This document shows, in pieces, positions 1-64,000 of a DNA stretch of 64,000 nt. The stretch covers positions 1 to 64,000 of the forward strand of contig JAZGTN010000060.1 of the NCBI GenBank assembly GCA_037783415.1, written 5' to 3'. Within the stretch, counting starts at the first letter, position 1; every line of letters begins with the position of its first letter. Source of the DNA: Leptasterias polaris (Eukaryota; Echinodermata; Asteroidea; Forcipulatida; Asteriidae). The translations under genes were made by a program, and so were the position numbers. Below the pieces are notes generated by a model. The model did no database searches. It was not told the origin of the DNA and was given only the letters and a program-made list of their open reading frames with translations.

Positions 1-3000
1 GCTTACCCCTTGTGATTTTTGTTGAATTTGGGCCAAAATGCAAGGCTATACCCCTTGTGATTTTTGTTGATTTAGGTCAAATTGCAAGGCTTACCCCTTG
101 TGATTTTTGTTGATTTAGGGTCAAAATGCAAGGCTTACCCCTTGTGATTTTTGTTGATTTAGGGTCAAATTGCAAGGCTTACCCCCTTGTGATTTTTGTT
201 GAATTTCGGCCAAAATGCAAGGCTTATTATCCCTTGTGATTTTTGTTGAATTTGAGCCAAAATGCAAGGCTTACCCCTTGTGATTTTTGTTGATTTAGGG
301 TCAAATTGCAAGGCTTACCCCCTTGTGATTTTTGTTTAATTTCGGCCAAAATGCAAGGCTTATTATCCCTTGAGATTTTTGTTGAATTTGAGCCAAAATG
401 CAAGGCTTACCCCTTGTGATTTTTGTTGAATTTCGGCCAAAATGCAAGGCTTACCCCTTGTGATTTTTGTTGAATTTGAGCCAAAATGCAAGGCTTACCC
501 CTTGTGATTTTTCTTGAATTTGAGCCAAAATGCAAGGCTTACCCCTTGTGATTTTTGTTGAATTTGAGCCAAAATGCAAGGCTTACCCCTTGTGATTTTT
601 GTTGATTTAGGGTCAAAATGCAAGGCTTACCCCTTGTGATTTTTGTTGATTTAGGGTCAAATTGCAAGGCTTACCCCCTTGTGATTTTTGTTGAATTTCG
701 GCCAAAATGCTAGGCTTATTATCCCCTGTGATTTTTGTTGAATTTGAGCCAAAATGCAAGGCTTACCCGTTGTGATTTTTGATGAATTTCGGCCAAAATG
801 CAAGGCTTACCCCTTGTGATTTTTGTTGAATTTGAGCCAAAATGGAAGGCTTACCCCTTGTGATTTTTGTTGAATTTGAGGCAAAATGCAAGGCTTACCC
901 CTTGTGATTTTTGATGATTTAGGGTCAAAATGCAAGGCTTACCCTTGTGATTTTGGTTGCATTTTGGCCAAAATGCAAGGCTTACCCCTTGTAATTTTTG
1001 TTGGATTTGAGCCAAAATGCAAGGCTTACCCCTTGTGATTTTTGTTGATTTAGGGTCAAAATGCAAGGCTTACCCCTTGTGATTTTTGTTGAATTTGAGC
1101 CAAAATGCAAGGCTTACCCCTTGTGATTTTTGTTGATTTAGGGTCAAAATGCAAGGCTTACCCCTTGTGATTTTTGTTGAATTTTGGCCAAAATGCAAGG
1201 CTTACCCCTTGTGATTTTTGTTGAATTTTGGCCAAAATGCAAGGCTTACCCCTTGTAATTTTTGTTGAATTTGAGCGAAAATGCAAGGCTTACCCCTTGT
1301 GATTTTTGTTGATTTAGGGTCAAAATGCAAGGCTTACCCCTTGTGATTTTTGTTGAATTTGGGCCAAAATGCAAGGCTATACCCCTTGTGATTTTTGTTG
1401 ATTTAGGGTCAAATTGCAAGGCTTACCCCTTGTGATTTTTGTTGATTTAGGGTCAAAATGCAAGGCTTACCCCTTGTGATTTTTGTTGATTTAGGGTCAA
1501 ATTGCAAGGCTTACCCCTTGTGATTTTTGTTGAATTTCGGCCAAAATGCAAGGCTTATTATCCCTTGTGATTTTTGTTGAATTTGAGCCAAAATGCAAGG
1601 CTTACCCCTTGTGATTTTTGTTGATTTAGGGTCAAATTGCAAGGCTTACCCCCTTGTGATTTTTGTTGAATTTCGGCCAAAATGCAAGGCTTATTATCCC
1701 TTGTGATTTTTGTTGAATTTGAGCCAAAATGCAAGGCTTACCCCTTGTGATTTTTGTTGAATTTCGGCCAAAATGCTAGGCTTATTATCCCCTGTGATTT
1801 TTGTTAAATTTGAGCCAAAATGCAAGGCTTACCCGTTGTGATTTTTGTTGAATTTCGGCCAAAATGCAAGGCTTACCCCTTGTGATTTTTGTTGAATTTG
1901 AGCCAAAATGGAAGGCTTACCCCTTGTGATTTTTGTTGAATTTGAGGCAAAATGCAAGGCTTACCCCTTGTGATTTTTGATGATTTAGGGTCAAAATGCA
2001 AGGCTTACCCCTTGTGATTTTTGTTGCATTTTGGCCAAAATGCAAGGCTTACCCCTTGTAATTTTTGTTGGATTTGAGCCAAAATGCAAGGCTTACCCCT
2101 TGTGATTTTTGTTGATTTAGGGTCAAAATGCAAGGCTTACCCCTTGTGATTTTTGTTGAATTTGAGCCAAAATGCAAGGCTTACCCCTTGTGATTTTTGT
2201 TGATTTAGGGTCAAAATGCAAGGCTTACCCCTTGTGATTTTTGTTGAATTTTGGCCAAAATGCAAGGCTTACCCCTTGTAATTTTTGTTGAATTTGAGCG
2301 AAAATGCAAGGCTTACCCCTTGTGATTTTTGTTGATTTAGGGTCAAAATGCAAGGCTTACCCCTTGTGATTTTTGTTGAATTTGGGCCAAAATGCAAGGC
2401 TATACCCCTTGTGATTTTTGTTGATTTAGGGTCAAATTGCAAGGCTTACCCCTTGTGATTTTTGTTGATTTAGGGTCAAAATGCAAGGCTTACCGCTTGT
2501 GATTTTTGTTGATTTAGGGTCAAATTGCAAGGCTTACCCCCTTGTGATTTTTGTTGAATTTCGGCCAAAATGCAAGGCTTATTATCCCTTGTGATTTTTG
2601 TTGAATTTGAGCCAAAATGCAAGGCTTACCCCTTGTGATTTTTGTTGAATTTCGGCCAAAATGCAAGGCTTACCCCTTGTGATTTTTGTTGAATTTGAGC
2701 CAAAATGGAAGGCTTACCCCTTGTGATTTTTGTTGAATTTGAGCCAAAATGCAAGGCTTACCCTTGTGATTTTTGTTGAATTTGAGCCAAAATGCAAGGC
2801 TTACCCCTTGTGATTTTTGTTGAATTTGAGTCAAAATGCAAGGCTTACCCCTTGTGATTTTTGTTGATTTAGGGTCAAAATGCAAGGCTTACTCCTTGTG
2901 ATTTTTGTTGAATTTGGGCCAAGATGCAAGGCTATACCCCTTGTGATTTTTGTTGGATTTGAGCCAAAATGCAAGGCTTACCCCTTGTGATTTTTGATGA

Positions 3001-4234
3001 TTTAGGGTCAAAATGCAAGGCTTACCCCTTGTGATTTTTGTTGAATTTTGGCCAAAATGCAAGGCTTACCCCTTGTGATTTTTGTTGAATTTGAGGCAAA
3101 ATGCAAGGCTTACCCCTTGTGATTTTTGATGATTTAGGGTCAAAATGCAAGGCTTACCCCTTGTGATTTTTGTTGCATTTTGGCCAAAATGCAAGGCTTA
3201 CCCCTTGTAATTTTTGTTGGATTTGAGCCAAAATGCAAGGCTTACCCCTTGTGATTTTTGTTGATTTAGGGTCAAAATGCAAGGCTTACCCCTTGTGATT
3301 TTTGTTGAATTTGAGCCAAAATGCAAGGCTTACCCCTTGTGATTTTTGTTGATTTAGGGTCAAAATGCAAGGCTTACCCCTTGTGATTTTTGTTGAATTT
3401 TGGCCAAAATGCAAGGCTTACCCCTTGTAATTTTTGTTGAATTTGAGCGAAAATGCAAGGCTTACCCCTTGTGATTTTTGTTGATTTAGGGTCAAAATGC
3501 AAGGCTTACCCCTTGTGATTTTTGTTGAATTTGGGCCAAAATGCAAGGCTATACCCCTTGTGATTTTTGTTGATTTAGGGTCAAATTGCAAGGCTTACCC
3601 CTTGTGATTTTTGTTGATTTAGGGTCAAAATGCAAGGCTTACCCCTTGTGATTTTTGTTGATTTAGGGTCAAAATGCAAGGCTTACCCCTTGTGATTTTT
3701 GTTGATTTAGGGTCAAATTGCAAGGCTTACCCCTTGTGATTTTTGTTGATTTAGGGTCAAAATGCAAGGCTTACCGCTTGTGATTTTTGTTGATTTAGGG
3801 TCAAATTGCAAGGCTTACCCCCTTGTGATTTTTGTTGAATTTCGGCCAAAATGCAAGGCTTATTATCCCTTGTGATTTTTGTTGAATTTGAGCCAAAATG
3901 CAAGGCTTACCCCTTGTGATTTTTGTTGAATTTCGGCCAAAATGCAAGGCTTACCCCTTGTGATTTTTGTTGAATTTGAGCCAAAATGCAAGGCTTACCC
4001 CTTGTGATTTTTGTTGAATTTGAGCCAAAATGGAAGGCTTACCCCTTGTGATTTTTGTTGAATTTGAGCCAAAATGCAAGGCTTACCCCTTGTGATTTTT
4101 GTTGAATTTGAGCCAAAATGCAAGGCTTACCCCTTGTGATTTTTGTTGAATTTGAGTCAAAATGCAAGGCTTACCCCTTGTGATTTTTGTTGATTTAGGG
4201 TCAAAATGCAAGGCTTACCCCTTGTGATTTTTGT

Positions 4235-6275
4235 TGAATTTGGGCCAAGATGCAAGGCTATACCCCTTGTGATTTTTGTTGGATTTGAGCCAAAATGCAA
4301 GGCTTACCCTTGTGATTTTTGATGATTTAGGGTCAAAATGCAAGGCTTACCCCTTGTGATTTTTGTTGAATTTTGGCCAAAATGCAAGGCTTACCCCTTG
4401 TGATTTTTGTTGATTTAGGGTCAAAATGCAAGGCTTACCCCTTTTGATTTTTGTTGAATTTGGGCCAAAATGCAAGGCTATACCCCTTGTGATTTTTGTT
4501 GATTTAGGGTCAAATTGCAAGGCTTACCCCTTGTGATTTCTGTTGAATTTGAGCCAAAATGCAAGGCTTACCCCTTGTGATTTTTTTTGATTTAGGGTCA
4601 AAATGCAAGGCTTACCGTTTGTGATTTTTGTTGATTTAGGGTCAAATTGCAAGGCTTACCCCCTTGTGATTTTTGTTGAATTTCGGCCAAAATGCTAGGC
4701 TTATTATCCCCTGTGATTTTTGTTGAATTTGAGCCAAAATGCAAGGCTTACCCCTTGTGATTTTTGTTGATTTAGGGTCAAAATGCAAGGCTTACCCCTT
4801 GTGATTTTTGTTGATTTAGGGTCAAATTGCAAGGCTTACCCCCTTGTGATTTTTGTTGAATTTCGGCCAAAATGCAAGGCTTATTATCCCTTGTGATTTT
4901 TGTTGAATTTGAGCCAAAATGCAAGGCTTACCCCTTGTGATTTTTGTTGAATTTCGGCCAAAATGCAAGGCTTACCCCTTGTGATTTTTGTTGAATTTGA
5001 GCCAAAATGCAAGGCTTACCCCTTGTGATTTTTGTTGAATTTGAGCCAAAATGGAAGGCTTACCCCTTGTGATTTTTGTTGAATTTGAGCCAAAATGCAA
5101 GGCTTACCCCTTGTGATTTTTGTTGAATTTGAGCCAAAATGCAAGGCTTACCCCTTGTGATTTTTGTTGAATTTGAGTCAAAATGCAAGGCTTACCCCTT
5201 GTGATTTTTGTTGATTTAGGGTCAAAATGCAAGGCTTACCCCTTGTGATTTTTGTTGAATTTGGGCCAAGATGCAAGGCTATACCCCTTGTGATTTTTGT
5301 TGGATTTGAGCCAAAATGCAAGGCTTACCCCTTGTGATTTTTGATGATTTAGGGTCAAAATGCAAGGCTTACCCCTTGTGATTTTTGTTGAATTTTGGCC
5401 AAAATGCAAGGCTTACCCCTTGTGATTTTTGTTGATTTAGGGTCAAAATGCAAGGCTTACCCCTTTTGATTTTTGTTGAATTTGGGCCAAAATGCAAGGC
5501 TATACCCCTTGTGATTTTTGTTGATTTAGGGTCAAATTGCAAGGCTTACCCCTTGTGATTTCTGTTGAATTTGAGCCAAAATGCAAGGCTTACCCCTTGT
5601 GATTTTTTTTGATTTAGGGTCAAAATGCAAGGCTTACCGTTTGTGATTTTTGTTGATTTAGGGTCAAATTGCAAGGCTTACCCCCTTGTGATTTTTGTTG
5701 AATTTCGGCCAAAATGCTAGGCTTATTATCCCCTGTGATTTTTGTTGAATTTGAGCCAAAATGCAAGGCTTACCCCTTGTGATTTTTGTTGATTTAGGGT
5801 CAAAATGCAAGGCTTACCCCTTGTGATTTTTGTTGAATTTGGGCCAAAATGCAAGGCTATACCCCTTGTGATTTTTGTTGATTTAGGGTCAAATTGCAAG
5901 GCTTACCCCTTGTGATTTTTGTTGATTTAGGGTCAAATTGCAAGGCTTACCCCCTTGTGATTTTTGTTGAATTTGAGCCAAAATGCAAGGCTTATTATCC
6001 CTTGTGATTTTTGTTGAATTTGAGCCAAAATGCAAGGCTTACCCCTTGTGATTTTTGTTGATTTAGGGTCAAATTGCAAGGCTTACCCCCTTGTGATTTT
6101 TGTTGAATTTCGGCCAAAATGCAAGGCTTATTATCCCTTGTGATTTTTGTTGAATTTGAGCCAAAATGCAAGGCTTACCCCTTGTGATTTTTGTTGAATT
6201 TCGGCCAAAATGCAAGGCTTACCCCTTGTGATTTTTGTTGAATTTGAGCCAAAATGCAAGGCTTACCCCTTGTGA
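4235..6275. repeat. tandem segmental duplication of about 1,021 bp inside the satellite
   Basis: Rare variants recur in the same order about 1,021 bp apart: GGGCCAAGATGC (near 4243 and 5264), CCCCTTTTGATT (near 4438 and 5461), GTGATTTCTGTTG, an eight-T run (4581 and 5603) and ACCGTTTGTG (about 4616 and 5636). This indicates a recent duplication of about 23 monomers as a unit. Block edges are approximate. Confidence 0.75.
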
Positions 6276-9200
6276 TTTTTGTTGAATTTGAGCCAAAATG
6301 GAAGGCTTACCCCTTGTGATTTTTGTTGAATTTGAGCCAAAATGCAAGGCTTACCCCTTGTGATTTTTGTTGAATTTGAGCCAAAATGCAAGGCTTACCC
6401 CTTGTGATTTTTGTTGAATTTGAGTCAAAATGCAAGGCTTACCCCTTGTGATTTTTGTTGATTTAGGGTCAAAATGCAAGGCTTACCCCTTGTGATTTTT
6501 GTTGAATTTGGGCCAAGATGCAAGGCTATACCCCTTGTGATTTTTGTTGGATTTGAGCCAAAATGCAAGGCTTACCCCTTGTGATTTTTGATGATTTAGG
6601 GTCAAAATGCAAGGCTTACCCCTTGTGATTTTTGTTGAATTTTGGCCAAAATGCAAGGCTTACCCCTTGTGATTTTTGTTGATTTAGGGTCAAAATGCAA
6701 GGCTTACCCCTTTTGATTTTTGTTGAATTTGGGCCAAAATGCAAGGCTATACCCCTTGTGATTTTTGTTGATTTAGGGTCAAATTGCAAGGCTTACCCCT
6801 TGTGATTTCTGTTGAATTTGAGCCAAAATGCAAGGCTTACCCCTTGTGATTTTTGTTGATTTAGGGTCAAAATGCAAGGCTTACCGCTTGTGATTTTTGT
6901 TGATTTAGGGTCAAATTGCAAGGCTTACCCCCTTGTGATTTTTGTTGAATTTCGGCCAAAATGCTAGGCTTATTATCCCCTGTGATTTTTGTTGAATTTG
7001 AGCCAAAATGCAAGGCTTACCCGTTGTGATTTTTGTTGAATTTCGGCCAAAATGCAAGGCTTACCCCTTGTGATTTTTGTTGAATTTGAGCCAAAATGGA
7101 AGGCTTACCCCTTGTGATTTTTGTTGAATTTGAGGCAAAATGCAAGGCTTACCCCTTGTGATTTTTGATGATTTAGGGTCAAAATGCAAGGCTTACCCCT
7201 TGTGATTTTTGTTGCATTTTGGCCAAAATGCAAGGCTTACCCCTTGTAATTTTTGTTGGATTTGAGCCAAAATGCAAGGCTTACCCCTTGTGATTTTTGT
7301 TGATTTAGGGTCAAAATGCAAGGCTTACCCCTTGTGATTTTTGTTGAATTTGAGCCAAAATGCAAGGCTTACCCCTTGTGATTTTTGTTGATTTAGGGTC
7401 AAAATGCAAGGCTTACCCCTTTTGATTTTTGTTGAATTTGGGCCAAAATGCAAGGCTATACCCCTTGTGATTTTTGTTGATTTAGGGTCAAATTGCAAGG
7501 CTTACCCCTTGTGATTTCTGTTGAATTTGAGCAAAAATGCAAGGCTTACCCCTTGTGATTTTTGTTGATTTAGGGTCAAAATGCAAGGCTTACCGCTTGT
7601 GATTTTTGTTGATTTAGGGTCAAATTGCAAGGCTTACCCCCTTGTGATTTTTGTTGAATTTCGGCCAAAATGCTAGGCTTATTATCCCCTGTGATTTTTG
7701 TTGAATTTGAGCCAAAATGCAAGGCTTACCCCTTGTGATTTTTGTTGATTTAGGGTCAAAATGCAAGGCTTACCCCTTGTGATTTTTGTTGAATTTGGGC
7801 CAAAATGCAAGGCTATACCCCTTGTGATTTTTGTTGATTTAGGGTCAAATTGCAAGGCTTACCCCTTGTGATTTTTGTTGATTTAGGGTCAAAATGCAAG
7901 GCTTACCCCTTGTGATTTTTGTTGATTTAGGGTCAAATTGCAAGGCTTACCCCCTTGTGATTTTTGTTGAATTTCGGCCAAAATGCAAGGCTTATTATCC
8001 CTTGTGATTTTTGTTGAATTTGAGCCAAAATGCAAGGCTTACCCCTTGTGATTTTTGTTGAATTTCGGCCAAAATGCAAGGCTTACCCCTTGTGATTTTT
8101 GTTGAATTTGAGCCAAAATGCAAGGCTTACCCCTTGTGATTTTTGTTGAATTTGAGCCAAAATGGAAGGCTTACCCCTTGTGATTTTTGTTGAATTTGAG
8201 CCAAAATGCAAGGCTTACCCCTTGTGATTTTTGTTGAATTTGAGCCAAAATGCAAGGCTTACCCCTTGTGATTTTTGTTGAATTTGAGTCAAAATGCAAG
8301 GCTTACCCCTTGTGATTTTTGTTGATTTAGGGTCAAAATGCAAGGCTTACCCCTTGTGATTTTTGTTGAATTTGGGCCAAGATGCAAGGCTATACCCCTT
8401 GTGATTTTTGTTGGATTTGAGCCAAAATGCAAGGCTTACCCCTTGTGATTTTTGATGATTTAGGGTCAAAATGCAAGGCTTACCCCTTGTGATTTTTGTT
8501 GAATTTTGGCCAAAATGCAAGGCTTACCCCTTGTGATTTTTGTTGATTTAGGGTCAAAATGCAAGGCTTACCCCTTTTGATTTTTGTTGAATTTGGGCCA
8601 AAATGCAAGGCTATACCCCTTGTGATTTTTGTTGATTTAGGGTCAAATTGCAAGGCTTACCCCTTGTGATTTCTGTTGAATTTGAGCCAAAATGCAAGGC
8701 TTACCCCTTGTGATTTTTGTTGATTTAGGGTCAAAATGCAAGGCTTACCGCTTGTGATTTTTGTTGATTTAGGGTCAAATTGCAAGGCTTACCCCCTTGT
8801 GATTTTTGTTGAATTTCGGCCAAAATGCTAGGCTTATTATCCCCTGTGATTTTTGTTGAATTTGAGCCAAAATGCAAGGCTTACCCGTTGTGATTTTTGT
8901 TGAATTTCGGCCAAAATGCAAGGCTTACCCCTTGTGATTTTTGTTGAATTTGAGCCAAAATGGAAGGCTTACCCCTTGTGATTTTTGTTGAATTTGAGGC
9001 AAAATGCAAGGCTTACCCCTTGTGATTTTTGATGATTTAGGGTCAAAATGCAAGGCTTACCCCTTGTGATTTTTGTTGTATTTTGGCCAAAATGCAAGGC
9101 TTACCCCTTGTAATTTTTGTTGGATTTGAGCCAAAATGCAAGGCTTACCCCTTGTGATTTTTGTTGATTTAGGGTCAAAATGCAAGGCTTACCCCTTGTG

Positions 9201-12200
9201 ATTTTTGTTGAATTTGAGCCAAAATGCAAGGCTTACCCCTTGTGATTTTTGTTGATTTAGGGTCAAAATGCAAGGCTTACCCCTTGTGATTTTTGTTGAA
9301 TTTTGGCCAAAATGCAAGGCTTACCCCTTGTAATTTTTGTTGAATTTGAGCGAAAATGCAAGGCTTACCCCTTGTGATTTTTGTTGATTTAGGGTCAAAA
9401 TGCAAGGCTTACCCCTTGTGATTTTTGTTGAATTTTGGCCAAAATGCAAGGCTTACCCCTTGTAATTTTTGTTGAATTTGAGCGAAAATGCAAGGCTTAC
9501 CCCTTGTGATTTTTGTTGATTTAGGGTCAAAATGCAAGGCTTACCCCTTGTGATTTTTGTTGAATTTGGGCCAAAATGCAAGGCTATACCCCTTGTGATT
9601 TTTGTTGATTTAGGGTCAAATTGCAAGGCTTACCCCTTGTGATTTTTGTTGATTTAGGGTCAAAATGCAAGGCTTACCCCTTGTGATTTTTGTTGATTTA
9701 GGGTCAAAATGCAAGGCTATACCCCTTGTGATTTTTGTTGATTTAGGGTCAAATTGCAAGGCTTACCCCTTGTGATTTTTGTTGAATTTCGGCCAAAATG
9801 CAAGGCTTATTATCCCTTGTGATTTTTGTTGAATTTGAGCCAAAATGCAAGGCTTACCCCTTGTGATTTTTGTTGATTTAGGGTCAAATTGCAAGGCTTA
9901 CCCCCTTGTGATTTTTGTTGAATTTCGGCCAAAATGCAAGGCTTATTATCCCTTGTGATTTTTGTTGAATTTGAGCCAAAATGCAAGGCTTACCCCTTGT
10001 GATTTTTGTTGAATTTCGGCCAAAAAAGCTTACCCCTTGTGATTTTTGTTGAATTTGAGCCAAAATGCAAGGCTTACCCCTTGTGATTTTTGTTGAATTT
10101 GAGCCAAAATGCAAGGCTTACCCCTTGTGATTTTTGTTGATTTAGGGTCAAAATGCAAGGCTTACCCCTTGTGATTTTTGTTGAATTTGGGCCAAGATGC
10201 AAGGCTATACCCCTTGTGATTTTTGTTGGATTTGAGCCAAAATGCAAGGCTTACCCCTTGTGATTTTTGATGATTTAGGGTCAAAATGCAAGGCTTACCC
10301 CTTGTGATTTTTGTTGAATTTGGGCCAAAATGCAAGGCTTACCCCTTGTGATTTTTGTTGATTTAGGGTCAAAATGCAAGGCTTACCCCTTGTGATTTTT
10401 GTTGAATTTGGGCCAAAATGCAAGGGCTATACCCCTTGTGATTTTTGTTGATTTAGGGTCAAATTGCAAGGCTTACCCCTTGTGATTTCTGTTGAATTTG
10501 AGCCAAAATGCAAGGCTTACCCCTTGTGATTTTTGTTGATTTAGGGTCAAAATGCAAGGCTTACCGCTTGTGATTTTTGTTGATTTAGGGTCAAATTGCA
10601 AGGCTTACCCCCTTGTGATTTTTGTTGAATTTCGGCCAAAATGCTAGGCTTATTATCCCCTGTGATTTTTGTTAAATTTGAGCCAAAATGCAAGGCTTAC
10701 CCGTTGTGATTTTTGTTGAATTTCGGCCAAAATGCAAGGCTTACCCCTTGTGATTTTTGTTGAATTTGAGGCAAAATGCAAGGCTTACCCCTTGTGATTT
10801 TTGATGATTTAGGGTCAAAATGCAAGGCTTACCCCTTGTGATTTTTGTTGTATTTTGGCCAAAATGCAAGGCTTACCCCTTGTAATTTTTTGTTGGATTT
10901 GAGCCAAAATGCAAGGCTTACCCCTTGTGATTTTTGTTGATTTAGGGTCAAAATGCAAGGCTTACCCCTTGTGATTTTTGTTGAATTTGAGCCAAAATGC
11001 AAGGCTTACCCCTTGTGATTTTTGTTGATTTAGGGTCAAAATGCAAGGCTTACCCCTTGTGATTTTTGTTGAATTTTGGCCAAAATGCAAGGCTTACCCC
11101 TTGTAATTTTTGTTGAATTTGAGCGAAAATGCAAGCTTACCCCTTGTGATTTTTGTTGATTTAGGGTCAAAATGCAAGGCTTACCCCTTGTGATTTTTGT
11201 TGAATTTTGGCCAAAATGCAAGGCTTACCCCTTGTAATTTTTGTTGAATTTGAGCGAAAATGCAAGGCTTACCCCTTGTGATTTTTGTTGATTTAGGGTC
11301 AAAATGCAAGGCTTACCCCTTGTGATTTTTGTTGAATTTGGGCCAAAATGCAAGGCTATACCCCTTGTGATTTTTGTTGATTTAGGGTCAAATTGCAAGG
11401 CTTACCCCTTGTGATTTTTGTTGATTTAGGGTCAAAATGCAAGGCTTACCCCTTGTGATTTTTGTTGATTTAGGGTCAAATTGCAAGGCTTACCCCCCTT
11501 GTGATTTTTGTTGAATTTCGGCCAAAATGCAAGGCTTATTATCCCTTGTGATTTTTGTTGAATTTGAGCCAAAATGCAAGGCTTACCCCTTGTGATTTTT
11601 GTTGATTTAGGGTCAAATTGCAAGGCTTACCCCCTTGTGATTTTTGTTGAATTTCGGCCAAAATGCAAGGCTTATTATCCCTTGTGATTTTTGTTGAATT
11701 TGAGCCAAAATGCAAGGCTTACCCCTTGTGATTTTTGTTGAATTTCGGCCAAAATGCAAGGCTTACCCCTTGTGATTTTTGTTGAATTTGAGCCAAAATG
11801 CAAGGCTTACCCCTTGTGATTTTTGTTGAATTTGAGCCAAAATGCAAGGCTTACCCCTTGTGATTTTTGTTGATTTAGGGTCAAAATGCAAGGCTTACCC
11901 CTTGTGATTTTTGTTGAATTTGGGCCAAGATGCAAGGCTATACCCCTTGTGATTTTTGTTGGATTTGAGCCAAAATGCAAGGCTTACCCCTTGTGATTTT
12001 TGATGATTTAGGGTCAAAATGCAAGGCTTACCCCTTGTGATTTTTGTTGAATTTGGGCCAAAATGCAAGGCTTACCCCTTGTGATTTTTGTTGATTTAGG
12101 GTCAAAATGCAAGGCTTACCCCTTGTGATTTTTGTTGAATTTGGGCCAAAATGCAAGGCTATACCCCTTGTGATTTTTGTTGATTTAGGGTCAAATTGCA

Positions 12201-15200
12201 AGGCTTACCCCTTGTGATTTCTGTTGAATTTGAGCCAAAATGCAAGGCTTACCCCTTGTGATTTTTGTTGATTTAGGGTCAAAAATGCAAGGCTTACCGC
12301 TTGTGATTTTTGTTGATTTAGGGTCAAATTGCAAGGCTTACCCCCTTGTGATTTTTGTTGAATTTCGGCCAAAATGCTAGGCTTATTATCCCCTGTGATT
12401 TTTGTTAAATTTGAGCCAAAATGCAAGGCTTACCCGTTGTGATTTTTTGTTGAATTTCGGCCAAAATGCAAGGCTTACCCCTTGTGATTTTGTTGAATTT
12501 GAGCCAAAATGGAAGGCTTACCCCTTGTGATTTTTGTTGAATTTGAGGCAAAATGCAAGGCTTACCCCTTGTTATTTTTGATGATTTAGGGTCAAAATGC
12601 AAGGCTTACCCCTTGTGATTTTTGTTGAATTTGAGCCAAAATGCAAGGCTTACCCCTTGTGATTTTTGTTGATTTAGGGTCAAAATGCAAGGCTTACCCC
12701 TTGTGATTTTTGTTGAATTTTGGCCAAAATGCAAGGCTTACCCCTTGTAATTTTTGTTGAATTTGAGCGAAAATGCAAGGCTTACCCCTTGTGATTTTTG
12801 TTGATTTAGGGTCAAAATGCAAGGCTTACCCCTTGTGATTTTTGTTGAATTTGGGCCAAAATGCAAGGCTATACCCCTTGTGATTTTTGTTGATTTAGGG
12901 TCAAATTGCAAGGCTTACCCCTTGTGATTTTTGTTGATTTAGGGTCAAAATGCAAGGCTTACCCCTTGTGATTTTTGTTGATTTAGGGTCAAATTGCAAG
13001 GCTTACCCCCTTGTGATTTTTGTTGAATTTCGGCCAAAATGCAAGGCTTATTATCCCTTGTGATTTTTGTTGAATTTGAGCCAAAATGCAAGGCTTACCC
13101 CTTGTGATTTTTGTTGATTTAGGGTCAAATTGCAAGGCTTACCCCCTTGTGATTTTTGTTGAATTTCGGCCAAAATGCAAGGCTTATTATCCCTTGTGAT
13201 TTTTGTTGAATTTGAGCCAAAATGCAAGGCTTACCCCTTGTGATTTTTGTTGAATTTCGGCCAAAATGCAAGGCTTACCCCTTGTGATTTTTGTTGAATT
13301 TGAGCCAAAATGCAAGGCTTACCCCTTGTGATTTTTGTTGAATTTGAGCCAAAATGGAAGGCTTACCCCTTGTGATTTTTGTTGAATTTGAGCCAAAATG
13401 CAAGGCTTACCCCTTGTGATTTTTGTTGAATTTGAGCCAAAATGCAAGGCTTACCCCTTGTGATTTTTGTTGAATTTGAGCCAAAATGCAAGGCTTACCC
13501 CTTGTGATTTTTGTTGATTTAGGGTCAAAATGCAAGGCTTACCCCTTGTGATTTTTGTTGAATTTGGGCCAAGATGCAAGGCTATACCCCTTGTGATTTT
13601 TGTTGGATTTGAGCCAAAATGCAAGGCTTACCCCTTGTGATTTTTGATGATTTAGGGTCAAAATGCAAGGCTTACCCCTTGTGATTTTTGTTGAATTTTG
13701 GCCAAAATGCAAGGCTTACCCCTTGTGATTTTTGTTGATTTAGGGTCAAAATGCAAGGCTTACCCCTTGTGATTTTTGTTGAATTTGGGCCAAGATGCAA
13801 GGCTATACTCCTTGTGATTTTTGTTGGATTTGAGCCAAAATGCAAGGCTTACCCCTTGTGATTTTTGATGATTTAGGGTCAAAATGCAAGGCTTACCCCT
13901 TGTGATTTTTGTTGAATTTTGGCCAAAATGCAAGGCTTACCCCTTGTGATTTTTGTTGATTTAGGGTCAAAATGCAAGGCTTACCCCTTTTGATTTTTGT
14001 TGAATTTGGGCCAAAATGCAAGGCTATACCCCTTGTGATTTTTGTTGATTTAGGGTCAAAATGCAAGGCTTACCGCTTGTGATTTTTGTTGATTTAGGGT
14101 CAAATTGCAAGGCTTACCCCCTTGTGATTTTTGTTGAATTTCGGCCAAAATGCTAGGCTTATTATCCCCTGTGATTTTTGTTGAATTTGAGCCAAAATGC
14201 AAGGCTTACCCGTTGTGATTTTTGTTGAATTTCGGCCAAAATGCAAGGCTTACCCCTTGTGATTTTTGTTGAATTTGAGCCAAAATGGAAGGCTTACCCC
14301 TTGTGATTTTTGTTGAATTTGAGGCAAAATGCAAGGCTTACCCCTTGTGATTTTTGATGATTTAGGGTCAAAATGCAAGGCTTACCCCTTGTGATTTTTG
14401 TTGCATTTTGGCCAAAATGCAAGGCTTACCCCTTGTAATTTTTGTTGGATTTGAGCCAAAATGCAAGGCTTACCCCTTGTGATTTTTGTTGATTTAGGGT
14501 CAAAATGCAAGGCTTACCCCTTGTGATTTTTGTTGAATTTGAGCCAAAATGCAAGGCTTACCCCTTGTGATTTTTGTTGATTTAGGGTCAAAATGCAAGG
14601 CTTACCCCTTGTGATTTTTGTTGAATTTTGGCCAAAATGCAAGGCTTACCCCTTGTAATTTTTGTTGAATTTGAGCGAAAATGCAAGGCTTACCCCTTGT
14701 GATTTTTGTTGAATTTGGGCCAAAATGCAAGGCTATACCCCTTGTGATTTTTGTTGATTTAGGGTCAAATTGCAAGGCTTACCCCTTGTGATTTTTGTTG
14801 ATTTAGGGTCAAAATGCAAGGCTTACCCCCTTGTGATTTTTGTTGATTTAGGGTCAAAATGCAAGGCTATACCCCTTGTGATTTTTGTTGATTTAGGGTC
14901 AAATTGCAAGGCTTACCCCCTTGTGATTTTTGTTGAATTTCGGCCAAAATGCAAGGCTTATTATCCCTTGTGATTTTTGTTGAATTTGAGCCAAAATGCA
15001 AGGCTTACCCCTTGTGATTTTTGTTGATTTAGGGTCAAATTGCAAGGCTTACCCCCTTGTGATTTTTGTTGAATTTCGGCCAAAATGCAAGGCTTATTAT
15101 CCCTTGAGATTTTTGTTGAATTTGAGCCAAAATGCAAGGCTTACCCCTTGTGATTTTTGTTGAATTTCGGCCAAAATGCAAGGCTTACCCCTTGTGATTT

Positions 15201-18200
15201 TTGTTGAATTTGAGCCAAAATGCAAGGCTTACCCCTTGTGATTTTTCTTGAATTTGAGCCAAAATGCAAGGCTTACCCCTTGTGATTTTTGTTGAATTTG
15301 AGCCAAAATGCAAGGCTTACCCCTTGTGATTTTTGTTGATTTAGGGTCAAAATGCAAGGCTTACCCCTTGTGATTTTTGTTGATTTAGGGTCAAATTGCA
15401 AGGCTTACCCCCCTTGTGATTTTTGTTGAATTTCGGCCAAAATGCAAGGCTTATTATCCCTTGTGATTTTTGTTGAATTTGAGCCAAAATGCAAGGCTTA
15501 CCCCTTGTGATTTTTGTTGATTTAGGGTCAAATTGCAAGGCTTACCCCCTTGTGATTTTTGTTGAATTTCGGCCAAAATGCAAGGCTTATTATCCCTTGT
15601 GATTTTTGTTGAATTTGAGCCAAAATGCAAGGCTTACCCCTTGTGATTTTTGTTGAATTTCGGCCAAAATGCAAGGCTTACCCCTTGTGATTTTTGTTGA
15701 ATTTGAGCCAAAATGCAAGGCTTACCCCTTGTGATTTTTGTTGAATTTGAGCCAAAATGCAAGGCTTACCCCTTGTGATTTTTGTTGAATTTGAGCCAAA
15801 ATGCAAGGCTTACCCCTTGTGATTTTTGTTGAATTTGAGCCAAAATGCAAGGCTTACCCCTTGTGATTTTTGTTGATTTAGGGTCAAAATGCAAGGCTTA
15901 CCCCTTGTGATTTTTGTTGAATTTGGGCCAAGATGCAAGGCTATACCCCTTGTGATTTTTGTTGGATTTGAGCCAAAATGCAAGGCTTACCCCTTGTGAT
16001 TTTTGATGATTTAGGGTCAAAATGCAAGGCTTACCCCTTGTGATTTTTGTTGCATTTTGGCCAAAATGCAAGGCTTACCCCTTGTAATTTTTGTTGGATT
16101 TGAGCCAAAATGCAAGGCTTACCCCTTGTGTTTTTTGTTGATTTAGGGTCAAAATGCAAGGCTTACCCCTTGTGATTTTTGTTGAATTTGAGCCAAAATG
16201 CAAGGCTTACCCCTTGTGATTTTTGTTGATTTAGGGTCAAAATGCAAGGCTTACCCCTTGTGATTTTTGTTGAATTTTGGCCAAAATGCAAGGCTTACCC
16301 CTTGTAATTTTTGTTGAATTTGAGCGAAAATGCAAGGCTTACCCCTTGTGATTTTTGTTGATTTAGGGTCAAAATGCAAGGCTTACCCCTTGTGATTTTT
16401 GTTGAATTTGGGCCAAAATGCAAGGCTATACCCCTTGTGATTTTTGTTGATTTAGGGTCAAATTGCAAGGCTTACCCCTTGTGATTTTTGTTGATTTAGG
16501 GTCAAAATGCAAGGCTTACCCCCTTGTGATTTTTGTTGAATTTCGGCCAAAATGCAAGGCTTATTATCCCTTGTGATTTTTGTTGAATTTGAGCCAAAAT
16601 GCAAGGCTTACCCCTTGTGATTTTTGTTGATTTAGGGTCAAAATGCAAGGCTATACCCCTTGTGATTTTTGTTGAATTTCGGCCAAAATGCAAGGCTTAT
16701 TATCCCCTGTGATTTTTGTTGAATTTGAGCCAAAATGCAAGGCTTACCCCTTGTGATTTTTGTTGATTTAGGGTCAAATTGCAAGGCTTACCCCCTTGTG
16801 ATTTTTGTTGAATTTCGGCCAAAATGCAAGGCTTATTATCCCTTGTGATTTTTGTTGAATTTGAGCCAAATTGCAAGGCTTACCCCTTGTGATTTTTGTT
16901 GATTTAGGGTCAAATTGCAAGGCTTACCCCCTTGTGATTTTTGTTGAATTTCGGCCAAAATGCAAGGCTTATTATCCCTTGTGATTTTTGTTGAATTTGA
17001 GCCAAAATGCAAGGCTTACCCCTTGTGATTTTTGTTGATTTAGGGTCAAATTGCAAGGCTTACCCCCTTGTGATTTTTGTTGAATTTCGGCCAAAATGCA
17101 AGGCTTATTATCCCTTGTGATTTTTGTTGAATTTGAGCCAAAATGCAAGGCTTACCCCTTGTGATTTTTGTTGAATTTCGGCCAAAATGCAAGGCTTACC
17201 CCTTGTGATTTTTGTTGAATTTGAGCCAAAATGGAAGGCTTACCCCTTGTGATTTTTGTTGAATTTGAGCCAAAATGCAAGGCTTACCCCTTGTGATTTT
17301 TGTTGAATTTGAGCCAAAATGCAAGGCTTACCCCTTGTGATTTTTGTTGAATTTGAGCCAAAATGCAAGGCTTACCCCTTGTGATTTTTGTTGTCTTAGG
17401 GTCAAAATGCAAGGCTTACCCCTTGTGATTTTTGTTGAATTTGGGCCAAGATGCAAGGCTATACCCCTTGTGATTTTTGTTGGATTTGAGCCAAAATGCA
17501 AGGCTTACCCCTTGTGATTTTTGATGATTTAGGGTCAAAATGCAAGGCTTACCCTTGTGATTTTTGTTTAATTTTGGCCAAAATGCAAGGCTTACCCCTT
17601 GTGATTTTTGTTGATTTAGGGTCAAAATGCAAGGCTTACCCCTTGTGATTTTTGTTGAATTTGGGCCAAAATGCAAGGCTATACCCCTTGTGATTTTTGT
17701 TGATTTAGGGTCAAATTGCAAGGCTTACCCCTTGTGATTTCTGTTGAATTTGAGCCAAAATGCAAGGCTTACCCCTTGTGATTTTTGTTGATTTAGGGTC
17801 AAAATGCAAGGCTTACCGCTTGTGATTTTTGTTGATTTAGGGTCAAATTGCAAGGCTTACCCCCTTGTGATTTTTGTTGAATTTCGGCCAAAATGCTAGG
17901 CTTATTATCCCCTGTGATTTTTGTTAAATTTGAGCCAAAATGCAAGGCTTACCCGTTGTGATTTTTGTTGAATTTCGGCCAAAATGCAAGGCTTACCCCT
18001 TGTGATTTTTGTTGAATTTGAGCCAAAATGGAAGGCTTACCCCTTGTGATTTTTGTTGAATTTGAGGCAAAATGCAAGGCTTACCCCTTGTGATTTTTGA
18101 TGATTTAGGGTCAAAATGCAAGGCTTACCCCTTGTGATTTTTGTTGCATTTTGGCCAAAATGCAAGGCTTACCCCTTGTAATTTTTGTTGGATTTGAGCC

Positions 18201-21200
18201 AAAATGCAAGGCTTACCCCTTGTGATTTTTGTTGATTTAGGGTCAAAATGCAAGGCTTACCCCTTGTGATTTTTGTTGAATTTGAGCCAAAATGCAAGGC
18301 TTACCCCTTGTGATTTTTGTTGATTTAGGGTCAAAATGCAAGGCTTACCCCTTGTGATTTTTGTTGAATTTTGGCCAAAATGCAAGGCTTACCCCTTGTA
18401 ATTTTTGTTGAATTTGAGCGAAAATGCAAGGCTTACCCCTTGTGATTTTTGTTGATTTAGGGTCAAAATGCAAGGCTTACCCCTTGTGATTTTTGTTGAA
18501 TTTGGGCCAAAATGCAAGGCTATACCCCTTGTGATTTTTGTTGATTTAGGGTCAAATTGCAAGGCTTACCCCTTGTGATTTTTGTTGATTTAGGGTCAAA
18601 ATGCAAGGCTTACCCCTTGTGATTTTTGTTGATTTAGGGTCAAAATGCAAGGCTTACCCCCTTGTGATTTTTGTTGAATTTCGGCCAAAATGCAAGGCTT
18701 ACCCCTTGTGATTTTTGTTGATTTAGGGTCAAATTGCAAGGCTTACCCCCTTGTGATTTTTGTTGAATTTCGGCCAAAATGCAAGGCTTATTATCCCTTG
18801 TGATTTTTGTTGAATTTGAGCCAAAATGCAAGGCTTACCCCTTGTGATTTTTGTTGAATTTCGGCCAAAATGCAAGGCTTACCCCTTGTGATTTTTGTTG
18901 AATTTGAGCCAAAATGCAAGGCTTACCCCTTGTGATTTTTGTTGAATTTGAGCCAAAATGGAAGGCTTACCCCTTGTGATTTTTGTTGAATTTGAGCCAA
19001 AATGCAAGGCTTACCCCTTGTGATTTTTGTTGAATTTGAGCCAAAATGCAAGGCTTACCCCTTGTGATTTTTGTTGAATTTGAGCCAAAATGCAAGGCTT
19101 ACCCCTTGTGATTTTTGTTGATTTAGGGTCAAAATGCAAGGCTTACCCCTTGTGATTTTTGTTGAATTTGGGCCAAGATGCAAGGCTATACCCCTTGTGA
19201 TTTTTGTTGGATTTGAGCCAAAATGCAAGGCTTACCCCTTGTGATTTTTGATGATTTAGGGTCAAAATGCAAGGCTTACCCCTTGTGATTTTTGTTGAAT
19301 TTTGGCCAAAATGCAAGGCTTACCCCTTGTGATTTTTGTTGATTTAGGGTCAAAATGCAAGGCTTACCCCTTTTGATTTTTGTTGAATTTGGGCCAAAAT
19401 GCAAGGCTATACCCCTTGTGATTTTTGTTGATTTAGGGTCAAATTGCAAGGCTTACCCCTTGTGATTTTTGTTGAATTTGGGCCAAAATGCAAGGCTTAC
19501 CCCTTGTGATTTTTGTTGATTTAGGGTCAAAATGCAAGGCTTACCCCTTGTGATTTTTGTTGAATTTGAGCCAAAATGCAAGGCTTACCCCTTGTGATTT
19601 TTGTTGAATTTGAGCCAAAATGCAAGGCTTACCCCTTGTGATTTTTGTTGATTTAGGGTCAAAATGCAAGGCTTACCCCTTGTGATTTTTGTTGAATTTT
19701 GGCCAAAATGCAAGGCTTACCCCTTGTAATTTTTGTTGAATTTGAGCGAAAATGCAAGGCTTACCGTTTGTGATTTTTGTTGATTTAGGGTCAAAATGCA
19801 AGGCTTACCCCTTGTGATTTTTGTTGATTTAGGGTCAAATTGCAAGGCTTACCCCCTTGTGATTTTTGTTGAATTTCGGCCAAAATGCAAGGCTTATTAT
19901 CCCTTGTGATTTTTGTTGAATTTGAGCCAAAATGCAAGGCTTACCCCTTGTGATTTTTGTTGATTTAGGGTCAAATTGCAAGGCTTACCCCCTTGTGATT
20001 TTTGTTGAATTTCGGCCAAAATGCAAGGCTTATTATCCCTTGTGATTTTTGTTGAATTTGAGCCAAAATGCAAGGCTTACCCCTTGTGATTTTTGTTGAA
20101 TTTCGGCCAAAATGCAAGGCTTACCCCTTGTGATTTTTGTTGAATTTGAGCCAAAATGCAAGGCTTACCCCTTGTGATTTTTGTTGAATTTGAGCCAAAA
20201 TGGAAGGCTTACCCCTTGTGATTTTTGTTGAATTTGAGCCAAAATGCAAGGCTTACCCCTTGTGATTTTTGTTGAATTTGAGCCAAAATGCAAGGCTTAC
20301 CCCTTGTGATTTTTGTTGAATTTGAGCCAAAATGCAAGGCTTACCCCTTGTGATTTTTGTTGATTTAGGGTCAAAATGCAAGGCTTACCCCTTGTGATTT
20401 TTGTTGAATTTGGGCCAAGATGCAAGGCTATACCCCTTGTGATTTTTGTTGGATTTGAGCCAAAATGCAAGGCTTACCCCTTGTGATTTTTGATGATTTA
20501 GGGTCAAAATGCAAGGCTTACCCCTTGTGATTTTTGTTGAATTTTGGCCAAAATGCAAGGCTTACCCCTTTTGATTTTTGTTGAATTTGGGCCAAAATGC
20601 AAGGCTATACCCCTTGTGATTTTTGTTGATTTAGGGTCAAATTGCAAGGCTTACCCCTTGTGATTTCTGTTGAATTTGAGCCAAAATGCAAGGCTTACCC
20701 CTTGTGATTTTTGTTGATTTAGGGTCAAAATGCAAGGCTTACCGCTTGTGATTTTTGTTGATTTAGGGTCAAATTGCAAGGCTTACCCCCTTGTGATTTT
20801 TGTTGAATTTCGGCCAAAATGCTAGGCTTATTATCCCCTGTGATTTTTGTTGAATTTGAGCCAAAATGCAAGGCTTACCCGTTGTGATTTTTGTTGAATT
20901 TCGGCCAAAATGCAAGGCTTACCCCTTGTGATTTTTGTTGAATTTGAGCCAAAATGGAAGGCTTACCCCTTGTGATTTTTGTTGAATTTGAGGCAAAATG
21001 CAAGGCTTACCCCTTGTGATTTTTGATGATTTAGGGTCAAAATGCAAGGCTTACCCCTTGTAATTTTTGTTGGATTTGAGCCAAAATGCAAGGCTTACCC
21101 CTTGTGATTTTTGTTGATTTAGGGTCAAAATGCAAGGCTTACCCCTTGTGATTTTTGTTGAATTTTGGCCAAAATGCAAGGCTTACCCCTTGTAATTTTT

Positions 21201-21299
21201 GTTGAATTTGAGCGAAAATGCAAGGCTTACCCCTTGTGATTTTTGTTGATTTAGGGTCAAATTGCAAGGCTTACCCCTTGTGATTTTTGTTGATTTAGG

Positions 21300-22370
21300 G
21301 TCAAAATGCAAGGCTTACCCCTTGTGATTTTTGTTGATTTAGGGTCAAATTGCAAGGCTTACCCCCTTGTGATTTTTGTTGAATTTCGGCCAAAATGCAA
21401 GGCTTATTATCCCTTGTGATTTTTGTTGAATTTGAGCCAAAATGCAAGGCTTACCCCTTGTGATTTTTGTTGATTTAGGGTCAAATTGCAAGGCTTACCC
21501 CCTTGTGATTTTTGTTGAATTTCGGCCAAAATGCAAGGCTTATTATCCCTTGAGATTTTTGTTGAATTTGAGCCAAAATGCAAGGCTTACCCCTTGTGAT
21601 TTTTGTTGAATTTCGGCCAAAATGCAAGGCTTACCCCTTGTGATTTTTGTTGAATTTGAGCCAAAATGCAAGGCTTACCCCTTGTGATTTTTCTTGAATT
21701 TGAGCCAAAATGCAAGGCTTACCCCTTGTGATTTTTGTTGAATTTGAGCCAAAATGCAAGGCTTACCCCTTGTGATTTTTGTTGATTTAGGGTCAAATTG
21801 CAAGGCTTACCCCTTGTGATTTTTGTTGATTTAGGGTCAAAATGCAAGGCTTACCCCTTGTGATTTTTGTTGATTTAGGGTCAAATTGCAAGGCTTACCC
21901 CCTTGTGATTTTTGTTGAATTTCGGCCAAAATGCAAGGCTTATTATCCCTTGTGATTTTTGTTGAATTTGAGCCAAAATGCAAGGCTTACCCCTTGTGAT
22001 TTTTGTTGATTTAGGGTCAAATTGCAAGGCTTACCCCCTTGTGATTTTTGTTGAATTTCGGCCAAAATGCAAGGCTTATTATCCCTTGAGATTTTTGTTG
22101 AATTTGAGCCAAAATGCAAGGCTTACCCCTTGTGATTTTTGTTGAATTTCGGCCAAAATGCAAGGCTTACCCCTTGTGATTTTTGTTGAATTTGAGCCAA
22201 AATGCAAGGCTTACCCCTTGTGATTTTTCTTGAATTTGAGCCAAAATGCAAGGCTTACCCCTTGTGATTTTTGTTGAATTTGAGCCAAAATGCAAGGCTT
22301 ACCCCTTGTGATTTTTGTTGATTTAGGGTCAAAATGCAAGGCTTACCCCTTGTGATTTTTGTTGATTTAG
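21300..22370. repeat. tandem duplication of about 536 bp inside the satellite
   Basis: The rare variants CCCTTGAGATTTTT and GATTTTTCTTGAA occur 536 bp apart as a pair (near 21550/21686 and 22086/22225), with the same monomer order between them. This is a recent 12-monomer duplication. The same pair of variants also occurs at about 369/508 and 15110/15243. Confidence 0.7.
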
Positions 22371-25300
22371 GGTCAAATTGCAAGGCTTACCCCCTTGTGA
22401 TTTTTGTTGAATTTCGGCCAAAATGCAAGGCTTATTATCCCTTGTGATTTTTGTTGAATTTGAGCCAAAATGCAAGGCTTACCCCTTGTGATTTTTGTTG
22501 ATTTAGGGTCAAATTGCAAGGCTTACCCCCTTGTGATTTTTGTTGAATTTCGGCCAAAATGCAAGGCTTATTATCCCTTGTGATTTTTGTTGAATTTCAG
22601 CCAAAATGCAAGGCTTACCCCTTGTGATTTTTGTTGAATTTCGGCCAAAATGCAAGGCTTACCCCTTGTGATTTTTGTTGAATTTGAGCCAAAATGCAAG
22701 GCTTACCCCTTGTGATTTTTGTTGAATTTGAGCCAAAATGGAAGGCTTACCCCTTGTGATTTTTGTTGAATTTGAGCCAAAATGCAAGGCTTACCCCTTG
22801 TGATTTTTCTTGAATTTGAGCCAAAATGCAAGGCTTACCCCTTGTGATTTTTGTTGAATTTGAGCCAAAATGCAAGGCTTACCCCTTGTGATTTTTGTTG
22901 ATTTAGGGTCAAAATGCAAGGCTTACCCCTTGTGATTTTTGTTGAATTTGGGCCAAGATGCAAGGCTATACCCCTTGTGATTTTTGTTGGATTTGAGCCA
23001 AAATGCAAGGCTTACCCCTTGTGATTTTTGATGATTTAGGGTCAAAATGCAAGGCTTACCCCTTGTGATTTTTGTTGAATTTTGGCCAAAATGCAAGGCT
23101 TACCCCTTGTGATTTTTGTTGATTTAGGGTCAAAATGCAAGGCTTACCCCTTGTGATTTTTGTTGAATTTGGGCCAAAATGCAAGGCTATACCCCTTGTG
23201 ATTTTTGTTGATTTAGGGTCAAATTGCAAGGCTTACCCCTTGTGATTTCTGTTGAATTTGAGCCAAAATGCAAGGCTTACCCCTTGTGATTTTTGTTGAT
23301 TTAGGGTCAAAATGCAAGGCTTACCGCTTGTGATTTTTGTTGATTTAGGGTCAAATTGCAAGGCTTACCCCCTTGTGATTTTTGTTGAATTTCGGCCAAA
23401 ATGCTAGGCTTATTATCCCCTGTGATTTTTGTTGAATTTGAGCCAAAATGCAAGGCTTACCCGTTGTGATTTTTGTTGAATTTCGGCCAAAATGCAAGGC
23501 TTACCCCTTGTGATTTTTGTTGAATTTGAGCCAAAATGGAAGGCTTACCCCTTGTGATTTTTGTTGAATTTGAGGCAAAATGCAAGGCTTACCCCTTGTG
23601 ATTTTTGATGATTTAGGGTCAAAATGCAAGGCTTACCCCTTGTGATTTTGGTTGCATTTTGGCCAAAATGCAAGGCTTACCCCTTGTAATTTTTGTTGGA
23701 TTTGAGCCAAAATGCAAGGCTTACCCCTTGTGATTTTTGTTGATTTAGGGTCAAAATGCAAGGCTTACCCCTTGTGATTTTTGTTGAATTTGAGCCAAAA
23801 TGCAAGGCTTACCCCTTGTGATTTTTGTTGATTTAGGGTCAAAATGCAAGGCTTACCCCTTGTGATTTTTGTTGAATTTTGGCCAAAATGCAAGGCTTAC
23901 CCCTTGTAATTTTTGTTGAATTTGAGCGAAAATGCAAGGCTTACCCCTTGTGATTTTTGTTGAATTTGGGCCAAAATGCAAGGCTATACCCCTTGTGATT
24001 TTTGTTGATTTAGGGTCAAATTGCAAGGCTTACCCCTTGTGATTTTTGTTGATTTAGGGTCAAAATGCAAGGCTTACCCCTTGTGATTTTTGTTGAATTT
24101 GAGGCAAAATGCAAGGCTTACCCCTTGTGATTTTTGATGATTTAGGGTCAAAATGCAAGGCTTACCCCTTGTGATTTTGGTTGCATTTTGGCCAAAATGC
24201 AAGGCTTACCCCTTGTAATTTTTGTTGGATTTGAGCCAAAATGCAAGGCTTACCCCTTGTGATTTTTGTTGATTTAGGGTCAAAATGCAAGGCTTACCCC
24301 TTGTGATTTTTGTTGAATTTGAGCCAAAATGCAAGGCTTACCCCTTGTGATTTTTGTTGATTTAGGGTCAAAATGCAAGGCTTACCCCTTGTGATTTTTG
24401 TTGAATTTTGGCCAAAATGCAAGGCTTACCCCTTGTAATTTTTGTTGAATTTGAGCGAAAATGCAAGGCTTACCCCTTGTGATTTTTGTTGAATTTGGGC
24501 CAAAATGCAAGGCTTACCCCTTGTGATTTTTGTTGATTTAGGGTCAAAATGCAAGGCTTACCCCTTGTGATTTTTGTTGAATTTGAGCCAAAATGCAAGG
24601 CTTACCCCTTGTGATTTTTGTTGATTTAGGGTCAAAATGCAAGGCTTACCCCTTGTGATTTTTGTTGAATTTTGGCCAAAATGCAAGGCTTACCCCTTGT
24701 AATTTTTGTTGAATTTGAGCGAAAATGCAAGGCTTACCCCTTGTGATTTTTGTTGAATTTGGGCCAAAATGCAAGGCTTACCCCTTGTGATTTTTGTTGA
24801 TTTAGGGTCAAAATGCAAGGCTTACCCCTTGTGATTTTTGTTGATTTAGGGTCAAATTGCAAGGCTTACCCCCTTGTGATTTTTGTTGAATTTCGGCCAA
24901 AATGCAAGGCTTATTATCCCTTGTGATTTTTGTTGAATTTGAGCCAAAATGCAAGGCTTACCCCTTGTGATTTTTGTTGATTTAGGGTCAAATTGCAAGG
25001 CTTACCCCCTTGTGATTTTTGTTGAATTTCGGCCAAAATGCAAGGCTTATTATCCCTTGTGATTTTTGTTGAATTTGAGCCAAAATGCAAGGCTTACCCC
25101 TTGTGATTTTTGTTGAATTTCGGCCAAAATGCAAGGCTTACCCCTTGTGATTTTTGTTGAATTTGAGCCAAAATGCAAGGCTTACCCCTTGTGATTTTTC
25201 TTGAATTTGAGCCAAAATGCAAGGCTTACCCCTTGTGATTTTTGTTGAATTTGAGCCAAAATGCAAGGCTTACCCCTTGTGATTTTTGTTGATTTAGGGT

Positions 25301-28300
25301 CAAAATGCAAGGCTTACCCCTTGTGATTTTTGTTGAATTTGAGCCAAAATGGAAGGCATACCCCTTGTGATTTTTGTTGATTTAGGGTCAAATTGCAAGG
25401 CTTACCCCCTTGTGATTTTTGTTGAATTTCGGCCAAAATGCAAGGCTTATTATCCCTTGTGATTTTTGTTGAATTTGAGCCAAAATGCAAGGCTTACCCC
25501 TTGTGATTTTTGTTGATTTAGGGTCAAATTGCAAGGCTTACCCCCTTGTGATTTTTGTTGAATTTCGGCCAAAATGCAAGGCTTATTATCCCTTGTGATT
25601 TTTGTTGAATTTGAGCCAAAATGCAAGGCTTACCCCTTGTGATTTTTGTTGAATTTCGGCCAAAATGCAAGGCTTACCCCTTGTGATTTTTGTTGAATTT
25701 GAGCCAAAATGCAAGGCTTACCCCTTGTGATTTTTGTTGAATTTGAGCCAAAATGCAAGGCTATACCCCTTGTGATTTTTGTTGATTTAGGGTCAAATTG
25801 CAAGGCTTACCCCTTGTGATTTTTGTTGATTTAGGGTCAAAATGCAAGGCTTACCCCTTGTGATTTTTGTTGATTTAGGGTCAAATTGCAAGGCTTACCC
25901 CTTGTGATTTTTGTTGAATTTCGGCCAAAATGCAAGGCTTATTATCCCTTGTGATTTTTGTTGATTTAGGGTCAAAATGCAAGGCTTACCGCTTGTGATT
26001 TTTGTTGATTTAGGGTCAAATTGCAAGGCTTACCCCTTGTGATTTTTGTTGATTTAGGGTCAAATTGCAAGGCTTACCCCCTTGTGATTTTTGTTGATTT
26101 AGGGTCAAATTGCAAGGCTTACCCCCTTGTGATTTTTGTTGAATTTCGGCCAAAATGCAAGGCTTATTATCCCTTGTGATTTTTGTTGAATTTGAGCCAA
26201 AATGCAAGGCTTACCCCTTGTGATTTTTGTTGAATTTCGGCCAAAATGCAAGGCTTACCCCTTGTGATTTTTGTTGAATTTGAGCCAAAATGCAAGGCTT
26301 ACCCCTTGTGATTTTTCTTGAATTTGAGCCAAAATGCAAGGCTTACCCCTTGTGATTTTTGTTGATTTAGGGTCAAAATGCAAGGCTTACCCCTTGTGAT
26401 TTTTGTTGAATTTGAGCCAAAATGGAAGGCATACCCCTTGTGATTTTTGTTGATTTAGGGTCAAATTGCAAGGCTTACCCCCTTGTGATTTTTGTTGAAT
26501 TTCGGCCAAAATGCAAGGCTTATTATCCCTTGTGATTTTTGTTGAATTTGAGCCAAAATGCAAGGCTTACCCCTTGTGATTTTTGTTGAATTTCGGCCAA
26601 AATGCAAGGCTTACCCCTTGTGATTTCTGTTGAATTTGAGCCAAAATGCAAGGCTTACCCCTTGTGATTTTTGTTGATTTAGGGTCAAATTGCAAGGCTT
26701 ACCCCCTTGTGATTTTTGTTGAATTTCGGCCAAAATGCAAGGCTTATTATCCCTTGTGATTTTTGTTGAATTTGAGCCAAAATGCAAGGCTTACCCCTTG
26801 TGATTTTTGTTGAATTTCGGCCAAAATGCAAGGCTTACCCCCTTGTGATTTTTGTTGATTTAGGGTCAAAATGCAAGGCTTACCCCTTGTGATTTTTGTT
26901 GATTTAGGGTCAAATTGCAAGGCTTACCCCTTGTGATTTTTGTTGATTTAGGGTCAAAATGCAAGGCTTACCCCTTGTGATTTTTGTTGATTTAGGGTCA
27001 AAATGCAAGGCTTACCGCTTGTGATTTTTGTTGATTTAGGGTCAAATTGCAAGGCTTACCCCCTTGTGATTTTTGTTGAATTTCGGCCAAAATGCAAGGC
27101 TTATTATCCCTTGTGATTTTTGTTGAATTTGAGCCAAAATGCAAGGCTTACCCCTTGTGATTTTTGTTGATTTAGGGTCAAATTGCAAGGCTTACCCCCT
27201 TGTGATTTTTGTTGAATTTCGGCCAAAATGCAAGGCTTATTATCCCTTGTGATTTTTGTTGAATTTGAGCCAAAATGCAAGGCTTACCCCTTGTGATTTT
27301 TGTTGAATTTCGGCCAAAATGCAAGGCTTACCCCTTGTGATTTTTGTTGAATTTGAGCCAAAATGCAAGGCTTACCCCTTGTGATTTTTGTTGAATTTGA
27401 GCCAAAATGGAAGGCTTACCCCTTGTGATTTTTGTTGAATTTGAGCCAAAATGCAAGGCTTACCCCTTGTGATTTTTGTTGAATTTGAGCCAAAATGCAA
27501 GGCTTACCCCTTGTGATTTTTGTTGAATTTGAGCCAAAATGCAAGGCTTACCCCTTGTGATTTTTGTTGATTTAGGGTCAAAATGCAAGGCTTACCCCTT
27601 GTGATTTTTGTTGAATTTGGGCCAAGATGCAAGGCTATACCCCTTGTGATTTTTGTTGGATTTGAGCCAAAATGCAAGGCTTACCCCTTGTGATTTTTGA
27701 TGATTTAGGGTCAAAATGCAAGGCTTACCCCTTGTGATTTTTGTTGAATTTTGGCCAAAATGCAAGGCTTACCCCTTGTGATTTTTGTTGATTTAGGGTC
27801 AAAATGCAAGGCTTACCCCTTTTGATTTTTGTTGAATTTGGGCCAAAATGCAAGGCTATACCCCTTGTGATTTTTGTTGATTTAGGGTCAAATTGCAAGG
27901 CTTACCCCTTGTGATTTCTGTTGAATTTGAGCCAAAATGCAAGGCTTACCCCTTGTGATTTTTGTTGATTTAGGGTCAAAATGCAAGGCTTACCGCTTGT
28001 GATTTTTGTTGATTTAGGGTCAAATTGCAAGGCTTACCCCCTTGTGATTTTTGTTGAATTTCGGCCAAAATGCTAGGCTTATTATCCCCTGTGATTTTTG
28101 TTGAATTTGAGCCAAAATGCAAGGCTTACCCGTTGTGATTTTTGTTGAATTTCGGCCAAAATGCAAGGCTTACCCCTTGTGATTTTTGTTGAATTTGAGC
28201 CAAAATGGAAGGCTTACCCCTTGTGATTTTTGTTGAATTTGAGGCAAAATGCAAGGCTTACCCCTTGTGATTTTTGATGATTTAGGGTCAAAATGCAAGG

Positions 28301-31300
28301 CTTACCCCTTGTAATTTTTGTTGGATTTGAGCCAAAATGCAAGGCTTACCCCTTGTGATTTTTGTTGATTTAGGGTCAAAATGCAAGGCTTACCCCTTGT
28401 GATTTTTGTTGAATTTTGGCCAAAATGCAAGGCTTACCCCTTGTAATTTTTGTTGAATTTGAGCGAAAATGCAAGGCTTACCCCTTGTGATTTTTGTTGA
28501 TTTAGGGTCAAAATGCAAGGCTTACCCCTTGTGATTTTTGTTGAATTTGGGCCAAAATGCAAGGCTATACCCCTTGTGATTTTTGTTGATTTAGGGTCAA
28601 ATTGCAAGGCTTACCCCTTGTGATTTTTGTTGATTTAGGGTCAAAATGCAAGGCTTACCCCTTGTGATTTTTGTTGAATTTCGGCCAAAATGCAAGGCTT
28701 ATTATCCCTTGTGATTTTTGTTGAATTTGAGCCAAAATGCAAGGCTTACCCCTTGTGATTTTTGTTGATTTAGGGTCAAATTGCAAGGCTTACCCCCTTG
28801 TGATTTTTGTTGAATTTCGGCCAAAATGCAAGGCTTATTATCCCTTGTGATTTTTGTTGAATTTCAGCCAAAATGCAAGGCTTACCCCTTGTGATTTTTG
28901 TTGAATTTCGGCCAAAATGCAAGGCTTACCCCTTGTGATTTTTGTTGAATTTGAGCCAAAATGCAAGGCTTACCCCTTGTGATTTTTGTTGAATTTGAGC
29001 CAAAATGGAAGGCTTACCCCTTGTGATTTTTGTTGAATTTGAGCCAAAATGCAAGGCTTACCCCTTGTGATTTTTCTTGAATTTGAGCCAAAATGCAAGG
29101 CTTACCCCTTGTGATTTTTGTTGAATTTGAGCCAAAATGCAAGGCTTACCCCTTGTGATTTTTGTTGATTTAGGGTCAAAATGCAAGGCTTACCCCTTGT
29201 GATTTTTGTTGAATTTGGGCCAAGATGCAAGGCTATACCCCTTGTGATTTTTGTTGGATTTGAGCCAAAATGCAAGGCTTACCCCTTGTGATTTTTGATG
29301 ATTTAGGGTCAAAATGCAAGGCTTACCCCTTGTGATTTTTGTTGAATTTTGGCCAAAATGCAAGGCTTACCCCTTGTGATTTTTGTTGATTTAGGGTCAA
29401 AATGCAAGGCTTACCCCTTGTGATTTTTGTTGAATTTGGGCCAAAATGCAAGGCTATACCCCTTGTGATTTTTGTTGATTTAGGGTCAAATTGCAAGGCT
29501 TACCCCTTGTGATTTTTGTTGATTTAGGGTCAAAATGCAAGGCTTACCCCTTGTGATTTTTGTTGAATTTGAGGCAAAATGCAAGGCTTACCCCTTGTGA
29601 TTTTTGATGATTTAGGGTCAAAATGCAAGGCTTACCCCTTGTGATTTTGGTTGCATTTTGGCCAAAATGCAAGGCTTACCCCTTGTAATTTTTGTTGGAT
29701 TTGAGCCAAAATGCAAGGCTTACCCCTTGTGATTTTTGTTGATTTAGGGTCAAAATGCAAGGCTTACCCCTTGTGATTTTTGTTGAATTTGAGCCAAAAT
29801 GCAAGGCTTACCCCTTGTGATTTTTGTTGATTTAGGGTCAAAATGCAAGGCTTACCCCTTGTGATTTTTGTTGAATTTTGGCCAAAATGCAAGGCTTACC
29901 CCTTGTAATTTTTGTTGAATTTGAGCGAAAATGCAAGGCTTACCCCTTGTGATTTTTGTTGAATTTGGGCCAAAATGCAAGGCTATACCCCTTGTGATTT
30001 TTGTTGATTTAGGGTCAAATTGCAAGGCTTACCCCTTGTGATTTTTGTTGAATTTCGGCCAAAATGCAAGGCTTACCCCTTGTGATTTTTGTTGAATTTG
30101 GGCCAAAATGCAAGGCTATACCCCTTGTGATTTTTGTTGATTTAGGGTCAAATTGCAAGGCTTACCCCTTGTGATTTTTGTTGAATTTCGGCCAAAATGC
30201 AAGGCTTACCCCTTGTGATTTTTGTTGAATTTGAGCGAAAATGCAAGGCTTACCCCTTGTGATTTTTGTTGAATTTGGGCCAAAATGCAAGGCTATACCC
30301 CTTGTGATTTTTGTTGATTTAGGGTCAAATTGCAAGGCTTACCCCTTGTGATTTTTGTTGAATTTCGGCCAAAATGCAAGGCTTACCCCTTGTAATTTTT
30401 GTTGAATTTGAGCGAAAATGCAAGGCTTACCCCTTGTGATTTTTGTTGAATTTGGGCCAAAATGCAAGGCTTACCCCTTGTGATTTTTGTTGATTTAGGG
30501 TCAAAATGCAAGGCTTACCCCTTGTGATTTTTGTTGAATTTTGGCCAAAATGCAAGGCTTACCCCTTGTAATTTTTGTTGAATTTGAGCGAAAATGCAAG
30601 GCTTACCCCTTGTGATTTTTGTTGAATTTGGGCCAAAATGCAAGGCTATACCCCTTGTGATTTTTGTTGATTTAGGGTCAAATTGCAAGGCTTACCCCTT
30701 GTGATTTTTGTTGAATTTTGGCCAAAATGCAAGGCTTACCCCTTGTAATTTTTGTTGAATTTGAGCCAAAATGCAAGGCTTACCCCTTGTGATTTTTGTT
30801 GATTTAGGGTCAAAATGCAAGGCTTACCCCCTTGTGATTTTTGTTGATTTAGGGTCAAATTGCAAGGCTTACCCCCTTGTGATTTTTGTTGAATTTTGGC
30901 CAAAATGCAAGGCTTACCCCTTGTAATTTTTGTTGAATTTGAGCGAAAATGCAAGGCTTACCCCTTGTGATTTTTGTTGAATTTGAGCCAAAATGCAAGG
31001 CTTACCGCTTGTGATTTTTGTTGATTTAGGGTCAAATTGCAAGGCTTACCCCCTTGTGATTTTTGTTGAATTTCGGCCAAAATGCAAGGCTTATTATCCC
31101 TTGTGATTTTTGTTGAATTTGAGCCAAAATGCAAGGCTTACCCCTTGTGATTTTTGTTGATTTAGGGTCAAATTGCAAGGCTTACCCCCTTGTGATTTTT
31201 GTTGAATTTCGGCCAAAATGCAAGGCTTATTATCCCTTGTGATTTTTGTTGAATTTGAGCCAAAATTCAAGGCTTACCCCTTGTGATTTTTGTTGAATTT

Positions 31301-32245
31301 CGGCCAAAATGCAAGGCTTACCCCTTGTGATTTTTGTTGAATTTGAGCCAAAATGCAAGGCTTACCCCTTGTGATTTTTCTTGAATTTGAGCCAAAATGC
31401 AAGGCTTACCCCTTGTGATTTTTGTTGAATTTGAGCCAAAATGCAAGGCTTACCCCCTTGTGATTTTTGTTGAATTTGAGCGAAAATGCAAGGCTTACCC
31501 CTTGTGATTTTTGTTGATTTAGGGTCAAAATGCAAGGCTTACCCCTTGTGATTTTTGTTGATTTAGGGTCAAATTGCAAGGCTTACCCCCTTGTGATTTT
31601 TGTTGAATTTCGGCCAAAATGCAAGGCTTATTATCCCTTGTGATTTTTGTTGAATTTGAGCCAAAATGCAAGGCTTACCCCTTGTGATTTTTGTTGATTT
31701 AGGGTCAAATTGCAAGGCTATACCCCTTGTGATTTTTGTGGAATTTCGGCCAAAATGCAAGGCTTATTATCCCTTGTGATTTTTGTTGAATTTGAGCCAA
31801 AATGCAAGGCTTACCCCTTGTGATTTTTGTTGAATTTCGGCCAAAATGCAAGGCTTACCCCTTGTAATTTTTGTTGAATTTGAGCCAAAATGCAAGGCTT
31901 ACCCCTTGTGATTTTTGATGATTTAGGGTCAAAATGCAAGGCTTACCCCTTGTGATTTTTGTTGAATCGGCCAAAATGCAAGGCTATACCTCTTGTGATT
32001 TTTGTGGAATTTCGGCCAAAATGCAAGGCTTATTATCCCTTGTGATTTTTGTTGAATTTGAGCCAAAATGCAAGGCTTACCCCTTGTGATTTTTGTTGAA
32101 TTTCGGCCAAAATGCAAGGCTTACCCCTTGTAATTTTTGTTGAATTTGAGCCAAAATGCAAGGCTTACCCCTTGTGATTTTTGATGATTTAGGGTCAAAA
32201 TGCAAGGCTTACCCCTTGTGATTTTTGTTGAATTTTGGGCAAAAT

Positions 32246-32320
32246 TGGGTTAGAGTAAAGGCTTGGGGTTTGAGTTTAGGTTTAGGGGTTAAGGTTAGGG
32301 TTTCGCGTTAGGCCTTTGAA
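32246..32320 (+). repeat. G/T-rich degenerate telomere-like junction at the array edge
   Basis: Directly after the last recognisable monomer comes a G/T-rich run containing GTTTAGGTTTAGGGGTTAAG and GGTTAGGGTTTCGCGTTAGG, a degenerate series of TTAGGG-like words. It then changes abruptly to ordinary A/T-rich sequence near 32320. It could be an old interstitial telomere remnant or simple G/T-rich sequence. Confidence 0.45.
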
Positions 32321-32740
32321 GCCAAATAAGAACCCAGACACAACATATTAAAATGGGTATACAAACAAATTGCTTTTGAAATTTAAACTTTATCGCCATT
32401 TAAGTAATCGCCATATTTATATTGAATCATAGAAATATCACATAACTGCTACAGAATTTGGCACAGGGCCACATGTTTCTTTATGGACGGGGGAGCGGGG
32501 GGAGGTTGTGTGATCACCATCATACAGACATTGGGAAATGCTACCGTTCATTTAAACATCAATCTAAACAGTGACAGAAGAAGTTAACCATCAGCCCCCA
32601 TCCCCTTTACCCTCAATATCTTAAATACTGCATTAACAAGCAGAATGTGCAATCAGGAGCAACCTTGATTACAAGAAAACGTATCTGAGCGACATTCAAT
32701 AACATACTCGAATATAACATGATTAGTTGAGAGTACGCCA

Positions 32741-32815
32741 ACATAGATAGCTCAGTTAGTAGAGCGCCGGCACACTAATCTGAAGGTCGCGGGTTCAACT
32801 CCCGCTCTTATTCTA
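32741..32815 (+). mobile_element. tRNA-related SINE head (class I tRNA-like)
   Basis: An A-box-like word (TAGCTCAGTTAGTAGAGC, from 32748) and a B-box-like word (GGTTCAACTCC, 32792-32802) are spaced as in a tRNA. A T-stem (GCGGG/CCCGC) and a D-stem (GCTC/GAGC) are present, but the anticodon stem does not pair well, so this is probably a SINE head and not a working tRNA. A second related copy lies near 37640. Both are followed by a TCTACCC word. Confidence 0.55.
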
Positions 32816-32959
32816 CCCGAAGTTATCATTATTTTCATGCAAACATTTTCTTGAAAGACAAATTTTAATAATAACAATAATCAGTTGTTAAATAGCACTT
32901 AATCTACGGGAGTCTTAAAGCTCATATAAAATTTTTTAAAGGTATGTTTACAAAGTTCT

Positions 32960-33460
32960 TGAATTATGAGAGCCATTTATATAGCACCTTGTAAGGGTTT
33001 ACAAAGAGATTTAAGTGCAATCTGTGGCCAACTGTGCCAGAAAAACCGGGGCAAGCCCTTCCACTTAACGGTAAGTGTTGGTGTTGTTTTATGTGCATTA
33101 CACAACAAACAGGACTATATGTCTCATCCAAAGGACGCAGCAATGATGGTGAAGTTTCTTGCTTAAAGACACAAGTGTCAAGACCAGTGGCCAATTTCAT
33201 AGAGCTGCTCGTAAACAGAAAATTATGCTTAACAACTTTCTACTGAGCAAAGAACAGGCAGAAGACCAGTCACAGACTGTACATCTGACAAGGTACTTTG
33301 GCTGGTAACCTTATTCTGGTAAGCAAAAATGGTTTGTGCTGAGCTACTTGTGCTTAAGCAGCTCTATGAAATTTGGACCCAGGACTCGAACCCACACTCT
33401 GCTGGTCAGAAACTCCAGATCTTGAGTCAAGCATGCTTGACCACTCAGCAACGCCTTGTC
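32960..33460 (-). mobile_element. tRNA-Leu/Ser-type SINE, reverse copy, interrupted by a MITE
   Basis: This is a diverged reverse copy of the SINE seen full length at 42985-43412. The body is at 32960-33187 (TATAGCACCTTGTAAGG, AAACCGGGGCAAGCCC, TTATGTGCATTACACAAC). The tRNA-like head is at 33380-33460 (GACTCGAACCCACACTCTGC ... GACCACTCAGCAACGCC). A MITE (33188-33379) sits between, flanked by CAG on both sides. Removing it restores the usual SINE order. Confidence 0.75.
33188..33379. mobile_element. MITE family 1, 192 bp, CAG target duplication
   Basis: Terminal inverted repeats read TGGCCAATTTCATAGAGCTG at the left and CAGCTCTATGAAATTTGGACC at the right (near-perfect pairing). Flanks are CAG (33185-33187) and CAG (33380-33382). 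The internal part has AAGCAGAAAAT and TGGTAACCTTATTCTGGTAAGC words shared with copies at 34108, 38127 and 53335. No coding capacity. A 3-bp CWG duplication is known for the PIF/Harbinger superfamily, so a Harbinger-derived origin is likely. Confidence 0.85.
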
Positions 33461-33581
33461 TGTATAACTATAACTATAACGATCAATAACAACTGATTAC
33501 ATATTTAACATTCCTGATTGATGGTAATTCATTAACCTTAAAGGAAACGTACATGATTGCTTTTTGGAAGAGTAAATTGAC

Positions 33582-34019
33582 AAGCCATTTGCGAATTAGA
33601 TTTGAATAATGTCTGATACAATGACTTGCTTAGTCACAAATTACCGCTTGAATTTGAATTCCTCAAACTATAGAGACAGTTGCTATGGTTCGGGGCAAGC
33701 TTTTGTATATCAACTTCCAGATGAGCAAACCCTGGTACCGTTGTGCCATACATATTCATTCAAAATTGTGTATGGGTGTTTGCCGTCTTTTACGTAACTA
33801 CGCAAAAGCTTGCCCCGAATCATGTGACATAGCAACTGTCTCTTTGGTCTGAGGAATTCAGGCCACTAACTTATTTTTTGCATTTATACCACAGGTCCTT
33901 TTGGTTGGTAAGCAGTTTGCAACAGCTAATTCTATTTTCGAATTCAAGTTTAAGCGGTAATTTGTGACTGAGCAAGTCATTGTACCAGACATTGTTCAAA
34001 TCTAATTCGCAAATGGCTT
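33582..34019. mobile_element. long fold-back element with an 81-bp insertion in one arm
   Basis: Left arm 33582-33706 and right arm 33799-34019 are inverted copies. For example, AAGCCATTTGCGAATTAGAT at the left pairs with its complement ending at 34019, and GAGACAGTTGCTATGGTTCG pairs with the words around 33810-33840. The right arm is longer because of an insertion at 33860-33940. No gene is seen. Confidence 0.8.
33860..33940. mobile_element. 81-bp insertion flanked by AATTC
   Basis: This segment interrupts the right arm of the surrounding fold-back element and is flanked by AATTC on both sides (33855-33859 and 33941-33945). An inverted copy of the same sequence (TTGGTTGGTAAGCAGTTTGC in one orientation) occurs at about 38491-38568, so it is a repeat in its own right. 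Confidence 0.7.
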
Positions 34020-34107
34020 ATTCCCATCTATGAGTCTCGGAATTTGTGGTCTCGACTACAACACTGGTATCCATGTGCCTTATGTTCATAGTAACACTCC
34101 CCTACTG

Positions 34108-34275
34108 GGACCAATTTCATAGAGCTCCTCAAGCAGAAAATATTGCTTAACAATTGTTCTGCTCATCAGAAATGAGCAGGATACCAGTCACAAATTGTAC
34201 ATGTCACATAGTATTTCGGCTGGTAACCTTATTCTGGTAAGCAAATTTTCTTGTGCTTCAGCAGCTCTATGCAAT
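34108..34275. mobile_element. MITE family 1, diverged copy
   Basis: Starts GGACCAATTTCATAGAGCTC after a CTG and ends with a decayed GCAGCTCTATGCAATCAGC. The internal words AGCAGAAAATATTGCTTAAC, GAGCAGGATACCAGTCAC and TGGTAACCTTATTCTGGTAAG match the other family 1 copies. Confidence 0.8.
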
Positions 34276-34448
34276 CAGCATAATTACTTGCTAGAATTGT
34301 AACTTCTTTGCTTTGTCTTGATTAAATTATCTTTTACAATAATGATAAGAATATTTTGACAATATATACATAGTTGTTAATGTTGTCATGCAACCTTGGT
34401 TAAAAAATAAATTTAGTTTCAATTTTGTCAAAGCGGATCTGTTTAATC

Positions 34449-35020
34449 ATAATAATAATAGTGGCTTCTTATATAGCGCTCATATCCGTCACTCAGTAAA
34501 GCTCAAGTCGCTTCAACGGTCAGTATTTTCCTGCAAGGTCTGTGGAGCGTTTTGAAGTATGAGACCTATTCCTTTACATAGCACCATGTAATGGTTTACA
34601 AGGTGCTGTGGCGCAATATGCAGCCAATCAAACCAGGAACACCGGGGCGAACCCTTCTCTTTACGATAAGTGCACTGGGTTCTTTTACGTGCATTACACA
34701 ACACACTGGAACAACAGCTTTATGTCCCATGCAAAGGACGAAGCAATAATGGTTTTAGGGTCTTGCTTAAGGACACAAGTGCCACGACCGGGACTCGAAC
34801 CCACACTCTGCTGTACAGAAACACCAGAGCTTGAGTCCAGGGCTCGATTTCACAAAGAGTTAAGATTGATCTTAACTGCAAATCCATCGTAGTTGCTTTA
34901 GCAAAGAGTGATGTCACAATACAAATCACTATGGTAATACTGATAACTCATCTTAAGATGAATCTTAGTGCTTTGTGAAATTGACCCCAGAGCTCTTATC
35001 CGCTCGTCCACGACATGCCA
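34449..35020 (-). mobile_element. tRNA-Leu/Ser-type SINE, reverse copy, interrupted by a MITE
   Basis: This is a nearly complete reverse copy of the SINE at 42985-43412. The ATT-rich tail lies at 34449-34460, followed by TTCTTATATAGCGCTCATAT, the body with CACCGGGGCGAACCCTTCTC, and the tRNA-like head (CGACCGGGACTCGAACCCAC). The last part of the head (GAGCTCTTATCCGCTCGTCC) is displaced to 34991-35020 by the MITE at 34841-34987. Confidence 0.85.
34841..34987. mobile_element. MITE family 2, 147 bp, CAG target duplication, nested in a SINE
   Basis: Termini GGCTCGATTTCACAAAG and CTTTGTGAAATTGACCC are inverted repeats. CAG flanks both sides (34838-34840 and 34988-34990). A subterminal AAGATTGATCTTAA / TCTTAAGATGAATCTTA motif is shared with the copy at 35825-35969. 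The host SINE closes exactly if the element plus one CAG is removed. Confidence 0.85.
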
Positions 35021-35344
35021 AATCAAAGTAAAAAGCCCGCATCAGTATTTGATACAGATGAAGAAGCTGAAAAAAAAAGAAAAGTAGGCAGTGGCAAAGA
35101 AACCCACAAATAAATTAAATACTAAGACAGCGACCTGTGCTAATATAACAAATAAATTAATATCTCAAAAAAATAGAGTTCGAATAAAACACCACGACTG
35201 GTAAAACTTCTGTTAAGATTCACAAACAGGCAAATGAGCCTCATAAAACATTTCTACATCTTGGTTAAATACCTCACAATATTTTTCCTTTTGAGACCAC
35301 AACATTCTGAATAAATATTGCCATGCACCCAGAGAAGATTGATT

Positions 35345-35760
35345 CGACTGATTTTCGCTCTTAAAGGCAAAAAGTATACCTTTGGTTTTTGGAACCGTTC
35401 GATTATTTCAATTTTATATAAATGTAGATACAATAAAACTAACCTGTAAAGATTTCATTTCAAAAGGTGGTCGCGTTTTTGAGATATCGCTGAAAATTCG
35501 GAGCGAATAAGTCCATGAGGTAGAATAATCCCTTACAGTGATAAACAATCTGAGAAGGGTTTCTGACAGAAGCGTTTCTCAGATTCAAATTTGGGGGCAT
35601 GATATATTTTTACATAACCACAAAATTTTGAAGTGAAATGTTTCTCAAAATGCTTTATACTTTCGAAAGCTGCTGTAGGCTTCTAACCAGTAGGTTTTGA
35701 TTGCCATTAATTTTAAGAGTGATTACCAAACGTATACAGACCCTTTAATACTTTCCAATT
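35345..35760 (-). mobile_element. about 400-bp non-coding dispersed element, copy 1
   Basis: The segment matches 44608-45018 in inverted orientation. Shared words include AAAGGTATAC near one end, AACAATCGAACG-like and GGTCGCGTTTTTGAGATATC-like blocks in the middle, TCTGAGAA near the centre, and TTTTAAGAGTGATTACCAAA at the other end. No coding frame is evident. GTATAC near both ends suggests a MITE-like element of an abundant family. Confidence 0.7.
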
Positions 35761-35824
35761 GAAAAATTGGTTATAGACATTTAGTAAAGTAGGTTTACTT
35801 GGTAAAAATTATAAATTTACACAG

Positions 35825-35969
35825 GGCACAATTTCACAAAGCACTAAGATTCGTCTTAAGATGTGATGTCAGTATTGCCATAGTGATTTGTACTGTGACA
35901 TCACACTTTGCTTAGCAGTTAAGATTGATACAGAGTTAAGATCGATCTTAGCTCTTTGTGAAATCGGCC
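35825..35969. mobile_element. MITE family 2, 145 bp
   Basis: Termini GGCACAATTTCACAAAG and CTTTGTGAAATCGGCC are inverted repeats. Flanks are CAG (35822-35824) and CAA (35970-35972), consistent with a decayed CAG duplication. Internal sequence matches the copy at 34841-34987. Confidence 0.8.
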
Positions 35970-36383
35970 CAAGGTCATGACCTTTACTTTGACCTTTTTG
36001 GCTGAAAGGAAGGTCAGATCTAGCAGCCATTTGCAGCTGCTATGGGCATTTTAGATGCAGCTGCATCAAACACCCACAAAGATGGGACAAGCATTTTAAA
36101 ACTTCTATTTACATTTTTTCAAAGATCTGTACGTAACAAAGTATTGCATTATGTGATTAATTGGTGAGATTTCTACAACATTAAGCATGACAATCATGAC
36201 AATTTCATATTGCTAAAATAAAACAAAAAATTAAATGAGGAAGATTTCATCCTTCCAAACCAACATTTTTCACTTTAATTACAACAAACAGTTAGCACTT
36301 GGAATGTTTTCCCCTATAGCTCCATAAAAAAACACTTAAAAATATCATTGCACATGAAACTTTAATCACCCTAAAAGCTTTTA

Positions 36384-36747
36384 TACAGGATTGGCAAGGA
36401 TAAGAATTTTTTTTTAGTTTTCTCTGAAATCTTACTGATTATGAAGTTCATACAAGAACCATTTTTTCTGTGAAAAATTTCCCTCTGAAATAAAGCCATA
36501 TTCGAGAAAACTGTATCTGATCGAAAACCTTAACAAAATGCAACAGATGATTTCCATTGTTACAACCAAAGTTTAAATTAAAAGGACAAGTGCCAACATG
36601 CTGAAAATTGTGCACGGTTTTCACTATTTTCTCCAGACTCACACAACGGATTAAGCCGAAATTTTCACATGTTTGTTATTTCATGTAGATGGTTGTTCAC
36701 ACAAAACATGAACACTGTCTGCGACTGTCAGCTCTACCAATCCTGTA
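36384..36747. mobile_element. MITE family 4, about 364 bp, TA-flanked
   Basis: Starts TACAGGATTGGCAAGGATAA and ends AGCTCTACCAATCCTGTA. The outer 11 bp are perfect inverted repeats, with TA on each side. One end of a second copy (ATACAGGATTGGTAGAGCTG) lies at 60873-60945. No coding frame. The TA flanks suggest a Tc1/mariner-like or related mobiliser, but this is not shown. Confidence 0.65.
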
Positions 36748-37102
36748 TAATATCTTTTAAAAAGATTTGAAACCAGTATCGTTTCTTTTCTTATCCAGAA
36801 TCCCTGTTTTTACTGTTTTAGTTCCTAACCTCCAGTGTAACATTTATTTTACTTGTTTATAAATATTTAATACATTGACTGGATTATGACACAAGTCATT
36901 TTCTAACGTCGGGCAAGGAGAATGCGTTTAAAATATACCACTGAAATATTCAAAATATTAAAAATGTGTACAAGTTCAATCTGTATTACACTACCTCAGT
37001 TGTTCAGTTCAAGGTAAATAAATCAAAAATACAAAAATACAAAAAAAAAGTGGAGAAATTTACCTGTTTCTGATCAAACCTCACACAACTGGAGACTTCA
37101 AG

Positions 37103-37116
37103 CCACTAGGTGGCAG
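37103..37116 (+). promoter_or_regulatory. CTCF-like motif
   Basis: CCACTAGGTGGCAG matches the core consensus known for CTCF in bilaterian animals. It lies about 280 bp beyond the stop codon of the host gene on the minus strand. One motif by itself is weak evidence of binding. Confidence 0.35.
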
Positions 37117-37398
37117 CAGACTGGGTAAATAATCTATATTAACTGGGGCTTGAATATTTACACCGAACCACAGTGTGACCAGTGATTAAAGTGTCAGGCC
37201 AGTAAACTCATGACCCGACAAGTCCAGCTGTCTCGTGTTTTCAATTGAACAATACCTCACTTGCGGTCTTGTGGATTCCCACCCCCCCCCCCCAGATTCC
37301 AGATTAACAAAGTTCTGAGCATGTTTATAGAATTGGAGAACAGATTTACAAGTCTGCTGCCCACCTGCTCCCACAGTACTTGCCAGTTTTGCCGCCCT

Positions 37399-37515
37399 CT
37401 ACTGTCCCAAGAACTCATTGGTACCACCGATGAGGGAGGAGTAAGGGGGCGGAGCGTCAATATCCCTGCAGTCCAAGCTTACGTCAGTCTTCTCTGATTC
37501 ACTTACCTCCGGCAC
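37399..37515 (-). CDS. host gene last exon with PPxY motif and stop
   Basis: 117 nt, 39 codons including TAG at 37399-37401. Acceptor TTATCCATTTCAAAG. It reads VPEVSESEKTDVSLDC, then DIDAPPPYSSLIGG and a short end. PPPY fits the PPxY rule for WW-domain binding. The reading frame continues from the previous exon in phase 0. Confidence 0.72.
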   Translation of the reverse strand: MPEVSESEKTDVSLDCRDIDAPPPYSSLIGGTNEFLGQ

Positions 37516-40500
37516 CTTTGAAATGGATAATAATATTGAAAACAGGGTTATTGTGAAAATTCAAAGCGAAAATGAAAACGCTCTAAAGATGCAGCACTTG
37601 GCTGAAAATTGATAAAGTGAATTAGAACAAACATAGGGCTAGATAGCTCAGTTGGTAGAAGGCCGACACATTAATCCGGAGGTTGCAGATTCAAGTCCCA
37701 ATTTAGTCCATTTTTCTTTGCTCTACCCTATAAAAATTACTTAACATGTTTAGTTCTTAACCTACTCAACTCTTAACCTACAAAGTTCTTCACCTACAAA
37801 GTTCTTCACCTAATCAGTTCTTCACCTAATCAGTTCTTCACCTAATCAGTTCTTCACCTAATCAGTTCTTCACCTAATCAGTTCTTCATCCAATCAGTTC
37901 TTCACCCAATTAGTTCATAACCTACTAAGTATTTACTATGACATATACATATATACTGACCCTGATGGAGTAGTTAGCTCTGATATGAGCTTGACCATCT
38001 CTCAGTTCTCGGTAATACAAACCCACACATCTCAAACACTGCACCTGTGTATATCAAAACATCAAACATAAAATTGTACAAATTATTAGCAATCATTATG
38101 GAAAAAACCAGCAGTGTTTATAACTGGGCCCAATTTCATAGAGCTGTTTAAGCAAAAAATATTGCTTAAACAATTTCTGCTAAGCAACAATAAGCAGGAT
38201 ACCAGTCACAGATACTTCATGTGGGATGGTATTTTTGCTGGTAATTATTTTTTGGTAAGCATGATTTTGTTGTGCTTAGACAATTTTGTGTGCTTAAGCA
38301 GTTCTATGAAATTTGGCCCTGGTTCCCACTGAGTGCAGTCTGCGACTAAAAAATACAAAAAAAATAAAATAAAATAAAAAAGTGGAGAAATTTACCTGTT
38401 TCTGATCAAACCTGCGGGCTTGCACACATTGTAAATAAGTAAATTAGTAAAAACACATAATTTTTATTTTTAAACTTATTTTTTTATGGGAAAATAGAAT
38501 TAGCTATTGCAAACTGCTTACCAACCAAAAGGACCTGGGGTATAAATGCAAAAAATAGTTAGTGGCCTGATGTTTCGACCCTAGCAGTCTTTCTCAAAGG
38601 CTAAATTACAACACAACACAACACTTTATATTAAGTACTTGTTTTTTAGTACTCGGAGATCCAAGTACTTAGGACTCGGCTTGTGGACTCAGTACTCAGA
38701 ACATTTGGTATTTGAACATTTATACTCTTACTTAATGGCCCAAGTAGTCATACCCGAGTACTACTCGGCCACCTTAGTACTCGGCAGTAATTGATACTTG
38801 ACTGAAAAGCAGGATTTCAGAACTGAGAAGTCTCCCAAATTCCGAAAAAATCTACTCTGCAGCAGTAGAATAAATAGCTAGACAAGTTTTCAAAGAATGT
38901 AATCTACCTAGCAAGTAGATATACACATGGTGTTACCACAAACCAAATATGCAATAAAAAGAATTTGACTTCAACACTGGTAATAATCACACATACAGAA
39001 TGCTTAATAAATTATGAAGTTTGTTGAAACTACTTACGTTAGCCAAGGTGAAGAAAACAGCCAAGAACAGCTGCCCAACACTGGGCAATGTTGCAAACAT
39101 AAACTGTAATTAAACAAAGAGTTGAAAGTTATTGATGTGCATTTGATTTCAATAAAAATGGTTTTTAATGAACTGCACGTGAGCTGTGTGGCTTCAATAG
39201 ACACAATCAGTGACCAGAGTCACGTGCCCCACAGTGGGTATACAATGTAAACAAACCAAGCAAGCAACACGCAGTGTGCGTGGACAAGCATGGCTGCTTC
39301 TGAGTGCGCCATGCTTGACAATGCACACTGGGCGTGGCTGCTAGGTTTGTTTACATTGTATACCCACTATGAGTCAAGTGACTCCGGTTACCAATTGTTT
39401 CGATTTCACAAAACACCAAGATTTGTCACAGTGTAAGGTGTCAGTCTCACTACAGTGACTTGTATTGTGACATCACAGAATTTATGCTAGACTCGTTTCA
39501 TAAAGTGTGCCTAGCACATTGAACTTAAACTCTGGTAGCTGAGTCATCTATACCATGCCCGATTTGTGGCAGAAAGTGTCCCCCAAATATTTCCATACTT
39601 TAATACACTCTATTCCTCTTGTACAGAAGTACACCGTCCCCTAAAATCCTTCAAAGAATTCCTGAGATTCTAAGAACACAATGAAGACACAATAGGAGGG
39701 GGAGAGGTACACCTTGCCACATTTCAAGCACAAAACTCCTGTTCTTGGGCAAGAAACATGAGTATGCTTCTCATCACCAAGGAGTAAATGGGTACCTAAG
39801 AGGGTAAAGACTGTTGATGTGAATGATTTTTTTTTTAGCAACCTGTCATGCCTGTGCACCCATTAAGCTGCCGGTGCTGCATACTCCAGAGGAGTTGAGA
39901 TGGTTTCAGGCACTTTGAGGGACTTACTAAGCTTGAAAAAGTGCATAATAAATACTTTTGGCTTTCTATTGATCAGTGGTAGGTCACAGCGGTTAACGTC
40001 AGAGTCAAATATTAAATGTAGGACACGCTCTGGATCTTCAACCAAGTTGAGAATCCAGGAGGATGACTTACACCGACAAAATTCAAGACATAGTATCTTT
40101 TGAACAGATATTTTCATGGTAAATGTGCCACCAGTGTGTCCGACCTGGTTTCTCCTATCAGGATGTTTGAGCGTGAAACCAGGCTCTCTGCCTTTTCTCA
40201 CTCATACACTCTCGCTTTGTTGAGATGTAGAACAAAGAGCCATTCCAACAGCTTTATTCCACATACTGGATCTCTTTGGAACTCCTTGCATGGTGCATAG
40301 TTCCCTCAACCCTACAATCTAGCCTTTAAGAGGAATAACAACTCTTATCTTCAGCTCCTCTGAGTTATATTCATCTTAAATATTTTTTCCAGTAGCCCCT
40401 TACCAAAGTAGCTTTTTTAGCCAGGGCATGCAAAGAAAAAAAAAAAAAAAAAATCTTATATGTTTTTTACTCTTACACCGATATGTATCAGCACTGTATA

Positions 40501-43500
40501 CTCAGTACTTTCCCCGAGTTCTGTGAAAAAAAATCCACAGGCAAATCACTCCGGTGGGATTCGAACCCAAGACCTAATAATAATCTTACCACGATGATCA
40601 GGAAGAGCAAGCATGTAATGATTTGCAGAATAGTCAACATCCCCATCACAATCAGGTAGGGCAAGAAGAAGTACCGTTGCAGCTGGAGCGGAAACAAAAA
40701 AGAAAAAATACAAAAACTGAACTCAAGAAAGAAAAACACAAACACTGAACTCAAGATATGACTCAGCATTGGTTTAATAGATATAAAAATGATAATCAGT
40801 TCATGTACATTTATGATTATGGGAATAAAAGAGTGGCGACGAGTTCTTAAACGGTCGTTTAAAACTGTGCGATAAAGGCCACGACCCTGCAAGGTTTTAA
40901 ACGGCCGTTTAAGAACGAGTCACTACTCTTTTATTCCCATTCATAAATGCCCTTTTGTTAAAAAAGTGAAAGAATAAGGAAAATCGGTGGTAAATTCCCA
41001 TTCATAAATGCCCTTTTGTTAAAAAAGTGAAAGAATAAGGAAAATCGGTGGTAAAAAAAGACAATCTGTGACAATCTGTTTGTTTAGCGAATTTTCGAAG
41101 TTTGTACATTTTTAAAAACTTTTGTAAAATTCTGTTTTGTGCGCGTTGGGTTGTGTGTTCGCACGGATTGGCACTTGTGGGGTCCTGACAACAATGGAAC
41201 AATGGACCCCACAAGGTCATTTCAATAGGAACAATTGGACCCCACAAGGGAATTCTTCAGAAAAGGGAATAATAGAACAACAATAGCAGTACCCCACAAA
41301 CCGGATCTGTAAGGGTGGGTGTACGCGCGTGTACAAAAAGATTACAAGCGGGTACTAATAGCTATGTATTGCGTTCCGCGTAAGTAAATTGGCGTAAATG
41401 AGTATGCGGGCCCAACACGCGAAGCCAGCCGGTCTTAAACAGCTCCAGCTATGTCTTTATCAGCCGTTTAAACACCCCCACGTGACGTGCTCTCCACCAA
41501 TAGGAATAGCGAAACTGTCTGGGGTATTTATGAATATTTATTAACATGTTCTTGTACGATACCATCAGACCACAGACTCTATTACACAAATTGCAGAATT
41601 TAAATGTTAATCCACAACTTTCCCTTTGGATTAATGACTTTTTACTCCAACGGTCACAGAGGGTAAGAGTAAACGGTGTTAGTTCTGACATTACACATTT
41701 AAGTACAGGAGTCCCCCAAGGATGTGTTCTATCGCCACTCTTGTTCTCCTTATTCACAAGTGACTTTAAGGTACAAAGCGACTCATGTATTTTGATTAAA
41801 TATGCTGATGATACTGTCTTGACAGGACTGATAAGTGACAATGATGAACTGGATTATAGAACCAATATTGATCTGTTTGTTAACTGGTGTGTTGAAAATC
41901 ACTTAATTATTAATGTGTCTAAAACTAAAGAAATGGTCTTTAATTTTAAAAGAACCAAACAAACCATGTCACCTGTTAAACTTAACGATGTGTCTGTAGA
42001 AGTAGTAGATGAATATAAGTACCTTGGTACTGTGGTTGATAGTCAGCTAAACTGGAATTCCAACACCACCAAAGTCTACAAGAAAGCTAACCAACGGTTA
42101 CACTTTGTAAGGAAACTGAAATCTTTTAATGTTAATACCCGGGTTTTAAAACTGTTTTACCAGAGCACAATTCAATCTGTTATAACTTTTTGTTCGATCA
42201 CTTGGTTTAATTCTCTAACTATTAGCAATCGTAAGAAACTAGAACGTATTGTGAAGCATGCTGGAAGGATTATAGGTGAGGACATTGATGGTCTTCAGAA
42301 GTTGGTCCATAATAGTCTCATGTGTAAGTTTAGTTCCATTATGTCTGACAATACACATCCTCTCAACTCGTCTGTGGTTACAAATAAATCCGGTAGAATT
42401 CGTCAGTTAAGCCTTAAAACGAATAGGTTTAGGAACTCTTTTTTACCTCATGCCATTCACAATTTTAACTGTAAATTTTGTAGATAATAGACCTTTGTCA
42501 TGGTGCAGCCATCTTGATTTCTCCCATTCATGTTGGTGTGGCCAGACCGGGACTGGGTGGATGAGTAGTCTGGTTCCTTTTTGTACACTGTAGATTGGCA
42601 TTCATTGCTGTTGTTGGATGTAGGGAGCATGTCCAATAATGACTTTTTATTTTTTTGTGTAATTTCTTTGTTGGTTTTTACTGTGTTTACTGTGTTACTG
42701 TGTTTATTTGCCAATTTGTTTATTTTTAATATTTTTAATATTTTTACGTACTTTTACTGCTGTACAAAGGATAGCAAATTTCATGTATAACAATACATGA
42801 CGAATAAATTAAATTGAATTGAATTGAATTGAATTGAATTGATAGCGCTTGTACATATCTATGATTACTTATTAACATGTTTTTAGGACACGTTTACTAA
42901 GTTCAGACATGATATTTGGTCCTTGGAAAGAAGTAGGGCAATTTTTTGTTAGCACAAGGATTGATTCATTTGTTCATATATTGTGGCGTGTTGTGGCCGA
43001 GCGGATAAGAGCACCGAACTCAAGCTCTTGTTTCTGATCAGCAGAGTGTGGGTTCGAATCCCAGTCGTGACACGTGTGTCTTTAAGCAAGACACTTAACC
43101 ACATGCTTCGTCCTTCGGATGGGACGTTAAGCCGTAGGTCCCGTGTGTTGTGTAATGCACGTAAAAGAACCCAGTGCACTTATCGTAAAGAGAAGGGGTT
43201 CGCCCCGGTGTTCCTGGTTTGATTGGCTGCATATTGCGCCACAGCACCTTGTAAACCATTACATGGTGCTATGCAAAGGAATAGGTCTCACACTTCAACA
43301 CGTAACTCCACTTACCGTGTAGGAAAAATACTGAGCGCTTTGAGACACCCATCGGGAGTATAAAGCGCTATATAAGAACTGCGTATTATTATTATTATTA
43401 TTATTATTATATAATATAACATGTACAATGGTGCAGGGTTTAATAGACATTTCTGGCTATTTAATCACAGTTTTTCTGATTTTTCTTGGATATCAGACTA

Positions 43501-46500
43501 AAGTAGGTAGAATATCATGCTGTTAAAGTTCTTGAGCTATGAGAGCCACTAATATAGCACCTTGTTAAGGTTCACAAGGTGCTGCAATGCACTCAGCAGC
43601 CACTGCCATAAAACACCGGGGCAAACCTCTGTGTGCTGTGTTCTTTTATGTGCATTACTACACTACATAACACTGTACAGGACCAAGGGATTGGATCTCA
43701 TCTAATTTAAAAAGCAAAAATCGAAATTTTGTTTTGTTTCAGAGATTTGGTTGATAACATGGGAAACATTGAAAACATTCACTTCAGGTCATGACCTTTA
43801 CTTTGACCTTTTTGGTTGGGTGGAAGTACATATAGGTCAAAGCTTGCGACCTTTATGTATAGCACCACACCAAGTAAGATTCCCATATCAACCAATGCTA
43901 AATGCTAAACATTCAAAAGCACACCAAATAATATTTAAGTCTCTCAGCCTCTTGAACATTTTCAAACCAAATAAAATACAGGCATATTTGCTGACAATCA
44001 AACATTTCAAGTACAGAGGCAGTTCAACTTTTGAGGTTATGCGCATCCAAAATGATTTCAAACAACCCTGATCGAGTGCACAAACCAGACTCCTTCTTGG
44101 ATAAGGGATCTACAAGCGTGAGTAAAATAGGGCAATTTCTAGAGGGCTAGTGTGTGTACCCAATATGCCCCAGGTTAAAGGTCAACAATTCCCAGGGGCA
44201 AAACGAAAGGACCATTTTCAAAAGTTCTTAAAAGACATGACCTTCAAATCTGATTTGCAGAAACAAAGTTGTTGGTTTACGTTTAATTCATGAAGCTCGG
44301 CGCATTATTTTCTTACAGGTTAGTGTAGTGCACGATTTACGGTCGCAAACTGATTGTTACCAAAATGTTTTAATGCTGTTTGTTGTTGCCAACTTGAAAC
44401 AAAAGTCCAATGCATAAGTTTATCTCCATGACGTTCATTGGACTACTCATTAATTTTTTTGTTTGGATAAGCGTAAAGATTATCAAAACAATCTCAAGAG
44501 CCAAATTTCCCTCGAGAGGTTTTGATAAAGAAGCGCATACTAATGGCCATGTTTACCTCCACCCATACGCAATTCATCATATATTGCAAATCTAATGCAT
44601 AGATTTAGAGGGAATGTATACGCTTGGTACATGTAATCACTCTTAAAATTAATGGCAATAAAAACTTACTTTGTTAGAAACTTGTACAACAGCTTTGGAT
44701 AGTACATGTAGTTTAAAGCATTTTGAGAATCATTTCCCTTCGAAGTAATGTGGTTATGGAAACCAGTTTTTATCCCCCCTAAAATTTGAATCTGAGAAAC
44801 ATTACTGTCAGTAAGGTTTCTCAGATTGTTTATTCCATTTACGGATTATTCTTCCCGCATGGACATAACCGCTCCGGATTTTCGGCGATTTCTCAAAAAA
44901 CGCGACCACCTTTTGAAATGAAATTTTCACAGGTTAGTTTTATTGTATGCATCTACATTTATATGGGATTAAAACAATCGAACGATTAAAAAAAACCAAA
45001 GGTATACTTTGCCTTTAAGCGAATGAGAAACAGAGGTTGGGCTAGACTTTGTGCGCAGCTGATCTTAAAGAGGGGCTCCAAGGTCAAATGAGGTCATTTT
45101 CATTCAGAAGGCATAGTTTAATCCGTTGACATTTAAAACCACAGTGGATGATAATGAATGGTCCGACAGTAGGAGGGTTGACTATGTACTGTGTAGATGC
45201 ATGCACGACAGTGATGCACAACTATTGCAGGCTGGCATTTATCTATCATTCATCTATCATCCTTGGATGATTTTTGATTGGTCAGACAGTCGGAGGGTTA
45301 AAATTGCTTCAAACTTACTCTGTAGACTCCAACAATGACCAGTATGGTAACGAGGGTTAGCAGAGCGTACAGACCGATGTCCACACAGCTAGCGATGTAC
45401 AGAACTCGGGCCTCCATATTCATCGCCATATTCATATGAAGGGAAGTCAAGTTGAAAGCCTGTTGAATCATGTCTGCTGATTTAACTTTTAATTAAAGAG
45501 AGACATCGAAAAAACTGGATTAACAATGTTTGGGGAAGCTAATCTCCAAAGCAAAAAAAAATAAATTACAATTAGTTTTTGAATATATTTTTAAAAGGGG
45601 GACTATCATTCTTAATCTCTTGATCATAGCAGATCTGTGGCTGCACATGGAATTATGCACACTATTATTATCCAGGGCTAGAGTTAAGGGGAAACAATTA
45701 ACAGGACCACAGGGCTTGTACTTCAGTATGATTACTGGACCGGAATTTTTTTCAAAAGACCAGGGCCCAATGCCCCGTATTTTTGACCGCGTGAGGGCGC
45801 CCTGAAAACTATTTCTATCACTTCCGGGGGTATAACTTTTAAAAGCGATTATCGTCTGCAGCTAGCTAGCTAGCTGTGTACAGTTAGTTTTAACATCGGC
45901 GTCAGTCACTTCCTGGTCACTTCTGTGTGCGGTATAGTTTTTTGTCGCTTTTAAGGCGGATTCCCACTGAAGAATCGGTTATTCGGCTCAAACGTTGGCT
46001 AGCTCAGCTTGAAGAAGAGGAGCATCAACTTCTGGCAATAAGTGAATAAAACAGAGCTTGTAAAAAGGTAAACGAACAGTTCACGTTCACTGACTGTCCA
46101 TCCATATCCATCCATGCAGGATCCATTTGTAACATATCTTGGATTATCCTAAACTACATCGTGTGTTGGGTCTGTCCTTTCTCTATGGTGTGTGTGTGAG
46201 TAGGTAACCACATTCAAACCGGGGACCTATAACAAAAGAGGACAATAGGTCCACGGTTGCTATCACAAAGGAAAGCATTGTGGTCCATGGTTGCTATCAC
46301 AAAGAGTGACTTGAACAAAGGAGGGTCCACGATTGCAGGCTGTTAGTTAGTGTTACACACTTGTGTGTGTGGGGTACTGCCTTGTCCTTATATTCAATAA
46401 CAAAATGATACAGAAATCTCTCCAATAAATACGCGAGACCCTACATGAACTCTACAACTCAATTAATTCAGTTCAGGAGTAGGGTTTAGTATGTGAAAGA

Positions 46501-49500
46501 TTAAACACTAAAAAATATTGATATTAAGAAGACATGTCACTGATTGTCAGAATAATTAATAATACACTGATAATATAGTGTTATTGTTAGTGTTAGGGCT
46601 GAGGGTTATATTTCATGCTGGGAGGTTATATGGCAGTATCTGAGTAGAATGTGTGCATTTAATACTAGTACTAGTTTGGCAGGGTCTTCACTAGTGTAGT
46701 ACTCTAACTCTGGGTAGTACTTACAAGTAGTCTGTATAGTAAAGAAAATGCATTGGGGCAGTATTCCCAGTACAGTAATCAGTTTATTGGAACAGCCATT
46801 TATAATGTCTAAAAAGGTAAAACGAGGCTGTGCCTTCCAGAAGACTGGCAGGGACACTAAACATGTTTGGATTCTAATTAAACATTCTTGATGAATCTTT
46901 TTGTTTCCTTTCAGAGTGAATGATTACATCAAAGGTGAAGAATTGCTCATTGACCAAATAGCAAGGGGAATGCCCATATTTTTCCACCGCTTGAGGGCAC
47001 TTTAATTTACTTGTGACATGTTTGGATAGTTTCGAGATGCGATACTGTTGTGTGCCTTTGTGCCCAAATAAAACAACAATTAATAAGAATATAAAGTTCT
47101 ATCGCATTCCAAAAGATAAAAAGTTGAGAAAGTGCTACGACATCGCTATAAGGAACAAACATTTGAAGGTAGATTCACCACATACTAGAATTTGTAGCCA
47201 ACATTTTGAAGGTGGGAAGAGATTGAACAACACAGTCATTCCGACCATTTTTCCATGGACAAAGGTAAACAAACCAAGAAAACTACCCACTGTTAGACTA
47301 TTATCTTTAAAGGCAGATACAGCAAAAACAATCCAAGTTTCTCTGTCGGATTTTGTGAAATCCACTGACATCGGAGTCCAAACCGAGAGCCAACAATGTG
47401 AGCGTGGCGACGAGATTGCCCGGTTGAAGAAAGAACTCAGTGAATGCCATATGAATTTAATGAAAACTCAATCAGAACTTGACCATAATCGATATGTTAG
47501 CGTTAAGAGTAAGTTTTGCATTGAAAAATTTCAAGACTGTGACAGCGAAATTTGTTTCTACACTGGTTTTCCAGATTTTGACAGATTTGCAATTTGCTTT
47601 GAATACTTAAAGCCATCTGTCAAATGCTTGCCAACATGTACATCTTTGGCCAGACAGAAACTGACTCCCGTCAACCAGTTTTTCTTGGTGATGTGCAGAC
47701 TGCGACTTGGTCTTCTCGAGAATGATTTGGCTGAAAGGTTTGGCATCAGCCAATCATCTGTATCCAAAATATTCTCAGTGTGGATTAATATGATGTACTT
47801 TGAGTTAAAGGAGATTGACATATGGCCTTCTCGAGAACGCATCAATGAAACAATGCCAGAATGTTTCAAGACATCCTACCGCTCAACGAGAATAATCATT
47901 GATGCTACAGAAATCCAAATGGAGAAACCATCTGCACCAGACATGCAGTCTGTAACATTCTCTAACTACAAAAGCCGCAACACAGTGAAAGTTCTCATTG
48001 GCATTACCCCAAGTGGAGCAGTGTCTTTTGTTTCTGATCTCTTTACAGGTGAGCATGACTTTTGAAATTAATTTGTTTAAATTAAATATGCATTGGCCGA
48101 ACTTTGGCCTAATTAAAATTGGATTTAAAACATAAATGTGATGTGATATATATATTAGAATTCAATCTCCCTTCCCTTGTAGGTACTATAAATGTATGAC
48201 TTTTGTAATTTTACGGTTGATTTACTTGGAGACACATCCATCTCAGCTCACCATTCACTGTATGTCTAAAAGAAAACTGTGTTCAAAATGGAAACATAAC
48301 GCCCCACTCGTTTCTCCAACTTTTAGTCCTTTCAAGGGGAAATTTTGCACAGCAAGTGTTTTACTTTTGTTTGCACATTTAATAGCAAATTTGGCTTTGC
48401 AATATGAGGGAAATTGTTCACTCTTTTTAAGCAATTTACTACATAAAAATGTATTGTTTGTATTTGTGATGCAGGTTCAGTGTCCGATAAAGAGCTAACA
48501 TCTTTATCTAACCTCCCAAGTAAACTGGAACCTGGTGATGGAGTCATGGCTGATAAGGGGTTTGACATCCAAGATTTGTTGGCGCCAGTTGGAGCAACAC
48601 TGAACATTCCACCCTTTATGGAAGGAGGCCAGCAAATGTCTGTGCAAAATGTCATAAAAACGCGTAACATTGCATCTCTACGTATACACATTGAGAGATG
48701 CATGGAACAAATCAAGAACTTTCATATCTTTGACAGGCCAATTCAAGTATCCACTTGCAGTATTGCAAATCAAATTGTCTTTATTTGTGCATTACTTACA
48801 AATTTCAGAAGGCCATTGCTAGTTTAAAGGGTTATTTGGTGAAAATTATTTGGTGTACTGGTTGAAAATTTAGTGTACTGGTTGCAAATGTTTAAATTCC
48901 ATTTATTATGCTTGACAACCGGCGGCCTGTTCTGTGAGATAAAAACAGGAAGTCATTTTCAAAACGACATAATTGTACAAAAACAAAACCCATGCTTTCA
49001 TTAAGAAGATCAAAAGTTTAATTTTGCCACTCTGACATCACATAAGTTCTCATGAATATCCAAATGTGCATTAAGAAAAATTGCACAAATTTCTATAGTG
49101 TCAAAACACCCTCAGATTTAATTGAAAAAGGTAGTCAGTTGTACAGTAATGTCAATATGAATATTATTTATATAACGTACCCAGTGGACTGGGCTTAAAG
49201 GATATCAATCTACATGTATTAAATATTCACTCTCGTCATTCCAGCTTGTCGAAGAGGTAAGGGTGCGTGTGGACACTGGACCATTTTATTCGTTGAAAGT
49301 AGGTTGTGGATTACATTGTGTGCATCCTTTTTTAAACAAGTTGGCATTACAAGAGTGAACCTTTAATATTATTGTTCATTATTTATTTTAAGACTAATAA
49401 TATTGATTAAAATTGATTTAAAAACCATCAAATGACAAGGATCTATGTGTGAGTTATATCAAACAAATACTGAATGCTTTTCATTTATAACAATGTAACA

Positions 49501-52500
49501 GAATGTATTCCTTTGGTGAAATTTGGACTTTTCTATTTCACCTTGTCATAATATTTCACCTTGAGGATAATACCTGACCAGCTTGTCGAGCATTAATTTC
49601 AATAAATATGTGTAATGGCTAGATGATAAATTATCATTTTCAAATTTAAGTTGTTCCAGTGTACAGCAGATAATAAGTTATTTAAAATATATATATTTAT
49701 TAATAAATTACAATGTGACTTTTCAGTTTATACCTGTCTGCATTTGCACAGAAAATATTTATTAATGTACACTACTTTACATATTCATAAATAAACAACT
49801 TCAGGATCATACCTGACCCTAAATGCAGCTTTTGTCAAGCATTACTTTCATTATACGTGTTGTACATTGATCAGATTTCCTACTCTTCAATGTTTACATT
49901 TATTTTCTTGGTACATTTATATTGAAAACGTTCAGGACAAAGTGGATAGCCAAGCTTCACACGCCCTGTTAGAATTTCAGGCACAACACTTTCAATGTAG
50001 AATGCCTTCAGTTTGGGAAAGATTATTCGTCTCCATTTGTTCTCATCAAACAGTATGCGTTCAACATAAATGTCACTGCCCTGAGGTGTTTGTGTGTACA
50101 TAATAAAATCGCACCACTCTCTCTTTGTTACTGCCATCTGACATTGTATTTGATAGTAATAAATATGGTTTGGTTTAAGCTTAAATGCACCGGTGTTGTT
50201 TCTATAAAGAGGAAAGGATGAGCCACGCTTAATTGCTAGTTCTGATATTGTAAGATTAGATGCAGGGCTCTTTATTTCTGCAATTCCTTCTTTAGGTTGA
50301 CTAGCTGGATCATCAACAATCCGATCCACACTAGCTCCCAGCCATGAATGATCTGGCATTAAAGCTAATCCTGTCTCCTTAACTGAAATGACTGGGTGGC
50401 CATTCATTTTCATGTACTCAACATATGCTTCAGCAGCCTTGGGTTCAAATTCTATTCCATGTTTACAAGCCTTTGGAACATTTGTTTGTTTTTCATATCC
50501 CATGATTTTTCTCACTATATTATCTGGGGGTGTTGTTTTTCTTTGGTTGATAATGGTACCAACAACAGATGCTGTTACTTTACCCTGTCTATGTTTGAAC
50601 CAGTTTTCATTGCCTGATTGTCCCATGGTAGCCTGCTCTATATGCTCTAATTCTTTAGATGTCAGTCGCTGCGTTTTCTCATAATGTACACACCTTTCAT
50701 TGAATTCTTCATCCAGAGACATCTTTTCAGATGGAGAAAGTGATGCTTTCAGCTGATGATGATTTGGTAGTATACCTTGTAATGTAGAAGTGCTAGTCAC
50801 AGATGTGGTTTGCTGGGCTTGTGTTGAAACCTCAGACTGAGGTACACTAGAGTTAGGTACATCTCTGCTGGTAATGAATGAATCCTGCTGCTTAGACTGA
50901 GGTGTGCTGTAGTTATGATCACAGTGAATAGCAGATAATGATGGTGCAAATGGTAAAACATGGAGAAATGCACATGGCTTGCCTTGTGATTCCAAGCTCT
51001 CCAGTTTTTGACGCAGTTTGAACACCCTATCACGGTTGTTTTGCCGGAGACTTATGGGTCTTGGATCAACCTGCCTGATTTTGGGTTTTCTTTTGTTTCG
51101 CTTAATAGGGTCATGTTTCAGGAACAGCGCTTCATGGATTGGGAAGTTATTCACTTTTCGTTTTCTGGAAGGTAAATGCCATTGCTGAGGAAGTGATGTA
51201 CATGATACATTGGTGGTATTAGTGCTGTTTGAAGAATTGGTACATGCATACAAAAATGCTGCGACATGACAGCAAATGCCTGAAAGTCCTGCAGGGCATG
51301 AGCAATATGCAGAGTGTATGCATAGAGTTGATTGCCACAATGAAATATAGGTTGTATATTGTGTGCTTTTCTTCATGGATGGAAGCACAGTGGCTTTGAG
51401 GTAAATGAATTCAGATTCCGATGACATGGGATGGTACTTAACTTCTGTTACATGTCCAGAACAATACAGTCGATACCCTTTTCCAAACTGCTTGTCACAT
51501 CCCTTTGTCTTCTCCTGTAGATGTGGTTGGTTTACGAGAAAGTGCCACATATTTCCAAAACACAATCCTGTAGGAACCTGTCAATAAAATAATTAAAACA
51601 TATCAAGGAATATTGAAAAATGTACTTGCACAAGACCTGAGACTGGTAAAACAAGTACATGTATACACAGTTTTTGGTCTAAGCTCATAGAACAAAATAA
51701 TATTGTAGTGCTATCTTTTAAAAAAAATTATTCATGAATGCACAATAAATTTCAGGTAAATTCTATATTCAAAGGAATAGTGGCTTGAAAAGACTATCAA
51801 ATTGTGTGTTTGTGTGTTATGTAAAAATATCATGCCCATTGTCATTTAAAAAAGTTTTGGTTGCAGTTAAATAATTATTAGAAACTACTGATCAATGTTA
51901 ATCCAAACCCATTACACTACACCAAACTACTTGTTCTTACTGTATGGGCGTTCCAAATTGTCTTATTTCCAAATGTTTTTCTATAATACTGTCAAACAAT
52001 TGGTGTGATTTCAAGTGCAAGCTCACCTTTGACAAATCACTGGTCCAACCTTCTTCAGGGGGATGATGAATACGGCTGCTAAGTGTCACGGTACTGCTCG
52101 GAAATACCAATTCCCCCCCTGCTTTTTTTTGTTTGAGGTTACTGCCACTGTCTGGGTCAATTAGCAAATCAACATCCAGGCCACCTTTGATGTAATCATT
52201 CACTCTGAAAGGAAACAAAAAGATTCATCAAGAATGTATTAATTAAATCCAAGCATGTTAGTGTCCCTGCCAGTTTCCTTTTGGAAGGCACAGCCTCGTT
52301 TTACCTTTTTAGACATTATAAATGGCTGTTCCAATAAACTGATTACAGTACTGGGAATACTGCCCCCATGCATTTTCTTTACTTTACAGTACTACTTGTA
52401 CTACCCAGAGTACTATACTACACTAGTGAAGACCCTGCCAAACTATGCACACATTCTACTCAGATACTGCCATATAACCTCCCAGCATGAAATATAACCC

Positions 52501-55500
52501 TCATCCCAGCCTTAACACTAAAATTAGTAACATAACACTATCACTTTATTATTAATTATCCTGACATGTCTTTGCGTATTTAATGGAGAGATTTCGGTAT
52601 CAATTTTCAAAGGACAAGGTAGCTCTTGACATCAGTCTCCCCCCCCCCCCCACACACACAAACGATACAATGAATGATTGTAGTTTATATTACATTATTA
52701 GGATCAACAAGATAGGTTACATGGATGGACAGCCAGTGAACGTGAACTGTTTGTTTACCTTTTTACAAGCTCTGCTTTATTGCCAGATGTTGATGCTCCT
52801 CTTCTGCAAGCCAACCAACGTTTGAGCTGGATAACTGATGCTGCAGTGACGTCTTCAAGCTGTGCTCCTGGGATGTCTTTTTGTGTCATATATAGACGGG
52901 AAGTGGCAAGACTCTCCACCATGGTCAGGCTGCCGTCCAAATCCCGGCAGGAAAGTTTTCTAATTTACAACCGGTCACAGTACGCTCCAATCCAGACACA
53001 AACAATCACATTCACAGCAATCTTAGCAAGGCCTACCAACCAACTCCATGACAACAAAGAGAAAGAGTAAGAAGAGTAAGACTGCTTCAAATACTTCCCC
53101 AGACAATTAACATAAAGACTGGAACACATCACCACCAGACATCATATCCATCACGGACAAAAGACCTTTAAAGGACTAAAAACTATACCGCACACAGAGC
53201 AGAGGTGACAGAACGTCGGTGTTAAAACTGTACACAGCTGCTGAGCAGACGATAATTCGCATTTAAGGTTATACCCCCGGAAGTGATAGAAATATTTTTG
53301 AGGGCGCCCTCACGCGGTCAAAAATACGGGGCATTTCATAGAGCTGCTTGAGCAGAGAATATTGCTTAACTTTTTCTGCTTAGCTGAAATGAGCGGGATA
53401 CCAGTCACACTCGACATGGTAGTTTGGTTGGTTACCTAATTCTGGTAAGCATAATTTTGTTGTGCTTAGCTACTTTTTGTGCTTAAGCAGCTCTATGAAA
53501 TTGGCCCCAGAATCAAAATAAGAAAGACATGAAAAGAACATTATTAAAATGACATCACAGTTTTAATACAGTTTGATGTTGTAGTTGTTGGCTCTTTGTT
53601 GTTGAGAAGAAAAGATTGATCTCATTTGTCTTCAAAATGGGTATTCAGTATTCAACAGAATTGAAAGATATCTATCAGAATCAAAGTCAACACTTGAACA
53701 TCATTTTTTTAAAGATGAATATATTGAAATGAAAAAAGCGAGACCGCTCAACTTGTCCAGTTGTGAGTTTACTGGCCCGACACTAAATCACTAGCCTCAG
53801 CCCTACGGTCTAGTGTCAAATTTGAGCCCTGTAAAAAGTTACTGCACACGTGTGCTCGCCGTCAAATCTCAATATAATCAAAATGGAACCCTATGTTATG
53901 CGACAGCCAGCGATTGAACATTACAATAACTGGGCTAGAAAACATGATTCTATAGTGCAGCCGCAGTCCTACTATGATTGTGATGACAGTCCCCCTCTAA
54001 AGGTTGTAAGATAAAATTACTGAAAGACAATGCAATATTTAAAATTGAAAGTCAAACTATTTGATTATTTTTTTATGAGCTTTGTAAATTTCTTGACTTT
54101 TGAATAAGAGAAATTTGTAAAGACCAGGCATAGAGTTCACATCCAGTGGGAACAAAAACAGGGCAATTTTATTGAGTACATGGTCTGGACTACGTAAATA
54201 TTTTCCCCATTTTGGGGGGGGGGGGGGGTAGACTTTTTAATTCAATAACGATCTTACTGATTTTTCAAAGGGCAAACAACTCAGATTAATCAGCTCACTG
54301 CGGGATTAAAAACCCTTTTCCTGTTACCACTGTGTGATTATTTCCGTCAAAAAGCAAATTTTTTCCTAGCCATTAATATCTTCTTTTGACAATGAAACTC
54401 AGTTTGGACACCCGCATAAAGACATTTTCTCATTGACATATTAACGTATTTTTAATGGGTTGTATTTTGTTTTCTACAGTCATGTTTCTAAATATCAATC
54501 AGACTGTTTAAAAGCTGCTATGTAACGGCCAATCATCGACCCATGCCCTGAAGAGACAGCATCCCGGAGGACCTCATTTTGGCCTGGCTGCATTTACGAC
54601 CAGAATTATTTCATTTCCTTCCTGACAAAACAGCCCGATATCCAAATTCCTTCTAATTCCTCTCACAACAGAAACCCACTTCGACCCAAATCCTTCTGAA
54701 AACACCGGCAGTAGCTTTAAAAACCCAAGTCCTTCTAAGTCCTTCACTTTGGCAAAGAAGATATATTGAAGGATTTGGGCTAGTTAGAACATTGTCAAAC
54801 TTTTGAACTTGAAAGAATTAAAGACTAATCTAGTCTTACAATACATGTATAAAGCGCAAGGATCTACCAATAAAGTAATCAAGGGGCTTGGACACTAGAC
54901 AGAAACATTCTCAATCAGGTTTTTGAAATTTGTGAAAATTATGAGACCAAATTGGATGTATTACCAGATTACCTAATGGTTTACAAGGTGCTGCGGCGCA
55001 TTCAGCAGCCACTGCCAGAAACACCGGGGCAAACCCCTATGGATCGATCTATTATCACTAAGAGTCTTAGTGATAATAGATCGATCCATTAAGCCCCGCC
55101 TCCTTACGAGTTGACCAGTCACAGCCACGAAACCCGATCACCGTTAGTGCAAAGATCACCAAACGGCTCAAATGGTGATCAGATTTCGCGGTTGTGATTG
55201 GTCAATGAGTTAATGGGCGTGGCTTAATGGATCGGTGTATTGTAACTGGGCTCTTTAAGTGAATTACACAAAACACACAGCTTACGGTTTTACGTCCCAT
55301 CCGAAGGATGAAGCAATAATTGTCAAGTTTCTTGCTTTGAAGGACACTAGTGTCACAACCAGGACTTGAGCCCACACTCTGCTGATCACAAACACCAGAG
55401 CTTAAGTCCCCATGCTCTTAACTGCTCGGCCACGACACACCACAAGATCAAAGTCATTCATCACATTTGTAGAGAACCCCATATGCCATACACAGCCTCT

Positions 55501-58500
55501 ATTTTGAATACCAAGAGTAAACTTTTAACCATCACAAATGGATGTTTTTTCCAAATGTCTTTCCATAAGTTAAACTAATCTAAATCAATGTGCGTCAGAG
55601 GCCCCTCTGTCTTTTGAGTATAACCATAAACATTTATTTCAAATAGTCCGTCAGATTTAGAGGATTTGAATTCCATGTTTATTGCCTTTTAAATGTAAAC
55701 TCCCTCGAGAATTTACCAGGGTCCTTCCTCACTCTAACAAAATCTAACACTAATTATTATGATTACTCAATACCCAAACTGTTGGATTCTGATTATTGTA
55801 ATTAGCCTGATCCCATGTAAAGCATAATCAGTTTACTAGTGCGGTCCTCAGTCCAACACCATTCAGTAACTCAACACCCAAGCTGTTGGACTCTGATTAT
55901 GGTGGTATGCCTGATCCCATGTAAAGCATAATCAGTTCACTAGTGTAGTCCCCAGTCCAACACCGTTCAGTAACTCAACACCCAAGCTGTTGGACTCTGA
56001 TTATGGTGGTATGGCTGATCCCATGTAAAGCATAATCAGTTTACTAGTGCGGTCCTCAGTCCAACACCATTCAGTAACTCAACACCCAAGCTGTTGGACT
56101 CTGATTATGGTGGTATGGCTGATCCCATGTAAAGCATAATCAGTTTACTAGTGCAGTCCTCAGTCCAACACCATTCAGTAACTCAACACCCAAACTGTTG
56201 GACTCTGATTATGGTGGTATGGCTGATCCCATGTAAAGCATAATCAGTTTACTAGTGTAGTCCCCAGTCCAACACCATTCAGTAACTCAACACCCAAACT
56301 GTTGGACTCTGATTATGGTGGTATGGCTGATCCCATGTAAAGCATAATCAGTTTACTAGTGTAGTCCCCAGTCCAACACCATTCAGTAACTCAACACCCA
56401 AACTGTTGGACTCTGATTATGGTGGTAAGCCTGATCCCATGTAAAGCATAATCAGTTTACTAGTGTAGTCCCCAGTCCAACACCATTCAGTAACTCAACA
56501 CCCAAACTGTTGGACTCTGATTATGGTGGTAAGCCTGATCCCATGTAAAGCATAATCAGTTTACTAGTGCAGTCCTCAGTCCAACACCATTCAGTAACTC
56601 AACACCCAAACTGTTGGACTCTGATTATGGTGGTATGGCTGATCCCATGTAAAGCATAATCAGTTTACTAGTGTAGTCCCCAGTCCAACACCATTCAGTA
56701 ACTCAACACCCAAACTGTTGGACTCTGATTATGGTGGTATGGCTGATCCCATGTAAAGCATAATCAGTTTACTAGTGTAGTCCCCAGTCCAACACCATTC
56801 AGTAACTCAACACCCAAACTGTTGGACTCTGATTATGGTGGTATGCCTGATTCCATGTAAAGCATTATCAGTTTATTAGTGCAGTTCTCAGTCCAACACC
56901 ATTCAGTAACTCAACACCCAAACTGTTGGACTCTGATTATGGTGGTATACCTGATCCCATGTAAAGCATAATCAGTTTATTAGTGCAGTTCTCAGTCCAA
57001 CACCATTCAGTAACTCAACACCCAAACTGTTGGACTCTGATTATGGTGGTATACCTGATCCCATGTAAAGCATAATCAGTTTATTAGTGCAGTTCTCAGT
57101 CCAACACCATTCAGTAACTCAACACCCAAACTGTTGGACTCTGATTATGGTGGTATGCCTGATTCCATGTAAAGCATTATCAGTTTATTAGTGCAGTTCT
57201 CAGTCCAACACCATTCAGTAACTCAACACCCAAACTGTTGGACTCTGATTATTGTGGTATACCTGATTCCATGTAAAGCATTATCAGTTTATTAGTGCAG
57301 TTCTCAGTCCAACACCATTCAGTAACTCAACACCCAAACTGTTGGACTCTGATTATGGTGGTATGCCTGATTCCATGTAAAGCATTATCAGTTTATTAGT
57401 GCAGTTCTCAGTCCAACACCATTCAGTAACTCAACACCCAAACTGTTGGACTCTGATTATGGTGGTATGCCTGATTCCATGTAAAGCATTATCAGTTTAT
57501 TAGTGCAGTTCTCAGTCCAACACCATTCAGTAACTCAACACCCAAACTGTTGGACTCTGATTATGGTGGTATACCTGATCCCATGTAAAGCATAATCAGT
57601 TTATTAGTGCAGTTCTCAGTCCAACACCATTCAGTAACTCAACACCCAAACTGTTGGACTCTGATTATGGTGGTATACCTGATCCCATGTAAAGCATAAT
57701 CAGTTTATTAGTGCAGTTCTCAGTCCAACACCATTCAGTAACTCAACACCCAAACTGTTGGACTCTGATTATGGTGGTATGCCTGATTCCATGTAAAGCA
57801 TTATCAGTTTATTAGTGCAGTTCTCAGTCCAACACCATTCAGTAACTCAACACCCAAACTGTTGGACTCTGATTATTGTGGTATACCTGATTCCATGTAA
57901 AGCATTATCAGTTTATTAGTGCAGTTCTCAGTCCAACACCATTCAGTAACTCAACACCCAAACTGTTGGACTCTGATTATGGTGGTATGCCTGATTCCAT
58001 GTAAAGCATTATCAGTTTATTAGTGCAGTTCTCAGTCCAACACCATTCAGTAACTCAACACCCAAACTGTTGGACTCTGATTATGGTGGTATGCCTGATT
58101 CCATGTAAAGCATTATCAGTTTATTAGTGCAGTTTATTAGTGCAGTTCTCAGTCCAACACCATTCAGTAACTCAACACCCAAACTGTTGGACTCTGATTA
58201 TGGTGGTATGCCTGATTCCATGTAAAGCATTATCAGTTTATTAGTGCAGTTCTCAGTCCAACACCATTCAGTAACTCAACACCCAAACTGTTGGACTCTG
58301 ATTATGGTGGTATGCCTGATTCCATGTAAAGCATTATCAGTTTATTAGTGCAGTTCTCAGTCCAACACCATTCAGTAACTCAACACCCAAACTGTTTGAC
58401 TCTGATTAAGGTGGTATGCCTGATCCTACATAATCAGGTGGTATGCATTAATCAATCTACCAAAGTGCAGCTCAGTCCAACAGAATCAAACAAAACCTGA

Positions 58501-60546
58501 GCTGCTGTTGGATTTTGAAGAGTTTGTGTGGAGAGGGTCACTGCCAACAGACACAGGGTCTTCATTTATTTACCACAATTAGGAAGTAGTATACATAAAT
58601 GATATGAAAAATTTAACGATTAATTTTTTGATAATCTTTCTCAAAGATAGGAACTCCCAAAAGTAGATAGAAGCTTTGCACTGTGAGGATCAAATGAAAA
58701 ACTATTTGAACAAGAGACTCACAGTAACAACGATGTATAAATCACTTTTGGGAGGAGTGTAGGCTCTGAGTAGAGTCGGTGCGGTCTCCCAACATTCCTC
58801 CCAAAAGAGATTTATGCAAGTTTGTACCCGCAAGTTCCCGAAAGCACCTTGCACTGTAACTTTTTATACATGGTTGTACCCGCAAGTTCCCGAAAGCACC
58901 TTGCACTGTAACCTTTTAAACATGGTTGTACCTGCAAGTTCCCGAAAGTGTTATGCACTGTAACCTATCTGAAGATGTGAAGGGAAGACGTTGTGGTGAA
59001 GAAATTTTTCATTTTAGATGTAGGAGGAAAACCCAAACTTAGGGAAAACCCATGAGTTCAGGTAGGGACTTGAAACACAATCCACATGCAAGACTCTAGT
59101 CAGGAATTCGAACCTAGGTCCACAGAGATGACAGGCACTCTGATTTTCAAGAAAAAAAACACAAAATGTAGCTCAAAATGTGGACAAGAATTTCAGTTAC
59201 AAGACCAGAATCAAAATGAGAAAAACATACATAGGTTTTACAATCATTAAAAAAAAATTATTTGAAAAAACACTATTTATCTTTGGAATTGAAAAAACAT
59301 TTATCAGATTCAAAGTCAACATTTGATAACTCTTTTTTGTAACGAAAGATAATACACAGTGAGGTATTACTATTATTCAATTAAAAAAACACAAGACTGT
59401 GGAACTTGTCTGGTCGTGTGTTTACTCATCTGTCCTTTCTTTATGGTTTACTGGACCGACGCTGAGATCACTGGCCTGGGGCCTGGGGCCTGCGGCCCAA
59501 TGTAAATTTCAATCCCTGCTTGTAAATGAATGAATTTTTGTCTGTCCTTGACAACCCCTCCGCCTGATAGGAATTTTAAAGACGCTATCAACCTTTGACA
59601 TCACATGTTTACAAAACAGACACAGAGCCTAGACTTCCTGCAGATACAATTTGTACACAGCTAAACCGATGACAACAAGAAATCTTGCATTTTATGAAAA
59701 CTACACCGTATGAACTTTTACAAACCTTTATTATGAGAAAATAAGGGGACGCATCTCAACAATTTAGGTGGGTTTCAGAGGATTTAGTAAGTCTGCCTGC
59801 CACTTAGCACTAGGCCTGGGCGACAAGTGAAATTCACTACCCGACTAGTCGCGCTTCAATAAGTTGCAACTGCGACGCTAGTCACGACTATTTTAAAACC
59901 AAAGATTATGGATCACTGCAGGCACAAGGCGGTAAAATTCAGAAGCATGCACTACAATGGATGCCATTGCAGTTAGCAACTAATTTGATGCAACAACATA
60001 TCAGAGCAGACAATGACAAACAGCAGACTAGTGAAATTCACTACCCGACTAGTCGCGCTTCAATAAGTTGCAACTGCGACGCTAGTCACGATTATTTTAA
60101 AACCAAAGATTATGGATCACTGCAGGCACAAGGCGGTAAAATTCAGAAGCATGCACTACAATGGATGCCATTGTAGTTAGCAACTAATTTGATGCAACAA
60201 CATATCAGAGCAGACAATGACAAACAGCAGACTAGTGAAATTCACTACCCGACTAGTTGCACTTCAATTAGTCACAACTTTGACAATAGTCGCAACTTTG
60301 ACAATAGTCACGACTATTTTATCAGTAGTCGTGGCGGCGCAGTTAGCCGGGTAGTTGAGAAGCGGGAGTCGAGACTGGACATAGCAATCAATAGTCGCGA
60401 CTTCGACTCTAAGTAGAACTGGTGGCCCAGGCCTACTTAGCATCCCCCTAAATCCTTGAATTAAGAAAATAAGAACGATGCTTACGGTTCACTAGGTAGT
60501 TACTTATACCGTATGCAGTAATCCCCAGGGAAGACACAGAGTAAAT
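37399..60546 (-). CDS. host gene: four-span membrane protein with C-terminal PPxY (LAPTM4-like), 5' end missing
   Basis: Six short exons join without breaking frame: 60486-60546, 45319-45476, 40590-40682, 39038-39103, 37961-38044 and 37399-37515, read on the minus strand. Each has an AG acceptor and a GT donor, and junction phases agree (phase 1 at the first, 0 at the others). Together they give about 192 residues. These are the end of a first hydrophobic segment, a short loop, membrane segment 2 (IGLYALLTLVTILVIVGVY), segment 3 (YFFLPYLIVMGMLTILQIIT), segment 4 (QLFLAVFFTLA), the polar word YYRELRDG, and a tail with DAPPPYSSL before the stop. Four spans plus a PPxY tail that could bind Nedd4-type WW domains fit LAPTM4 and related tetraspan families. 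This is inference from layout. The start codon and first exon must lie beyond the window. The large intron holds a complete DNA transposon. Confidence 0.72.
37631..37730 (+). mobile_element. tRNA-related SINE head, second copy
   Basis: An A-box-like word (TAGCTCAGTTGGTAGAAG, from 37644) and a B-box-like word (AGATTCAAGTCCC, near 37687) are followed by TTTTTCTTTGCTCTACCC. It resembles the element at 32741. The anticodon stem pairs only partly (CCG/CGG). Confidence 0.5.
37752..37932. repeat. 16-bp minisatellite, about 11 copies
   Basis: The unit is GTTCTTCACCTAATCA, with variants CCTACAAA, CCTACTCA and CCCAATTA at the edges. The middle copies are identical, which suggests recent slippage. It lies in the intron just before the last host-gene exon. 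Confidence 0.9.
37961..38044 (-). CDS. host gene exon, cytoplasmic juxtamembrane part
   Basis: 84 nt, 28 codons, phase 0 on both sides. Acceptor TATACACAG, donor AGG|GTCAGT (a less common donor). It contains GLYYRELRDGQAHIRANYSI. A YYRELRDG-like word right after the last span recurs, from memory, in invertebrate tetraspan proteins of this layout. Confidence 0.65.
38127..38318. mobile_element. MITE family 1, 192 bp, CTG target duplication
   Basis: Starts GGCCCAATTTCATAGAGCTG and ends AGTTCTATGAAATTTGGCC. It is flanked by CTG at 38124-38126 and 38319-38321. Same length as the copy at 33188-33379. CAG and CTG flanks together give CWG. Confidence 0.85.
38491..38607 (-). repeat. dispersed repeat related to the 81-bp insertion at 33860
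   Basis: GCAAACTGCTTACCAACCAA and the flanking about 78 bp are the inverted copy of 33860-33940. It continues with GGCCTGATGTTTCGACCCTA and TCTTTCTCAAAGGC, a word I recall as widespread in marine invertebrate repeats. Confidence 0.6.
38608..39037. other. intron, no gene seen
   Basis: A/T-rich intron sequence with repeated CTCGG and AGTACT words around 38630-38790 (for example GTACTCGG and GTACTTAG), possibly a decayed tandem repeat. No coding signal on either strand. Confidence 0.4.
39038..39103 (-). CDS. host gene exon, membrane span 4
   Basis: 66 nt, 22 codons, phase 0 on both sides. Acceptor TTTAATTACAG, donor AAC|GTAAGT. It reads FMFATLPSVGQLFLAVFFTL plus AN. Confidence 0.75.
39205..39392. 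mobile_element. fold-back element of about 188 bp
   Basis: The outer arms are inverted copies: GTGGGTATACAATGTAAACA (from 39235) pairs with the complement ending near 39368. The inner parts also pair (AAGCATGGC/GCCATGCTT and CAGTGTGC/GCACACTG). The whole segment can fold into one long hairpin. No coding frame. Confidence 0.8.
39395..39500. mobile_element. MITE family 2, decayed fragment
   Basis: TTTCGATTTCACAAAACACC, CAGTGACTTGTATTGTGACA and CATCACAG match the internal order of the family 2 copies at 34841 and 35825. The far terminus is decayed. Confidence 0.55.
39501..40489. other. intron, no gene recognised
   Basis: Open frames of up to 112 codons occur here on both strands, but none shows a domain, and they overlap each other in antisense. 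The part at 39600-39800 has the feel of an old dispersed repeat. A poly(A) run lies at 40435-40453. Confidence 0.4.
40490..40578 (-). mobile_element. tRNA-derived SINE fragment next to a host exon
   Basis: GCACTGTATACTCAGTACTT, the CCACAGGCAAATCACTC word and a reverse B box (GGGATTCGAACCC) match the SINE pair at 60621-60860. It stops near 40578, about 10 bp from the donor of the host exon at 40590-40682. Confidence 0.7.
40590..40682 (-). CDS. host gene exon, membrane span 3
   Basis: 93 nt, 31 codons. Acceptor CGCTCCAG, donor GTG|GTAAGA. It reads LQRYFFLPYLIVMGMLTILQ and continues strongly hydrophobic. A SINE fragment ends about 10 bp from its donor, on the intron side. Confidence 0.75.
40809..40946. 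mobile_element. palindromic MITE-like element
   Basis: Arms 40821-40865 and 40894-40938 (45 nt each) are inverted copies with few mismatches. They contain GAGTTCTTAAACGG and TTTTATTCCC, around a 28-nt loop. Outer words ATTTATGATTATGGGAATA and TATTCCCATTCATAAAT extend the pairing. Confidence 0.8.
40933..41054 (+). repeat. 61-bp tandem duplication
   Basis: ATTCCCATTCATAAATGCCC through AAAATCGGTGGTAA occurs twice in a row, 61 bp apart, with no difference visible. The first copy overlaps the end of the palindromic element, so the duplication is younger than that element. Confidence 0.9.
41055..41542. other. no gene seen
   Basis: GC content rises around 41380-41510. Direct repeats of CAATTGGACCCCACAAGG-like words occur at about 41190-41250. 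Open frames on the minus strand lack recognisable domains. Confidence 0.4.
41543..42845 (+). mobile_element. 5'-truncated non-LTR retrotransposon with (TTGAA)n tail
   Basis: The open 3' part of a reverse transcriptase (41546-42487) is followed by about 330 bp of 3' untranslated sequence ending in ATAAATTAAATTGAATTGAA and a short run of TTGAA/ATTGA units to 42842. Loss of the 5' end and a short tandem 3' tail instead of poly(A) are typical of CR1/L2/Rex1-type insertions. Confidence 0.85.
41546..42487 (+). CDS. reverse transcriptase, C-terminal part (CR1/L2/Rex1-type), 5'-truncated
   Basis: 313 codons without a break. LSTGVPQGCVLSPLLFSLFT (residues about 53-72) is the conserved block before the catalytic box. 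YADDTVL (about 86-92) supplies the paired catalytic aspartates. HLIINVSKTKEMVF and DEYKYLGTVVDSQLNW are the following palm/thumb blocks, and the end NRFRNSFLPHAI is typical of this clade. The endonuclease domain and the first reverse-transcriptase blocks are missing. The ATG at 41546 is by chance at the truncation point. The long open frame suggests a young insertion, but it cannot act without the missing half. It lies in a host-gene intron, antisense to that gene. Confidence 0.85.
   Translation: MFLYDTIRPQTLLHKLQNLNVNPQLSLWINDFLLQRSQRVRVNGVSSDITHLSTGVPQGCVLSPLLFSLFTSDFKVQSDSCILIKYADDTVLTGLISDNDELDYRTNIDLFVNWCVENHLIINVSKTKEMVFNFKRTKQTMSPVKLNDVSVEVVDEYKYLGTVVDSQLNWNSNTTKVYKKANQRLHFVRKLKSFNVNTRVLKLFYQSTIQSVITFCSITWFNSLTISNRKKLERIVKHAGRIIGEDIDGLQKLVHNSLMCKFSSIMSDNTHPLNSSVVTNKSGRIRQLSLKTNRFRNSFLPHAIHNFNCKFCR
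42985..43412 (+). mobile_element. full-length tRNA-Leu/Ser-type SINE with (ATT)n tail
   Basis: The head at 42988-43072 looks like a class II tRNA. It has an A box (GTGGCCGAGCGGATAAGAGC), an extended variable arm, a B box (GGGTTCGAATCCC), and end GTCGTGACAC pairing with the start. The body follows (CATGCTTCGTCCTTCGGATG, GAACCCAGTGCACTTATCG, CGCCCCGGTGTTCCTGGTTT). The 3' end is GCGCTTTGAGACACCCATCG then TATAAAGCGCTATATAAG and an ATT run. Four other copies are in the window, three of them interrupted by other elements. Probably transcribed by RNA polymerase III from the A and B boxes. Confidence 0.9.
43515..43690 (-). mobile_element. SINE fragment, reverse
   Basis: TATGAGAGCCACTAATATAG, AGCACCTTGTTAAGGTTCAC, ACACCGGGGCAAACC and TTATGTGCATTAC match the body of the SINE at 42985-43412. 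Head and tail are missing. Confidence 0.7.
43691..44600. other. no gene recognised
   Basis: TCATGACCTTTACTTTGACC near 43788 recurs near 35976, marking another dispersed repeat. Short open frames (up to 106 codons) have no recognisable domain. The sequence lies in a host-gene intron. Confidence 0.4.
44608..45018 (+). mobile_element. about 400-bp non-coding dispersed element, copy 2
   Basis: Inverted copy of 35345-35760. GTATACGCTTGG near the start, CACTCTTAAAATTAATGGCA, CGCGACCACCTTTTGAAATG, and AAAGGTATACTTTGCCTTTA at the end. Similarity is clear but with many differences, so the two insertions are old. Confidence 0.7.
45019..45318. other. intron with a diverged direct repeat
   Basis: GGATGATAATGAATGGTCCG near 45146 and GGATGATTTTTGATTGGTCA near 45266 are diverged direct copies, each followed by GACAGT-GGAGGGTT. 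No gene is seen. Confidence 0.45.
45319..45476 (-). CDS. host gene exon, membrane span 2
   Basis: 158 nt. Two in-frame acceptors three bases apart (CAGCAG) both complete the codon begun by the previous exon. The exon starts DMIQQAFNLTSLHMNMAM and holds span 2 (YALLTLVTILVIVGVY), ending at donor AGA|GTAAGT. NLT is a possible N-glycosylation site in the loop between spans 1 and 2. Confidence 0.75.
45772..46957 (+). repeat. left inverted arm of the ISL2EU-type element
   Basis: This is an inverted copy of about 52160-53332 with indels. The match is close over the outer 165 bp. An indel region follows near 45945-45990. Then a mirror of the nuclease first exon occurs (GGCTCAAACGTTGGCTAGCT to CAGAGCTTGTAAAAAGGTAA), and then the mirrored intron up to TTTCAGAGTGAATGATTACA near 46912-46931. 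Similarity fades at about 46957. The mirrored exon has an in-frame stop, so it no longer codes for the SAP region. Confidence 0.85.
46972..47003 (+). repeat. internal degenerate copy of the transposon terminus
   Basis: GCCCATATTTTTCCACCGCT followed by TGAGGGCACTTT resembles the outer end GCCCCGTATTTTTGACCGCG plus TGAGGGCGCCCT. It is preceded by AT, as the outer end is, and starts exactly 1,200 bp inside that end. Confidence 0.7.
47037..48827 (+). CDS. THAP-domain DDE transposase (ISL2EU type), two exons
   Basis: Exon 1 is 47037-48048 and exon 2 is 48475-48827, joined at CAG|GTGAGC and GATGCAG|GT in matching phase, for 454 residues. A THAP zinc finger at residues 1-80 has C4/C5, C9, C53 and H56 and ends with a TVIPTIFPW word. 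A short coiled coil lies at about 121-150. A helix-turn-helix follows (LAERFGISQSSVSKIF, about 231-246). The nuclease core has D289 (IIIDATEIQ), D364 (VMADKGF) and E411 (HIERCMEQIK), a full DDE set of the DDE_Tnp_4 kind. THAP presumably binds the element ends. I start at 47037 because the frame upstream has no ATG and this one places the zinc finger at the N-terminus. Its 3' end faces that of the nuclease gene, with about 1 kb between. Confidence 0.88.
48828..49879. other. spacer between the two convergent transposon genes
   Basis: A/T-rich sequence without an open frame of note. It should hold the 3' untranslated ends of both genes, and several AATAAA-like words occur. A diverged AAATTATTTGGTG / AAATTTAGTGTACTGGTTG repeat lies at about 48840-48890. 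Confidence 0.5.
49880..52922 (-). CDS. SAP-SWIM-YqaJ nuclease protein of the ISL2EU-type element, three exons
   Basis: Exons 52759-52922, 52027-52204 and 49880-51577 join in phase (donors GTAAAC and GTGAGC, acceptors TTTCAG and TTGACAG), giving 679 residues. A SAP-like DNA-binding motif lies at about 23-60 (VIQLKRWLACR, SGNKAELVKRVNDY) and spans the first junction. A SWIM zinc finger (YCSCPAGLSGICCHVAAF) is at about 209-226. A basic, low-complexity linker follows. The YqaJ-type PD-(D/E)XK fold is at about 425-620: NWFKHRQGKVTAS, GIEFEPKAAEAY (E490/E492), LGASVDRIV (D532), IAEIKSP (E548, K550) and YQIQCQMAVT. The catalytic residues look complete. YqaJ relatives are phage-type exonucleases; the role in transposition is not known. 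The ATG at 52922 has a good ACCATGG context. Confidence 0.88.
52160..53332 (-). repeat. right inverted arm of the ISL2EU-type element
   Basis: Pairs with 45772-46957. It holds the promoter side and first exon of the nuclease gene, its first intron and the start of exon 2. A poly(C) and CA-rich run at 52638-52660 is one of the indels between arms. Confidence 0.85.
53507..53850 (+). repeat. dispersed repeat, copy 1
   Basis: AGAATCAAAATAAGAAAGAC, TCAGAATCAAAGTCAACACT and TTTACTGGCCCGACACTAAA follow in the same order as in 59200-59520. A shorter reverse piece with GGCCAGTAAACTC lies near 37197. Similarity is moderate. Confidence 0.5.
53883..54005 (+). CDS. possible first exon of an unknown gene
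   Basis: An ATG in fair context (CAAAATGG) opens 41 codons, MEPYVMRQPAIEHYNNW to DCDDSPPLKV, and meets a good donor (GTT|GTAAGA) just before an in-frame stop. The composition (W, Y, H, Q, acidic patch) looks protein-like and differs from the surrounding A/T-rich repeats. No domain is recognised and no second exon was identified. It lies on the opposite strand to the host gene, inside its intron. It may be coincidental. Confidence 0.35.
54010..54965. other. no gene recognised
   Basis: Intron sequence with a poly(G) run at about 54217-54229. AAATCCTTCT/CAAATTCCTTCT words are repeated around 54645-54780, with a possible inverted match (GAAGGATTTGGGC). No coding frame is convincing. Confidence 0.4.
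55038..55240. mobile_element. hairpin-ended non-autonomous element nested in a SINE
   Basis: Inverted terminal parts GATCCATTAAGCCCCGCC (about 55083-55100) and GGCGTGGCTTAATGGATC (about 55216-55233). The interior includes GTGATTGGTCAATGAG and an inner inverted pair (CACGAAACCCGATCACC/GGTGATCAGATTTCGCG). A separate perfect palindrome (55039-55089) forms the left edge. No coding capacity. Confidence 0.75.
55039..55089. repeat. perfect palindrome, 25-bp arms, 1-bp loop
   Basis: Left arm 55039-55063 starts ATGGATCGATCTATTATCAC. Right arm 55065-55089 is its exact complement, around a single G at 55064. The words GGATCGATC and ATAATAGATC make it look like an end-joined terminal repeat. Confidence 0.95.
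55770..58430. repeat. 104-bp minisatellite, about 26 copies
   Basis: The unit contains CTGTTGGACTCTGATTATGG, CCATGTAAAGCAT, TAGTGCAGT and CTCAGTCCAACACCATTCAG. Starts are 104 bp apart (55882, 55986, 56090 and so on). Copies 2-10 (to about 56815) have TTTACTAGTG with TCCT or CCCC. Copies from 11 on have TTTATTAGTGCAGTTCTC. The order of variants in copies 12-17 is repeated in 18-23, so a 624-bp block was duplicated. One unit near 58125 has a 13-bp internal duplication. The first and last copies are the most diverged. Confidence 0.95.
58431..58736. other. no gene seen
   Basis: Sequence right of the minisatellite, A/T-rich, without coding signal on either strand. Confidence 0.4.
58737..58816. 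repeat. short inverted repeat
   Basis: ATAAATCACTTTTGGGAGGA and TCCTCCCAAAAGAGATTTAT are 20-bp arms with one mismatch around about 36 bp. The right arm runs into the 52-bp tandem repeat. Confidence 0.8.
58821..58975. repeat. 52-bp tandem repeat, three copies
   Basis: GTACCCGCAAGTTCCCGAAA is repeated at 58824, 58876 and 58928, with GCACTGTAAC in each copy. The third copy is more diverged (ACCTGCAAG, GTGTTATGC). Confidence 0.9.
58976..59800. other. no gene; contains dispersed repeat copy 2
   Basis: 59200-59520 matches 53507-53850 in word order (CAGAATCAAAATGAG, ATCAGATTCAAAGTCAACAT, GTTTACTGGACCGACGCTGA). The remainder is A/T-rich. GGCCTGGGGCCTGGGGCCTG at about 59472 is a short GC-rich tandem. 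Confidence 0.45.
59811..60435. mobile_element. hAT-type non-autonomous element, 625 bp, 8-bp target duplication
   Basis: Ends TAGGCCTGGGCGAC and GGTGGCCCAGGCCTA are inverted. Flanks are CTTAGCAC (59803-59810) and CTTAGCAT (60436-60443), an 8-bp duplication with one difference. The 8-bp length and the TAGGCCTGGG-type end fit the hAT superfamily. Inside, a 204-bp unit is repeated (59827-60030 and 60031-60234) with a third partial start. Subterminal ACTAGTCGC/GTCGCGACT words repeat in both orientations, likely transposase-binding sites. No transposase frame. Confidence 0.85.
59827..60234. repeat. 204-bp direct duplication inside the hAT-type element
   Basis: Two almost identical 204-bp copies, beginning GTGAAATTCACTACCCGACT at 59827 and 60031, with a partial third at 60235. 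Only a few single-base differences are visible (for example CACGACTATT versus CACGATTATT). Confidence 0.9.
60486..60546 (-). CDS. host gene exon (first seen in the window)
   Basis: 61 nt after acceptor CTATTGCAG and before donor GTAAGC. It reads IYSVSSLGITAYGISNYLVN plus one base (C), as expected for the outer half of a first membrane span. It enters in phase 0, so an upstream exon is required. Confidence 0.65.
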
Positions 60547-60614
60547 CTGCAATAGAAAAATATAGTTAAAATTAATTACATAATTTGGTTTTTACCCTTA
60601 CATTGATGGGCATT

Positions 60615-60862
60615 AAGCACTGTATACTCAGTACTTTCCCCGATTTCTGTGAAAAAAATCCACAGGCAAATCACTCGGGTGGGATTCGAACCCACGGCCT
60701 TTGCATTGCTAGAGCAGGGCTATGTCTTTCCTCCAGACCTCCGAGCTAGCCCGCTTGCTGGAGACAGTTCTAGAAATGCAGTTCATGGGTTCGAGTCCCT
60801 ACCGAGTGATTTACCTGAGGATTTTTTCCACAGAACTCGGGAAAGTAATGAGTATACGGTGC
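60615..60862. mobile_element. head-to-head pair of tRNA-derived SINEs
   Basis: The left half is reversed (GCACTGTATACTCAGTACTT, then GGGATTCGAACCCACGG). The right half is forward (GGGTTCGAGTCCCTACCGAG, then GAACTCGGGAAAGTAATGAG and TATACGGTGCTT). Each half has a B box, and an A-box-like GCTAGCTCGGAGGTCTGG is seen in reverse around 60735-60753. The two halves mirror each other for about 90 bp on each side. A single copy of the family lies at 40490-40578. Confidence 0.75.
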
Positions 60863-60872
60863 TTAAAGGTAT

Positions 60873-60950
60873 TATACAGGATTGGTAGAGCTGACAAAAC
60901 AGTCGCAAACAAAGTTCATGTTTTGTGTGATTAACCATATATTGATCAAT
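60873..60950 (-). mobile_element. MITE family 4, one end only
   Basis: TTATACAGGATTGGTAGAGC and AAAGTTCATGTTTTGTGTGA match the right end of 36384-36747 in inverted orientation. Similarity stops near 60945. Confidence 0.6.
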
Positions 60951-61181
60951 TATGTGTTTTTGTTTCTTCTTCTTTTTTTGGGGGGCTCAGTCAACAGATA
61001 TTTTTATAGTGGAGTTCGTACCACCAGTTCGCCCACTCGGATTGCAAAATATCCTGATGTCATCATTGCCTTTTCTGTGTTTTATGTTTTATTTTTTGGT
61101 TTTTATTTTATTTTGGGGGGTTCTTTTTAACCCTTCTTCCTCCTACTTCTTGCTCTTGGCCTTCTATCTGTTCTTCGTCTC

Positions 61182-63778
61182 TCACTCCTTCTCTTTTTCC
61201 ATCCTCTGTTTTTTCTCTTTCTGACTGTTCTTCTTCTTCTTCTCTTTCTTGTCTGTTTTCCCTCGTTTCTTCTCTGATGTCTGTTTGGAGCGCTCATTGG
61301 ACGTGCTGGTGTCTGCTGCTGATGATGAGTCAGTCATGGCCTTGCTGGCATGCTCATGGAATTTGATGAAGCAAGTTCCAGGACATAGGTTAAGCATGCA
61401 CTGCTTGCATCCGAATCTAGTTGTCTTTATTCGTCCTGATGCAGTGACCCCGTTGTGACTGATGCACCATCTACATCTTTTGGGGTAGAGCCCTGGCATC
61501 TTTGACGAGATGTGGCCACCTATATTGTGATGAGCGACGGGTAAAGATGCCTTGCTCTGACGGTGGCTTGAGCCGTCGGCATAGCCATCAATAAAGTCCA
61601 TGGCCAAAGACAGGACGAATTGGCTGTGTGTGAGGGGCTTTGATGGTGCTGGCACATCACTGACATCACTGTCCTCAGTTGACTGAGTATCAATGTGGTG
61701 ATGCTGCTTGTAGGCAATATAGGCATTGACCCTTGCAATATCCAGTAGAAAGTAGAGGATTTTTTTCCACCAATACTGAGACTTTCTTGAACACGTGTGA
61801 TAGGCACGGAGTTGGTCGCTTCTGTCTACTCCGCCCATGTACTTGGTGTAGTCACACACCTGAGGATGAAAAAAAAGGAAATTTTTTAAAAACTTCCAAT
61901 ATAAATACAGCACACAATTCAATGTAAAGATAGCATCTGATAAAAAAAAATTACAAGGAAAATACATACCTGAGGGGGGGCAGCAATTGTCTTGGTTACT
62001 CTTCGGGCAGTGATGTCATCTGGTATCTTGCGGTTGAGGGTGTGGACATCCGGGTCACGCCAGCCTTGATGTGATGTAGACAGTGTCAGCATGACCCGGC
62101 TGTCCTTCCACGCTGTTACCACCATCTGGCCATTCTGCCGGCTATAGAAAGTGCCACGAGGAACTTTGGTCATGTTTTTCATGCGCTGTTTGTTTGGATT
62201 TTTGTTGGAGTTGGTTAGATCTTTAGGAAGTCCTCTACTGTTGCTCTTCACTGCGCCGGTGAGGTAGGTTTTTTTTGTTAAGAGCAGTTCAGCGAGTGGC
62301 ACTGATGTATACAGCCTATCTGTATAAATATTGTGGTAGCGCCCAAGATGGTGCTTTGCAACTTTCATGGCTATTGCTGTCATCTTTGTCGGCTTGTTAC
62401 TCCATGGATGGACAATGAAGTTGAGGACGGCACCAGTTATGGACTCGGCAAGAACATAGATTTTGAAACCAGCCCGGATCGGTTTCAGAGGCATGAAGAA
62501 CTTCTTCACTGCTGACTTGAACCCTCGGTACTTGATCATGGCTTCATCGATGGTCAAATTTCGAGCTGCATTATACTTGTGGAGGCATTGCTGCCTCACA
62601 CGCTCCCATATCGGCTCCAGTGGGTAGAGGGGGTGCCTTTTCTTGTATTTGTATTGGTGTGCCTTATCATAGTATGAAGGGTCTTTGTCGGGGTCGTTGC
62701 AAGCAAGATAGGTGTTTATTGTGTTGAACCGGTTCCTGGACATGGTTGAGGAGATGAGATTGTTCCGGAGTCCTGGGTGGGTCGACCAGTAGTTTCTGTA
62801 GTTTGCCTGCTTTATCAGCCCCATCAGAATGTGTATTCCGAACCATGCCCGAATCTCCGCTAGGTTGGTCGTTTTTGTCCCAGCTTCCCTCATCTTTAGG
62901 TTGGTCCACTTAACGATCAGCAGCAGCAAACTCAGGGGAAAAAACTGGAAAAAATATTTGATGGCTGAGCTCGAGCGTGTGAATGATGCACCTAGCGGGT
63001 TTTTCACTATGAACGACCGCACCATCACATTCTGCAAAGATCTTGTCCAGCCATGGTCATCTGGGGGGTAGTTGCGTGCTTGAGCGATGGGAGGCTCTGG
63101 GTCGTTGTCTGACTCCGGCTCTACCACTCTTCTTCTTCTTCTTCTTTTGATATTTTCCTTTGGTGCCAGATGTCTCTTTCTTGTCTTCGGGGCTGGCTCG
63201 GGGATGTCACTGTCATCCTGTTCATCCTCTTCGTCTTTATCGGCCTTGTAGTCTTCTTCATCATCCGAATCAGCGACGTCGGGATCTTCCCCATCTCCAT
63301 CACCCCAATCATCGTGGCAAGGATCATCACCAACATCATGCTCACCATCACTTTCTTCAGCTACATGTAAGTCATCCTCATCATGACTTCCATCAAACCA
63401 GTCACTGCCAACACTGCTGTCAGTCTGCCGTGATGACTCGGCACACTGGTCTTCTGCCATCATTTCTTCTACCGCCTGATCTATATACTCCTCATCACTC
63501 TCAGAGGAGCTGACAACTGCTCTGTATTTTTTCCCAAAGTGGACACCAGCAGCTTTGGCACTCGTGTATACCACACTTCTCAGCTCCTGCTTTTGGGCAT
63601 CAGCCTGACGCCGCAAAAAACCTTCATCTTTCTCCTTTGGTAGAGGTTCTTTTCCCCTTCCTTTCTTTTTGCTCACACCTTTTCTTGGTGTTCCTTTCCC
63701 CATGGCAGATCTTGTGAAAACATAAGACTCCTCTTGAGTTAAAGACTGTTGCAATGCTCTTGCTTCTCTCGATGACAT
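61182..63778 (-). CDS. piggyBac-type transposase, two exons
   Basis: Exon 1 (61970-63778) and exon 2 (61182-61859) join at CTCAG|GTATGT and CATCCTCAG|GTG in phase 0, giving 828 residues. The N-terminus is basic, then strongly acidic (about 95-190, rich in D and E), then a basic patch (RRRRRR). The DDE_Tnp_1_7 core runs from about 235. D411 (NLTIDEAMIKYRGF), D487 (HNIYTDRLYTSVPLAELL) and D615 with D618 (YMGGVDRSDQLRAYH) match the catalytic aspartates of the family. A C-terminal cysteine-rich finger follows (KRCRWCISHNG, FGCKQCMLNLCPGTCF). The tail after it is lysine-rich and partly encoded by the inverted repeat. I chose the ATG at 63778 as the first in-frame start inside the left-hand repeat. 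Further upstream the frame has no supporting family feature. No break is seen. Confidence 0.85.
61248..61314 (+). repeat. 67-bp inverted repeat, left copy
   Basis: CTTGTCTGTTTTCCCTCGTT to GGACGTGCTGGTGTCT. One base differs from the complement of 63803-63869. On the minus strand it encodes part of the transposase tail (STSNERSKQTSEKKRGK). Confidence 0.9.
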
Positions 63779-63802
63779 GATTGCTAAAAGGTTGTCTGAA
63801 GT

Positions 63803-63869
63803 AGACACCAGCACGTCCAATGAGCGCTCCAAACAGACAGCAGAGAAGAAACGAGGGAAAACAGACAAG
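63803..63869 (-). repeat. 67-bp inverted repeat, right copy
   Basis: AGACACCAGCACGTCCAATG to ACAGACAAG, complementary to 61248-61314. It lies just upstream of the chosen transposase start. Confidence 0.9.
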
Positions 63870-64000
63870 TAGGGGAGGAGTAGCAATCTACACTGATATT
63901 TATAGGAAATCAGCACTTAGTTATTACATAATTCTTCATTGATATTAAAAGCAATTCAACTTTCATATTGTTGATACCCATTGACCTATATATCTGACTT
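63870..64000. other. window edge, no gene seen
   Basis: A/T-rich sequence. No exon for the missing 5' end of the host gene could be recognised here. Confidence 0.4.

Follow-up and report, generated by a model that had tools for sequence, protein, structure and literature searches.

The 64,000-nucleotide stretch of Leptasterias polaris contig JAZGTN010000060.1 analysed here (the window) carries a transposase gene and, converging on it, a gene for a lambda-exonuclease-like protein. Do the two form one mobile element, and what would a nuclease do in it? The functions of PHIS-type second open reading frames (ORFs) are called unknown in the available text of Han et al. 2015 (PMC4482050).

Boundaries, copies and class of the element

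The first-pass annotation had placed a transposon with matching ends and an AT duplication at 45772..53332, bounds that proved exact to the base. The element measures 7561 bp, its ends being defined by copies at other sites and by an empty-site match:

45772..53332, no strand: whole ISL2EU element (ends common to copies elsewhere; empty-site match)
45770..45771, no strand: left AT target site duplication, preceded by A (sequence at element end)
53333..53334, no strand: right AT target site duplication, followed by T (sequence at element end)
53335..53501, no strand: remainder of the host MITE (short inverted-repeat element) split by the transposon (repeat/empty-site comparison)

The target structure is A/AT...AT/T (slashes mark boundaries) and the termini begin GC. 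The insertion site lies within a common short repeat, other copies of which serve as paralogous empty sites; the empty site is spanned by 40 of 42 rows of that comparison. Seven copies of the element were found in the genome, including that in the window, which differs from the C7 copy at 7 of 7563 sites; the first pass had proposed checks for both near-identical copies and empty sites. An AT duplication within A/AT/T flanks six of the seven (the window copy and five others), C7 being the sole exception. Both genes are open in two copies (window and C7), the window copy and five other longer ones contain at least part of each gene between the same two ends, and at least four of the six non-window copies carry internal deletions. 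Together, the seven copies, the profile E-values given below and the empty-site match argue against a chance arrangement. Judged from these sequence features, the locus appears to be an autonomous DNA transposon of the ISL2EU group (PHIS superfamily) that has moved recently.

The ISL2EU type named at first pass is supported by domain profiles, by the A/AT/T target, by the convergence of the two genes and by the near-identity of copies, and we regard the element as a largely ordinary member of this known group; the placement follows domains, target and layout as given by Han et al. 2015 (PMC4482050, available text). With the families described there it shares the A/AT/T target and AT duplication, a THAP-HTH-DDE ORF, a second YqaJ ORF and an animal host; its closest named protein relatives are from hemichordates. 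At 7.56 kb it exceeds their mean length of about 4.84 kb, it starts with GC where GG is usual, and has arms of about 1.16 kb against terminal inverted repeats (TIRs) of 6-259 bp, a range that is descriptive and not defining. The supposition that few such elements have been described in detail needs correcting, in that the two-gene layout is not rare in the literature: the same text has 25 families and counts 12 as potentially active with both ORFs.

The transposase and nuclease genes

The predicted exons are as follows:

47037..48048, plus strand: transposase exon 1, with THAP, HTH and the first catalytic D (translation, Pfam)
48475..48827, plus strand: transposase exon 2, with the second D and E, through the stop codon (translation, Pfam)
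52759..52922, minus strand: nuclease exon A, with the start codon and most of SAP, within the right arm (translation, Pfam)
52027..52204, minus strand: nuclease exon B, its first 23 nt within the right arm (translation, arm alignment)
49880..51577, minus strand: nuclease exon C, with a SWIM-like zinc motif and YqaJ, through the stop codon (translation, Pfam, 3syy alignment)

Once a single predicted GT-AG intron (48049-48474) is spliced out, the first gene encodes a 454-aa THAP-HTH-DDE protein with D289, D364 and E411 as its DDE residues, which bears out the full transposase reported at first pass. Pfam matches to THAP (E=3.5e-13), HTH_Tnp_4 (1.1e-15) and DDE_Tnp_4 (1.4e-42) all exceed the cut-off.

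Removal of two predicted GT-AG introns likewise opens the second gene, for a nuclease of 679 aa with SAP and YqaJ/lambda-exonuclease domains. Here Pfam matched YqaJ (E=4.3e-18), Viral_alk_exo (3.8e-9) and SAP (1.2e-5; 25.2 bits against a curated cut-off of 23.9), and PHROG matches add to these in support of the best explanation given below. Residues D532, E548 and K550, which we take to be the catalytic residues of lambda-exonuclease-like enzymes, are invariant across five aligned sequences (the window protein and four relatives), and the solved exonuclease 3syy matches the nuclease (E=1.2e-8) with D, E and K in register. Of the SAP-SWIM-YqaJ architecture first proposed, the open frame, SAP and YqaJ with its catalytic residues therefore stand, while SWIM lacks a significant profile match: the zinc motif CxCx7CxH at residues 206-218 was identified by eye, and Pfam SWIM gave no match in the window nuclease. 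Its best E-values among relatives were 0.15, in one of the five members of one alignment, and 0.018, below the cut-off, in the more distant P0006.

As the earlier reading had it, the N-terminal SAP domain is interrupted by a predicted intron (52205-52758) inside the right terminal repeat. Its suggestion that SAP is a less noted part of the protein also fits, neither SAP nor SWIM occurring in PMC4482050 or PMC9179366, papers that describe the YqaJ ORF; the SAP exon would add to such proteins a likely DNA-binding part.

Linkage of the two genes and occurrence of SAP

Across the genome, 67 of 85 YqaJ matches are convergent to a related transposase, from which we conclude that transposase and nuclease form one unit. 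A further 2 are divergent and 16 have no transposase match within 7 kb, so that convergence accounts for 67 of the 69 linked matches, in keeping with the first-pass view of a single insertion.

When all 129 SAP matches were taken into account, Pfam SAP lay on the same strand, upstream and within 5 kb at 15 of the 85 YqaJ matches, with no other arrangement within that distance, and was not seen near the other 70. SAP thus precedes YqaJ in several families of this genome and not only in the window element, and it is well conserved where seen. A single protein combines the two domains in P0005 (Acropora), according to Pfam, and in P0003, as judged from alignment; SAP was not found in the protein records P0001 and P0002, the latter from Ptychodera, which with a second Ptychodera protein, P0008, belong to the closest relatives.

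Terminal arms and the start of the nuclease gene

Less usual for ISL2EU are the unusually long inverted repeats of about 1.16 kb, within which the nuclease gene has its first exon, the intron that follows and the acceptor. Among the literature matches listed, there was no relevant precedent for a long TIR holding a first exon. The arms contain or adjoin the following features:

45772..46937, plus strand: left terminal inverted repeat arm, about 1.17 kb, with blockwise homology to the right arm (arm alignment)
52182..53332, minus strand: right terminal inverted repeat arm, about 1.15 kb (arm alignment)
45965..46067, plus strand: left-arm relic of exon A, its start region absent and frame broken, splice donor retained (arm comparison, copies)
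46909..46937, plus strand: left-arm copy of the exon B acceptor (TTTCAG/AGTGAATGATTAC), 5' of the transposase ATG (arm comparison, copies)
46970..46998, plus strand: internal copy of the element terminus including AT (25 of 30 alignment columns identical)
45819..45827, plus strand: CACTTCCGG motif in the left arm, with a mirror copy in the right arm (motif comparison)

The left-arm acceptor is present in all seven copies of the element. By exact search, the left-arm splice donor was found in five of the seven, and not in the C58 copy at 7.97 Mb or in C143. Three upstream ATGs lie in the left leader, and the CACTTCCGG motif is similar to ETS-type sites of core promoters. Fusion of the transposase to SAP via the left arm was rejected because the left-arm reading meets stops before the THAP ATG.

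This anatomy suggests that the two genes would be transcribed convergently from starts in the mirror-image arms, so that a single promoter-plus-first-exon unit would serve both; the right arm would encode the SAP exon, while the left would act as a spliced non-coding leader of the transposase. In the available text of PMC8224964, maize MuDR offers a precedent for promoters in both TIRs. The likeness is one of arrangement only (one transposase gene and one helper gene, with promoters in the TIRs), since the transposase and helper are unrelated, the MuDR TIR is about 200 bp and the promoters of the present element are predicted ones. The long arms would offer a tangible example of terminal repeats that act as ends and, probably, as promoters too.

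Just inside the left arm, between it and the transposase gene, sits the degraded terminus copy. A possible though somewhat doubtful reading is that the terminal repeat is a captured 5' end of the nuclease gene: the right end, with promoter, SAP exon and first intron, would have been copied inverted onto the left, where it became promoter and leader of the transposase, the terminus at 46970 being a fossil left end. The ancestral element would have ended just upstream of the transposase, and the inverted copying perhaps involved nuclease-promoted resection-and-copy repair. When the genome was searched for an ancestral element with its end at this internal terminus, only the seven known copies came back. 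If the captured-end reading is true, the very sequences to which the transposase has to bind would also control both genes. The idea that ISL2EU elements generally carry the SAP exon inside a long repeat found no support in C125, the only further family examined, on two stretches of 1.3 and 1.7 kb: SAP is present, and inverted-repeat comparison of the SAP and transposase sides gave only chance-level short matches.

Possible roles of the nuclease

Taken as a whole, an autonomous element whose mirror-image arms start both genes and whose nuclease acts in gap repair is the best explanation, and we consider it probable. Weighing against it are the C7 copy with no AT duplication, the three ATGs ahead of the transposase start, the two left arms in which the exact donor was not found, the 70 YqaJ matches and the proteins P0001 and P0002 for which no SAP was seen, and C125, whose SAP exon is outside any long repeat. 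Going by their families, binding of the terminal repeats would fall to the THAP and HTH domains; the DDE domain would excise the element and reinsert it at AATT, cutting with a stagger of 2 bp. The least certain part, which we put forward tentatively and with a little less than even confidence, is that the SAP-zinc-YqaJ protein may resect DNA 5'-3' in the manner of lambda exonuclease and so ready the donor break for gap repair by homology. SAP and the zinc motif might hold the nuclease on element or break DNA, and repair of the donor gap would copy the element back, giving copy gain. A templated repeat, the pattern expected from interrupted gap repair, was seen at one of the four deletion junctions examined. 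Internal deletions also arise in DNA transposons without a nuclease, and those found here thus do not prove a nuclease role.

Resection by this nuclease family has been shown for SXT-Exo (PMC3118119, available text). The window protein resembles Lambda-Exo, SXT-Exo and 3syy in its YqaJ family, with D, E and K in register with 3syy; these, in contrast, are phage or ICE enzymes, Lambda-Exo and SXT-Exo work beside an annealing protein, and no second gene for such a protein was seen in the element. A DDE transposase also accompanies a lambda-exonuclease-like PD-(D/E)xK nuclease in KolobokE, which belongs to another superfamily and encodes the nuclease downstream of the transposase domain (PMC9587614, available text). 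Spy, an ISL2EU relative, encodes a transposase alone (Han et al. 2015, PMC4482050, available text), so that the nuclease is dispensable for PHIS transposition in general. Because two of the seven copies found, themselves nearly identical, keep both genes open, the family is material for a direct test of the nuclease.

Rather unlikely, in our view, is that the YqaJ protein serves the transposase chiefly as a partner for DNA binding and nuclear import, with SAP and zinc motif binding the ends and nuclease activity secondary. Good conservation of SAP where it is seen would suit such a partner, as would the Myb/SANT second ORFs of PIF/Harbinger, Pangu and Nuwa and the binding of the Harbinger Myb-like protein to transposase and TIRs (PMC4482050 and PMC9179366, available text). 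However, the catalytic D, E and K do not vary among the five aligned sequences, and the window transposase carries THAP and HTH domains of its own. It is more doubtful still that the nuclease trims excised ends or target flaps before joining, instead of acting in donor repair: the unrelated DnaQ-type exonuclease of KolobokD has been proposed to degrade transposition intermediates (PMC9587614, available text), but six of the seven copies have precise ends and AT duplications, with no sign of trimming, and enzymes of the YqaJ family make long 3' tails (PMC3118119, available text). Finally, although the internal terminus copy between left arm and transposase gene could hint at two separate insertions adjoining by chance, this has virtually no likelihood, being refuted by the convergent linkage and opposed by the presence of both genes, at least in part, within one shared pair of ends in the window copy and five other longer ones.

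A recently mobile ISL2EU element with two open genes

The element is a genuine, recently mobile ISL2EU transposon, an added member of an already known group, and nearly every point of its first-pass annotation was correct. Its SAP exon, its gene-bearing long arms and an internal terminus are worth retaining. As annotated, the two genes are open after splicing, with GT-AG borders at all three predicted introns.

Features of the element (contig C60; assembly of 630 Mb in 334 contigs)
45772-53332, complete element, AT on both sides
46970-46998, internal copy of the element tip including AT, 25/30 alignment columns identical
47037-48048, 48475-48827, + strand, transposase exons, 454 aa
52922-52759, 52204-52027, 51577-49880, - strand, nuclease exons A, B and C, 679 aa

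Using Pfam, we found THAP, HTH_Tnp_4 and DDE_Tnp_4 domains in the transposase. The catalytic residues first noted are in place, namely the triad D289, D364 and E411 in the transposase and D532, E548 and K550 in the YqaJ domain of the nuclease, which also carries SAP and a CxCx7CxH zinc motif. Two protein relatives support the splice predicted between the two SAP exons: P0003 reads continuously across the same junction, and the Ptychodera model P0002 begins in the apparent intron, immediately before the same RVNDYI.

The two genes form one unit, as at least 67 of the 85 YqaJ matches in the genome have a convergent transposase-query match within 7 kb. Among the matches listed, 2 have a divergent transposase match and 16 have none; these linkage counts are lower bounds. 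The divergent pairs lie at C79:947688 and C79:1702907. Separately, 17 related transposase frames of 549-551 aa have nearly equal scores (contigs C25, C29, C42, C59, C74, C85 and others); on the six named contigs there is no YqaJ among the matches listed, and these frames are perhaps a transposase-only relative.

Copies and target sites

DNA searches identified seven genomic copies of the element, with different flanks at all seven insertion sites.

Substitutions relative to the window copy
C7, 7/7563
C58 at 0.27 Mb, 13/7075
C2, 27/7496
C158, 61/7077
C58 at 7.97 Mb, 72/7528
C143 (internally deleted), 107/2917

The transposase is open in three copies (window, C7 and C158) and the nuclease in four (window, C7, C58 at 0.27 Mb and C2, where it is one codon shorter), so that both are open in 2/7. 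The matching ends and AT target duplication claimed for the window copy hold, and A|AT...AT|T is found at 6/7 copies, the exception being C7. It is also found at all 5 short non-autonomous elements whose ends are well set (L062-L066), of which L063 and L064 have identical flanks and represent a single insertion event; L067-L075, whose ends are approximate and in some cases off, were left out of this count. L063 and L064 lie on C276 and C193, respectively, their shared flanks pointing to a duplicated stretch or two assembly haplotypes. The C7 copy is nearly identical and full-length without the AT duplication, and by eye its left flank resembles the reversed repeat flanking the window copy.

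The host of the window copy is a short inverted-repeat element. Searching with the joined flanks and a single AT gave 42 matches from the best 40 of 1413 candidates. The join is crossed by 40 of these 42, at identities of 86-95%, and in most of them the left flank covers 7-18 bases. The empty site is paralogous, represented by copies of this repeat at other loci that lack the element, and no allelic empty site was seen among these matches.

Gene-bearing terminal arms and an internal terminus

The two arms are homologous in blocks across ~1.16 kb. The right arm contains the nuclease gene 5′ region, start codon, SAP exon, first intron and first 23 nt of exon B, in line with the earlier placement of the SAP-splitting intron within the terminal repeat. 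The left arm contains the outer block, a frame-broken part of exon A and intron pieces, and keeps the predicted donor AAG|GTAAAC and acceptor TTTCAG|AG; by exact search, this donor is present in 5/7 copies and the acceptor in 7/7. It lacks a ~300-bp stretch that includes the start codon in the right arm. Among 14 related short elements, nine (L067-L075) have pieces of it close to each end, inverted relative to one another, although one end mostly has just the tip-side half, which lacks the start codon. In L065 and L066 the stretch occurs at a single end, and in L062-L064 it is missing from both. Loss of the tip-side part, at the least, from the left arm is therefore probable.

In 36 of the 42 ends inspected, the motif CACTTCCGG sits ~50 nt in from the tip. 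We take it to resemble an ETS promoter site, and its conservation could equally be explained by transposase binding. Each gene may be transcribed from its own arm, for which MuDR offers a precedent (PMC8224964).

The internal terminus falls between the left arm and the transposase gene, 32 bp past the arm's inner edge and 38 bp ahead of the transposase ATG. Scored against the tip without AT, its value of 30 was reached in 0/2000 dinucleotide shuffles of 46938-47036 (maximum 23), 0/200 shuffles of the element interior (maximum 25) and 0/567 real 99-base window pieces outside the element (maximum 20). A cruder control using the tip with AT gave 31 versus maxima of 18-27 in 10 window shuffles. 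The internal terminus is present in all seven copies, and a genome search with its junction found nothing beyond them. Either the left end of an ancestral element or an inner transposase binding site could account for it.

SAP ahead of YqaJ

Considering all 129 Pfam SAP matches in the genome (E up to 10), 15/85 YqaJ matches have a same-strand upstream SAP within 5 kb, and none has one in any other relation within that distance. Of these 15, six come from copies of the element described here and eight from other families (C9, C116, C3, C46, C102, C276 twice and C125), with SAP 1.3-1.9 kb upstream; the C125 SAP is under the curated cut-off, yet its sequence is legible. The last of the 15, on C176, is a weak match (E=7.5). 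No SAP match lies within 5 kb upstream of the remaining 70 YqaJ matches, which is not proof of absence because the domain is short and possibly intron-split. By sequence, the association of SAP with YqaJ is established for several families, not for all.

Among protein relatives, SAP and YqaJ occur together in P0005 (Acropora muricata; Pfam) and P0003 (by alignment only, its SAP being missed by Pfam). P0004 (Dysidea avara) and P0006 (Frankliniella fusca) combine SAP with likeness to the N-terminal side of the nuclease protein, with no YqaJ match in their records; SAP is absent from the P0001 and P0002 records. In the two open papers describing the YqaJ ORF, neither SAP nor SWIM occurs (term counts 0 and 0; PMC4482050, PMC9179366), and a literature search combining YqaJ, SWIM, SAP and transposition gave no paper that, judged by its title and the opening of its abstract, is on the subject. 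As Repbase reports lay outside its scope, this silence is no proof that the SAP feature is unpublished. Weak SAP matches (E=0.77) also lie ~2 kb from a related transposase at C17:2402175, C18:2568139 and C192:966293, with no YqaJ nearby among the matches listed, perhaps marking a family whose second gene differs.

A possible role for the nuclease

YqaJ-family enzymes resect 5′ strands, and the resulting 3′ tails are taken over by an annealing protein (PMC3118119). No third gene was seen within the element, so this step would fall to host recombinases. A lambda-exonuclease-like nuclease is likewise encoded by KolobokE, a separate DDE transposon lineage, and KolobokH carries a gene for a RecQ helicase (PMC9587614). 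Such repeated recruitment fits a role in break repair, in which the YqaJ nuclease may act.

Internal deletions mark at least four of the six copies outside the window (C58 at 0.27 Mb, C2, C158 and C143). Of four junctions inspected, two show a 2-base overlap and one none when read by eye, and the junction in C2 has a templated repeat, which fits the pattern given by interrupted gap repair. Many transposons that encode no nuclease also acquire internal deletions; for this reason, resection of the break by the nuclease for gap repair is, taken alone, a tentative step that we rate somewhat on the doubtful side.

Other features in the window

41534-42487, + strand, fragment of a reverse transcriptase, also with an ALKBH8_N-type match; probably part of a LINE
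61182-63916, - strand, two frames with matches to separate regions of DDE_Tnp_1_7 and to a transposon zinc finger, an apparently frameshifted transposase, presumably piggyBac-like
32745-32808, + strand, tRNA-like match (32.8 bits), possibly the head of a SINE or a pseudogene
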